This document shows positions 1 through 42,416 of a stretch of DNA of 42,416 nt, piece after piece. The stretch is from Calothrix membranacea FACHB-236. Lineage in GTDB: Bacteria > Cyanobacteriota > Cyanobacteriia > Cyanobacteriales > Nostocaceae. How positions within the stretch are numbered: the first letter of the stretch is position 1; each line of letters starts with the position of its first letter. Both the position numbers and the translations under genes were made by a program. The DNA is taken from the NCBI RefSeq assembly GCF_014696315.1, contig NZ_JACJPX010000071.1, forward strand, positions 1 through 42,416, in the 5' to 3' direction. The notes below the pieces were generated by a model. The model was not told the origin of the DNA, did no database searches, and saw only the letters and a program-made list of their open reading frames with translations.

Positions 1-94
1 ATTTGCTTCGATGTGATCCAGTACGGAACTCATAATTCTGGTGTAAAAAAACATCTATTATATTCTTTTAGCACATAACATTACTATTTCGGAG

Positions 95-595
95 ATGTCT
101 ACTCCATTGCGTGACCTTGCAGATCAACTTTGGGCAGTACATAGCAACGCCTACGACTATGCAGCAGCTGTAGTGGATCTTCCAGAAGCAGTCAGAGCCT
201 ATCGCGATGTGTTCACTTCAACTGTATATGAAACCTTGCACCCAGTTGTACGCGTCCATCCCGAATCTGGTGAACGGGGATTATTTATTGGTGGTTTTGT
301 GCGCCGCATTCGGGGTTTATCACAAAACGAATCCGACGAAATCATCAAATTATTGCAAGCTTATGTGACTCGCCCAGAAAATACAGTGCGTTGGCGTTGG
401 CGAGTTGGTGACGTAGCTTTCTGGGACAACCGCGCTACTCAACATTATGCGATCGCAGATTACGGCGATCAACCCCGCCACGTTCAGCGAATCACCATCG
501 TTGGCGATATCCCAGTTGGTATTGATGGTAAACAAAGTGAAGCCATCAAAGGTGATTCTTCTGTATATAACCGCCGCGAACCAGCACTGGCATAG
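95..595 (+). pseudogene. TauD/TfdA-family dioxygenase, 5'-truncated remnant
   Basis: The 166-residue reading frame matches only the C-terminal part of the Fe(II)/2-oxoglutarate taurine dioxygenase family (about 280 residues). Visible are the VRWRW segment, WDNRATQHYA with the distal iron-binding His, and the PRHVQRITIVGD segment with the Arg that in TauD binds 2-oxoglutarate. The N-terminal half, with the HxD iron ligands and the GGDT segment, is absent: homology starts at about the first codon (STPLRDLADQL), and the same frame upstream has a stop at 44-46 and no family-like residues. The ATG directly abuts GGAG, so it has no normal ribosome-binding spacing. I infer a non-functional remnant left by a deletion or insertion near position 90. 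The family oxidises taurine or other sulfonates to an aldehyde and sulfite, which fits the neighbours. Whether the missing half lies left of the window cannot be seen. Confidence 0.8.
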
Positions 596-725
596 GGCTA
601 GTGAGCAGAGGGAGAAGAGAGGCAGAGAGAGGGGCAGAGGGAGAGTCTTTCTGTGTTTTCCTCCTCTGCATCCCTGCTTCCTTGTTTGCAATGCCAAAAT
701 AAACGAATTTCTTATTTAGATAATA

Positions 726-2102
726 ATGACTACAAAAAAGAAACAATTGAGACTGGGTGCATTTTTACATCCGACTGGACATCATATTGCGGCTTGGCGA
801 CATCCTGCAGCGCAAGCGAATCCTCTGAACTTCAAGCATTACAAGCAGTTGGTACAGATAGCCGAACGGGGAAAATTTGATATGATTTTCCTGGCGGATG
901 GGGTAGCAGTGCGGGATCACAGTTCTGATGTTGAAGGTTGGAGCCGTAACGGGAAGCTTGTACATTTTGAACCTCTGACGCTGCTGTCGGCTTTGTCTGC
1001 GGTGACAGAAAATATTGGCTTAGTCGCGACAGCCTCCACAACTTACAACGAACCTTTTCACATCGCCCGCAAGTTTGCTTCCTTAGATTATTTAAGTGGC
1101 GGTCGGGCTGGCTGGAATGTTGTCACTTCTGGAACGGAAGCTGAAGCTAAGAACTTTAACAGAGAAAAGCATTTAGAACACGCCACACGCTACGAACGTG
1201 CCCAGGAATTTGTCGAGGTTGTCACCAAACTGTGGGACAGTTGGGAAGATGATGCCTTTATCCGCGATCAAGAATCAGGCGTTTACTTTGAAGCTGACAA
1301 ACTGCACATTCCGCAGCACAAAGGCAAACATTTCTCAGTACGTGGCCCCCTAAATGTTGCTCGTCCGGTGCAAGGATATCCGGTAATAGTGCAAGCTGGT
1401 TCTTCGGAAGCTGGTCAAGAACTCGCAGCCCAAACTGCAGAGGTGATATTTACTGCCCAGCAAACTCTCAAAGAAGCACAGGAATTTTATGCCAGCGTCA
1501 AGGGCAGATTGGCTAAATATGGGCGTTCCCCTGAGCATCTCAAGATTATGCCAGGGATATTCCCGGTAATTGGTAGTACTGAGCAAGAAGCCAAAGAAAA
1601 GTACGACCAACTTCAGGAATTAGTCCATCCGCTAGTAGGTTTGGGATTACTGGGATGGGTATATGGTGGTAAGGATTTATCCGGATATCCTTTAGATGGC
1701 CCAGCACCAGAATTTCCTGATGATACTAACGGTAGTAAGAGCCGCTTGAAGCTGGTATCTGATTTGGCAAATCGAGAGAACTTGACACTCAGAGAATTGT
1801 ACTTGGCGATCGCAGGTGCAAGAGGGCATAGAACTATCTGGGGTACACCACAGCAAATTGCTGACCAGTTGGAAGAATGGTTTGTCAATGATGGGGCTGA
1901 TGGTTTCAATATTATGCCGCCTTATTTACCTGGTGGTTTAGAAGAGTTTGTTGATTTGGTGATTCCCGAATTACAACGCCGGGGTTTGTTCCGCACAGAG
2001 TACGAAGGGCAAACCCTACGGGAGAATTTGGGACTACCAAGGCCAGCCAACCAGTTCAACAATCTTGCTAATTCTGCTGAATTAGCAGGTGTATCTGTAT
2101 AG
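726..2102 (+). CDS. NtaA/SnaA/DszA-type flavin-dependent monooxygenase (copy 1)
   Basis: 458 residues, the usual size for the nitrilotriacetate monooxygenase component A / DszA branch of the bacterial luciferase-like superfamily. Family features include the N-terminal RLGAFLHPTGHH, LDYLSGGRAGWNVVTS near residues 120-140, YPVIVQAGSSEAGQ near 220, and the C-terminal DGFNIMPPYLPGGLEEF segment. Such enzymes use FMNH2 supplied by a separate reductase to oxidise or cleave C-S or C-N bonds; no reductase gene is present here. A close paralogue follows after 8 bp, so the two are very likely co-transcribed. The substrate is unknown; organosulfur is inferred from the TauD, TauE and SsuA context. The ATG follows an AT-rich leader without a clear Shine-Dalgarno sequence. 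Confidence 0.9.
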   Translation: MTTKKKQLRLGAFLHPTGHHIAAWRHPAAQANPLNFKHYKQLVQIAERGKFDMIFLADGVAVRDHSSDVEGWSRNGKLVHFEPLTLLSALSAVTENIGLVATASTTYNEPFHIARKFASLDYLSGGRAGWNVVTSGTEAEAKNFNREKHLEHATRYERAQEFVEVVTKLWDSWEDDAFIRDQESGVYFEADKLHIPQHKGKHFSVRGPLNVARPVQGYPVIVQAGSSEAGQELAAQTAEVIFTAQQTLKEAQEFYASVKGRLAKYGRSPEHLKIMPGIFPVIGSTEQEAKEKYDQLQELVHPLVGLGLLGWVYGGKDLSGYPLDGPAPEFPDDTNGSKSRLKLVSDLANRENLTLRELYLAIAGARGHRTIWGTPQQIADQLEEWFVNDGADGFNIMPPYLPGGLEEFVDLVIPELQRRGLFRTEYEGQTLRENLGLPRPANQFNNLANSAELAGVSV

Positions 2103-2110
2103 AGAAGAAT

Positions 2111-3484
2111 ATGAGTCAGAAAAAACAACTGAGATTAGGTGCATTCTTACCAGACGCAGGCCATCACGTCGCAGCTTGGCGACATCCCGAAGCCCAAGCA
2201 GACGGAGGGCTGAATATTCAGCATTACACCCAGCTTGCACAGACAGCAGAACGGGGTAAATTTGATATGGTATTCCTCGCAGATGGTTTAGCCGTCTGGG
2301 ATCGAGGACAGGGAAAAGAAGCTTTTAGTCGTTCGGGACAATTCAGCGTCCACTTTGAACCACTCACTTTATTGTCGGCTTTGTCTGTGGTGACAAAGAA
2401 AATCGGGTTGGTAGCAACGGCATCAACTACCTATGAAGAACCTTTTCACCTCGCCCGTAAGTTCGCATCGCTAGATTATCTCAGTGGTGGGCGTGCTGGG
2501 TGGAATGTCGTTACCTCCTCCGCCGAAGCTGCAGCCAAGAACTTTAGCCAGGAAGAACATTTACAACACGCACTGCGCTATGAAAGAGCCACAGAATTTT
2601 TAGAGGTTGTCACCAAGCTGTGGGATAGTTGGGAAGATGATGCTTTAATTCGTGACAAAGAATCAGGCCTTTATTTCCATCCTGATAAACTACACATCCC
2701 CAACCATAAAGGTAAACATTTCTCAGTGCGCGGCCCGTTGAATGTCGCCCGCCCCATCCAAGGATACCCGGTGATTGTGCAAGCAGGTTCTTCGGAAGCT
2801 GGGCAAGAACTGGCTGCACGTACCGCAGAAGTAATATTTACTGCCCAGCAAACTCTCAAAGAAGCACAAGCTTTCTATGCAAGTGTCAAGGGAAGACTGG
2901 CAAAATACGGACGTTCTTCTGAAAATCTCAAGATTATGCCTGGTGTCTTTCCGATAATTGGTAGCACTGAGCAAGAAGCGAAGGAGAAATACCAGCAGCT
3001 TCAGGATTTGATTCATCCCTCTGTGGGATTAGGTCTGCTTTCCGGACTAACTGGACATGATTTATCGTCATATCCCTTAGACGGGCCGTTACCAGATTTA
3101 CTAGATACGAACGGCGGTAAAAGCCGTTTGCAGCTAATTAAAGACCTGGCCCAAAGAGAAAATTTAACCATCCGCCAACTATATTTATGGATTGCGGGCG
3201 CACGGGGACACCGGACAATTTTAGGAACACCAGAGCAAATTGCCGATCAATTAGAAGAATGGTTTTTAAATGATGGCGCTGATGGCTTCAATATTATGCC
3301 GCCTTGGTTACCTGGTGGTTTAGATGAATTTGTTGATTTTGTCATCCCCGAATTGCAACGCCGAGGTTTATTCCGCACTGAATACGAAGGGCAAACTCTG
3401 CGTGAGCATCTTGGTTTACCTCGTCCGGTAAATCAGTTCACTGCAAATGCAGCTGCTCGAGAATTAGCCAGTGTTTTGACTTAA
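2111..3484 (+). CDS. NtaA/SnaA/DszA-type flavin-dependent monooxygenase (copy 2)
   Basis: 457 residues, aligning over its whole length with the preceding gene. Blocks such as LDYLSGGRAGWNVVTS, GYPVIVQAGSSEAGQEL, AEVIFTAQQTLKEAQ and RTEYEGQTLRE are shared almost exactly. It differs in the loop after FLADG (copy 2 has LAVWDRGQGKEAF) and around residues 305-330, regions that could alter substrate choice. The ATG lies 8 bp after the stop of copy 1, with a purine-rich GAGAAG just before it. This is a tandem duplication in one operon. The two may be isozymes for different substrates or may act as a hetero-oligomer; neither can be decided from sequence. Confidence 0.9.
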   Translation: MSQKKQLRLGAFLPDAGHHVAAWRHPEAQADGGLNIQHYTQLAQTAERGKFDMVFLADGLAVWDRGQGKEAFSRSGQFSVHFEPLTLLSALSVVTKKIGLVATASTTYEEPFHLARKFASLDYLSGGRAGWNVVTSSAEAAAKNFSQEEHLQHALRYERATEFLEVVTKLWDSWEDDALIRDKESGLYFHPDKLHIPNHKGKHFSVRGPLNVARPIQGYPVIVQAGSSEAGQELAARTAEVIFTAQQTLKEAQAFYASVKGRLAKYGRSSENLKIMPGVFPIIGSTEQEAKEKYQQLQDLIHPSVGLGLLSGLTGHDLSSYPLDGPLPDLLDTNGGKSRLQLIKDLAQRENLTIRQLYLWIAGARGHRTILGTPEQIADQLEEWFLNDGADGFNIMPPWLPGGLDEFVDFVIPELQRRGLFRTEYEGQTLREHLGLPRPVNQFTANAAARELASVLT

Positions 3485-3536
3485 TATCTTTGGCTGTGTT
3501 AAAGCACAAGAGTAGCTGCTAAGGAAACTTTTTACC

Positions 3537-4484
3537 TTGTTGGGCATCCTGACAGTTCTTCTATCCTCCTTCTTTTTGTCATTTCACAACGTTACCGTCC
3601 GAGTTTTATTTTCAGAACATCTCGTACTGAGTTTATTTTTACTCGGAGGTTACGTTAAACCAGATTTACAAAGTTCATTTTTACTGATGTTTATGCGGAT
3701 GCTGCTAGTGGTTCCACTAATGGCATCTGTATCATTCAAGCTATATCCATCTGCTTCTCAAGAATTCCTCAGCTTATTCAGACGAGAACGCCGAGATGTG
3801 ATGCTGCAAGCCTTGGGCTGTGGAGTACTCATGTTTTTGTACATTACCTCGCTGTACATTGGCATTGGCTTGATACCTACAGGAATTGCACTCACCATAT
3901 TTTTTACCTATCCGGTGTTTACAGCCCTGCTTTCTTGGAAATTTTTTGGCGATCGCCCCACATCCTTTAGTTGGCTAGTCATGGGTATTATTCTCGTAGG
4001 CAGCGTTCTCACGGTTCCCCAATCTTCTGCTAGCAACAGCAGTAATACCATTGCGATCGGCATTTGCGCCAGCCTGATTGCGGGAATTTTTAACGCTTTC
4101 TATAACGTCCTCGCCCAAAAATGTTTGCAGAAATTCCATCCAGTTCCCTTTACCTGGATTAGTTTTGCCTCAACTCTAGTGCTTTCTGGATTGAGTTTAC
4201 TCTTATTTCCCCTTCCCAGCGCCCAGCTTGACTGGACACCTATGTGGATTGGTAGTATTTTTTCGGGTTTAGTCAGTTTTCTCGGTCATACTCTCAATAA
4301 TTTAGGAATTCGCACCATTGGCGCAACTACCGCCTCTATTATTGGCGCTAGTAGTCCAGCTATGACAGCCTTAGTTGCATGGGCAACAATTAGCGAAACT
4401 TTAAACCTAATCCAATGTGTGGGGATTGGTATCGTCACATTGGGTATCGCTTTGTTGAGCCGAGAAAAGTTTATGCGCCAATGA
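3537..4484 (+). CDS. EamA/DMT-superfamily transporter
   Basis: 315 residues, nearly all in about ten hydrophobic segments, arranged as two EamA halves (first half to about residue 150, second ending in the GATTASIIGASSPAMTALVAW repeat-type segment). The drug/metabolite transporter superfamily usually exports or imports small metabolites, and specificity cannot be read from sequence. The start is TTG, preceded by AAGGA about 12 bases upstream. It begins 52 bp after the second monooxygenase on the same strand, so it may move a substrate or product of that pair. N-terminal alternatives are possible, but this start includes the first membrane segment. Confidence 0.85.
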   Translation: MLGILTVLLSSFFLSFHNVTVRVLFSEHLVLSLFLLGGYVKPDLQSSFLLMFMRMLLVVPLMASVSFKLYPSASQEFLSLFRRERRDVMLQALGCGVLMFLYITSLYIGIGLIPTGIALTIFFTYPVFTALLSWKFFGDRPTSFSWLVMGIILVGSVLTVPQSSASNSSNTIAIGICASLIAGIFNAFYNVLAQKCLQKFHPVPFTWISFASTLVLSGLSLLLFPLPSAQLDWTPMWIGSIFSGLVSFLGHTLNNLGIRTIGATTASIIGASSPAMTALVAWATISETLNLIQCVGIGIVTLGIALLSREKFMRQ

Positions 4485-4527
4485 TAGGACAAGGGGACAA
4501 GAGGATAAGGGAGAATAGCAATTGCCT

Positions 4528-4548
4528 ATTACCCATTACCAATTACCC
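4528..4548. repeat. Heptanucleotide STRR array, ATTACCM x3
   Basis: Three head-to-tail heptads (ATTACCC, ATTACCA, ATTACCC) followed by ATTC, ending 8 bases before the HAD phosphatase start codon. This is the same heptad family as the array at 15050-15077. Short tandemly repeated repetitive sequences of this kind are characteristic of heterocyst-forming cyanobacteria. The array occupies the place where a ribosome-binding site would be expected. Confidence 0.85.
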
Positions 4549-4555
4549 ATTCTCT

Positions 4556-5206
4556 ATGCCCAATATCCTATTTGATTTAGATGGAACTTTAAGCGATGCC
4601 AAGCCTGGTATTACTCGTAGCATTCAGTATGCACTCTCAGAACTTGGTTACACTCCACCAGATGTTGATGAGTTGAGTTGGTATATCGGCCCGCCAATTA
4701 CAGAGACTTTTTCGCTGTTATTGAAAACGACCGATGAGACGTTGCTGGCACAGGCTATTTCACTGTACCGCGATCGCTTTTCCACGATTGGATTGTTTGA
4801 AAATATTCTTTATCCGCAAATTCCCGAAACCCTCAAAACCCTTCGCACTCATGGTTATAAAACCTTTATCGCCACTTCTAAACCTTACATTTATACCATC
4901 CGTATTATTGAACATTTTGCCTTATCACCTTTGTTTGATGGGATTTACGGTAGTGAACTAGATGGAACCCGCAGTGTTAAAGGCGACTTAATTGGGCATA
5001 TTTTACAAAGAGAAAATCTTTCACCCTCTACTGTGTTTATGGTAGGCGATCGCAAACACGACATGATCGGAGCCAAGCATAATCAAGTTGCAGCAATTGG
5101 GGTTACCTATGGCTACGGAACTGAGGAAGAACTGAAAACTCATGGTGCTGACTGGATTGCTCATTCTCCAGAAGATATTCCCAAATTGATAATTCCTAAT
5201 TTTTAA
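4556..5206 (+). CDS. HAD-superfamily phosphatase (phosphoglycolate phosphatase-like)
   Basis: 216 residues from the ATG at 4556. The frame is open upstream to 4415, but that stretch runs through the end of the transporter gene and an STRR array and has no family similarity, so I start at MPNILFDLDGTL. HAD motif I is D7-L-D9-G-T (nucleophile Asp7, acid/base Asp9), motif II is the Ser/Thr in FIATSKP, and motif IV is GDRKHDMIGA near residues 162-171. The cap insert lies between motifs I and II, as in the phosphoglycolate phosphatase subgroup. It hydrolyses a phosphate ester, but the substrate is uncertain. There is no obvious mechanistic tie to the sulfur genes apart from the close same-strand packing with the next gene (9 bp). 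Confidence 0.85.
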   Translation: MPNILFDLDGTLSDAKPGITRSIQYALSELGYTPPDVDELSWYIGPPITETFSLLLKTTDETLLAQAISLYRDRFSTIGLFENILYPQIPETLKTLRTHGYKTFIATSKPYIYTIRIIEHFALSPLFDGIYGSELDGTRSVKGDLIGHILQRENLSPSTVFMVGDRKHDMIGAKHNQVAAIGVTYGYGTEEELKTHGADWIAHSPEDIPKLIIPNF

Positions 5207-5215
5207 CTCAAAATC

Positions 5216-5992
5216 ATGCCACCATCTTTAACTATTCTCCATAGCTTACTTCTATTCAGTACCGCTTTCATTGCAGGCGGACTGAATGCTGTAGCAGGTG
5301 GTGGAAGTTTCATCACGTTTCCAGCGCTGATTTTTACAGGTGTACCGCCAATCGCAGCGAATGCTACAAATAATACCGCTCTTTGGGTAGGTGCTGTGGC
5401 CAGTGCTGGAGCCTACCGTAAAGATTTAGGCATCAAGAGGCAAGTTTTTTTGCTTTTATGTGGCATAAGTTTACTCGGTGGAATTATTGGCTCTTTAGCC
5501 TTGTTATATACATCGGCAGATGTGTTTACAAAGCTCATCCCCTATCTATTACTATCAGCAACCCTAGTATTTACCTTTGGTGACGCTCTCAGAGGATGGT
5601 TGCAGCTTCAAAGTGAGAAGTCAACACCAGAGTCTGTACCTATATTTAACCTAGCCTTGGCGCAATTAGCTATAGCTATCTACGGTGGTTTCTTCGGCGC
5701 AGGTTTAGGAATTTTAATGTTAGCAACCCTATCATTTTTAGGTATCAAAAATATTCATACAATCAATGCCTTTAAAGCATTTTTAGGAAGTTGTATTAAT
5801 GGAATTGCAATTATCCCATTTATTTTTGCAGGCGTAATTGTTTGGCAGCAGGCGATTTTAATGGCTGTGGCTGGTTCTTTGGGTGGATATTTAAGCGCCC
5901 ATTATGCACGTAGACTTAAACCCCAATTAATTCGGAAATTTGTCATCTTTGTTGCCTTCAGTATGACTATCTACTTTTTTGTTCATGGCTAG
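5216..5992 (+). CDS. TauE/SafE-family sulfite/organosulfonate exporter (copy 1)
   Basis: 258 residues, with about eight hydrophobic segments in two related halves. The family signature is seen near the N terminus of each half: AGGLNAVAGGGSFITFPALIF with NATNNTALWVGA (half 1), and IYGGFFGAGLGILML with NAFKAFLGS (half 2). TauE/SafE proteins are inner-membrane anion exporters associated with taurine, sulfoacetate and sulfite metabolism, although several members move other anions. It lies 9 bp after the HAD gene on the same strand. The likely role is efflux of sulfite released by desulfonation, or movement of sulfonates. It is one of three TauE/SafE loci in the window. Confidence 0.88.
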   Translation: MPPSLTILHSLLLFSTAFIAGGLNAVAGGGSFITFPALIFTGVPPIAANATNNTALWVGAVASAGAYRKDLGIKRQVFLLLCGISLLGGIIGSLALLYTSADVFTKLIPYLLLSATLVFTFGDALRGWLQLQSEKSTPESVPIFNLALAQLAIAIYGGFFGAGLGILMLATLSFLGIKNIHTINAFKAFLGSCINGIAIIPFIFAGVIVWQQAILMAVAGSLGGYLSAHYARRLKPQLIRKFVIFVAFSMTIYFFVHG

Positions 5993-6120
5993 GAGTGATG
6001 TATGGCGACAGACAGCAAAAATCTATGCTTCGTGTTTTTTTTCATCCTATGAATTTTCGCCTGTTTTACATAGGTCATTTTGTGACAAAATAATTCGGAG
6101 TTCGTAAATTATTAACAACA

Positions 6121-6507
6121 ATGACTACAGTAAATGACCCTGCTGTTATAGCTGAAGTAACTGATTTATACCTTAAATACGAAGAAGCTTTGGCTAATAA
6201 TAATTTAGAGGTAATGGATAGTTTATTTTGGGATGCACCAGAAGTAGTGCGCTTTGGTGTAACAGAAAATCTCTATGGTAGTGAAGAGATTCGCAATTTT
6301 CGCGCCTCTCGACCAAACCCAAAAATTGAACGGGAAATTTCTAATCTTAAAGTTGTAACCTTTGGCAAAGATACAGCAACTGTAACTTTAGAATTTCGCC
6401 GCATTATCAATGGTGTAGAACGTTTTGGGAGACAAAGCCAGACTTGGTATAGATTTCCGCAAGGATGGAAGATAGTTTCTGCTCATGTTTCATTGTTACC
6501 AGTATGA
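6121..6507 (+). CDS. HpxZ/AtzH-like (DUF3225) SnoaL-fold protein
   Basis: 128 residues with the NTF2/SnoaL-like cone-fold pattern of the HpxZ/AtzH family: YEEALANNNLEVMDSLFW, then VRFGVTENLYG and FRASRPNP, ending with SQTWYRFPQGWKIVSAHVS. HpxZ is tied to oxalurate (purine) catabolism, and AtzH-like proteins occur beside amidases. No amidase or purine gene is adjacent here, so the role remains open. ATG start after an AT-rich leader. A GTG-initiated Nudix gene follows 43 bp downstream on the same strand and may be co-transcribed. Confidence 0.8.
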   Translation: MTTVNDPAVIAEVTDLYLKYEEALANNNLEVMDSLFWDAPEVVRFGVTENLYGSEEIRNFRASRPNPKIEREISNLKVVTFGKDTATVTLEFRRIINGVERFGRQSQTWYRFPQGWKIVSAHVSLLPV

Positions 6508-6550
6508 TTAACATTATCGAATTCGTACCGAAGCAAAAAGAGGTTTAAAT

Positions 6551-7111
6551 GTGGATTCCTTAAATTGGAAGATATTAAAGTCTCAATATTTAGTCAAAGA
6601 TAAATGGCTTACAGTCCGTGCTGATACTTGTCAAACGCCGGATGGACAAATCGTAGAGCCTTTTTATGTTTTTGAATATTCAACATGGGTGAATGTTGTC
6701 GCATTAACCAAAAATCAGGAAGTTGTGTTAGTTGAACAATATCGCCACGGTATTCAACAAACAGTTTTAGAATTACCTGGTGGTTGTATGGAACCAGAAG
6801 ATATTTCCCCACTAGTAGCAGCAAAACGCGAATTATTAGAGGAATCAGGATATTCAAGCGACAATTTTCTTGAGACAGGAGTAATTTCACCGAATCCAGC
6901 AACTCATAATAACTCGATCCATTGCTTTTTAGCCACAAATGTAGAGCTTGTAGCCGATTTAAAGTTAGATCCAACCGAAATCATAAATGTAAAACTATTA
7001 CCATTAGATAATTTAATTCAAAATATCGATAACGGCATTCTGCTGCAATCATTTCATATCAGTTCATTATTGTTTGCTTTAAATAAACTAGGTAAACTGC
7101 AATTTAATTAA
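6551..7111 (+). CDS. Nudix hydrolase (ADP-ribose pyrophosphatase-like)
   Basis: 186 residues starting at GTG (VDSLNWKILKS), with AGAGG about 8 bases upstream. The Nudix box runs from the GG of LPGGCMEPED to RELLEESGY. The catalytic RELLEE helix is intact, but the spacing between the first Glu and the Arg is two residues longer than the classical GX5EX7RE pattern. The N-terminal beta region ending in VVLVEQYRHG is typical of ADP-ribose/NDP-sugar pyrophosphatases (NudF type). It would hydrolyse a nucleoside diphosphate linked to X; the exact substrate is unknown. No direct link to sulfur chemistry is visible. Confidence 0.85.
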   Translation: MDSLNWKILKSQYLVKDKWLTVRADTCQTPDGQIVEPFYVFEYSTWVNVVALTKNQEVVLVEQYRHGIQQTVLELPGGCMEPEDISPLVAAKRELLEESGYSSDNFLETGVISPNPATHNNSIHCFLATNVELVADLKLDPTEIINVKLLPLDNLIQNIDNGILLQSFHISSLLFALNKLGKLQFN

Positions 7112-7183
7112 TCAAGATACAACTCAAATTCGATTCAATTTATGCCTCATTCCTTACACCTACATTAACAATAGGTTATCAAA

Positions 7184-7951
7184 ATGCCAGATAAATGGAA
7201 TCCAGAGCAATATGAACGATTTCAAGCCGAAAGAAGTCGCCCTTTTTACGACTTAGTAAATTTGTTAAATCCCCAAGAAAATTTACGAGTTTTAGATTTA
7301 GGATGTGGAACCGGAAAGTTAACCAAGTATCTGCATGAAAAATTAGCAGCTAAAGAAACTTTGGGAATTGATGCATCTGAAAAAATGTTATCTGTAGCGA
7401 GTCAATTTGCAGGTAATGGATTGCGGTTTGAGCAAGGAAGAATTGAAGATAACCCAGGAGAAGGTAAATTTGATGTTGTGTTTTCTAACGCTGCTTTACA
7501 GTGGGTAACGGAACACGAAACATTATTTACTAAATTACGAGACAAATTGCAACCCAGCGGACAATTAGCAATACAAATTCCGGCAATGGATGATGAGCCA
7601 GTGCATCAATTAGCTGTAGAGACAGCAAAGGAATTCAGTCAAGAATTAAAGGGATACGTGCGACGCTTAGAAGTACTTTCTCCAGCAGCTTATGCTAAGC
7701 TACTTTATAAGTTAGGCTTTATTAAACAACAAGTAAATTTACAAATTTACGGGCATTTGTTACCATCACGAGAAGCTGTAGTGGAATGGTATCGGGGAAC
7801 GTTACTCACCGCTTATGAAACACAGCTAGATACCCAAACTTATGAGCGATTTGTAGCCAGGTATCAACAAAAATTATTCGGCATTTTACCTGATGAGCGT
7901 CCATTCTTTTTCCCCTACAAGCGAATTTTAATTTGGGGACTTAATCCATGA
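7184..7951 (+). CDS. tam: Trans-aconitate 2-methyltransferase-like SAM methyltransferase
   Basis: 255 residues, the size of bacterial Tam. The N terminus WNPEQYERFQAERSRPF is the family's characteristic opening. It is followed by the SAM-binding motif VLDLGCGTGKLT near residues 36-47, LGIDASEKML and FDVVFSNAALQWV. The C-terminal half (LPSREAVVEWYRGTLLTAYE) also matches the Tam pattern. Tam methylates trans-aconitate and related carboxylates to limit aconitase inhibition. The assignment to this family is good, but the substrate in this organism is inferred. It stands alone between two small intergenic gaps, with a palindromic dispersed repeat downstream. Confidence 0.78.
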   Translation: MPDKWNPEQYERFQAERSRPFYDLVNLLNPQENLRVLDLGCGTGKLTKYLHEKLAAKETLGIDASEKMLSVASQFAGNGLRFEQGRIEDNPGEGKFDVVFSNAALQWVTEHETLFTKLRDKLQPSGQLAIQIPAMDDEPVHQLAVETAKEFSQELKGYVRRLEVLSPAAYAKLLYKLGFIKQQVNLQIYGHLLPSREAVVEWYRGTLLTAYETQLDTQTYERFVARYQQKLFGILPDERPFFFPYKRILIWGLNP

Positions 7952-8021
7952 TGACATTACCTATATTCCCTCTAACACTCATCAGTCATTTAGATTGAGC
8001 AAAGACAAATTAAAATTGTAC

Positions 8022-8041
8022 AGACGCGATTAATCGCGTCT
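8022..8041. repeat. 20-bp perfect palindrome, copy 1
   Basis: AGACGCGATTAATCGCGTCT is a perfect 20-bp palindrome located 18 bases before a methyltransferase start. An identical copy lies at 24346-24365, also shortly upstream of a start codon. The sequence is the core of a dispersed repeat common in Nostoc-type genomes. No protein-binding role can be claimed from sequence alone. Confidence 0.85.
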
Positions 8042-8059
8042 CTAACAAAGAACAAATAT

Positions 8060-8875
8060 ATGACTACAACTGTTTCATTTGATCGAGTTTCTAATATTTA
8101 CGATGCTACCAGAGGATTTCCCCCAGGAATCTCTGAGCAAGTGACAGATTTTATCCTCAATTTAGTTTCCCCAACAGCAGATACCAAATTTTATGAAACG
8201 GGTATTGGTACTGGCAGAATGGCTGTTCCAATTGCGAAAAAAGGCTATTCTTACACTGGTATAGATGTCTCAGAAAAGATGTTGGCTGAACTGCAGCGAA
8301 AACTAGAAGGTGTGTCTCATAAACTCACTGCAATTACAGGAGATGCTACAGCTTTACCTTTTGATAGTGACTCTTTTGATGTAGCTTTGGTTGTTCATGT
8401 TTTTCATCTAATTGCTGCTTGGAAACAAGCGCTAGCAGAAATCCGTCGCGTGCTGAAATCAGGTGGTATTTTGCTTTATACTCATGGTCAGACTAACTCT
8501 GCTAGTCCTGCTTTAGAAGCAAATGCGTTGAGAGGAGAATTTACTGAGCATTGGAGAGGTATTTTAGATAGCTATGGTCATCCTTTACCGCGTTACGGTG
8601 CGACGGAAGAAGAGGTTTTAGCAGAGTTAGAATCACAAGGTGCAACTTTAGAAACTGAAATTGCAGCCCAATGGCGAGTTGAAAATACTGTAGGTCAATT
8701 AATAGAAAACCAAGAAAATAAAATCCAAAGTGCAGCTTGGAGTATCCCAGATGATATCTTTCCTCGTGCTATTCAGGATTTGCGAAACTGGGCTTTAGAA
8801 CGCTATGGTTCATTTGATTATATTTTGCCCGAAGAACGTCAATTTAAGATTGTTGTAGTACGCAATTGGGCTTAA
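8060..8875 (+). CDS. Class I SAM-dependent methyltransferase
   Basis: 271 residues. After an N-terminal FDRVSNIYDATRGFP segment comes motif I, YETGIGTGRMAVPIA, then YTGIDVSEKMLAEL (acidic SAM-ribose contact) and AITGDATALPFDSDSFD (motif II). The LAEIRRVLKSGGILLYTHG segment is typical of UbiE/Methyltransf_11 enzymes. Substrate unknown. It does not overlap its neighbours and is preceded by the 20-bp palindrome. A short GC-rich inverted repeat (GGTGGG/CCCACC) about 20 bp after the stop could be a weak terminator. Confidence 0.82.
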   Translation: MTTTVSFDRVSNIYDATRGFPPGISEQVTDFILNLVSPTADTKFYETGIGTGRMAVPIAKKGYSYTGIDVSEKMLAELQRKLEGVSHKLTAITGDATALPFDSDSFDVALVVHVFHLIAAWKQALAEIRRVLKSGGILLYTHGQTNSASPALEANALRGEFTEHWRGILDSYGHPLPRYGATEEEVLAELESQGATLETEIAAQWRVENTVGQLIENQENKIQSAAWSIPDDIFPRAIQDLRNWALERYGSFDYILPEERQFKIVVVRNWA

Positions 8876-8978
8876 ATTAAATCGGTGATTTTTGGAGGGT
8901 GGGTAATGCCCACCTCTGATGATTAAAAATTAAGATATTAGCTCTGATATTTTATTTATTTTAAAGCTTAAATCAGTC

Positions 8979-9677
8979 ATGAGCGCTATTGAAACAAATC
9001 CTTCTACCTCAATAGGAATTGTATTGTTCCCTAATGTAACGCAGTTAGATTTTACAGGGCCATACGAAGTTTTTGCCAAATTACCCAATACAAGTTTATA
9101 TCTGCTAGCGGAAACTCTAGAACCTATCCGCAGCGATCGCGGTTTGACGTTTTTACCTGACACCACTTTTGCTCAATCTCCACCTTTAGATGTGTTGTTT
9201 GTCCCCGGAGGGCCAGGTATTGATGCCAAACTAGAAGATAGAAATTTTCTCGATTTCCTGAAAACTCAAGCACAAACAGCCCGCTACATAACATCTGTTT
9301 GCACTGGTTCTCTGCTGCTAGGTGCGGCTGGGTTACTCCAAGGCTATTGCGCCACTACTCACTGGCTATCCCTGGATTTATTGGGGTTATTCGGCGTTGA
9401 GGTAGTACAACAACGAGTTGTCATCGATCGCGATCGCATTACAGGCGGTGGTGTCACATCAGGAATTGATTTTGCGTTAGTGATAGCTGCGGAATTATTC
9501 GGTGATGTAATAGCCCAATCAATTCAACTAGGAATAGAATACAATCCCCAAGCTCCCTTTAACAGTGGTTCTCCCCACACTGCGCCGGAGGCTGTGATTA
9601 ACAACGTCAAAGCTGCTAGCCAAAATCGCCAAGATACACGTCGGCAAATCATTCAAAAGATAGTTGCCCAATTGTAA
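8979..9677 (+). CDS. DJ-1/PfpI-family protein, isonitrile hydratase-like
   Basis: 232 residues, matching the size of Pseudomonas InhA-type isonitrile hydratase. The DJ-1/PfpI fold is shown by IGIVLFPNVTQLDFTGPYEVF, LFVPGGPGID and the nucleophile elbow ITSVCTGSLLLGAAGLL with Cys108. It continues into ATTHW and ITGGGVTSGIDFAL, all characteristic of the InhA branch. Unlike GlxA regulators it has no AraC DNA-binding domain. Isonitrile hydratase converts an isonitrile to an N-substituted formamide; other members of the branch are uncharacterised, so the substrate is only suggested. It is a single gene followed by a strong stem-loop repeat. Confidence 0.83.
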   Translation: MSAIETNPSTSIGIVLFPNVTQLDFTGPYEVFAKLPNTSLYLLAETLEPIRSDRGLTFLPDTTFAQSPPLDVLFVPGGPGIDAKLEDRNFLDFLKTQAQTARYITSVCTGSLLLGAAGLLQGYCATTHWLSLDLLGLFGVEVVQQRVVIDRDRITGGGVTSGIDFALVIAAELFGDVIAQSIQLGIEYNPQAPFNSGSPHTAPEAVINNVKAASQNRQDTRRQIIQKIVAQL

Positions 9678-9795
9678 AGTCTCTAATCTTATAATTAGTC
9701 AATTATTTCACAATTTTTTCGGCAATTAAATTTAGAAAAATATGTGTTTGAAAACACTGTATTCTTAGCTTTATTACCAACTTATTTGAAAAATT

Positions 9796-9828
9796 AGATC
9801 CCCGACTTCTTTGAGAAGTCGGGGATCT
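9796..9828. repeat. Stem-loop repeat, 15-bp stem (copy 1)
   Basis: Perfect stem: AGATCCCCGACTTCT pairs with 9814-9828 around a TTG loop. It lies in the roughly 310-bp gap (9678-9987) between the DJ-1 gene and the broken TauE gene; the rest of that gap is AT-rich with nothing else recognisable. A second member with paired base changes is at 31661-31693. It could serve as a terminator for the DJ-1 gene but lacks a uridine tract, so a dispersed repeat is the better label. Confidence 0.88.
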
Positions 9829-9987
9829 TGACACCGATATTACCAACTTATTTGTTACCAGCATTATCTAAAATTTTACTAAAAATATTGGTATAAAATG
9901 TTGCTATTTTTAAGAATTAATAAGTAAGAAAATAATTAATAAATCAACTCATAAAATACTAAATATCAGTCTTTTAAAAATTAAATT

Positions 9988-10792
9988 GTGGATATTTTGC
10001 AGATAATTCTGCTGGCTGGAATATTTTTCTTTGCCAGCATTCTTAGCGTGATTGCTGGTAGCACATCGCTGATTACTGTGCCTGTAATGTTGGAATTTGG
10101 CATAGAACCCCGAACTGCGATCGCTACCAATATGTTTGCATTAACTTTAATGAGTATAGGCGGGACACTACCTTTCATTGGCAAAAAAGTAATTAGCCCT
10201 AAACGCTTACCATTACTAACATTATTAACTATATTAGGGTCATTTTTAGGAGCATTATTGGTACTGATTTTGCCATCTAAATCAATGCCATTGATAATTT
10301 CTGTATCAATGATAGTAGTAGCTATATTATCAGTGTTTAATCGTCATGCTGGAGTCACACCCTCTCAAGTAATACCTCCACGGATTGCATAAATTGCAGG
10401 CTATGTAGTGACGTTTATCCTTGGTATTTATGGAGGTTTTTTTAGTGGTGGTTATGTAACTCTACTCACAGCAGCTTATGTTATGCTGTTTCGGATGACA
10501 TTTGTAGAAGCGATCGCAACTACTAAATTTATCAATATATTTTCTTCCTTAATCGCCACCATCATTTTTTTTACAACAAGGGATAGTAAATTACGATTTA
10601 GGAATAATTCTTGGCACTACAATGTTTATAGGTGGCATAATTGGCGGACGTTTAACTCTCAAATTGAGTAATGTCTGGTTACAACGTATTTATTTAATAG
10701 TAGTAGGTATCCTAGCTTTTGTCACATTGCGGAAATCTCAATCACAAAATCACTCAGCAATTACAATTAATTTATTAACACCTTCAGCTTAA
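9988..10792 (+). pseudogene. TauE/SafE-family exporter, disrupted (copy 2)
   Basis: Recognisable TauE/SafE protein split by two lesions. From the GTG at 9988, half 1 reads FFFASILSVIAGSTSLITVPVML and NMFALTLMSIGG. It stops at TAA 10390-10392, immediately inside a partial duplication (ATTGCATAA followed by ATTGCA, 10384-10398) that looks like a 9-bp insertion. Reading on in the same frame gives the second half (ILGIYGGFFSGGY, ATTKFINIFSS). At a run of eight T (10565-10572) the family match moves to the +1 frame, continuing LGIILGTTMFIGGIIGG to TAA at 10790-10792. Correcting both restores one protein of the usual length. Two independent lesions argue for a real pseudogene, although the T run could be a sequencing error. 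Confidence 0.85.
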
Positions 10793-10854
10793 AATGTAAC
10801 ATTATACAACCAAACATCCTGGAGAGGAATTCCGCATTTCTGACAAGCACCAAA

Positions 10855-10925
10855 CGTCCAAAAATTCAAGGTGCATTAGCCTACCCTGCGGGAACGCTAA
10901 AAGCGAACGGCATAACACACCCTAC
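10855..10925. repeat. Dispersed intergenic repeat
   Basis: The segment containing CTGCGGGAACGCTAAAAGCG and CATAACACACCCTACC resembles the degenerate intergenic repeats found in many copies in Nostoc-type genomes; related pieces occur at about 37895-37930. No coding potential. It lies between the broken exporter and the 3' end of the HEAT-repeat gene. Confidence 0.5.
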
Positions 10926-10950
10926 CTCGATTTAATTACGAATTCTCAAT

Positions 10951-11940
10951 TTATGTTCTCGTTCCTTCTCCGATTTTTTGAATTGCCTTTTGTGCGTAGA
11001 TACTAACTTCCCGATCAGGATCATCTAGTGCTTGTTGTAGGGCGTTGATAGCTTCAGTTTTACCAAAATTACCCAGAGCGATTGCGCGGAGCGCAGTGCC
11101 TAAGGCAATCGCAGCGTCTTTTCTCACATCCGAATATTCATCTGTTAACGCTTCAATAAGTGCAGGTAAAGACTGTGCATCAGGTATTTTCTGTAATACT
11201 TGAATAGCAAATTTTCTTACCTGCCAATGTTCATCTTTAACGGCAATTAATACATGAGGAATAACTTTGGCATCAGCATAAAGCGCTAGAGATTTGGCAG
11301 CATTGCGGCGTACTTGCCAATCGGTATCATTAGTTAATGCATTACCAAGTAAATCTACTATCTCTGCATCTGCCAAATGCCCTAACGTCAGCGCCGCCGC
11401 ACGACGTACATTGTCATCGCGATCGCTCATTAAAGATAAAGCTGGCGGGCATATCTGCACTTGATTGAGATAGCTAAGAGTAGTCACAGCCGCTTCTCGT
11501 AGTTGGGGATGTTCCGAGTTAAAGAAGGATAGCACCGCCGGGAGAGACTGAGCATCATGTATCTTTCGCAACAGAATTAACACATTCAGTTGGAGGTTAA
11601 TATCCGGTTGCTGTAAAGCATCTAGCAACAGCAGCAAATCTTCTGAAGATACCAACTCACCCAAAGCCGATAGCGCCTCACTGCGAACTTCTGCATCTGG
11701 TGAAGCTAAACATGGTAATAAAGCCGGAACAGTGGCGGGATTAGCAATTTCCCAGAGTGCGGTGACAGCGATTTTTTGCACGGCTGTGCTTTCATCTTGT
11801 AAAGCAACAATTAGCGCATCAATTGCCGTCTCATCCCCCAAGTGTTGCAGGGTTTTTACCGCCACTAAGCGATCGCTAACATCAGGCGATCGCAACATTT
11901 CCAACCATTCATTTAATTCAGACTCTATATTTGTTGACAT
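10951..11940 (-). CDS. HEAT-repeat (PBS-lyase-type) protein of the AprA-like cluster
   Basis: 329 residues made almost entirely of about ten HEAT-like repeats of roughly 31 residues (for example DEHWQVRKFAIQVLQKI, ALIEALTDEYSDVRKDAA), each with the conserved Asp/Val/Arg positions of the PBS-lyase HEAT family. There is no signal peptide, so it should be a cytoplasmic alpha-solenoid scaffold or chaperone. It is the last gene of the minus-strand run that includes the AprB-like ferredoxin and AprA-like flavoprotein. The family includes phycobilin lyase subunits, but no phycobilisome gene is nearby. I infer a role in assembling, or acting as a subunit of, the flavoprotein/ferredoxin complex; that is a hypothesis from context. 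Confidence 0.88.
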   Translation of the reverse strand: MSTNIESELNEWLEMLRSPDVSDRLVAVKTLQHLGDETAIDALIVALQDESTAVQKIAVTALWEIANPATVPALLPCLASPDAEVRSEALSALGELVSSEDLLLLLDALQQPDINLQLNVLILLRKIHDAQSLPAVLSFFNSEHPQLREAAVTTLSYLNQVQICPPALSLMSDRDDNVRRAAALTLGHLADAEIVDLLGNALTNDTDWQVRRNAAKSLALYADAKVIPHVLIAVKDEHWQVRKFAIQVLQKIPDAQSLPALIEALTDEYSDVRKDAAIALGTALRAIALGNFGKTEAINALQQALDDPDREVSIYAQKAIQKIGEGTRT

Positions 11941-12065
11941 TGAAGAAATAATTATTAAGTAGAGCGCGATCGCCTTTTAAGTGAGTGAACCACTAATCAT
12001 ACTGTAGGGTAGGCATTACTATTAACAATTGGGCATTGTGTCCCAATTTTTTTGGAACTATATCT

Positions 12066-12293
12066 TTACCTTAATAAGAAAGGAATTTGCACCTTAATGG
12101 CATTTGTTGGACATTCCCTTTCGCAAGGAAGACAAAACCAGCATTCGTCATATTTCATATATGCTTTGCCAGTTTCCGGATTTTTGGCTAGTACATCCAG
12201 TGGACAAACTTCAATACAAACTCTACATTTTTCTAAACATTTAGACTCGTCCACAATCACGGGAACATCTACTCTTTGATTAATTAAAGCCAT
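12066..12293 (-). CDS. AprB-like 2[4Fe-4S] ferredoxin
   Basis: 75 residues with eight cysteines in two cluster motifs. The first is C19-x3-C23-x2-C26-x3-C30-P, with one residue more than the usual CxxC spacing; the second is C51-x2-C54-x2-C57-x3-C61-P. The second half (CWFCLPCERECP, then TNAIKV) resembles the beta subunit of adenylylsulfate reductase. The protein is only half the length of AprB and lacks its C-terminal tail. AGAGG precedes the ATG on the minus strand. Gene order places it with the AprA-like flavoprotein, for which it is the natural electron-transfer partner, although the methyltransferase gene sits between them. A stand-alone bacterial-type ferredoxin is the alternative. Confidence 0.9.
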   Translation of the reverse strand: MALINQRVDVPVIVDESKCLEKCRVCIEVCPLDVLAKNPETGKAYMKYDECWFCLPCERECPTNAIKVQIPFLLR

Positions 12294-12388
12294 GTGATAC
12301 CTCTGTAATTGTTAGTAGATTTTTCTTCTCAGCAATGCCCACCCTACAGCAAGACTAATATTTCACGAAGAATTTATGTATGATATTT

Positions 12389-13186
12389 TTAGTTAACAAT
12401 CTTTGCTTTAAAAAAACGATAACCTGCATCAATTTCTGTAACCTGACGAATATCTCCATACTTTGCATCCCATTCCCCACTACTTAAATCTGCTGCAAGA
12501 GATTTAACACCAGATGCAATTAAATCAGCATTACCTAAAGCAAAAGAAGATATTCCAGCGCGCACTTCTGCTTGAAGATATAACTCAGGTCGTCTCCAAG
12601 CAGCTGCAGCAAATAAATCAGATAAATTGTAGGGTAACATCAAAGGTATGACTTCAATTCTCCTTTGAGTATTCTGCTCAATTAAACTGGTAATTTCATG
12701 CAGTGGGAGAAATTTTAATGCATCTTCCCACATCCAAGGGAAATAATCATATAACCATATTCTTTGAGCAAATCTAATATCAAAACTTAGCAATATAATT
12801 GGCCCATCCCGAATAATCCGGTGCATTTCTTGAAAGGCTTTATCTAAATCCGAAAAATGATGAATTGTCAGAATACTAATCACTCCATCAACAGATTTAT
12901 CGGCTAAAGGTAAAGCTTCTGCATAGCCATTAAACCATTGCACTTGTGGATGTGCTAATGCTTGTTGGCGCATTATCAATGATGGTTCAACCGCATAAAC
13001 AGAAAATCCTCGATTAGCTAGCGCCTGTGAATAACCACCAGTTCCCGCGCCAATATCAGCAATCAGACTACCTGGTGGTAAATTGAGTAAGTCGATTATC
13101 TTCTGCACAATGCGATAGTCAGGGATGCGAGTTGTTGTATATTGTTGACCAATGGAATCATAAAGAGGCATTTGCACATTTCTCAT
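12389..13186 (-). CDS. Class I SAM-dependent methyltransferase of the AprA-like cluster
   Basis: 265 residues with a clear Methyltransf_11 core: LIADIGAGTGGYSQALA (motif I, near residues 41-57), VYAVEPSLIMRQQAL, and VDGVISILTIHHFSDLDKAF. The C-terminal part (WMWEDALKFLPLHE, YLQAEVRAGISSFAL) has no assigned function. It lies 45 bp downstream of the AprA-like gene and 95 bp upstream of the ferredoxin on the same strand. Its placement inside the redox cluster suggests that it methylates a substrate, intermediate or product of that system. A chance insertion cannot be excluded without comparative data. Confidence 0.82.
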   Translation of the reverse strand: MRNVQMPLYDSIGQQYTTTRIPDYRIVQKIIDLLNLPPGSLIADIGAGTGGYSQALANRGFSVYAVEPSLIMRQQALAHPQVQWFNGYAEALPLADKSVDGVISILTIHHFSDLDKAFQEMHRIIRDGPIILLSFDIRFAQRIWLYDYFPWMWEDALKFLPLHEITSLIEQNTQRRIEVIPLMLPYNLSDLFAAAAWRRPELYLQAEVRAGISSFALGNADLIASGVKSLAADLSSGEWDAKYGDIRQVTEIDAGYRFFKAKIVN

Positions 13187-13231
13187 TAATCATTAAAGAA
13201 AAGGTTTATCTGCGGTTAATTATTCATTAAC

Positions 13232-14941
13232 TTATTTAACTGCTACATCATAAACCTCTCTACCTAAATCCACATCCACAATATAAGGTTCAACATCACG
13301 CTTAAATAACACCATTTCCCCCGCTGCATTCTTCTTCAAATTTACATGACAAAACCACTCTTGATTATTCTTCTCAGGAAAATCTAAGTGATAATGATAA
13401 AGCCCCCAACGGCTTTCTCGTCGATATAAAGATGCTCTTGCAGCCATCTCCGCACAATCTCTAATAAAATGCACCTCCATACAGCGCATCAGTTCATGCG
13501 GATCGCGCGCTCCCATTTGCGCCAAAGCGTCATGATAACGCACAAAACTATTCAGCCCAATTTCCATTTTGTAATTTGATTTTGGCGGTTGTAAATAATC
13601 GTTTACTAGTCGCCGTAACTTATATTCAACCTGAGTATGGGGAATGCCATTAGGCTGATTTAATGGTGCATAAATTCTCACTTTTTCTGCATCTAAAAAT
13701 TCAGTATCAGGTTCTAAATGTTCCAAATCTTTGATGTAATCAATTGCATGAGTTCCTGCCAAACGCCCATATACAAATGCCCCAATCATATAGTTATGAG
13801 GAACACTCGCCATATCTCCAGCCGCATACAATCCTGGTACAGTAGTTTCTGCTTTTTCATTCACCCACACACCAGAAGCACTATGTCCACTACACAACCC
13901 AATTTCCGAGATATTCATCTCAATTCCATGAGTGCGGTAGTTTTCGCCTCTACCCTCGTGAAATCTTCCCCGGCTTGGTCTTTCATTTGACCATAAAATA
14001 GACTCAATTTCCGAAATTGTATCTTCATCCAAATGCGTCATTTTTAACTGAATTGGCCCTTTACCAGAGTTCAATTCTTTCCAAATTTCTAGCATCATTT
14101 GCCCACTCCAATAATCACAATTAATGAAGCGGTGTCCTTCTGCGTTGGCAGTATATGCGCCAAAAGGCCCAGCAACATAAGCGCAAGCAGGGCCGTTGTA
14201 GTCTTTAATTAAGGGATTAATTTGGAAGCATTCAATGTTACTTAATTCTGCGCCTGCATGGTAAGCCATTGAGTAACCATCACCCGCATTCGTGGGGTTT
14301 TCGTAAGTCCCGTAGAGGTAGCCTGATGCAGGTAATCCCAACCTTCCGCAAGCACCAGTGCAAAGAATGACGGCTTTAGCTTGGATAACAACAAAATCAC
14401 CACCACGTACATCAAACCCAACCGCACCGATCGCCCTTCCTTCTCTTACCAAAACCCTAGTCGCCATAACGCGGTTGGTAACATTAACTTTATGGCGCTT
14501 CACCTGTCGGGTAAGAATGGTTTTTAAATCTTTGCCTTCAGGCATAGGCAATACATATTTGCCTACCCTATGCACTTGCTTAACATCGTAATTGCCTTGG
14601 GGGTCTTTTTGGAACTTCACACCCCAACTTTCTAGTTCTTGAATAGTTTCATAGCCTAGCAAGGCGGTTTGATAGACAGCTTTTTGATGGAGAATCCCAT
14701 CATTCGCAATGGTGACTTCGCGTACATACTGTTCTGGCGTAGAGTATCCAGGGATAACAGCTGTATTTACGCCATCCATTCCCATTGCGATCGCACCACT
14801 CCGCCGAATATTAGCCTTCTCCAAAATCAGGACATCTGCCGCCGGATTAGCCTGTTTCGCCTTAATTCCCGCCATCGTCCCCGCCGTACCACCGCCAATC
14901 ACTAGTACATCGGTTTTTATCAATTGTGTAGTTATTTCCAT
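13232..14941 (-). CDS. AprA-like FAD flavoprotein (fumarate reductase/APS reductase alpha superfamily)
   Basis: 569 residues. An N-terminal FAD-binding Rossmann motif, DVLVIGGGTAGTMAGIKA (residues 11-28), is followed by RRSGAIAMGMDGVNTAV, which mirrors the RSGAVAQG...NTY region of adenylylsulfate reductase alpha. GRLGLPASGYLYGTYENPT and GLYAAGDMASVPH are superfamily FAD contacts. It is shorter than true AprA (about 640 residues). Because cyanobacteria reduce sulfate through PAPS reductase, a dissimilatory APS reductase role is unlikely. It is preceded in the same direction by an SsuA-like binding protein and followed by a methyltransferase, an AprB-like ferredoxin and a HEAT protein. I infer an oxidoreductase acting on an imported organosulfur compound; the substrate and direction of reaction are unknown. 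Confidence 0.88.
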   Translation of the reverse strand: MEITTQLIKTDVLVIGGGTAGTMAGIKAKQANPAADVLILEKANIRRSGAIAMGMDGVNTAVIPGYSTPEQYVREVTIANDGILHQKAVYQTALLGYETIQELESWGVKFQKDPQGNYDVKQVHRVGKYVLPMPEGKDLKTILTRQVKRHKVNVTNRVMATRVLVREGRAIGAVGFDVRGGDFVVIQAKAVILCTGACGRLGLPASGYLYGTYENPTNAGDGYSMAYHAGAELSNIECFQINPLIKDYNGPACAYVAGPFGAYTANAEGHRFINCDYWSGQMMLEIWKELNSGKGPIQLKMTHLDEDTISEIESILWSNERPSRGRFHEGRGENYRTHGIEMNISEIGLCSGHSASGVWVNEKAETTVPGLYAAGDMASVPHNYMIGAFVYGRLAGTHAIDYIKDLEHLEPDTEFLDAEKVRIYAPLNQPNGIPHTQVEYKLRRLVNDYLQPPKSNYKMEIGLNSFVRYHDALAQMGARDPHELMRCMEVHFIRDCAEMAARASLYRRESRWGLYHYHLDFPEKNNQEWFCHVNLKKNAAGEMVLFKRDVEPYIVDVDLGREVYDVAVK

Positions 14942-14962
14942 CTAATCACCTGAGTTGAGAAT

Positions 14963-15018
14963 GGGGATTGGGGACTGGGGACTGGGGATTGGGGATTGGG
15001 GATTGGGGACTGGGGACT
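14963..15018. repeat. Heptanucleotide STRR array, GGGGAYT x8
   Basis: Eight exact head-to-tail heptads, each GGGGATT or GGGGACT, in the gap between the SsuA-like and AprA-like genes. The arrangement is typical of the STRR class in heterocystous cyanobacteria. The G-rich strand is the one not transcribed into the operon's mRNA, so the operon RNA would be C-rich here. Confidence 0.95.
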
Positions 15019-15049
15019 GGAGGATTGAGGGACAATGAGATAAATTTCC

Positions 15050-15077
15050 ATTACCAATTACCAATTACCAATTACCC
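15050..15077. repeat. Heptanucleotide STRR array, ATTACCM x4
   Basis: Four head-to-tail heptads (ATTACCA three times, then ATTACCC), 31 bp after the GGGGAYT array and 12 bp before the 3' end of the SsuA-like gene. Two different heptad families therefore share a single 148-bp intergenic gap inside one operon. Confidence 0.95.
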
Positions 15078-15089
15078 ATACCCCATTTC

Positions 15090-16199
15090 CTAATTCCGCC
15101 AAACTATGTCCTTAACATTAATTTGCTTCGGTATAAGTTTGATTTTGTAGAATGCATCCGCAATCTCTTGCTGTTTTGCAATTACTTCATCGGTAAGTGT
15201 CAGCACACCATAATCGCGCCGCTTTTCTGCTACCTCTAAAACAGCTGCATCAATACCCAATGTAGGCGAGAGGAATTTCGCCACTTCACTAGGATTATTC
15301 TTGGCCCAGTCACTAGTCTTTTTCACTTCATCTAAAACTATTTTCAAAGTATCTGTATGAGCATCTACAAAAGATTTAGCAGCCAAATAATAACCACGAT
15401 TCGGCGCTAATCCGGTTGCGTCGGTTAAAGTGCGTGCGCCTGTGGCTTTTTCTGCTAAAGCTAAATAAGGGTCCCAAATTGCCCAAGCATCAACGTTTTT
15501 ACCTTCAAACGCAGCACGTCCATCAGCAGGTTGGAGGGTAACTGCTTGGATGTCAGTATATTGCAATCCGGCTTTTTCTAGAGCTTTCACTACTAGGTAG
15601 TTCGTGTTAGAACCTTTGGCGAAAGCCACTTTTTTACCTTTGAGATCCGCCACTGTTTTAATCGGAGAATCTTTGTGAACAAGGATGGCTTCAGCTTTCG
15701 TACTCCAAGGATCGTAAGCTACATAAACTAAAGGCATACCTGCAGCTTGGGCAAATATTGGTGGTGATTCTCCTGTGTAGCCGAAGTCTATACTACCGGA
15801 GTTGATAGCTTCTAACATTGGTGGGCCTGATGGAAATTCACTCCAGGTAACAGAAGCACCCGCAGCTGCCAAAGCCTTTTCTAAATCTCCTCTGGTTTTC
15901 AATGCGCTTAAAATAGTTCCCGCTTTCTGAAATCCGATTCTAACTGCATTACTACTAACTGCTGGACTTTGATTAGGTGTTGATGTTGCCTGTTCTGTGG
16001 GTGTTGTTGTTGCTTGCTGCGTTGTGCTGGAAGAACAAGCGGAAACAAATAAAACTAAACCAAGACCCACTGCAAACAATAAAGAAAAAAGCCGGATTCT
16101 TCTGTGCTGAAAGTTCTGGAAAAAGCGGAGAAAAATGTTTAATATTCGAGATAGAAAGCACTGGGACAACATAAATACTTTGCTTCTAATGGTAAACAC
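15090..16199 (-). CDS. ssuA: SsuA-like sulfonate ABC transporter substrate-binding lipoprotein (copy 1)
   Basis: 369 residues. A basic N terminus and hydrophobic segment lead to a lipobox ending FVSAC with Cys55, so the mature protein is probably membrane-anchored in the periplasm. A Ser/Thr-rich linker follows. The type-2 binding fold starts at VRIGFQKAGTILSALKTRG and includes MLEAINSGSIDFGYTGESPPIFAQAAG, the aliphatic-sulfonate branch signature, then ADLKGKKVAFAKGSNTNYLVVKALEKAG and VDAWAIWDPY. It heads the minus-strand run with the AprA-like gene, which makes it the probable importer component for that system's substrate. The long N-terminal extension suggests a later Met (for example residue 10) might be the true start. 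No permease or ATPase is adjacent. Confidence 0.88.
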   Translation of the reverse strand: MFTIRSKVFMLSQCFLSRILNIFLRFFQNFQHRRIRLFSLLFAVGLGLVLFVSACSSSTTQQATTTPTEQATSTPNQSPAVSSNAVRIGFQKAGTILSALKTRGDLEKALAAAGASVTWSEFPSGPPMLEAINSGSIDFGYTGESPPIFAQAAGMPLVYVAYDPWSTKAEAILVHKDSPIKTVADLKGKKVAFAKGSNTNYLVVKALEKAGLQYTDIQAVTLQPADGRAAFEGKNVDAWAIWDPYLALAEKATGARTLTDATGLAPNRGYYLAAKSFVDAHTDTLKIVLDEVKKTSDWAKNNPSEVAKFLSPTLGIDAAVLEVAEKRRDYGVLTLTDEVIAKQQEIADAFYKIKLIPKQINVKDIVWRN

Positions 16200-16359
16200 C
16201 TATGCAACACCAGATAATCAACAGCCATTTGACTGTTTAATAGTGGATTTGAGTGATAAAAATATCACCAAAATAACAATCTGTCTCTTAGATATTGCTA
16301 AGAAACCTGGAAAAATATTGCTTACTTTTGCAAGCGATGGAATGATTTAAAAATAATAC

Positions 16360-16391
16360 TACGGTATATTTACCAAAATACAGTAAATTGC
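16360..16391 (+). promoter_or_regulatory. Composite motif, site 1 (TACGGTAT-N12-ACAGTA)
   Basis: TACGGTAT at 16360-16367, then 12 bases, then ACAGTA at 16380-16385; a further GCGGTA follows at 16390. Repeats are spaced by 19 and 10 bases, about two and one helical turns. The site lies in the 224-bp divergent gap between the SsuA-like operon (-) and a methyltransferase gene (+), 33 to 64 bases before the latter. It shares the 12-mer AATACTACGGTA with the site upstream of the SsuD-like gene. This is the same composite element as at 18079, 21107, 21315, 35560 and 35797. Its function as a regulator site is inferred. Confidence 0.55.
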
Positions 16392-16423
16392 GGTAAAATT
16401 TCTCAGGAGATGTAAAGCTGGTA

Positions 16424-17113
16424 ATGACCAAGCAAATTCTAGAACAACAAATTGCCTACTATAGTGCTAGAGCCAACGAATATGATCAATGGTTCTATCG
16501 CCTTGGTCGTTATGATCGTGGAGAGGAAATCAATCAGCGTTGGTTTCAAGAAGTTGATATTGTCAAACAAGCCTTACATCAAATTGGACAATTCGATAAA
16601 ATTTTAGAACTAGCTTGCGGAACAGGAATTTGGACGCAAGAACTGTTAAAAAATGGCAATAAAATTACTGCAATTGATGCTTCAGAAGAAGTAATTGCGA
16701 TTAATCGGAGCAAGTTAAATTCACAAAACATAGAATATCAGCAAATAGATTTATTTACATGGGAACCTAATGCTGAATATGATTTAGTATTTTTCTCTTT
16801 CTGGTTATCTCATGTGCCACCAGAATTATTAGAATCATTTTTAGTCAAAGTATATAAATCTGTACGTCTCGGCGGACAAGTATTTATTATTGATTCACGC
16901 TTTGAACCGACATCTACAGCGAATAACCATATTCTTAATGATGACGGTAATATTTACAAAAGCCGTAAATTAAATGATGGGAAAGAATTCCAAATTGTGA
17001 AAATTTTTTATCAACCAGATGCACTACACAAACATCTAGCACAAGTTGGTTTTAAGGCGGATGTAAAACTTACAGAGCATTATTTTATCTATGCTCATGC
17101 TACAAAGTTATAG
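16424..17113 (+). CDS. Class I SAM-dependent methyltransferase
   Basis: 229 residues with motif I ILELACGTGIWTQELLKNG (near residues 60-78), ITAIDASEEVIAINRSKL and YDLVFFSFWLSHVPPELLESFL. This small Methyltransf_25-like protein starts with an amphipathic helix (QIAYYSARANEYDQWFYRLG). Substrate unknown. It is divergent from the SsuA/AprA-like operon and convergent with the TauE gene. The composite regulatory motif is immediately upstream, so it may belong to the same regulon. Confidence 0.83.
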   Translation: MTKQILEQQIAYYSARANEYDQWFYRLGRYDRGEEINQRWFQEVDIVKQALHQIGQFDKILELACGTGIWTQELLKNGNKITAIDASEEVIAINRSKLNSQNIEYQQIDLFTWEPNAEYDLVFFSFWLSHVPPELLESFLVKVYKSVRLGGQVFIIDSRFEPTSTANNHILNDDGNIYKSRKLNDGKEFQIVKIFYQPDALHKHLAQVGFKADVKLTEHYFIYAHATKL

Positions 17114-17159
17114 AATTAATTTGTGAAGATATACAGTTATTCTCACCTGTTTAGCTTTT

Positions 17160-17951
17160 CTAATAGACTAACTTTAAGCTGACCATCATTAATAGAGAGT
17201 AAATAATAAATCGCAATGGTTTCTGCGGCGCAATTTGACAAACTTTAGCCCCAATTAATACTCCTGGTACAGAACCAAACCATATAGGTAATACTAAATT
17301 CCAATCGACAGTTCCTAAGGTGAGATGTCCTAAGGCAGTGAAGAGTAAGAGAATTGCTGCTTGGGAAATATCTGTACCAACTAACTTCCTAGCATCTAAG
17401 CGGAAAAATGCAATTAGTACTAAAGCAAACATCGAACCAGAAGCGACACTTGTGAGACTGACAATACAGCCTAACAATGCTCCTATGCTGACAGTCTGTA
17501 AACGCCCTAGTTGAGTGTTCAAGTCAAATTTGGGCAGTTCGGGTAATTTGACCTGTGGAAAGAAAGTCAACAGCAGCATTTGCAGCAACGCCAAAAATGT
17601 AACTAACAAAATTGTGGCACCCAGCAAGTGCAGCATGAATTCATTGAGGTTATTCTCGGCCCGCATTTTAATCAGGTGCAATATCCCCACCCCAAACAGA
17701 GAACCAGGAACACTTCCCAAAGCCAGCCATTTTACCACTTCAGCATCTAGGGTTTGTTGCTGCCAGTGTTTGATTCCACCTACGACTTTCATTAACGTCG
17801 CCGCTACAACATCAGAACTGACTGCTACAGCAGGTGGGACTTGAAAAACAAATATCAACATCGGCGTGATGAGAGAAGCACCGCCAATTCCTGTCAGACC
17901 TACAAAAATACCAACTAAAAAGCTGAATAAAGGCAATAAGAAAAAATCCAT
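17160..17951 (-). CDS. TauE/SafE-family sulfite/organosulfonate exporter (copy 3)
   Basis: 263 residues, about eight membrane segments. The first-half signature is FLVGIFVGLTGIGGASLITPML followed by VAVSSDVVAATLMKVVGG; the second-half signature is IGALLGCIVSLTSVASGSM with GTDISQAAILLLF. An extended hydrophilic loop sits between the halves (near residues 125-150). It is a more distant relative of copies 1 and 2. It is convergent with the preceding methyltransferase gene (46 bp apart). A composite regulatory motif in the correct orientation lies about 130-160 bp upstream. Probable role: sulfite or sulfonate efflux during sulfonate use. Confidence 0.87.
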   Translation of the reverse strand: MDFFLLPLFSFLVGIFVGLTGIGGASLITPMLIFVFQVPPAVAVSSDVVAATLMKVVGGIKHWQQQTLDAEVVKWLALGSVPGSLFGVGILHLIKMRAENNLNEFMLHLLGATILLVTFLALLQMLLLTFFPQVKLPELPKFDLNTQLGRLQTVSIGALLGCIVSLTSVASGSMFALVLIAFFRLDARKLVGTDISQAAILLLFTALGHLTLGTVDWNLVLPIWFGSVPGVLIGAKVCQIAPQKPLRFIIYSLLMMVSLKLVY

Positions 17952-18683
17952 ATTCCTGTCCTTGAGTGGGGTTTTATCAATCCGGTTTTCTTTAGCTGAA
18001 ACTAAAAGATTGGTTGTAACGCTCTTGTGTAGAGCTTTTCGGGCAACTGTAGTTTTTAAGCAACACCAGGTACATAATTACAAAGAGCTAATAGCCGACG
18101 TATTTACCGTATTTTAAAGCTAAAATATAGTAAAAGTCTATATTTTTGTGAAGCAATACCAAAACTTTGTATTATTTAATATGAGTATTCAAAGCTAGTT
18201 TTTCAGGCAAACTAATTTAAATCAATGTTTACAATGCAGTATTCTGAAAAATAGCAGTATCTCATAATACTACATTAATCCTAGCAAAATACAGGACTTA
18301 ATCTTACAGAGCAAGGAGAATTCTTAGCGAGCAGAGGAAACAGCCCCAGTGAACAATTTCACCGTCAAACAGAGGAAAAGGGGCAGGGGGTAAGACCAGG
18401 ACGAATCTCAATACTCCTCGGTTAAGGATTTTCAAGTTGGAATTTGGTGTGGGGAAAAGGTGAAAGGGGAAGGGTTAAAGATTTTTTCTTGCCCCTTTTC
18501 CCCTTCCCCTTTTGCCCTAGCGAGGTAAAGGGGAAGGTTTTTGTCCCTTACCCTTTACCCTTTAACCTTTACCCAACCTCCACCTAACATTTTTGGGTTG
18601 GCAGACTCCTCTACCATTAGGCTCTGGACTTTTTTGATATTTTCTTTTAAAGTACGGTTAGTTGATGGAATTACTGTACAACA
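17952..18683. other. 732-bp intergenic region
   Basis: No convincing gene. It holds composite motif site 2 at its left end, AT-rich sequence to about 18300, then a purine/pyrimidine-biased stretch (about 18330-18600) with GGGGAAGGG-type and CCCTTTA-type near-repeats. Within it, AAAGGGGAAGGG (18463-18474) can pair perfectly with 18501-18512 around a 26-base loop. The composition resembles degenerated STRR sequence. Confidence 0.7.
18079..18111 (-). promoter_or_regulatory. Composite motif, site 2 (upstream of TauE copy 3)
   Basis: On the minus strand TACGGTAA (18111-18104) is followed by 12 bases (ATACGTCGGCTA) and then a half containing CTTTGT that aligns base-for-base in spacing with CTTTGT of site 3. 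It points toward the TauE/SafE gene, about 130-160 bp upstream of its start. The second half-site is weak, so confidence is moderate. Confidence 0.5.
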
Positions 18684-19112
18684 ATGACTGAAATCCAAAA
18701 TAGTGAGCAAGAGTTGTCGTCACAAAATCTAGAAAATGTACCTAAAACACTATTGCAAAAGGTTAGAGGTGGATTTTTATTAGTAATTGGATATTTATTA
18801 TCACCCTTATGTTGGTGGAATGATTTGGTATTCAATTTACCAATAGCTTATGTTTTTGGTTATGTTTGTAGCCTTGTCTCTTCTAAATTAATGATGCCAG
18901 GAATTATTATTGGTTACTGGCTATCAAATATTGTTGGGATTCTGCTAATGCAAGCCGGCGCATTAGATATGTTGCAAAAACAAAACCAAGAACGCAATCT
19001 AAAAAAGGAACTCTTGACAGGCTTAGTTTCGTCAACTGCTTATACATTCTTGATTGTGTTATTGATTCAATTTAAAGTTATCGATACTCCTAATTTCTTC
19101 TCTGGTAGTTAA
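18684..19112 (+). CDS. Small integral membrane protein, function unknown
   Basis: 142 residues: a polar N terminus of about 25 residues, then three or four hydrophobic segments (GGFLLVIGYLLSPLCWW, LPIAYVFGYVCSLVS, MPGIIIGYWLSNIVGILLMQAGA, and AYTFLIVLLIQF near the C terminus). A charged stretch QKQNQERNLKKE lies before the last segment. I do not recognise a named family, although similar small proteins are seen in cyanobacteria. It is monocistronic, with its own strong terminator directly downstream. No link to sulfur metabolism is visible. Confidence 0.75.
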   Translation: MTEIQNSEQELSSQNLENVPKTLLQKVRGGFLLVIGYLLSPLCWWNDLVFNLPIAYVFGYVCSLVSSKLMMPGIIIGYWLSNIVGILLMQAGALDMLQKQNQERNLKKELLTGLVSSTAYTFLIVLLIQFKVIDTPNFFSGS

Positions 19113-19115
19113 CAG

Positions 19116-19144
19116 AAAAACCCAGTATTATCAACTGGGTTTTT
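19116..19144 (+). terminator. Rho-independent terminator after the small membrane protein gene
   Basis: AAAAACCCAGT pairs with ACTGGGTTTTT across a 7-base loop (11-bp stem), beginning 3 bp after the stop codon and ending in a run of five T. A classical intrinsic terminator. Confidence 0.9.
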
Positions 19145-19282
19145 CATGATTATATCTAAACTAAAGCTCATCTAAAATGAGAAATGGAGTTTTTTAAAAG
19201 CTAACAAGGAAGAATGTAAATTTTAGAAAGAAAACCTGATTATGAAAAAATAATGGGTTTCAAATTAGACTCAGTTTATAGA

Positions 19283-20095
19283 TTATTTTAATTTTAAAAG
19301 CTCAGTGGGATTTAAAAACTTAGGTGTATCCTTAGTCATAATTAAAGGTAATTTACCGTCCCATCTTTGGATTGCTTGTCTCTCCAATATCTCATTGGTT
19401 AAAGTCTCATGTAGCAATCTATTGATTTCTGCTTCGCCTTTTGCCAAATTAACCTTGGCTTCTGCCTCTTTGGCTGCTTTTAGTGCTAAAAAGTCCGCTT
19501 TCTTAGCTTCTTGTTCTGCAATTTGTTTAGCCTCAACTGCTTCATTAAATTTATCAGAAAAATTGACATGAACAAGTGAGATATCATCAACTGCAATATG
19601 GTAGCCATGCAATCTTGTAGTTAATGCATCATCCACTCCCGATTTAACTTCTCCCCTTTTAGTAACTATTTCTTCTGCCGTATACTTTGCTACAACTGCT
19701 TTCAAAACTTCTTCTACGGCTGGATTAATAATTTTTTCAACTACATCTTTTTCATCACCAATCTCTTGAAAAGTTATATAGGTTTCTTCTGGGATAATGT
19801 GCCAGTTTAAGGCTACATCTGTGAAAACATCTTGTAAGTCTTTAGAAGAAGCTTCCGCAGATATTTCTTGTTTTTGAATTCTGACGTTAATTTTTTTTAC
19901 AGTATTAACAATAGGGATGATTAAATGTATACCTTCTTGTAGAACAGTTGCTTCCACTCTCCCAAATTGCATTAATACACCCCGTTCTCCGGGATTTACT
20001 ATCACAAAAGGGGTTAGTATGATTGTGATTAAACATAAAATTGCAGTTATTTTACCAGCCTTATTAGTTATTTTAATTTGTTTCATATCGCTCAA
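19283..20095 (-). CDS. Prohibitin-like SPFH/Band 7 protein
   Basis: 270 residues: a single N-terminal membrane segment (ITAILCLITIILTPFVIV), the SPFH core beginning NPGERGVLMQFGRVEATVLQEG, and a long Ala/Glu-rich coiled coil near residues 185-235 (AKQIAEQEAKKADFLALKAAKEAEAK). This is the layout of bacterial prohibitin-family proteins, which form ring-like membrane scaffolds and protect membrane proteases or complexes. It stands alone, and the ATG is well separated from the neighbouring GST gene. The role here is known only at family level. Confidence 0.88.
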   Translation of the reverse strand: MSDMKQIKITNKAGKITAILCLITIILTPFVIVNPGERGVLMQFGRVEATVLQEGIHLIIPIVNTVKKINVRIQKQEISAEASSKDLQDVFTDVALNWHIIPEETYITFQEIGDEKDVVEKIINPAVEEVLKAVVAKYTAEEIVTKRGEVKSGVDDALTTRLHGYHIAVDDISLVHVNFSDKFNEAVEAKQIAEQEAKKADFLALKAAKEAEAKVNLAKGEAEINRLLHETLTNEILERQAIQRWDGKLPLIMTKDTPKFLNPTELLKLK

Positions 20096-20261
20096 TACAT
20101 ATCTCAGTTGAGAAATAGCTTTTTGTCGGGTAAACTATACTCCATAATTAAGTGTAGAGAAAAGTATAAAAAATTAAAAGCAGGTTGGATTGTTAGATAA
20201 TTTATGGGTTCAATATAGGTTTGGTTTAATATTTTTACAATAGAAGGTATTTATAATAATA

Positions 20262-20298
20262 CGTCTTTGCGGTTAAATATTTTTAAACCACAAAGACG
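20262..20298. repeat. Imperfect inverted repeat (GCGTCTTTG family)
   Basis: CGTCTTTGCGGTT (20262-20274) pairs with AACCACAAAGACG (20286-20298) with one C-A mismatch and an AT-rich loop. It lies 38 bp past the 3' end of the GST gene and may help terminate it. Sequences ending in CAAAGACGC or GCGCAAAG recur at about 40115-40200 and 41880-41930, so it is also a dispersed repeat. Confidence 0.65.
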
Positions 20299-20335
20299 CT
20301 GAGATTATTAGATTTATAAGTGTAACGGGATAAAT

Positions 20336-21019
20336 CTATTTTTGAGATGCACCAACTGCGGTAGGTTCACCAAGCACTTTACTAAATCTTTCGATGTAGA
20401 AGCTGACAGGATTTTCTACGGCTCGAATGGATTCGCGATCGCGCAGTGTGTTCCACCATTGTTGGATACGTGGTGTTTCTGCTGGTAAGCTAAATTTGCG
20501 GAAGTGTTCGAGAATTGGTAAGCGCTCAAACCAGGGATAGAAGCTGATATCCACTAAACTTACTTTGTTTCCTAACCAGTAAGGGCCATTACCAGACAGC
20601 TTTCCTAATCCTTCTTGCTCAATATATAAGAGGGATTCGATAAACTCTCTGCGTCCTTGTTCTTGTTCGGTGCTATCTTTACCACGTAGGAATTTGTTAA
20701 ATGCAGGGACAAAGCGGGTATTGGCATAGTCGATCCAAATACGAGCGATCGCTTTTGCTCCTGGTTCGCGGGGTAATAAAGCAGGCTCAGGAAAGACTTC
20801 TTCTAGATATTCATCGATGATGGCAGACTCATAGATATTGATATCTCCATGTGCGATCGCAGGGACTTTACCATAGCGCGAAATCTGCGTGTAGCCTTCA
20901 GGCTTATTTTGTAGGTCGATTTCAATCGGTGTAAATTCAATTCCTTTTTCTAGCAAAACAACACGGGTTCTTTGGGAGAAAGTCGAGGCTTTGGCGAAGT
21001 AAAGCTTGAGGTTACTCAT
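20336..21019 (-). CDS. Glutathione S-transferase family protein
   Basis: 227 residues. The N-terminal thioredoxin-like domain shows [49 protein letters not shown] (the cis-Pro before Ala and the ES glutathione-binding pair). The C-terminal helical domain includes [14 protein letters not shown], with the N-capping Asp. Catalytic Ser15 or Tyr candidates sit in the STFSQR turn. The enzyme may use glutathione to process electrophilic or organosulfur substrates. A composite regulatory motif about 90-120 bp upstream points toward this gene and links it to the sulfur genes nearby. Confidence 0.87.
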
Positions 21020-21106
21020 GAACTGCTTTCCTTGTGTTGTAGGTAATTCAGTATTGGGGATGATGAGTTGTGAGATGACTTTGGCTAGTATATATACCAG
21101 CTACAG

Positions 21107-21139
21107 AACAAAGTCCGGTTAATCGCTCGTCTTACCGTA
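21107..21139 (-). promoter_or_regulatory. Composite motif, site 3 (upstream of GST)
   Basis: Minus strand: TACGGTAA (21139-21132), 12 bases containing GCGAT, then ACCGGACTTTGTT (21119-21107). It has the same spacing and nearly the same second half as site 6 (ACCGGAGTTTATT) upstream of the SsuD-like gene, and is oriented toward the GST gene. Confidence 0.6.
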
Positions 21140-21314
21140 TAATATTTATATCATGTTGTCAATACCAGCAAAAGCCTTGTCAGGCTAATGAAAATGCTTA
21201 GGAGATAAATTTAGGTTACCTAAAAATTAGTAATTAACAAATTTAGAACCACGTATACTTTGTTTACTGAAGACTTGTATTGTCGAGAGGGTTATGCAAT
21301 ACTGCTAAATAATC

Positions 21315-21345
21315 AACGGTAAATTGGTCGATAAACAGTATTTAA
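21315..21345 (+). promoter_or_regulatory. Composite motif, site 4 (upstream of amidohydrolase)
   Basis: AACGGTAA (21315-21322), 12 bases (ATTGGTCGATAA), then ACAGTATTTA starting at 21335. The first 13 bases from ACGGTAAATTGGTC are shared with site 6. It is oriented toward the amidohydrolase-SsuA operon, about 270-300 bp upstream of its start. Confidence 0.6.
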
Positions 21346-21614
21346 AATTTCTGATGCACAGATTAGCAACAAGATATTGCTGGTGCAAAAAATTATTGTG
21401 TTGAAAAAGTGTGCCTCCAATTAATTCTCTTAGTATCTATAGAGTGTAGACAAATAGGCACTTATGGTCATTTGTCTGTTAGAGGCTTAGTCAAATATTG
21501 AGAAATTTCTTGTACGAGGTCATCATTCTGAGCAAACGCCATCTTTACAGTATTGCTTGCAGATGTCAGACTTCATCCTCACAAATTCAATGATGTAACT
21601 GTGGAGAAACTATC

Positions 21615-23093
21615 GTGACAATTGCTCTTGAACGTCCCACGAAAAAGACTCGGTCAGCACAAATTCGGGAACAACTAGGTTATCCCATCATTGATACTGA
21701 TGTACATACTCAAGAATTTGAGCCGGCTTTTCTGGATTATTTAGAGCAGGTAGGCGGTTCTAAAATTGTTGATAGCTTTAGAGAACATTTACCTGGTGCT
21801 GGTCGTTTTCGTTGGTTCCAACAATCTTGGGAAGAACGCCATAGATACCGGACTGCGCGCCCACCTTTCTGGGGTCGTCCCACAAAAAATACCTTAGATT
21901 TAGCAACAATTACCCTACCAAAGCTGTTACACGAACGCTTGCAAGAAGCGGGAACAGACTTTGCTGTGTTGTATCCTAACTTGGCAACCCTCGCACCACA
22001 AATCAAGAACGACGAAATGCGGCGGGCGGTTTGTCGGGCAGCGAACCTCTATCATGCAGATATCTTCCGTCCTTATAGCGATCGCATTACCCCCATTGCC
22101 ACAATTCCTCTCAACACACCAGAAGAAGGGATTGAGGAATTAGAATATGCAATCAAAGAACTGGGGCTGAAAACAATTCAAATTCCTGGTTACGTCACTC
22201 GTGTAATTCCTGGCTTCGAGAAATATCCCGAAGAAGTGCAACGGGAAGCAACTTGGATTGATACCTTTGCTTTAGATAGTGCTTACGATTACGATCCCTT
22301 CTGGGCGAAGTGCGTTGAGTTAAAAGTTGTCCCCACCACTCATGCTTCTGGTATGGGTTGGACTTCACGTCGCTCAATTTCCAATTATCAATACAACCAC
22401 ATTGGACACTTTGCCTCCGCAGGTGAAGCATTCTGCAAAGCCTTGTTCTTTGGTGGAGTTACCCATCGTTTCCCCACCCTCAAATTTGCCTTCCTCGAAG
22501 GTGGTTCCGCTTGGGGTGCTAGCCTCTACACAGATATCATCTGGCATTGGGAAACTCGTAATCCAGAGATTTTACAGAATAACAACCCTGCTAATATCGA
22601 TAGAGAAGGATTAGCAGAACTCTTCCGCACTTACGGTGGGGCAGAATTCCAAGGTCGTGCGGAGCAATTTGGTAGCGGTTTGGGCTTCCACGGACAACAT
22701 CTCTCGCCTCCAAATCCCGGCGAATTAGATGAATTTGCGGCAGCTGGAATTACCAAAGCCGAAGATGTGCGCGATCGCTTCTTGAATCACTTCTACTTCG
22801 GTACAGAATCCGACGACACCCGGGCCGCTTACGCCTTCCATCAAAAAGCTAACCCCTTTGGGGACAGAGTCAAAGCCTTCCTCGGTTCCGATTCTGGTCA
22901 CTGGGATGTGCCTGATATTACAGCCGTTGTATCTAACGCTTACAGCTTTGTCGAACGCGGCATTTTCAGTGAAGAAGACCTGCGCTACTTCTTGTCTATC
23001 CATCCTTTAGAGTTGTACACCAGTCTCAACCGTGACTTCTTCAAGGGTACAGCAATAGAAAAAGAAGCAGAAGAATATTTGAATAGGGCATAG
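21615..23093 (+). CDS. Amidohydrolase-2 family metal-dependent hydrolase/decarboxylase
   Basis: 492 residues, longer than the usual 300-400 for this TIM-barrel family. N-terminal metal motif D27-T-D29-V-H31, His243 in VVPTTHASGMGW, a strand with FAFLEGGSAWG (Glu295), and C-terminal GSDSGHWDVP with Asp426 at the position of the catalytic Asp. This pattern fits the ACMSD/gamma-resorcylate decarboxylase branch and related hydrolases. It is followed on the same strand by an SsuA-like binding protein, so it may process the compound that protein imports. The last codons (Asn-Arg-Ala-stop) are made of the STRR heptad that continues beyond the stop. The start is GTG at 21615, just after GGAGAAACTATC. 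Substrate unknown. Confidence 0.85.
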   Translation: MTIALERPTKKTRSAQIREQLGYPIIDTDVHTQEFEPAFLDYLEQVGGSKIVDSFREHLPGAGRFRWFQQSWEERHRYRTARPPFWGRPTKNTLDLATITLPKLLHERLQEAGTDFAVLYPNLATLAPQIKNDEMRRAVCRAANLYHADIFRPYSDRITPIATIPLNTPEEGIEELEYAIKELGLKTIQIPGYVTRVIPGFEKYPEEVQREATWIDTFALDSAYDYDPFWAKCVELKVVPTTHASGMGWTSRRSISNYQYNHIGHFASAGEAFCKALFFGGVTHRFPTLKFAFLEGGSAWGASLYTDIIWHWETRNPEILQNNNPANIDREGLAELFRTYGGAEFQGRAEQFGSGLGFHGQHLSPPNPGELDEFAAAGITKAEDVRDRFLNHFYFGTESDDTRAAYAFHQKANPFGDRVKAFLGSDSGHWDVPDITAVVSNAYSFVERGIFSEEDLRYFLSIHPLELYTSLNRDFFKGTAIEKEAEEYLNRA

Positions 23094-23127
23094 GGAATAG
23101 GGCATGGGGCATTGGGCATGGGGCATA
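23086..23127. repeat. Heptanucleotide STRR array, GGGCATR x6, overlapping a stop codon
   Basis: Six heptads (GGGCATA, GGGAATA, GGGCATG, GGGCATT, GGGCATG, GGGCATA). The first supplies the end of the amidohydrolase coding sequence and its TAG stop (23091-23093). The ATG codons within the array (for example 23112) are in frame with the next gene but are not its likely start. Confidence 0.93.
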
Positions 23128-23204
23128 ACCTTGCCTCCCTCATCCCCAATCCCAGCCTCACTTGCTTGCCAAAAAACAAGCTGAAAATTTTTTACAGAAA
23201 ACCT

Positions 23205-24293
23205 ATGGTTGCTACAGTTAAACCTGCATATATCAATATCTTTCGCCGCTTTACACTGCTTGTAGTGCCTGGATTGTTAACTCTGGCAACTTCATTAACT
23301 TTAGTTAGTTGTACGCAACAAAGCCAAAAAGCAGATAATCAGTCTCCTGCTAGTAATGTAGCGGATGCTAATACTTCAAAAATTAAAACCAAGGTACTCC
23401 GTATGGGGTATCAACAAGCTGGCGACTTGGTAAGGGTAACTAAAGTATTAGAAAAGCGGCTAGAACCCTTGGGTGTCAAGGTGGAATGGGCACAATTTGC
23501 CCAGGGGCCGCAGCTGATGGAAGCGATGAATGTCGGCAAGATAGACTTAGGTTCTGTAGGTGAAACTCCTCCGATTTTTGCCCAAGCTGCTGGCGCTCAG
23601 ATTGCTTATATTGTTGGTCGAAGACGTACAGAAAATACTGGTAAAGGTAGTGCGATCGCAGTGCCACCAGATTCTCCAATTAAGAGTATCAAAGATATTA
23701 AAGGACAAAAAGTTGTCTTCCAAAAAGCTTCTGCATCTCATTATTTCATCCTCCGAGCTTTGGAAGAAGCAGGCTTAAAATATAGTGATATTCAAGTTTT
23801 GAGCATACCAAATGTAGAAGCTGCAAGTGCTTTTTTGGAAGGTAAAATTCCCGTTTGGGTAACTGGTGATCCTCATCTAGCGCGCGCTGAAAAATTAGGT
23901 AAAGCAAGGGTAATTAAGAATAGCCAAGGACTTGATTCACCTGGTGGATACTATATTGGTTCCAAGCAGTTTGCAATTGATAATCCAGAACTGCTGAGGA
24001 TTGTGATTGAGGAGATTGATAAAATTGAGCGCTGGGCTGAATCAAATCCCCAGGAAACTGCCAAGCTGATTTTACCATTTCAAAAACTCCCTCCAGATGT
24101 GATGGACTTGGTAATTAGCCGTCGGAGTTTTGGATTAAGAGCTATTTCGCCAGATTTAATTAGCGAACAACAAAGAGTAGCAGATTACTTTCATAAAAAT
24201 GGCCTGATTCCTAAACCAATCAATATCAAAGAAGCGACCCTTACAGATGAACAGTATGCTGCAATTACTCCACCAACAATTAGTCAGAAATAG
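23205..24293 (+). CDS. ssuA: SsuA-like substrate-binding lipoprotein (copy 2)
   Basis: 362 residues from ATG 23205. The frame is open to 23112, but that part comes from STRR sequence, and the signal peptide (RRFTLLVVPGLLTLATSLTLVSC, lipobox Cys36) fits the later start. The mature domain reads VLRMGYQQAGDLVRVTKVLEKRL, MEAMNVGKIDLGSVGETPPIFAQAAGAQ and IKGQKVVFQKASASHYFILRALEEAG. The sulfonate-branch signature is present, but the first strand differs from copy 1 (GYQQAGDLVRVTK rather than GFQKAGTILSALK). It is co-directional with the amidohydrolase (111 bp) and redoxin (125 bp). Probable periplasmic capture of a sulfonate-like compound. No permease or ATPase is adjacent. Confidence 0.87.
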   Translation: MVATVKPAYINIFRRFTLLVVPGLLTLATSLTLVSCTQQSQKADNQSPASNVADANTSKIKTKVLRMGYQQAGDLVRVTKVLEKRLEPLGVKVEWAQFAQGPQLMEAMNVGKIDLGSVGETPPIFAQAAGAQIAYIVGRRRTENTGKGSAIAVPPDSPIKSIKDIKGQKVVFQKASASHYFILRALEEAGLKYSDIQVLSIPNVEAASAFLEGKIPVWVTGDPHLARAEKLGKARVIKNSQGLDSPGGYYIGSKQFAIDNPELLRIVIEEIDKIERWAESNPQETAKLILPFQKLPPDVMDLVISRRSFGLRAISPDLISEQQRVADYFHKNGLIPKPINIKEATLTDEQYAAITPPTISQK

Positions 24294-24345
24294 TCTGGGG
24301 ATTAGGGATTGGGGACTGGGAAAATAATTTTTGACTTTTGAATAC

Positions 24346-24365
24346 AGACGCGATTAATCGCGTCT
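24346..24365. repeat. 20-bp perfect palindrome, copy 2
   Basis: Identical to the palindrome at 8022-8041, including the flanking TCTCTA on the right. It lies 53 bp before the redoxin start codon. Both copies sit in short gaps upstream of plus-strand genes. Confidence 0.85.
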
Positions 24366-24418
24366 CTACAACTTTTGACTCAAAATATTTACTTTAAATC
24401 TCAAGGAGTTCTATATCT

Positions 24419-25045
24419 ATGGCGCTGACAGCATCAACAATGCTACCTTTAGGTACTTTAGCACCGGATTTTCATTTACCAGATGTGGTTACTGGTGAAA
24501 CAATTTTACTCTCTACCTTTGCTGATAAAAAAGCGTTGCTGGTGATATTTCTTAGTCGCCATTGCCCTTTTGTGCAGCATATTAAATGGGAATTAGCAAA
24601 ATTGGGTAAAGATTATCGCGATCGCAATTTAGGAATTGTGGCGATTAGCGCTAATGATGTCACTACTCACCCTGATGATGCGCCGGAATTACTCAAAGCT
24701 TTTGCCCAAGAATTGGATTTATCTTATCCTCTGCTTTACGACGAATCACAGCAAGCAGCGAAAAATTTCTTTGCTGCTTGCACTCCTGACTTTTTCCTTT
24801 TTGATAGCGAACGCAAGCTAGCTTATCGCGGACAATTAGATGATAGCCGTCCTAAAAACGATAAGCCTGTAACTGGTGCTGATTTACGCAGGGCTATTGA
24901 AGATGTGTTGCGCGTAGACGCGAAGCGGCTTGTCCCCGGACATCGCATAATTACTTGGGAACAAAAGCCAAGTATTGGTTGCAATATTAAATGGAAGCTA
25001 GGTAACGAACCTGCCTATTATAAAGTACCAGCAGTTGCAGTATAA
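24419..25045 (+). CDS. Thioredoxin-like redoxin (AhpC/TSA family)
   Basis: 208 residues. Opening APDFHLPDVVTGETILLSTFADKKALLVIFL is the AhpC/TSA-redoxin entry. The active-site segment SRHCPFVQHIKWEL has a single Cys (no CxxC), and a second Cys occurs in FFAACTPDFFLFD, a plausible resolving position. The C terminus holds a third Cys in SIGCNIKWKLGNEP, typical of this thioredoxin-family subgroup. CAAGGAG gives a clear ribosome-binding site. It probably reduces peroxides or thiol intermediates. It is placed after an SsuA-like gene and before a terminator, and may share the transcript. Confidence 0.85.
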   Translation: MALTASTMLPLGTLAPDFHLPDVVTGETILLSTFADKKALLVIFLSRHCPFVQHIKWELAKLGKDYRDRNLGIVAISANDVTTHPDDAPELLKAFAQELDLSYPLLYDESQQAAKNFFAACTPDFFLFDSERKLAYRGQLDDSRPKNDKPVTGADLRRAIEDVLRVDAKRLVPGHRIITWEQKPSIGCNIKWKLGNEPAYYKVPAVAV

Positions 25046-25090
25046 AGTTTATGTTTGACATCAACTAGTGTCTCTAGAAATAAGGTTTAA

Positions 25091-25115
25091 AGAGGTGCGG
25101 AAGTGCACCTTTTTT
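25091..25115 (+). terminator. Rho-independent terminator after the redoxin gene
   Basis: AGGTGC (25093-25098) pairs with GCACCT (25105-25110) over GGAAGT, extendable by an A-T and a G-T pair, followed by six T. It lies about 45 bp past the stop. Confidence 0.85.
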
Positions 25116-25303
25116 ATTACTGCATTGTTCTACTTAGGGACTTCCAGAAAATAAATTATCCAAATATAGTCCGAGAATATCCTTAGTCATTGGTCATTGG
25201 TAAGGATTTCAAGCCTATTTACGTTCTTTAACATAGTTTGGTTTATTTCCACTGACTTACTTAAATTTATTTATGCCTAGGATGAAAATATGTTAGCGAA
25301 TAT

Positions 25304-26491
25304 TTAATCTCTCACAAGGGCTGTTGGTAATTTTAGTAATCGCTCTCCGGCTTTTGCTAAGGTTGCTCGTTGTTTGCTAAAACAAAATCTAATAAAATTT
25401 TTACCTAATTCTGAGTGCGAGAAAAAGCTAGAACCAGGAACTACTGCTACACCAATTTCTTTAATTAAATATGTAGCAAATTCTACATCATTTGAATAAC
25501 CAAACTTAGAAATATCTGCAAATACATAGTAAGCTCCTGGCGGCACAAAATAAGGAATTCCTACTGTATCTAAAATTTGCAGAATCTGATTACGTTTTTG
25601 TTGATATAACTTGGCTAATTCTTGATAGTAGCTAACAGGAAGTTTCATTGCTGCTACACCAGCCCTTTGCAAAGGTGCAGGTGCACCAACTGTTAGAAAA
25701 TCATGCACTTTACGAATTGCACTTGTTAATTCTGGATTAGCTAAAATATAGCCAACCCGCCAACCAGTGACACTATAGGTTTTAGAAAGGCCATTAATAG
25801 TAACTGTTCTTTCTGCCATTCCTGGTAAAGTGGCCATTGCAATATGCTGTGTGTTGTCATAAAGAATATGTTCGTAAATTTCATCTGTGAATACCAACAC
25901 ATCCCACTTCTGACAAAGTTCTGCAATTAAAGTTAGTTCTTCACGAGTAAATACTTTTCCTGTAGGGTTATGGGGCGTATTAATAATAATGGCTTTTGTG
26001 CGTTCATTGAATGCCTGACGTAGTTCTGCTGCGTCAAATGTCCACTCAGGCGGATGTAAGGATACATAACGAGGAGTTGCACTAGCTAAAATTGCATCGG
26101 GGCCATAGTTTTCATAATAAGGTTCAAAAACTATGACTTCATCACCGGGGTTCAAGGTAGCTAACATCACTGCAGCCATTGCTTCTGTGGAACCGCAAGT
26201 AACAGTGATTTGTCTTTCTGGATCGATATTTAAATCTAAATACCATTTAACTTTCTCTGCGATCGCATGACGAAAAGCTTTATCCCCCCAAGTAATGGCA
26301 TATTGGTTAATATCTTCCTCAATAGCCTCAATTGCTGCTCGTTTTAACTCAGGTGGACAAGGAAAATCAGGAAATCCTTGCGCCAAATTCACGGCATCAT
26401 ATTGTAATGCAACTCTCGTCATTTCGCGAATGACTGACTCTGTGAACTGGTTTGCCTTATCTGAAATTCTTTGCTTTCCTACCTGAGTCAC
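25304..26491 (-). CDS. PLP-dependent class I/II aminotransferase
   Basis: 395 residues, the usual fold-type I length. The PLP Lys is K237 in TINGLSKTYSVTGWRVGY; other cofactor contacts are NTPHNPTG (Asn175), FTDEIYEH (Asp203, Tyr206) and the carboxylate-binding Arg in NFIRFCFSK. The opening NLAQGFPDFPCPPELK and ITVTCGSTEAMAA are typical of the kynurenine/methionine aminotransferase and cysteine-S-conjugate beta-lyase branch. In this sulfur-rich setting a role in methionine salvage or S-conjugate lysis is attractive but inferred. It is monocistronic and faces the redoxin gene. Confidence 0.87.
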   Translation of the reverse strand: MTQVGKQRISDKANQFTESVIREMTRVALQYDAVNLAQGFPDFPCPPELKRAAIEAIEEDINQYAITWGDKAFRHAIAEKVKWYLDLNIDPERQITVTCGSTEAMAAVMLATLNPGDEVIVFEPYYENYGPDAILASATPRYVSLHPPEWTFDAAELRQAFNERTKAIIINTPHNPTGKVFTREELTLIAELCQKWDVLVFTDEIYEHILYDNTQHIAMATLPGMAERTVTINGLSKTYSVTGWRVGYILANPELTSAIRKVHDFLTVGAPAPLQRAGVAAMKLPVSYYQELAKLYQQKRNQILQILDTVGIPYFVPPGAYYVFADISKFGYSNDVEFATYLIKEIGVAVVPGSSFFSHSELGKNFIRFCFSKQRATLAKAGERLLKLPTALVRD

Positions 26492-26870
26492 TTCTATTCC
26501 TCTAGATAATTGAGTAAAGTCATTTAAGCCGATAGATTTACAGTATATTTTACCAAATAACTAGGATGCGTTAATAACGCATCCTACTTTATGAACAATT
26601 AAGAAGTTGATAAATTCTATTTATCGTTTAGAAAAAAAATAGTATTTGCTTGCCTTGGCTAGTAAACCATAAGATTAAATCCATAGATAGCCGAGCTAGC
26701 TGGTTGTACTCACAAAACATCTAGATGTGATTGCGTAGGCGTAGCCCGTCGTAGACATCGCCGTCAATAAATTCAAGATTTGATTTCACAATCTGCTGAA
26801 CTATTTTGACTTCTTCTCTCAGCAGAGCAGAAATAGTTGCACATCATTAAACTATTGCAGGTAAAGATTT
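26492..26870. other. 379-bp divergent intergenic region with repeats
   Basis: Between the aminotransferase (-) and the CadD-type gene (+). It holds a weak relative of the composite motif (TACAGTATATTTTACC at 26540-26555), the AGGATGCGTTA inverted repeat (26563-26585) and a dispersed piece with GCGTAGGCGTAGCCCGTCG at about 26733-26751. No gene seen. Confidence 0.65.
26563..26585. repeat. AGGATGCGTTA inverted repeat (copy 1)
   Basis: AGGATGCGTTA, one A, then TAACGCATCCT: a perfect 11-bp-arm inverted repeat. A second member without the central base is at 28344-28363. Similar sequences flanked by CTAC/GTAG are common between genes in Nostoc-type genomes. Confidence 0.85.
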
Positions 26871-27545
26871 ATGAGTTGGCTGATTGGGACATCACTTATC
26901 GGTATATCTGCGGCTATTGCCACTACATTTGATGACAATATATACTTAACAGCTTTTTTTGGCAAAGTTAATCATACCTTCCGTCCTAAGCATATTATTC
27001 TGGGTGAATTTGTTGGCTTTACAGTATTAGTGATTGCTAGTCTTCCGGGATTCTTTGGTGGTTTAGTTCTACCAGAAGCTTGGGTAGGATTGCTAGGTAT
27101 TCTCCCGATTACTATTGGTATTAGTAATCTCATGAGCCGTGAAGATGACGGAGAAACTGTACAAGATGTCTCATTAGACTTTGGTCATGCAGTCCAATCT
27201 CGAAGGCAGAAAAAATCATTAATAGCAACTCTACGTGACCCCCAAACATACCGTGTGTCTGCTGTGACGATTGCCAATGGTGGAAACAATATTGGTATCT
27301 ATGTGCCCTTATTTGCTAGCACTAATCTTCCCAGTTTAGGAGTGATTTTGTGTGTGTGTTATTTAACAGTTGGGCTGTGGTGTTTGCTTTCTTATAACTT
27401 GACTCGTAATCCTTGGATGGCTCCTATTCTTAACCGCTATGGTCGGAAAATCTTTCCTTTTGTATTGATTTGGCTAGGTATCTCTATTATGTCTAAGAGT
27501 GGGACGTTTCAATTAATACCTAGTCTCGCAACGCTTTTTCACTAA
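26871..27545 (+). CDS. CadD-family cadmium resistance-type transporter
   Basis: 224 residues, six hydrophobic segments. Features of the Cad family: the N-terminal TTFDDNIYLTAFFG after the first helix, HIILGEFVGFTVLVIAS, GLLGILPITIGISNL, and FIANG-type VTIANGGNNIGIYVPLFA with conserved Asn/Gly. Such proteins export cadmium or small organic cations. There is a polar loop with GETVQDVSLDFGHAVQSRRQKK in mid-protein. It is an independent gene with its own terminator. Substrate uncertain. Confidence 0.87.
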   Translation: MSWLIGTSLIGISAAIATTFDDNIYLTAFFGKVNHTFRPKHIILGEFVGFTVLVIASLPGFFGGLVLPEAWVGLLGILPITIGISNLMSREDDGETVQDVSLDFGHAVQSRRQKKSLIATLRDPQTYRVSAVTIANGGNNIGIYVPLFASTNLPSLGVILCVCYLTVGLWCLLSYNLTRNPWMAPILNRYGRKIFPFVLIWLGISIMSKSGTFQLIPSLATLFH

Positions 27546-27551
27546 AATTTT

Positions 27552-27573
27552 GACGCTCATATAGAGCGTCTTT
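27552..27573 (+). terminator. Stem-loop terminator after the CadD-type gene
   Basis: GACGCTC pairs with GAGCGTC around ATATA, 6 bp after the stop codon, followed by a short T run (TTT). A moderate intrinsic terminator. Confidence 0.7.
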
Positions 27574-27698
27574 CGGACACTTTTAGTAACATAAAAAATA
27601 TCAATTATTAAATTAGCAATTTATTACAAGGTGAGCCTGTAGAACATTCAAGTATTAATTTTGATGCAAATAACTCAAATTATCATGAGGGGAAAAAG

Positions 27699-28307
27699 AT
27701 GAAGAAAGCAAATTCTCAAAATATGAATTCCTGGATTTTAACAGTTTTATTAATAGCATTTGTAACTGTCTTTTCATTGTTTGATCAACCTAACGCTCTA
27801 GCACAAACAGAAACACAAGCTATACCTGCTATTCCTACGCAATCAGTACCAGCACCCATGACATCTCCCACAATTTGGGCAGTAGATTCTGTAGCAGCCA
27901 ATGTGAGACGTTTATTAACAACTAATGAATGTGCGGGATGCAATTTAATTGGCGCACAATTAGAAAGAGCAAATTTACAAGCAGCTAATTTGGAAGGTGC
28001 AAATCTCCAAGATGCAGAACTAGAAAAGGCGAATTTGCAAGGAACTAATTTACAAACAGCTAATTTGCAAGGAGTAGATTTAAGTAAAGCAAATATAGTA
28101 GGTGCGAATTTGCAAGGTGCAAATCTATTTGACGCTGATTTAGAGGGTGCAAATCTCCAAGGAGTAAACTTACAAGGCGCAAATTTACAAAAGGCTGATT
28201 TGCAAAAAACCAATCTTCTAACTGCGAATATTCAAGGCGCAAACTTGTTAGGTGCTGATTTAGAAGGTGCAGCGATACCCCCAGGAATGATGGGCAATAA
28301 TTACTAA
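27699..28307 (+). CDS. Secreted pentapeptide-repeat protein
   Basis: 202 residues. A signal peptide with cleavage likely after ALA (residues 33-35) is followed by a Pro/Thr-rich linker and then the C78-x2-C81 pair in TTNECAGCNL. From about residue 82 to 190 there are more than 20 tandem A(N/D)LQx-type pentapeptides forming a right-handed quadrilateral beta helix. The NECxGCxL entry is common in cyanobacterial exported pentapeptide proteins. It probably resides in the periplasm or lumen; function unknown. GAGGGG lies before the ATG. The stop codon is the first base triplet of a heptad repeat array. Confidence 0.9.
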   Translation: MKKANSQNMNSWILTVLLIAFVTVFSLFDQPNALAQTETQAIPAIPTQSVPAPMTSPTIWAVDSVAANVRRLLTTNECAGCNLIGAQLERANLQAANLEGANLQDAELEKANLQGTNLQTANLQGVDLSKANIVGANLQGANLFDADLEGANLQGVNLQGANLQKADLQKTNLLTANIQGANLLGADLEGAAIPPGMMGNNY

Positions 28308-28332
28308 TTCGTAATTCGTAATTCGTAATTCA
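28305..28332. repeat. Heptanucleotide STRR array, TAATTCG x4, beginning at a stop codon
   Basis: TAATTCG three times then TAATTCA. The first TAA is the stop codon of the pentapeptide-repeat gene. A second case, besides 23086-23127, in which an array begins at or inside a stop codon. Confidence 0.9.
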
Positions 28333-28343
28333 ATAAGCACGTG

Positions 28344-28363
28344 GGATGCGTTATAACGCATCC
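28344..28363. repeat. AGGATGCGTTA inverted repeat (copy 2)
   Basis: GGATGCGTTA followed directly by its reverse complement. It lies in the 94-bp gap between the pentapeptide gene and the 3' end of the convergent FAD/persulfide dioxygenase gene, where it may also act as a bidirectional terminator. Confidence 0.85.
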
Positions 28364-28401
28364 TACTTGACATTAAATTTGAATTGGTATTAGATGATGG
28401 C

Positions 28402-30570
28402 TCAAATTTGATAATCTAACCTCACTAAAACTTTGCCTCCGCGTTGGTTGGCGGGTACGGCTTCCGACATCTTTTGCGGATAAGGAAGGTTCAAATTGTT
28501 CATCAGTTCAATAAATTGGCTGCGGGTGCGTCCCAAAAACCGGGGATTCCAGCGTTTTTCTTCACCAATTGTCGATACTGTTCTACCTTGATAGTCGTGT
28601 CCGGGAAATACCCATGTGTCATCTGGTAAGGTAAATAGCTTTTGGGTGACGACATCATACAATAACCCAGGATTACCGTTTTGGAAGTCGGTACGACCAC
28701 AACCCCCTATAAATAAAGCATCTCCAGTTAACAAGTAAGTACCGTTAACGAGGTAAGCCATATGAGAATCGGTATGTCCGGGAGTAGCGATCGCTTGAAT
28801 TTGTACAGAACCTAATTGTAAAATCTCACCATCAGCAATATAGCGATCGCTCGGCACAGTCTTATCTGGTGAAACACTCCAACAACCTGTAAATTGTCTT
28901 AGCTGAGCTGTTCCGGTAATATGGTCTGCATGAATATGGGTTTCTAAGCAGTAAAGTAAAGTCAAATCCAGTTTTTGCAAAACTTGCAAGTCGCGTTCTA
29001 CCTGTTCTAGTACCGGATCTACCAAAATTGCGGCTTTGGTTTGGGGATCAGCAATTAGGTATGTATAGGTACATGATTCTCGATCAAACAGTTGACGAAA
29101 TAGCATGGCAGGTTTGGGGAAATCGCTCAATGGATGGAGAGCGAACCAATCTCTTTCCATAGCGTAGGATCTAGGATTGAGAGATTTCAGTAACTCTTGA
29201 GCCAAAGCTGCTGCTTGAGAGCGAATTTCTGGAACAGCTGTAGTTTCCCAAAGGTCGCCTTTGCGTGGTGTTCCTAGAGTATAAAGTATGTCGGAAACTT
29301 TTCCTTGAGCATTAATTACCGCACCGTTGGCGGCTGTATCAATCCCCATTGATAACGCATGAGGGTGAATCAATCCTTGTGCTTGTAAGCTGGTAACCAG
29401 TAGATTTTCTAACCTCTTATAGTTGCAATTTGAACCCGTGCAATTAACAATTCGGTTCACCTGCAAAACAATCTCTGCTTGGGTTCGCCGTTCACAAATT
29501 TTCACTTCAATTGCATTGTCCACTTCCTGACAACTCTGAATCCGCCCACCATAATAATTTAGTTGACCAGATTGGAGTGTGCTATCTAATAGTTCAGCAA
29601 TTTCTCCTGCAATTCGGTGGCGATAAACTTCCCAGTAAGCTTTGATATGGCGGAGAAAGCGCTGCTGTTCTGCAAATGGTAGTGTTTGCCAAAGTTGTTG
29701 AGTAAGTGGACGCATAGCATCAATTACCGTGCGCCAATCATAACCGTAAATAGCTGCTGTTTTAATTTCTCGGCGTACTAAGCGCAGTAATCCCCGCGCA
29801 GTTTTTGGTGCAGTTTGCAAGTCCAGATATTCAGGATAATAAATTGTAGCTTGGTGGCTTTGAGGGGTTAATCCATGACGAGAAACAGCATGAATTTTTC
29901 CCCGGAATCCTTGCTGATTTAAAGCCACAACTGCATCAACCATTGTTAACCCAGTTCCTACTAACAGAATAGAATCATCTGGGCGCAGATTGCTAATTGC
30001 ATCAGTTGACCAAGCATCTTTAACATTGGGATGATTATTTCCTAGCGCTGCAATAGATTTTGGTAATGAAGCTGGAAAATTCCCCAAAGCGAGTACAACT
30101 TTTTGCACGTGCAGAGATTTACCGCTACTTAGTTGGATTTCGGTGTTATAGGTGGTGGTTTCAATAGCGATCGCTTCATCGTAAATTCTCTCTAAGCTTA
30201 CATGAGTTGGGGCATTGGCTTCAGCTTCATTTAAAATCCCCTGTATATACTCTCCATACACCTGACGCGGTGCAAATGTCGATGCAGTAGCGTCGGTATA
30301 TCCATTTTTATGCAGCCAGGTTAAGAAGTGTTTGGGTTTATCTGCAAAAGCACTCATCTTTCCGGCTGGTACGTTCAGCAAATGTCCTGCAACTGGCGTA
30401 CTATATGCGACTCCTTTACCAATTTCTGTTCTCCGTTCAATTAACTTAATGGAAATTGGTATGGTTGCATTTCGCAAAATATGGGCTGCAACAAGAGAAC
30501 CACTAAACCCACCCCCAATAATTGCGATCGCCGCAGGAGAAACAGTTAGGTTCAAAATATAGTTGTACAT
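28402..30570 (-). CDS. YdhS-like FAD/NAD(P)-binding domain fused to an ETHE1-like persulfide dioxygenase
   Basis: 722 residues. Domain 1 (about 12-465) is a YdhS-type FAD/NAD(P)-binding protein: IAIIGGGFSGSLVAAHIL at 16-32, HLLNVPAGKMSAF at 63-75, a second Rossmann motif ILLVGTGLTMVDAVVAL at 201-217, and RIVNCTGSNCNY. Domain 2 (about 488-722) is a metallo-beta-lactamase fold of the ETHE1/persulfide dioxygenase branch: H545-I-H547-A-D549-H550, H599 in TPGHTDS, D617 in the branch-diagnostic GDALFIGGCGRTDF, and WVFPGHDY at 653-660. Persulfide dioxygenases oxidise glutathione persulfide to sulfite using a single iron. Known relatives of this enzyme are often fused to rhodanese domains; this redox-domain fusion is unusual. 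One continuous frame with no internal stop. Confidence 0.88.
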   Translation of the reverse strand: MYNYILNLTVSPAAIAIIGGGFSGSLVAAHILRNATIPISIKLIERRTEIGKGVAYSTPVAGHLLNVPAGKMSAFADKPKHFLTWLHKNGYTDATASTFAPRQVYGEYIQGILNEAEANAPTHVSLERIYDEAIAIETTTYNTEIQLSSGKSLHVQKVVLALGNFPASLPKSIAALGNNHPNVKDAWSTDAISNLRPDDSILLVGTGLTMVDAVVALNQQGFRGKIHAVSRHGLTPQSHQATIYYPEYLDLQTAPKTARGLLRLVRREIKTAAIYGYDWRTVIDAMRPLTQQLWQTLPFAEQQRFLRHIKAYWEVYRHRIAGEIAELLDSTLQSGQLNYYGGRIQSCQEVDNAIEVKICERRTQAEIVLQVNRIVNCTGSNCNYKRLENLLVTSLQAQGLIHPHALSMGIDTAANGAVINAQGKVSDILYTLGTPRKGDLWETTAVPEIRSQAAALAQELLKSLNPRSYAMERDWFALHPLSDFPKPAMLFRQLFDRESCTYTYLIADPQTKAAILVDPVLEQVERDLQVLQKLDLTLLYCLETHIHADHITGTAQLRQFTGCWSVSPDKTVPSDRYIADGEILQLGSVQIQAIATPGHTDSHMAYLVNGTYLLTGDALFIGGCGRTDFQNGNPGLLYDVVTQKLFTLPDDTWVFPGHDYQGRTVSTIGEEKRWNPRFLGRTRSQFIELMNNLNLPYPQKMSEAVPANQRGGKVLVRLDYQI

Positions 30571-30940
30571 AATATCTATGAAATAGACTTGTTGCTACAT
30601 ATTTATAAATTTAGGATAGTTAAATTCCCTTGTATATCTGTTTTTTAGAGTAAGTATATTAAGGAAATATAAACACCACTTATACTGGGGAAAAAGGTGT
30701 CATTTTATATAAAACTATAATTTTTCAGTTGAGATATTCTATATTGATAAATTACTGACCCTGAAAATTCCATTAAATAAGTAATTAGGGTTTTTCGGCT
30801 ATACTTTCTCATCAAAGACGATGGACATAGGAGGCTTTTTAACTAAGCAGGTATTAACTGATTTTGACGTAAAATTTTTTCAATGCAATTGTCAACATTT
30901 ACTGACAAAAATGCTACTTCAATCTCTGGGAAAGGAAAAA
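30571..30940. other. 370-bp divergent intergenic region
   Basis: Separates the fusion gene (-) from the FosX-like gene (+). An in-frame extension of the latter to 30821 exists but has no family similarity. The region is very AT-rich. I see no composite motif or clear stem-loop, so promoters for both genes presumably lie here but cannot be assigned. Confidence 0.6.
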
Positions 30941-31348
30941 ATGATTCAAGGTATCAGCCACATTACATTTATAGTCAGAGATTTAGACAAGATGAGCAAG
31001 TTTCTTATAAATATATTTGATGCTCAAGAAGTCTATGCAAGTGGAGAGGCAACTTTCTCTATCGCCAAAGAAAAATTTTTCCTGATCAATGGCTTGTGGA
31101 TTGCGATTATGGAGGGTGAGCCTTTAGCAGAAAAAACCTATAACCATTTAGCTTTTAAAATAGCTGCAGAAGACTATGAACTCTATGCTGCAAGAGTGAA
31201 GAGTTTAGGAGTTGATGTCAAAGAAGATAGAAAGCGTGTTGAAGGTGAAGGACATTCTCTATATTTTTATGACTACGATAATCATTTATTTGAGTTACAC
31301 ACAGGTACTTTAAATCAGCGCTTGCAAAAATATTTAACCACAAAATAA
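30941..31348 (+). CDS. fosX: FosX-like fosfomycin hydrolase (VOC superfamily)
   Basis: 135 residues from ATG 30941, which has AAAGGA 5-10 bases upstream; the open frame to 30821 is not family-like. It matches the Listeria FosX pattern closely: GISHITFIVRDLDKM, TFSIAKEKFFLINGLWIAIMEG, TYNHLAFKI, and SLYFYDYDNHLFELHTGTL. Metal ligands His7, His69 and Glu118 and the general base Glu44 all fall at the FosX numbering. FosX is Mn(II)-dependent and opens the epoxide of fosfomycin with water, whereas FosA/FosB use thiols and lack Glu44. The residues predict real hydrolase chemistry, but the natural substrate in a cyanobacterium may not be fosfomycin. Confidence 0.88.
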   Translation: MIQGISHITFIVRDLDKMSKFLINIFDAQEVYASGEATFSIAKEKFFLINGLWIAIMEGEPLAEKTYNHLAFKIAAEDYELYAARVKSLGVDVKEDRKRVEGEGHSLYFYDYDNHLFELHTGTLNQRLQKYLTTK

Positions 31349-31748
31349 ATGCTATGCGATCGCACTACACATACTGAAGTTTTTTCACTAATCAAATCTC
31401 ATTCCTATATGTAGGGTGGAATGTTATACCATTTTGGATTTTAGATTTTGCGGAAAGTTGAGCCAGTGCGTTGCGGAGGTTCCCTCCGTTGTAGCAACTG
31501 GCGTTGCGTGGGCGGGTTCCCCGACTTGAGCAAACTTTCCTTGGCTTAGCCTCTCCCTTTGGGAGAAGACGGATTGTGAAAGAGTGATTGACTCGGCTTT
31601 TTAAAGATCCATCTGTCGCAATCATTTTTCAAATTGGTATTACTTACTTGAACAAGATTTAGATACCCGACTTTTTCAAAAAGTCGGGTATCTGGGCAGC
31701 AATATTCCGATAGTTAAACTTTTCCTTTTCTGCCTATTTCTTGATAAT
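31349..31748. other. 400-bp intergenic region composed of dispersed repeats
   Basis: Contains a GC-rich repeat composite (about 31460-31575) with GTGCGTTGCGGAGGTTCCC and CTCTCCCTTTGGGAGAAG, typical of multicopy Nostoc intergenic repeats, and then the stem-loop at 31661-31693. A 77-codon minus-strand open frame across it is repeat-derived and not credible as a gene. Confidence 0.7.
31661..31693. repeat. Stem-loop repeat, 15-bp stem (copy 2)
   Basis: AGATACCCGACTTTT pairs perfectly with 31679-31693 around TCA. Same family as the hairpin at 9796-9828: positions 5 and 14 of the stem differ, and in both cases the opposite base differs in a compensating way. It lies 56 bp beyond the 3' end of the SDR gene. 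Confidence 0.88.
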
Positions 31749-32498
31749 TTACCATTCCTGTAATGTTGGTCGAATGAGAATTTCATTAACATTCACACGG
31801 GGTGGCTGCGTTACTGCGTAAACAATCGCAGCTGCAATATCTTCACTTTCTAAAGGTGTCACAGAACGACGGCGCGCTTCGCTTTGTTGTTTAAAAACCG
31901 GGTCGGTAATATGATCATTTATCTCCGTATTTACTAACCCAGGCTCAATAACTGTGACACGGATATTTTGCTTACAAACTTCCTGCCGCAAGGATTCTGA
32001 AAACCCGTTTACACCCCATTTAGTTGCATTATATACACCAATTCCAACCCTTGCAGTGCGCCCCGCAACGGATGAAATATTGACGATATGTCCTGCACCT
32101 TGAGCTTTCAAAATGGGTAATACTGCATGGGTGACATACAACAACCCCAAGAGATTGAGATTAATCATCTCTTTCCATTCTGAGGTATTACCACCATCAA
32201 TAGCACCAATAACCGCAATACCTGCATTATTGACGAGGATATCTATATGACCGAATTCAGTTTTTGTTTTGTCAACTAAATTCTGTACTTGAGACTCGTC
32301 TGTTACATCAGTAATAATGGGTAAAGCCTTGCCTCCACTAGTAGCAATTTTTTCTGCCAGGGCATTTAAGCGATCGCCTCTGCGAGCAGCCAGAACCACT
32401 ACTGCACCTTCTGCTGCTAGTGCTAAGGCGGTGGCTTCACCAATACCAGAAGATGCTCCGGTAACAATTGCCACTTTGCCGTCTAATTTACCTGTCAT
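31749..32498 (-). CDS. Short-chain dehydrogenase/reductase (YdfG-like)
   Basis: 249 residues, classical SDR: NAD(P)-binding TGASSGIGEATAL (residues 14-26), NNAGIAVIG, catalytic Ser in NISSVAG, and YNATKWGVNGF with the YxxxK pair. A basic residue pair after the second strand (AARRGDRL) suggests NADPH preference. Its start is 6 bp after the O-methyltransferase stop, as last gene of the ssuB-dszC-like-OMT-SDR run. It may reduce an aldehyde or ketone produced by desulfonation. Substrate inferred from context only. Confidence 0.88.
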   Translation of the reverse strand: MTGKLDGKVAIVTGASSGIGEATALALAAEGAVVVLAARRGDRLNALAEKIATSGGKALPIITDVTDESQVQNLVDKTKTEFGHIDILVNNAGIAVIGAIDGGNTSEWKEMINLNLLGLLYVTHAVLPILKAQGAGHIVNISSVAGRTARVGIGVYNATKWGVNGFSESLRQEVCKQNIRVTVIEPGLVNTEINDHITDPVFKQQSEARRRSVTPLESEDIAAAIVYAVTQPPRVNVNEILIRPTLQEW

Positions 32499-32504
32499 GA
32501 TTGG

Positions 32505-33170
32505 TTAACGTTTGATTGCTAATGTGAGTCCATCTGCTATTGAAATCAAGCTTAGATCTATCCGCTCGTCTTGATGCAGTTTGCTATTAAATTCTCGGAT
32601 AGCATTAGTAGCTGGGTCTTGAATATCTAATTGTGCTGCGCGTCCAGACCACAGCACGTTATCAACAGCAATTAACCCACCTGGGCGAATTAACTTTAGC
32701 ACTCGCTCGTAGTATGCATAATAGTTTTCCTTATCGGCATCAATAAAAGCAAAATCAAAGGTTTCTGCCTGATTTTCTACCAATAATTTATCTAAAGTCT
32801 CGATAGCTGGAGCAAGATTCAAGTCAATTTTGTCTGCTACTCCTGCTGCTTGCCAATAACGACGCGCGATGCTTGTGAATTCTTCACTAACATCACAAGC
32901 GATGATTTTACCCTCTGGTGGTAAGGCTAAAGCCACGCTGAGAGAACTATAACCTGTAAAAACGCCTAACTCTAAAGTTTTCTTGGCTCCAATGAGTTTG
33001 ACTAAAAAACCGAGAAACTGTCCTTGTTCTGGCGCTACCTGCATATTTGCTCTAGGATGACGTGTCGTCTCTTCCCGCAGTTTGAAGAGTAATTCTGGCT
33101 CTCGCAAAGAGATAGACAACAGATATTGGTAAAGTTCGTTTGGTAGATGCAGGGTTTTAATGGGAGGCAT
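32505..33170 (-). CDS. O-methyltransferase (caffeoyl-CoA/catechol OMT-like)
   Basis: 221 residues, single domain. Methyltransf_3 pattern: KTLELGVFTGYSSLSVALALP (SAM-binding), IIACDVSEEFTSIARRYW, DFAFIDADKENYYAYYE with the metal-binding Asp, and LIAVDNVLWSGRA with Asp-Asn. These enzymes methylate hydroxyl groups of catechol-like acceptors with divalent metal. It is in an operon with the SDR (6 bp) and follows the DszC-like gene by 78 bp. No aromatic pathway is visible, so the acceptor is unknown. Confidence 0.87.
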   Translation of the reverse strand: MPPIKTLHLPNELYQYLLSISLREPELLFKLREETTRHPRANMQVAPEQGQFLGFLVKLIGAKKTLELGVFTGYSSLSVALALPPEGKIIACDVSEEFTSIARRYWQAAGVADKIDLNLAPAIETLDKLLVENQAETFDFAFIDADKENYYAYYERVLKLIRPGGLIAVDNVLWSGRAAQLDIQDPATNAIREFNSKLHQDERIDLSLISIADGLTLAIKR

Positions 33171-33182
33171 AGGGATTAGGAA

Positions 33183-33229
33183 TTTTAGATTTTAGATTTT
33201 AGATTTTGGATTGAAACGCAATCCAAAAT
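33183..33229. repeat. TTTTAGA heptad array plus hairpin
   Basis: Three TTTTAGA heptads then TTTTGGA (33183-33210). The last leads into TTTTGGATTG, which pairs with CAATCCAAAA (33219-33228) over a 5-base loop. Together they fill the gap between the DszC-like and O-methyltransferase genes, where they could reduce read-through or stabilise upstream mRNA. Confidence 0.85.
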
Positions 33230-33248
33230 TGAATTGCCCTATAGGCTA

Positions 33249-34436
33249 TCAAGAATATTGAGTAATAATTGGTAACTCTTGATTTAGTACCCAATTACCA
33301 ATGTGATTAAGTTTGTAATCAACTGGATCGTGGAGGGTAAAGGTACGCAGGTCACGCCAGTAGCGATCAAAGCCGTATTTAGTAGCTGTGGATCTGGTTC
33401 CGGTGACTTCAAAGATGCCGTTTGTGATGTTTAATCCCACACGGGTAACTAAGGCTTTGGCGGAGAAGACTGCAATTGCCACTTCTCCCCGTTCCTCAAA
33501 AGTCAAATCAGCACCTTTATCCCAAGCTTTTTGTACTTGGGCGGCGGTGCGATCGCTCAACGCAATGGCGGCTTGCAGTTCTGCCCAAAATTCGCCATAA
33601 TGCCGCAAAATATACGGGTCTTTGCTGGCGCTGTCTACTCCAGAGGTAATCCAAGCTCTAGTTTGAGTTTTGGTGTATTCTTTAGCCGCAGCTAATGCGC
33701 CTTCGGCAATCCCTAAATATATGTAGGTTTTGGTTAATTGAGCGATGATTCCCAAAAATGTACCAAAAGCACTATCAGTAGGATGAGGATATCCCAGGAT
33801 TTCATCTTTTTTTACCAATACATCATGAAAGGTGAATGTGTCGCTATCTGTGCGACGTTGTCCGATGTTATCCCAATCTTGGTTAGAAACTACTCCTGGT
33901 CTGTCTTTAGGAATGACAAACAACCAGGGGACTTCTACACCATCTTGGAGGGCAGAGAAGACCCGCAAATCTGCGATCGCTACACCAGTACCAAAGCTTT
34001 TTACTCCATCAACCCGAAAATTTTCGCCTTCAGGAGTAATTTTTAGCCTGGTATCGCGTGTATTAATAGCATTGGCCCAAAAGAGATTTTTTTCGGCTGT
34101 TTCGCGATAATATCTTTCTTTTTGCTCTGCTGTACCAGAAACATGAGCTAAAGCTGTCAAATTCAGGTGATTACCATACAACTGTCCAATAGAACCATCT
34201 GCTGTTGAAAGTTGTTGAATCACTTTAAAAGCTTCTGCCCAAGTTGCGCCAGTACCACCATATTCTTGAGGTACGACTAAAGGTAATAAGCCACTTTCCC
34301 GCAGCCGTTGAATTTCTACATCTGGAAGTCCCGCTTTTTGGTCTCTTTGGACTGCGGTAGCCGCCAGTTCTGCAGCTACAGAAGATGCTATTCCAATCCA
34401 ATCTTGAGATTCTTCTTTAGCTAATAGTTGTACCAT
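33249..34436 (-). CDS. DszC/SfnB-like flavin-dependent monooxygenase (acyl-CoA dehydrogenase fold)
   Basis: 395 residues with the acyl-CoA dehydrogenase fold: LPLVVPQEYGGTGATWAEA, FWANAINTRDT, FRVDGVKSFGTGVAIAD and GQRRTDSDTFTF. The C-terminal RYWRDLRTFTLHDPVDYK corresponds to the DszC/SoxC flavin-site His segment (His369 in LHDPVDYK) rather than to the catalytic Glu of true dehydrogenases. DszC-type enzymes are FMNH2-dependent and oxidise organosulfur compounds such as thiophenes, sulfides or sulfones. Known sulfur-starvation members include SfnB. It lies 31 bp after ssuB and is probably co-transcribed. No flavin reductase is nearby. Confidence 0.87.
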   Translation of the reverse strand: MVQLLAKEESQDWIGIASSVAAELAATAVQRDQKAGLPDVEIQRLRESGLLPLVVPQEYGGTGATWAEAFKVIQQLSTADGSIGQLYGNHLNLTALAHVSGTAEQKERYYRETAEKNLFWANAINTRDTRLKITPEGENFRVDGVKSFGTGVAIADLRVFSALQDGVEVPWLFVIPKDRPGVVSNQDWDNIGQRRTDSDTFTFHDVLVKKDEILGYPHPTDSAFGTFLGIIAQLTKTYIYLGIAEGALAAAKEYTKTQTRAWITSGVDSASKDPYILRHYGEFWAELQAAIALSDRTAAQVQKAWDKGADLTFEERGEVAIAVFSAKALVTRVGLNITNGIFEVTGTRSTATKYGFDRYWRDLRTFTLHDPVDYKLNHIGNWVLNQELPIITQYS

Positions 34437-34467
34437 CGCCCCTCTTAATTAAGAATTACGAATTGTT

Positions 34468-35262
34468 CTAAGCTGCTTCCGAATCAAGGGCATAATCAGA
34501 CGCGCGATCGCTTTCTTGTCTGGTCATTACCCGTTGTAAAATCTTCTCAACCGTCTTGGCAAACTCTGCATCTCCCCGTGAACGAGGACGTGGAAAATCA
34601 ATCTTCACATCTAGACCAATTTGACCATCTTCAATCAAAACTACTCGGTCTGCTAACACTACAGCTTCTTCTACATCATGAGTAATTAACAGGGCTGTAA
34701 ATTGCTGCTCCTGCCATAGATTTTCTAATAATTGCTGCATTTCAATGCGGGTTAAGGCATCCAACGCCCCTAGAGGCTCATCTAGCAGCAATAGCGAAGG
34801 TTTGCTAGTTAAGGCTCTCGCTAACGCCACCCGTTGGCGCTGTCCCCCAGAGAGGACGGATGGCCACTCATTAGCGCGGTCTTCTAATCCCACCGCCCGC
34901 AGCACTTGTAAAGCTGTCTGCCTCACATAAGCTTTAGAGTTAGAACCCAGTAAGCCTAGTTCCACATTTGCTATGACTCGTTGCCAAGGCAAAAGTCGCG
35001 GATCTTGAAACATCATACGGATGGTGGGATTAATCTGCTGGTGAGATTGTTGGTCATTTAAAAATACACCACCTGCACTTGCTGCATCTAAGCCGGCAAT
35101 TAGCCGCAGCATTGTACTTTTGCCGCATCCACTACGACCAACAATAGCCACAAATTCGCCTGGCTTAATTTCTAAATCAATATTTTGTAGAACTGTTTTT
35201 GTCCCAAAAGACTTGCTTAGTTCTTTCAACATCAAGTGCATTCCGCGTGTTGCCAATGCCAT
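34468..35262 (-). CDS. ssuB: SsuB-like sulfonate ABC transporter ATP-binding protein
   Basis: 264 residues: Walker [10 protein letters not shown] (near residues 43-51), Q-loop [14 protein letters not shown], signature [15 protein letters not shown], Walker [13 protein letters not shown] and the H-loop ITHDVEEAV. The QDPRLLPW and [14 protein letters not shown] segments are typical of the nitrate/sulfonate/taurine subfamily. It is the only SsuB-type ATPase in the window, while three SsuA-type binding proteins are present, and no SsuC permease gene is found. It heads the minus-strand run with the DszC-like gene. It would energise import at the cytoplasmic membrane with a permease encoded elsewhere. 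Confidence 0.9.
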
Positions 35263-35559
35263 GCGATAAAACCTCCTAATCTATGAGTGATTGTCTGTAA
35301 ATATAAATGTAGAAATTGTGCTTACTGCTATCTTGAAATCTCTACTCATTAGCCATCAATGTTGCATTTTTTGCGCTCTCAGATATATCTCTGAATAGAG
35401 ATAACTATATAAACTACACAGTCTCAAGCAATCACAATCGGCATTGTCACCCTGAGTTGTAAAAATGAGCTTTTGACCTACCATCCTGAGCTAAGGAATA
35501 TTAATCTTTGGCATTTTTGCCATGAGATTTTATGCAAATTTACGCAATCTAATTAAAAG

Positions 35560-35590
35560 TACAGTAATTTGGTAGATTTTAAGTATTTTA
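35560..35590 (+). promoter_or_regulatory. Composite motif, site 5 (distal to SsuD-like gene)
   Basis: TACAGTAA (35560-35567), 12 bases (TTTGGTAGATTT), then TAAGTATTTTA. The spacer resembles ATTGGTCGATAA of site 4, and the second half shares AGTATTT with it. It lies about 350 bp upstream of the SsuD-like start and about 300 bp upstream of ssuB on the other strand. A weaker match than site 6. Confidence 0.4.
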
Positions 35591-35672
35591 TTAAAGAAAG
35601 TTTCACATATTGAAAAACAAAAAGCAAGGATTTTTGGTCAAGAGTCTAAAGCCATAAATTATTTCCCCTTCA

Positions 35673-35714
35673 CCCATTACCCATTACCCATGACCCATTC
35701 CCCAATTCCCAACC
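35673..35714. repeat. Heptanucleotide STRR array, CCCATTA-like x6
   Basis: Six heptads: CCCATTA twice, CCCATGA, CCCATTC, CCCAATT and CCCAACC. The array is degenerating toward its right end. It lies between the two composite motif sites upstream of the SsuD-like gene. Confidence 0.92.
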
Positions 35715-35796
35715 CCCACAGACTGACAATTACAAATTTTCTTTACTTCACCCATTGCTTTTGTCAGCTATTTGTGAAATTATTATATACCAATAC

Positions 35797-35829
35797 TACG
35801 GTAAATTGGTCAAAAAACCGGAGTTTATT
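35797..35829 (+). promoter_or_regulatory. Composite motif, site 6 (upstream of SsuD-like gene)
   Basis: TACGGTAA (35797-35804), 12 bases (ATTGGTCAAAAA), then ACCGGAGTTTATT (35817-35829). An overlapping inverted repeat, ACCAAT (35789-35794) and ATTGGT (35805-35810), frames the first half. The site is 84-116 bp before the SsuD-like start codon and shares its spacing and second half with site 3. This is the best member of the set. Confidence 0.6.
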
Positions 35830-35912
35830 TTAATCAAACAGCAGAAAGTTCAAATTCCTGTCTCGCTGAAATTTCAGCAGAATTAGCCTCTAGTATAAGA
35901 GGGTGTAGAAAT

Positions 35913-36962
35913 ATGCCTCAGCCACGATACGGGATTTGGATTCCCGTTTACGGCAATTGTGGCGCGATGAACCACCCGTATGAACCCCGTGATGCTAGCT
36001 ACAACAGAGCCAAGCAACTCATCCAACTAGCAGAAGCCTATGGGTTCACCACCACTCTCATCGCTGAACACATTATCAATCCGAGAAATCAAGAATTAGA
36101 TCAGCTAGAGACTTGGACAACCGCAGCCGCCCTAGCAGAAGCAACTAAATCTATAGAAATTATCGCCGCCATTAAACCTTTGCTATTTCATCCAGTAGTT
36201 TTGGCAAAGATGGCATTAAATATTGATGCCATTAGTGGCGGACGGTTTGCAATTAATTTAATCAGCGCCTGGTTTATGCCGGAATTGCAAAAATCCGGCA
36301 TACCTTTCCTACCTCATGATGAACGCTATCGCTATTCCCAGCAGTGGATGGAAGTAGTCAAAGCTTTGTGGAGTGGCGAAAAAGTTAATTACGACAGCGA
36401 ATATTTTCAAATTAGTGATTTATGCTTGCGTCCGCGTCCCATAGCGCAACCGCATCCCCTTGTATATCTGGGAGGAGAATCGGATGCAGCCAAGAATCTG
36501 GCAATGGAAACAGCTGATGTATTCTTTCTCAATGGTCGCCCCTTAAATGTCATCAGGGAAACTATTGCTGATGTGAGAAAGCGGGAACGGAAAAAACCTC
36601 ATCCTCTGCGGTTTGCAATGTCAGCTTTTGTCATTGCGCGGCCTACTGATGCAGAAGCCCAAGCCGAATATGAATACCTGCGAGAACTCGCCCAACAAGA
36701 CGACAGAACCGAACTGATAAAAGGCGTAGAACCAGATGTGGTGATGTTCAAGAATATGGCGAAATATCCAGGGGTGGGAAGTAATGGCGGAACAGCGGCG
36801 GGGTTAGTTGGTAGTTATGACAACGTAGCTGCGAGAATTGCAGATTTTGTAGCAGTTGGTGTAGATACTTTCATGCTGCAATTCCAACCGTTTCCCCCAG
36901 AAATGAAACGTTTTGCTGAAGAAGTAATGCCACGAGTGCGATCGCGAGAACTAGTAGCTTAA
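35913..36962 (+). CDS. SsuD/SfnG-like FMNH2-dependent monooxygenase
   Basis: 349 residues of the luciferase-like superfamily, close to SsuD/SfnG in size. Typical segments: FTTTLIAEHI near residue 45-55, ETWTTAAALAEATKSIEIIAA, SGGRFAINLISAWF (flavin pocket), ERYRYSQQWMEVVKALWSG and YLGGESDAAKNLA. Such enzymes oxidise alkanesulfonates or dimethyl sulfone, releasing sulfite or sulfinate. It starts at ATG 35913. A ferritin-like gene follows 24 bp downstream in the same transcript. The pairing with that protein rather than a flavin reductase is unusual. A composite regulatory motif lies upstream. Confidence 0.87.
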   Translation: MPQPRYGIWIPVYGNCGAMNHPYEPRDASYNRAKQLIQLAEAYGFTTTLIAEHIINPRNQELDQLETWTTAAALAEATKSIEIIAAIKPLLFHPVVLAKMALNIDAISGGRFAINLISAWFMPELQKSGIPFLPHDERYRYSQQWMEVVKALWSGEKVNYDSEYFQISDLCLRPRPIAQPHPLVYLGGESDAAKNLAMETADVFFLNGRPLNVIRETIADVRKRERKKPHPLRFAMSAFVIARPTDAEAQAEYEYLRELAQQDDRTELIKGVEPDVVMFKNMAKYPGVGSNGGTAAGLVGSYDNVAARIADFVAVGVDTFMLQFQPFPPEMKRFAEEVMPRVRSRELVA

Positions 36963-36986
36963 CCTGCAATAATCAAGGAAGGCTTT

Positions 36987-37802
36987 ATGACTGCAACCTT
37001 AACTCGCCCAGCTTGGACAACTGATTTTGAAATTGAAACCATCGATAAAATCATTGCCAAACACGCCCCAAACTTTCCCACCACTCGCGTTCAAGAACCG
37101 CGACAACTAACCACAGCAGAAGAGTTTGAGAAGTTCTATCGCTTCCGCATTGGTGGTGCAGCCCACGACTTGTATATTGTTCAAGTTTGTAGCAAGATTA
37201 TTGACCAAATACCCGACCCAGACTTGCAACTATTTTTAAGTCGTCAAATTGGTGATGATGGCGCACACGCCCAATTTACTCGTCAGCGAGTTTGGGAATT
37301 ATCAGGAGAAGATCCCACAGAAAAAATTGTTCAGGAAGTACAAAATCACTGGGAATTCATGGGCGATTTACCAATTCGTAATTGGTTGGGTTTCATAGCC
37401 TTTGAATTACATTATGAACTGCATATAGTCGCCCAGCTAATTTTAAACAGTCGTACCACAAAAATTGTCGATCCAGTAACTTCTAAATTTGCCAGTCAGA
37501 CAATTTTACCTGATGAAGCCGTCCACCGTTTTGGAGTTTTAGCTTGGTGGCAAAGTAAATATAATAAAGCCTCACAAACAGAGAAATCAGAAATTGCAGC
37601 CCAGTTATTAGAACTAGATGAAGAAGGACAACGGCGACGCAATCCTTATTTGCAAAAGCATTGGCAAATTGTCCACGATGCGACTGGTGCAGAAATTGCA
37701 GGAATCGGAGTAATTTATGATGCTTGGCGACGGGAAGTGTTGTCTTACTTTCTGGATATTCCCATTGCCGAACTTCCTCAGCTTGTGAGTGTGAGCGAGT
37801 GA
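36987..37802 (+). CDS. Ferritin-like probable di-iron protein, partner of the SsuD-like enzyme
   Basis: 271 residues, helix-rich, no family I can name. Candidate di-iron ligands fall in the order of a four-helix bundle: D91-G-A-H94 (DxxH) in QIGDDGAHAQFTRQRVWEL, E140 and E144 in AFELHYELHIVAQLI, and E177-A-V-H180 (ExxH) in LPDEAVHRFGVLAWW; His60 in GGAAHDLYIVQ could supply the helix-1 ligand. This resembles bacterial multi-component monooxygenase-like or MiaE/PaaA-like ferritin-fold oxygenases. AAGGAAGG precedes the ATG. Tight coupling to the SsuD-like gene suggests a shared pathway. The di-iron assignment is inferred from motif spacing, not proven. Confidence 0.72.
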   Translation: MTATLTRPAWTTDFEIETIDKIIAKHAPNFPTTRVQEPRQLTTAEEFEKFYRFRIGGAAHDLYIVQVCSKIIDQIPDPDLQLFLSRQIGDDGAHAQFTRQRVWELSGEDPTEKIVQEVQNHWEFMGDLPIRNWLGFIAFELHYELHIVAQLILNSRTTKIVDPVTSKFASQTILPDEAVHRFGVLAWWQSKYNKASQTEKSEIAAQLLELDEEGQRRRNPYLQKHWQIVHDATGAEIAGIGVIYDAWRREVLSYFLDIPIAELPQLVSVSE

Positions 37803-37836
37803 CGCATACTGTTTTAAAATGTGTTCTCTTTGTTGT

Positions 37837-37860
37837 TCCCCCTAATTTTAGGGGGATTTC
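37837..37860 (+). terminator. Hairpin terminator after the di-iron protein gene
   Basis: TCCCCCTAA pairs perfectly with TTAGGGGGA over a TT loop, 35 bp after the stop and followed by TTTC. This is a strong stem with a weak T tract. A dispersed repeat with GCGTAGCGCAACGCACC follows at about 37911-37927. Confidence 0.75.
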
Positions 37861-38035
37861 TCAAAATCTGTAATTAAGAAAAAACAATACATTTTGTAGG
37901 GTGTGTTGTCGCGTAGCGCAACGCACCGTCTGAGATTGCCATCAGCTAAAAAATACATTCTATAAATATTGTATTTAATATTCAATCTTTAACCAATAAT
38001 ATTTTTTCAAAAAAATCTCATGCTAAGGACTACCT

Positions 38036-39136
38036 ATGTTCAGTAAACTCACAAATAAACTCTTCCCTTGGATTAACCAGAGAATCTTACGCAGAATATA
38101 TAAGCCTAAAATAAATAATTTTCTTCTGTTATTTATGATTGGCTTGGGATTAAGTCTAACTCTCGCATCTTGTACCCCGCATAACTCTACCAACTCTGCC
38201 AATGCTGCAAAACAAGAACCACAAAAAAGCCAGTTAACAGTGCTAAAAATGGGTCATCAAAAAGGGATGGCACTTTTAAATATTCTAAAAGCACAGGGAA
38301 GTTTAGAAAAGCGCTTACAACCTCAAGGTATATCTGTGACATGGAGCGAATTTTCTTCTACTGCGCCACTTTTAGAAGGGATGGGTGTCGGTAGTATTGT
38401 TTTTGGTGGTGGTGGCGGTACAGGAAGCGTATTTGCACAAGCTAGCGATAAACCATTTGTGAGAGTAGCTGCTGGAATTGGTAGTACCAGAGGTTCAGCT
38501 ATTTTGGTGAAAGAAGATTCACCTATTAAAACGCTGTCGGATTTGAAAGGTAAAAAAGTTGCTTTTGCTAAAGGTTCAGGACAGCACTATATTATAGTAC
38601 GTGCCTTAGAGAAGGTAGGATTAAAATTTACTGATATCCAACCTTTGTATTTGACTCCAGCAGAAGCCTTACCAGCATTTGAACGTGGTGATATTGATGC
38701 ATGGTTGATTTGGGACCCTTACACAGCACAAGCTGAACAAAAGCTGCGTACTCGTTTGTTAGCAGATAATTCTGCAGTATTTGGCGATCAAGCTGCCTTA
38801 GAAAGCCCTTCATTCTATTATGCTGCTCCCGATTTTGTGCGCGACCATCCTGATATTGTCAAGATAATTTTACAAGAATTAGAAAAAGCAGGTTCTTGGT
38901 CAAAAAATAATTACAAAGATTCTGCCAAATTGCTTTCTAAAGTCTACAAAATTGACGAACCAACAATGGAAATTGTGGAAAAGCGAGGAGGCGATCGCAG
39001 TGTCTTACCTGTAACTGATGAAGTGCTTTCAGGCTTGCAGCGGATGGCGGATACCTTCTATGAACTAAAGATTATTCCGAAAAAGATAGATGTCAAGGAC
39101 AAAAATTATAACTGGGTTCCCGACCAGAAATGGTGA
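38036..39136 (+). CDS. SsuA-like substrate-binding lipoprotein, divergent (copy 3)
   Basis: 366 residues. N-terminal hydrophobic segment and lipobox LTLASC with Cys46. The mature domain reads VLKMGHQKGMALLNILKAQGSLEKRL, then LKGKKVAFAKGSGQHYIIVRALEKVG and IDAWLIWDPYTAQAE, the sulfonate-branch fold. In place of the usual acidic GSIDFGYTGESPP segment it has GSIVFGGGGGTGSVFAQASDKP, so the conserved Asp and the Glu-Ser-Pro-Pro part of the ligand cleft are lost. A changed ligand is likely. It is preceded by AAGGA and lies on the same strand as the SsuD-like/di-iron pair, but after a terminator-like hairpin, so it may be separately transcribed. Confidence 0.87.
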   Translation: MFSKLTNKLFPWINQRILRRIYKPKINNFLLLFMIGLGLSLTLASCTPHNSTNSANAAKQEPQKSQLTVLKMGHQKGMALLNILKAQGSLEKRLQPQGISVTWSEFSSTAPLLEGMGVGSIVFGGGGGTGSVFAQASDKPFVRVAAGIGSTRGSAILVKEDSPIKTLSDLKGKKVAFAKGSGQHYIIVRALEKVGLKFTDIQPLYLTPAEALPAFERGDIDAWLIWDPYTAQAEQKLRTRLLADNSAVFGDQAALESPSFYYAAPDFVRDHPDIVKIILQELEKAGSWSKNNYKDSAKLLSKVYKIDEPTMEIVEKRGGDRSVLPVTDEVLSGLQRMADTFYELKIIPKKIDVKDKNYNWVPDQKW

Positions 39137-39215
39137 GTTTATCATTGGTCATTTGTGTTGAGATTTATCTATTCATTAAAGTCGGATTTTGTCAATATTT
39201 AAGAGAGGCGATCGC

Positions 39216-40091
39216 ATGAATATTAAACGTCGATTCTTTGTTATAGCAGCTGCATCTTTTATAGCTACAGTAACTAGTTGTAGTTCACCCCAAAATAACG
39301 GTACAACGACGACAGCAAATAATCCTACTGCAACAACTGCTGCAAATACTGTTGCAACCGGAGCAAAAGAGAAAATCAAAGTGGGAGTTTCACCTGTTCC
39401 GGCTGGAGAGATTTTAGAATTTGTGAAAAAAAATCTTGCGCCAGAAGCAGGATTAGATATTGAAATTGTCACTTTTAACGACCCCGTGCAAAATAATACT
39501 GCGTTAAAAGATGGACAAATCGATGCCAATTACTTCCAACATATTCCCTATATGGAAGATTATGACAAGCGCAAAAACCTCAAAATGTATGCTTTTACTC
39601 CTCAAATTCATTTAAATCCTGTAGGGATATTTTCTACCAAACATAAATCTTTAGCAGAAGTTCCTAATAAAGCTTTAGTGACAATTCCTGATGATGTTAG
39701 TAACGCTCATCGTGCCTTAAAAGTATTAGAAGAAGCGAAGCTAATTAAACTCAAATCCAACGCTCAACCAGCCAGTCCCAAAGATATTATTGAAAATCCG
39801 AAAAATTTGCAAATCAAAGAGATACCCGGAGCGCAAGCAATTCCTACTCTTCCTGATGTAGATTTAGCGGGAATCACAGGTAACTGGGTTGTGCAATCTG
39901 GGATGAAAACAGATAAAGATGCTTTAGCACTAGAGTCTGCACAAAATCCACTTTATGCGGTGACTGTAACTACATTAGCAGGAAAAGAAAACAATCCGAG
40001 AATTCAAAAACTGCATAAATTGCTACGCGATGACAAAGTAAAGCAATTTATCCAAGATAAATATCAAGGGGCTGTACTTCCTATTCCTTAA
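39216..40091 (+). CDS. metQ: MetQ methionine-binding lipoprotein
   Basis: 291 residues from ATG 39216, with AAGAGAGG before it and a HIP1 octamer (39208-39215) between the ribosome-binding site and the start; an upstream TTG at 39189 is less likely. N terminus KRRFFVIAAAS with lipobox VTSC, Cys22. The NlpA/MetQ pattern is clear: KIKVGVSPVPAGEILEFVKKNLAPEAGLDIEIVTFNDPVQNNTALKDGQIDANYFQH, then LAGITGNWVVQSGM. It supplies D/L-methionine (or oxidised forms) to the MetNI transporter encoded directly downstream. Confidence 0.92.
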   Translation: MNIKRRFFVIAAASFIATVTSCSSPQNNGTTTTANNPTATTAANTVATGAKEKIKVGVSPVPAGEILEFVKKNLAPEAGLDIEIVTFNDPVQNNTALKDGQIDANYFQHIPYMEDYDKRKNLKMYAFTPQIHLNPVGIFSTKHKSLAEVPNKALVTIPDDVSNAHRALKVLEEAKLIKLKSNAQPASPKDIIENPKNLQIKEIPGAQAIPTLPDVDLAGITGNWVVQSGMKTDKDALALESAQNPLYAVTVTTLAGKENNPRIQKLHKLLRDDKVKQFIQDKYQGAVLPIP

Positions 40092-40234
40092 AAACTCTTT
40101 TCTCTTTGCCCTCTTCGCGCCTTAGCGGTTCGTTTTTTATTTTTATTAAACACATTGTAAACAGAAGATATTCAGCTCACGCAAAGGCGCAAAGAATAGA
40201 AAAATTGAACTTATATCTATGGAGAAATTTGTAA
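40092..40234. repeat. GCGCAAAG-type dispersed repeat
   Basis: The metQ-metN gap holds ordered pieces of the 'CTTTGCGCCTTTGCGTGAG' repeat class (for example CACGCAAAGGCGCAAAGAA at about 40181-40198 and GCGCCTTAGCGGTTCG at 40119-40134). Similar sequence lies after metI at about 41878-41935. It separates metQ from metNI but has no obvious regulatory signature. Confidence 0.55.
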
Positions 40235-41212
40235 ATGATAGAGTTTATTGATATCCGCAAAATCTACCACCAAGGCGAACATAAAATAGTAGCTTTAGAT
40301 GGTGTAAATCTGCATGTTAAAGCAGGTGAAATCTTTGGCGTATTAGGACAAAGTGGCGCAGGTAAAAGTACTTTAATTCGCTGCGTTAATCAATTGGAAA
40401 AACCTACATCTGGTTACGTAAGAGTTAATGGACAAGAAATCACATCTCTTAGCGGTATAGCTTTGCGTCAAGCACGCCAGCGTATAGGAATGATTTTTCA
40501 ACATTTTAATTTACTCAGTTGTAGAACTGTAGCTGAAAATATCGCTTTCCCTTTGGAGGTGATTGGTTATAGCAAATTGCGACGCAAAGCCAAAGTCGAA
40601 GAATTACTTTCGTTAGTAGGGTTGGAAGGTAAAGCCAATGCTTACCCCGCACAACTTTCTGGGGGACAAAAGCAACGGGTGGGAATTGCGCGCGCCTTAG
40701 CGGGAGAACCAAATGTATTACTTTCCGATGAAGCAACATCAGCCCTCGATCCCCAAACGACACGCTCAATTTTAGAACTATTGCGTGACCTGAATAAACG
40801 CATGGGACTGACAATTTTGTTGATTACCCATGAAATGGGTGTAGTCAAACAAATCTGCGATAGCGTGGCGATACTTCATGCTGGTAAGGTTGTAGAACAA
40901 GGTAGCGTTAGCGATTTAGCAGCACAACCTGATTCTTTATTAGCTAGAGAGTTTTTCCCCCGTTCTCATAACTATATACCTCGTCCTGGAACAGTTTTAG
41001 CAACAGTGGCATTTGCTGACGAAAGCGCGAGAAATTCTATATTTACTACCTTGGCGCGTCGTTTTGATGTTGATGTGAATATCCTTAATGGTAGCGTGGA
41101 AACTGTAGGCGATCGCCGTGTCGGTCAGTTTCAAGTTGAACTTGCAGGAATTAAGGTAACGCAAGCTTTGGAATACTTACATAACTCAGAATATGCAGTT
41201 GAGGTGCATTAA
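40235..41212 (+). CDS. metN: MetN methionine ABC transporter ATPase
   Basis: 325 residues. ABC domain to about residue 240: Walker A GQSGAGKST, Q-loop MIFQHFNLL, signature LSGGQKQRVGIARAL, Walker B VLLSDEATSALD and H-loop ITHEM. The C-terminal NIL domain (about 250-325, with FDVDVNILNGSVETVGDRRVGQF) is the regulatory methionine-binding domain that gives trans-inhibition in MetN. Its stop codon overlaps the metI start by one base (TAATG), showing translational coupling. Confidence 0.93.
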   Translation: MIEFIDIRKIYHQGEHKIVALDGVNLHVKAGEIFGVLGQSGAGKSTLIRCVNQLEKPTSGYVRVNGQEITSLSGIALRQARQRIGMIFQHFNLLSCRTVAENIAFPLEVIGYSKLRRKAKVEELLSLVGLEGKANAYPAQLSGGQKQRVGIARALAGEPNVLLSDEATSALDPQTTRSILELLRDLNKRMGLTILLITHEMGVVKQICDSVAILHAGKVVEQGSVSDLAAQPDSLLAREFFPRSHNYIPRPGTVLATVAFADESARNSIFTTLARRFDVDVNILNGSVETVGDRRVGQFQVELAGIKVTQALEYLHNSEYAVEVH

Positions 41213-41868
41213 TGCAAGGATGGGAATTAATTAACAGTTTATTGCTTGCAACTCAAGAGACTTTTTACATGGTGGGAGTCTCCGCCGTTGTCGCCATACT
41301 TTTGGGTTTACCTGTGGGTTTATTGTTAGTAATGACTAGCCCTGGTAATGTTCTTTATGCTCCCCAACTCAACAAAATATTAAGTGCAATAGTTAATACT
41401 GGGCGTTCTTTTCCATTTATTATTTTACTTGTAGTTCTTACGCCTTTAACGCGATTAATTGTTGGTACTTCTATCGGTAGTACTGCTGCACTTGTTCCCC
41501 TAACTCTTGCAGCGATTCCCTTCTTTGGAAGGATTGCGGAAACTAGCATTCTCGAAGTTGATAAAGGGTTAATAGAAGCAGCAGAAGCAATGGGCTGTAA
41601 CTATTGGCAAATTGTTTTGAAAGTTTTGATTCCGGAAGCGTTACCTTCGATTGTTTTGGGAGTAACAATTCTCATTGTGAGTCTCTTGAATTCTTCTGCA
41701 ATGGCTGGGGCTGTTGGTGGTGGTGGTTTGGGAAATTTAGCTATTCAATATGGCTATCAAAGGTTTGATGTGGGAGTTATGTTTGCCACAATTATTGTGC
41801 TGATTTTGTTGGTGCAGATAATCCAGTTTTTAGGAGACTTATTAGCACGACAGTTGCGGAAGAAATAA
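41212..41868 (+). CDS. metI: MetI methionine ABC transporter permease
   Basis: 218 residues, five hydrophobic segments. The EAA loop EAAEAMGCNYWQIVLKVLIPEALPSI near residues 122-147 contacts MetN. MetI features include GRSFPFIILLVVLTPLTRLIVGTSIG and VGGGGLGNLAIQYGYQRF. It starts at the ATG that overlaps the metN stop. Confidence 0.93.
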   Translation: MQGWELINSLLLATQETFYMVGVSAVVAILLGLPVGLLLVMTSPGNVLYAPQLNKILSAIVNTGRSFPFIILLVVLTPLTRLIVGTSIGSTAALVPLTLAAIPFFGRIAETSILEVDKGLIEAAEAMGCNYWQIVLKVLIPEALPSIVLGVTILIVSLLNSSAMAGAVGGGGLGNLAIQYGYQRFDVGVMFATIIVLILLVQIIQFLGDLLARQLRKK

Positions 41869-41954
41869 TTTTTTAACGCCAAGAGGCGCAAAGAGATACT
41901 TTGCTAACTTATCTGCACCTCTGCGTGAGGTTTAATTTATTGCCAATTTGAAAT

Positions 41955-42386
41955 TTGTTTATGAAGAAGCAGCATTTACTTCCCTTCTCAAAAACTAATC
42001 GCCGTTTCTTCCTGACAGCAGGAAGTGCATTTACCGCTTCACTTCTTTTTGCAGGTTGTAGTCGAATTTCTGGAACTGTCGCTAAGGCTGAAGAAGAGGA
42101 GACAATTAAAGTTGGGGTTACTGGGATAGTTTCAGAAGATATTTTGAAATTTATTAACAAGAATCTCGCGCCTCAAGAAAAGTTAAAAATTGAGGTGGTG
42201 AAATTTAATGACTGGATACAACCTAATACAGCATTAAGAGATAAGGTAATTGATGCCAATTTCTTTCAGCATAAACCTTTTATGAATAATGCTGTTAAAG
42301 AACTCAAGATTAATTTAAACCTCATCCATCTTGAAAACTGGAGTTTTTGCAGAAAACATATTACTGTAGATAAGTGGGTGTGGTAG
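41955..42386 (+). pseudogene. metQ: Second MetQ-like lipoprotein, truncated
   Basis: 143 residues, about half of MetQ. The N terminus has a Tat-like NRRFFLTAGSAFTASLLFAGC lipoprotein signal (Cys35), then IKVGVTGIVSEDILKFINKNLAPQEKLKIEVVKFNDWIQPNTALRDKVIDANFFQHKPF, matching MetQ. After about residue 118 (LIHLE) the family match fails and the frame stops at 42384. No other frame restores it within the remaining 30 bases. A frameshift or deletion is likely, but the remainder could lie beyond the window. An alternative start at residue 3 is possible. As it stands, the protein lacks the C-terminal lobe and could not close around methionine. Confidence 0.75.
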
Positions 42387-42416
42387 AAAATAAACAGGAA
42401 TGCTCAAAGTAGAATG

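Follow-up and report, generated by a model that had tools for sequence, protein, structure and literature searches.

We analysed a 42,416-nt window of contig NZ_JACJPX010000071.1 from Calothrix membranacea FACHB-236. Positions 10951–16199 carry five intact open reading frames, all on the minus strand, which encode an SsuA-type lipoprotein, a FAD flavoprotein, a methyltransferase, a small ferredoxin and a HEAT-repeat protein, in the places and orientation given by a first-pass annotation of this DNA. They are separated, in run order, by gaps of 148, 45, 95 and 125 bp (Table 1). A TauE/SafE-type exporter gene, separated from the run by a plus-strand methyltransferase-like gene, may also belong to the module, and TauE-type genes adjoin it in some other cyanobacteria. 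By profile scores, the window further encodes two NtaA/DmoA monooxygenases above cut-off, and one SfnG-like and one DszC/SfnB-like oxidoreductase, both below cut-off; SsuA genes number three.

Table 1. Features of the Calothrix membranacea FACHB-236 locus (window coordinates).
Feature	Position	Strand	Basis or remark
SsuA-type (NMT1 fold) substrate-binding lipoprotein	15090..16199	-	TIGR01728, 249.7 bits
AprA-clade FAD flavoprotein, 569 aa (NCBIfam PRK08275); core, putative catalytic subunit	13232..14941	-	nearest PAPS/APS reductase alpha
SAM-dependent methyltransferase; lineage-specific insert, non-core	12389..13186	-	Methyltransf_11
AprB-like 2[4Fe-4S] ferredoxin, 75 aa; core, putative electron carrier	12066..12293	-	eight Cys and Trp52
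HEAT-repeat protein, 329 aa; core, third component	10951..11940	-	PF13646, 7 stretches
TauE/SafE-type exporter; possible accessory only	17160..17951	-	PF01925, 139 bits

Among the loci of the best 80 relatives (46 cyanobacterial, 34 proteobacterial), 76 have both the ferredoxin and the HEAT gene nearby; in the other four the contig ends inside the flavoprotein gene or at most 5.3 kb after it. Under a stricter filter that retained 71 loci, the three core genes lie on one strand in all 71 and in the order flavoprotein-ferredoxin-HEAT in 69. Twelve loci from separately sampled genomes gave the same picture (ferredoxin, n = 11; HEAT, n = 11). The co-occurrence spans Cyanobacteriota, Pseudomonadota and Actinomycetota, and family hosts include cyanobacteria (with Prochlorococcus single-cell contigs), rhizobia, Burkholderia relatives, sulfur oxidisers and actinobacteria. 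The grouping is not due to chance, and it extends beyond close relatives; the opposite would have counted against the first-pass annotation. The methyltransferase, which had been counted as part of the system, is instead a lineage-specific insert, present at 11 of the 46 cyanobacterial and none of the 34 proteobacterial loci. In their titles and opening abstract lines, the open papers listed for PRK08275, PRK13800 and 'AprA-like' make no mention of this system, and the conserved gene set is apparently undescribed.

The flavoprotein passes the cut-off of NF006131/PRK08275 (1009.8 bits; cut-off 587) and scores 923.7 bits against the HEAT-fused sister model PRK13800 (cut-off 1196). The next model outside this family is that of an APS-reductase alpha, with 311.3 bits and a cut-off of 557 that is not reached. 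Its best sequence match is MtPAPSR of Methanothermococcus thermolithotrophicus (PDB 8a8o, E 3.2e-67), which is also the Foldseek rank 1 fold match, and in the tree the family groups with AprA/PAPSR (support 90). Profiles, structure match and tree hence agree with the proposal of an AprA-like protein, on the side of AprA and PAPS reductase and not of fumarate reductase or L-aspartate oxidase.

The FAD-site residues are retained, and the equivalent of Archaeoglobus (Af) AprA N74 is kept as N59. Arg265, Trp234 and other Af AprA residues, which we take to be in contact with APS or sulfite, are altered in all 89 aligned family members: R265 is L244, W234 is Y213, Y235 is E214 and F277 is V256 in every row, and the positions of E141 (K121) and L278 (A257) vary among rows. 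Since the contact positions differ throughout the family, APS is an unlikely substrate, and because they are replaced by other invariant residues, probably neither APS nor PAPS is used. With the equivalent of the AprA Arg gone, flavin-sulfite chemistry may also have been lost. In the predicted structure the region of about 205–350, which bears on pocket geometry, is poorly modelled. In the flavoprotein we detected no second NAD(P)H domain.

All eight Cys and Trp52 are conserved in 81 of 81 family ferredoxins. By alignment coordinates, not residue letters, Trp52 corresponds to residue 42 of the MtPAPSR beta chain (8a8o_C, equal-length alignment) and to residue 48 of 1jnr_B. The earlier label 'AprB-like' holds for this AprB-type Trp and not for the profile score, as TIGR02060 (aprB) gives 32.4 bits, far under its cut-off of 135.65, and another model scores best; the best PDB matches are polyferredoxins and not AprB. 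From homology and the conserved Trp, we infer that flavoprotein and ferredoxin form an AprAB-like complex.

The HEAT protein matches positions 609–896 of PRK13800, a flavoprotein-HEAT fusion, and in Tsukamurella the two are joined in one natural protein, which backs a physical association of the separate proteins. The scaffold role proposed for HEAT in the first-pass annotation is one option among several. An assignment as phycobilin lyase was rejected: the scores are 52–84 bits against cut-offs of 220–600, and the same HEAT family, in which all 77 aligned proteins have W208 and W239, is also found in proteobacteria.

The SsuA-type protein clears the TIGR01728 cut-off of 163.5 bits and narrowly misses that of the narrower PRK11553 (294.3 vs 299). 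Such a gene occurs in 26 of the 46 cyanobacterial loci and lies directly upstream and co-directional (at least 55% identity to the reference set) in 18; its position at the head of the run is confirmed here, but only some of the 46 share it. It is probably a dedicated receptor in Nostoc-type loci. A long SsuA-like receptor is present in 31 of 34 proteobacterial loci. Sulfur genes recur around the module in unrelated lineages (TauD, NtaA/DmoA, MetX/MetY, YeiH, TauE and AsfAB, each in a minority of loci), and gene context bears out an organosulfur-import setting. In line with this, AsfA, of the known arylsulfonate pair AsfAB, also occurs in 11 of 17 module carriers, where 0.92 would be expected (without correction for kinship). 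Exporters likewise adjoin a minority of the 80 loci (YeiH, n = 9; TauE, n = 5; TauE2, n = 4). Electron-supply genes are confined to proteobacterial loci (FdxA, 10 of 34; a large flavoprotein, 9 of 34), and in some sulfur oxidisers the module is paired with FdxA and an NADPH-type flavoprotein. A further partner, absent from the first-pass annotation, is Mrp (39 of 46 cyanobacterial loci) or DUF971 (30 of 34 proteobacterial loci), the latter linked to iron-sulfur carriers; Mrp itself is named such a carrier by NCBIfam. No module-linked Mrp gene was found in the Calothrix genome.

We put at about even the chance that the run represents, in its Nostoc-type form, a conserved and widespread organosulfur-acquisition module, in which a ferredoxin-fed oxidoreductase acts on an imported sulfonate-like compound and releases its sulfur at the level of sulfite. 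Judging from gene context, an SsuA-type ABC importer would bring in the organosulfur compound, most likely sulfonate-like. In the cytosol, the flavoprotein and the small ferredoxin would pair as in AprAB, and electrons from cellular ferredoxin or NADPH would pass through the small ferredoxin to FAD, a route suggested by the lack of a detected second NAD(P)H domain together with FNR, FdxA or NADPH-type flavoprotein neighbours in some relatives. The flavin would then attack the oxidised sulfur to yield sulfite for assimilation or export, as the YeiH/TauE exporters beside some other relatives suggest. HEAT, as a fixed partner of the flavoprotein (the fusion is seen), may with Mrp or DUF971 help to load the ferredoxin clusters. 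Substrate and direction are conjectural in this scheme. More tentatively, and with the odds against it, the flavoenzyme may be an oxygen-independent reductive desulfonase that cleaves the imported sulfonate via a flavin N5-sulfite adduct, with HEAT and Mrp/DUF971 forming a bacterial unit dedicated to iron-sulfur loading, by analogy with the eukaryotic MMS19/NBP35 arrangement. Such chemistry would be distinct from that of the neighbouring FMNH2 monooxygenases and TauD dioxygenases, and would provide an oxygen-free desulfonation route and put the APS-reductase fold to a new use.

Electron flow could also run the opposite way: a flavoenzyme that oxidises sulfite or a thiol, or that dehydrogenates its substrate, would pass electrons to ferredoxin, for instance to detoxify sulfite made by the neighbouring monooxygenases. 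Dissimilatory APS reductases are reversible according to PMC10322725, the LLM monooxygenases of the same window are possible sulfite sources, and the TauE/YeiH exporters that adjoin some loci would suit sulfite stress. We nevertheless regard oxidation as unlikely, because in proteobacteria the module almost always has a dedicated importer beside it and the pairing with FdxA and an NADPH-type flavoprotein in some sulfur oxidisers fits electron supply better. The imported compound could instead be something other than an organosulfur (a compound of nitrogen or phosphorus, say, or the precursor of a cofactor), with the sulfur context incidental: as a group, receptors of the NMT1 fold are promiscuous and bind non-sulfur ligands too, the long receptor, with 133.6 and 114.4 bits, does not reach the SsuA threshold of 163.5, and GNAT, HAD, VOC and amidase genes lie near some loci. 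Against the sulfur genes that recur in unrelated lineages, if each in a minority of loci, this too is quite unlikely.

The module might also be a cyanobacterial AsfAB, the reductase-ferredoxin pair to which PMC4267179 assigns electron supply for oxygenolytic arylsulfonate cleavage and whose AsfA it describes as genetically required for arylsulfonate use in Pseudomonas putida S-313. Two-part architecture and setting are alike, and a Sinorhizobium plasmid carries AsfA-AsfB-DUF971-flavoprotein-ferredoxin-HEAT as a single run. The AsfAB of Cupriavidus metallidurans CH34 (Rmet_4334/5) was identified by position only, as the record lacks Rmet tags: six TauD genes, calibrated against the Rmet numbers in PMC2864759 and interpolated by hand, place Rmet_4334 near 923 kb, and the FAD-ferredoxin pair at 927.9–929.9 kb was taken as AsfAB. 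A TcuA-like ORF at 793.5 kb was rejected as AsfA, since the calibration points near 923 kb. The AsfA so located is 20.1% identical to the window flavoprotein over 512 positions and falls on the succinate dehydrogenase (SDH)/fumarate-reductase side of a tree computed without P. putida S-313 AsfA (support 96). The Calothrix genome has two separate AsfAB-type pairs, and four annotated AsfAB loci, of which the plasmid gene tables are incomplete, list no HEAT gene; on the Sinorhizobium plasmid, HEAT comes after the flavoprotein of the window type. Filing the module as AsfAB was rejected once the CH34 pair had been located and the tree built; this identity is very unlikely, and AsfAB appears to be a separate family in the same setting. 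The first-pass annotation did not mention this known family.

A fumarate reductase/SDH or L-aspartate oxidase is suggested by the name of the best NCBIfam model, but is the least probable reading: no SDH/fumarate-reductase model outside PRK08275/PRK13800 exceeds 154 bits, with cut-offs starting at 567 (TIGR01812, 142 of 567.3), nadB gives 108.5 of 452.75, the carboxylate-binding motif GANRLxSN of the fumarate reductase/SDH type, present in this genome's NadB, is absent, with PHNYMIGAFVYG there instead, and SDH and NadB are encoded elsewhere in the genome, each above its cut-off.

The database counterparts, PRK08275 and its HEAT-fused form PRK13800, are the same protein family as the window flavoprotein. 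They are named 'fumarate reductase/succinate dehydrogenase flavoprotein subunit', but neither residues nor context support that function; by both, the family is very probably a sulfur-acquisition enzyme. The conserved pocket and the linked receptor and regulator genes make its substrate findable. AsfAB of P. putida S-313 and C. metallidurans resembles the module in its FAD protein, small 2[4Fe-4S] ferredoxin and place near SsuABC-type transporters in sulfur acquisition, but forms a separate branch, and CH34 AsfB lacks the AprB-type Trp (CQTC). Archaeoglobus AprAB (1jnr/2fja) has in common with the window pair the fold, the FAD site, the Asn74 equivalent and the AprB-type ferredoxin core, whereas its APS-contact positions are replaced in the window and its ferredoxin has 150 aa; the window flavoprotein scores 185.5 bits against the aprA model (cut-off 641.75), and no dsrA in the genome is over cut-off (best 28 bits vs 392.85). 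MtPAPSR likewise combines a FAD subunit with a 2[4Fe-4S] subunit. It has Arg at the Af Arg265 position, where the window has Leu, and Trp206/Tyr207 in place of Tyr/Glu; Lys120, Arg121 and Ser122, its specificity residues according to PMC10322725, align with V123, H124 and R125 in a loop where an insertion makes the alignment uncertain. To this two-subunit plan the window-type module adds HEAT, Mrp/DUF971 and an ABC importer.

We scanned genome contigs for relatives of the flavoprotein and found at least 591 encoded. The 80 best, from 46 cyanobacterial and 34 proteobacterial loci, make up the best-80 set used below, a selection biased toward close relatives. Neighbours were assigned by BLASTP (E ≤1e-8, identity >30%) against a reference set of window proteins and those encoded at nine annotated plasmid loci, with a tenth (L095) left out. 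A family ferredoxin and a HEAT gene were each found near the flavoprotein at 76 of the 80 loci. The four loci without these partners are L051, whose contig stops at the flavoprotein, L087, where the contig end cuts it, L034, which stops 1.6 kb past it, and L016, which has the spread-out Anabaena layout and stops 5.3 kb past it. Stricter filtering, which excluded five more loci for a called ferredoxin ORF of >130 aa, left 71 loci of the best-80 set, all with the three genes on one strand and 69 with the order flavoprotein-ferredoxin-HEAT. As a wider check, 12 loci were taken from separately sampled cyanobacterial genomes, 17 of which had a flavoprotein match; ferredoxin and HEAT were each present at 11, and the contig of the exception (L144) stops ~3.5 kb past the flavoprotein. 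Annotated plasmids add alphaproteobacteria, Acidithiobacillus, and Actinomycetota to the range. The sole actinobacterial locus examined, from Tsukamurella, encodes flavoprotein and HEAT repeats as a single 893-aa fusion, the same arrangement as in NCBIfam PRK13800, whose C-terminal third is matched by the window HEAT protein. The first-pass annotation had proposed these genes as a candidate undescribed system, and their co-occurrence extends beyond close relatives. The module is genuine, broadly conserved, related to known enzymes, and misnamed in databases; no description of it was found in the open literature searched.

The flavoprotein family was present in 17 of 386 sampled genomes of Cyanobacteriota, the window's phylum, and, at ≥60% identity, in 51 of 57 matching records of a plasmid collection, some of them chromosome-sized; it is thus patchy and probably mobile. 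The window protein is 99% identical in Nostoc linckia FACHB-104, and the nearest named relatives among the matches listed are Nostoc. Two Prochlorococcus single-cell contigs (L049, L050) carry the module together with genes for its long ABC importer and others of YeiH-like and LysR type. One Anabaena-type locus (L067) has two genes inserted in the run (table), a layout apparently repeated at L014, L017, L143, and L145, as judged from ORF size and metX match.

Features of the window and of loci (L numbers) compared with it
Feature	Location	Strand	Basis
SsuA-family receptor, PRK08275 flavoprotein, class I methyltransferase, 2[4Fe-4S] ferredoxin, HEAT-repeat protein	window 10951-16199	-	curated-model names
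TauE-type exporter	window 17160-17951		Pfam match
TauE-type exporter	window 5216-5992		by eye
Two adjoining ORFs (134, 87 aa) resembling one broken TauE-type exporter gene	window 9988-10671	+	by eye
N-terminal FAD/NAD(P)-binding part, C-terminal metallo-beta-lactamase part	window 28402-30570		N-terminal part by eye and from a relative's annotation
O-acetylhomoserine sulfhydrylase-type gene and metX, between flavoprotein and HEAT	L067:14833-17294		
Long LysR gene with C-terminal extension	L097:7682-9682		weak NMT1-like match, E 3e-4, under Pfam cut-off
Long receptor (488 aa)	L097:2996-4462		weak C-terminal NosL-like match, E 5e-5
PRK06567-like protein (1153 aa) beside module, Acidithiobacillus	L093:10574-14035		under model cut-off
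AsfAB-type pair, window's own genome (G000), contig C81	L126:7946-10042		
AsfAB-type pair, window's own genome (G000), contig C86	L127:401-2403		
AsfA-AsfB-DUF971-flavoprotein-ferredoxin-HEAT as one run, with the regulator and importer that follow, Sinorhizobium americanum plasmid C	L131:9001-18505		
549-aa FAD protein and 111-aa ferredoxin, CH34	927.9-929.9 kb		positional

The host genome comprises 8.8 Mb in 164 contigs. The five ORFs of the run are separated by 148, 45, 95, and 125 bp, and the window around them forms an organosulfur island. It encodes two NtaA/DmoA-type FMN monooxygenases, both above model cut-off, an SfnG-like monooxygenase and a DszC/SfnB-like oxidoreductase, each under its cut-off, two SsuA receptors besides that of the run, and an SsuB-like ATPase assigned by eye. 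The metallo-beta-lactamase part of the two-part protein is similar to the sulfur transferase/dioxygenase and GloB families; the protein is a possible persulfide dioxygenase fusion.

By sequence, the best PDB match of the flavoprotein is PAPS reductase alpha (E 3.2e-67), followed by AprA (2e-46). Foldseek on the predicted model (mean pLDDT 66.6, pTM 0.75, much of residues 205-354 <50) ranked the PAPS reductase of Methanothermococcus thermolithotrophicus (MtPAPSR; 8a8o) first, APS reductase next, and fumarate reductase close behind. A tree of 25 proteins and 505 columns, with AprA represented by its N-terminal stretch only and TcuA on a very long branch, joined the window family to MtPAPSR and AprA (support 90) and placed AsfA, SDH, NadB, another CH34 flavoprotein, and TcuA on the opposite side. 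The proposed affinity to AprA rather than to fumarate reductase or NadB is thus upheld. SDH and NadB are encoded separately in the host genome, where no dsrA was found above cut-off.

The Archaeoglobus residues compared, such as Arg265 and Trp234, are presumably APS/sulfite-contact positions of AprA. In all 89 aligned family members Arg265 is replaced by Leu244, Trp234 by Tyr213, Tyr235 by Glu214, and Phe277 by Val256, and a nearly invariant loop (127-136, GxYVLPMPEG) replaces part of the AprA substrate loop; the dinucleotide-binding glycines, Asn59 (Archaeoglobus Asn74), and His353 (MtPAPSR His346) are invariant. Roles of Archaeoglobus Gln145 and of MtPAPSR Lys120, Arg121, Ser122, Trp206, Tyr207, and Trp42 are taken from passages of PMC10322725. 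Its placement by match and tree, together with the uniformly replaced contact residues, indicates that the flavoprotein is an AprA-clade enzyme, most likely with a different, fixed substrate. Its Pfam domains are FAD_binding_2 and Succ_DH_flav_C. Pyr_redox_2 also passes (36.7 vs. cut-off 26.1 bits), with no single stretch above cut-off by itself, and covers the same FAD-binding part (residues 11-197); this confinement makes a classical NAD(P)H-ferredoxin reductase unlikely and, by analogy, casts doubt on the 'reductase' label of AsfA.

All 81 family ferredoxins compared share eight cysteines and Trp52. Judged from coordinates in equal-length alignments, Trp52 falls at position 42 in the small subunit of MtPAPSR and at position 48 in AprB of Archaeoglobus. 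A passage of PMC10322725 with the subunit unnamed proposes Trp42 for electron transfer, and we take this to be the aligned small-subunit residue. The tryptophan, the partner, and a moderate match favor the AprB label given at first pass, but the best PDB matches overall are polyferredoxins and the best NCBIfam model is HgcB.

The methyltransferase, previously counted with the run, does not belong to the core set, being present at 11/46 cyanobacterial and 0/34 proteobacterial loci of the best-80 set (to which the following counts also refer). An Mrp/NBP35-type iron-sulfur carrier gene accompanies 39 of the 46 cyanobacterial loci; at 30 of the 34 proteobacterial loci there is a DUF971 gene. The host genome encodes a single Mrp homologue with E ≤1e-20, located elsewhere and 54% identical. 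Importer type varies: a long SsuA-like receptor occurs at 31/34 proteobacterial and 11/46 cyanobacterial loci, and SsuA-type receptors at 26/46 cyanobacterial loci. The long receptor has no close relative in the host genome (11 matches, 23-41% identity). An SsuA gene heads the run in the window, as first described, and a co-directional SsuA-type gene lies immediately upstream of the flavoprotein at 18/46 cyanobacterial loci. This position is held by a divergent long LysR gene at 18/46 cyanobacterial loci and by a GntR gene at 29/34 proteobacterial loci. In the one long LysR regulator scanned (L097), the extension gives the impression of a receptor fold built into the regulator itself.

The conserved gene set comprises an AprA-side flavoprotein, an AprB-type ferredoxin, and a HEAT protein that also occurs as a fusion, with importer and iron-sulfur carrier neighbours. 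In the mechanism we propose, a sulfonate-like compound would be imported, electrons would pass from ferredoxin to FAD, and the reduced flavin would attack the oxidised sulfur to yield sulfite, which would then be assimilated or exported. YeiH and TauE, which adjoin cyanobacterial modules at a minority of loci, support a sulfite-level product. Electron supply is supported by FdxA and ferredoxin-NADP reductase genes beside the Methylobacterium module and by FdxA (10/34) and a large NADPH-type flavoprotein (9/34) at proteobacterial loci, both 0/46 at cyanobacterial loci. The Acidithiobacillus PRK06567-like protein, with relatives at 9/34 proteobacterial loci, has glutamate-synthase-small-subunit-like and FNR-like parts and is possibly an NADPH-ferredoxin electron supply. 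The natural fusion identifies the HEAT protein as a physical partner of the flavoprotein; from its Mrp/DUF971 neighbours and the analogy to MMS19 in iron-sulfur cluster loading, it may also take part in cluster loading.

The known arylsulfonate pair is AsfA/AsfB, and mutation of asfA left P. putida S-313 unable to use aromatic sulfonates (passages of PMC4267179). In C. metallidurans CH34, asfRAB lies on the second replicon, with AsfA/AsfB as Rmet_4334/5 (passage of PMC2864759). We located this pair, by position, through gene-number calibration with six TauD genes; an opposite-strand SsuABC-type transporter lies ~2 kb away. The AsfA so identified and the window flavoprotein are 20% identical. 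Two AsfAB-type pairs are encoded in the host genome on contigs other than the window's, that on C81 followed by an SsuA-like receptor gene. After the S. americanum run come an opposite-strand Crp-type regulator gene and the long ABC importer; the S. fredii locus (L130) has its AsfA match split into three pieces. Among the 386 sampled cyanobacterial genomes, 21 carry AsfA, including 11 of the 17 carriers of the window family, vs. 0.92 expected (hypergeometric 6e-12, kinship ignored). Each of these 11 comes from the window's own taxonomic family, and the six carriers from other families gave no AsfA match. Four of the 11 (G022, G149, G153, G340) have the two genes on a single contig, within ~20 kb. 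We regard this association as the strongest evidence for a role of the module in organosulfur use, and also as evidence for separate recruitment of two flavoprotein-superfamily branches.
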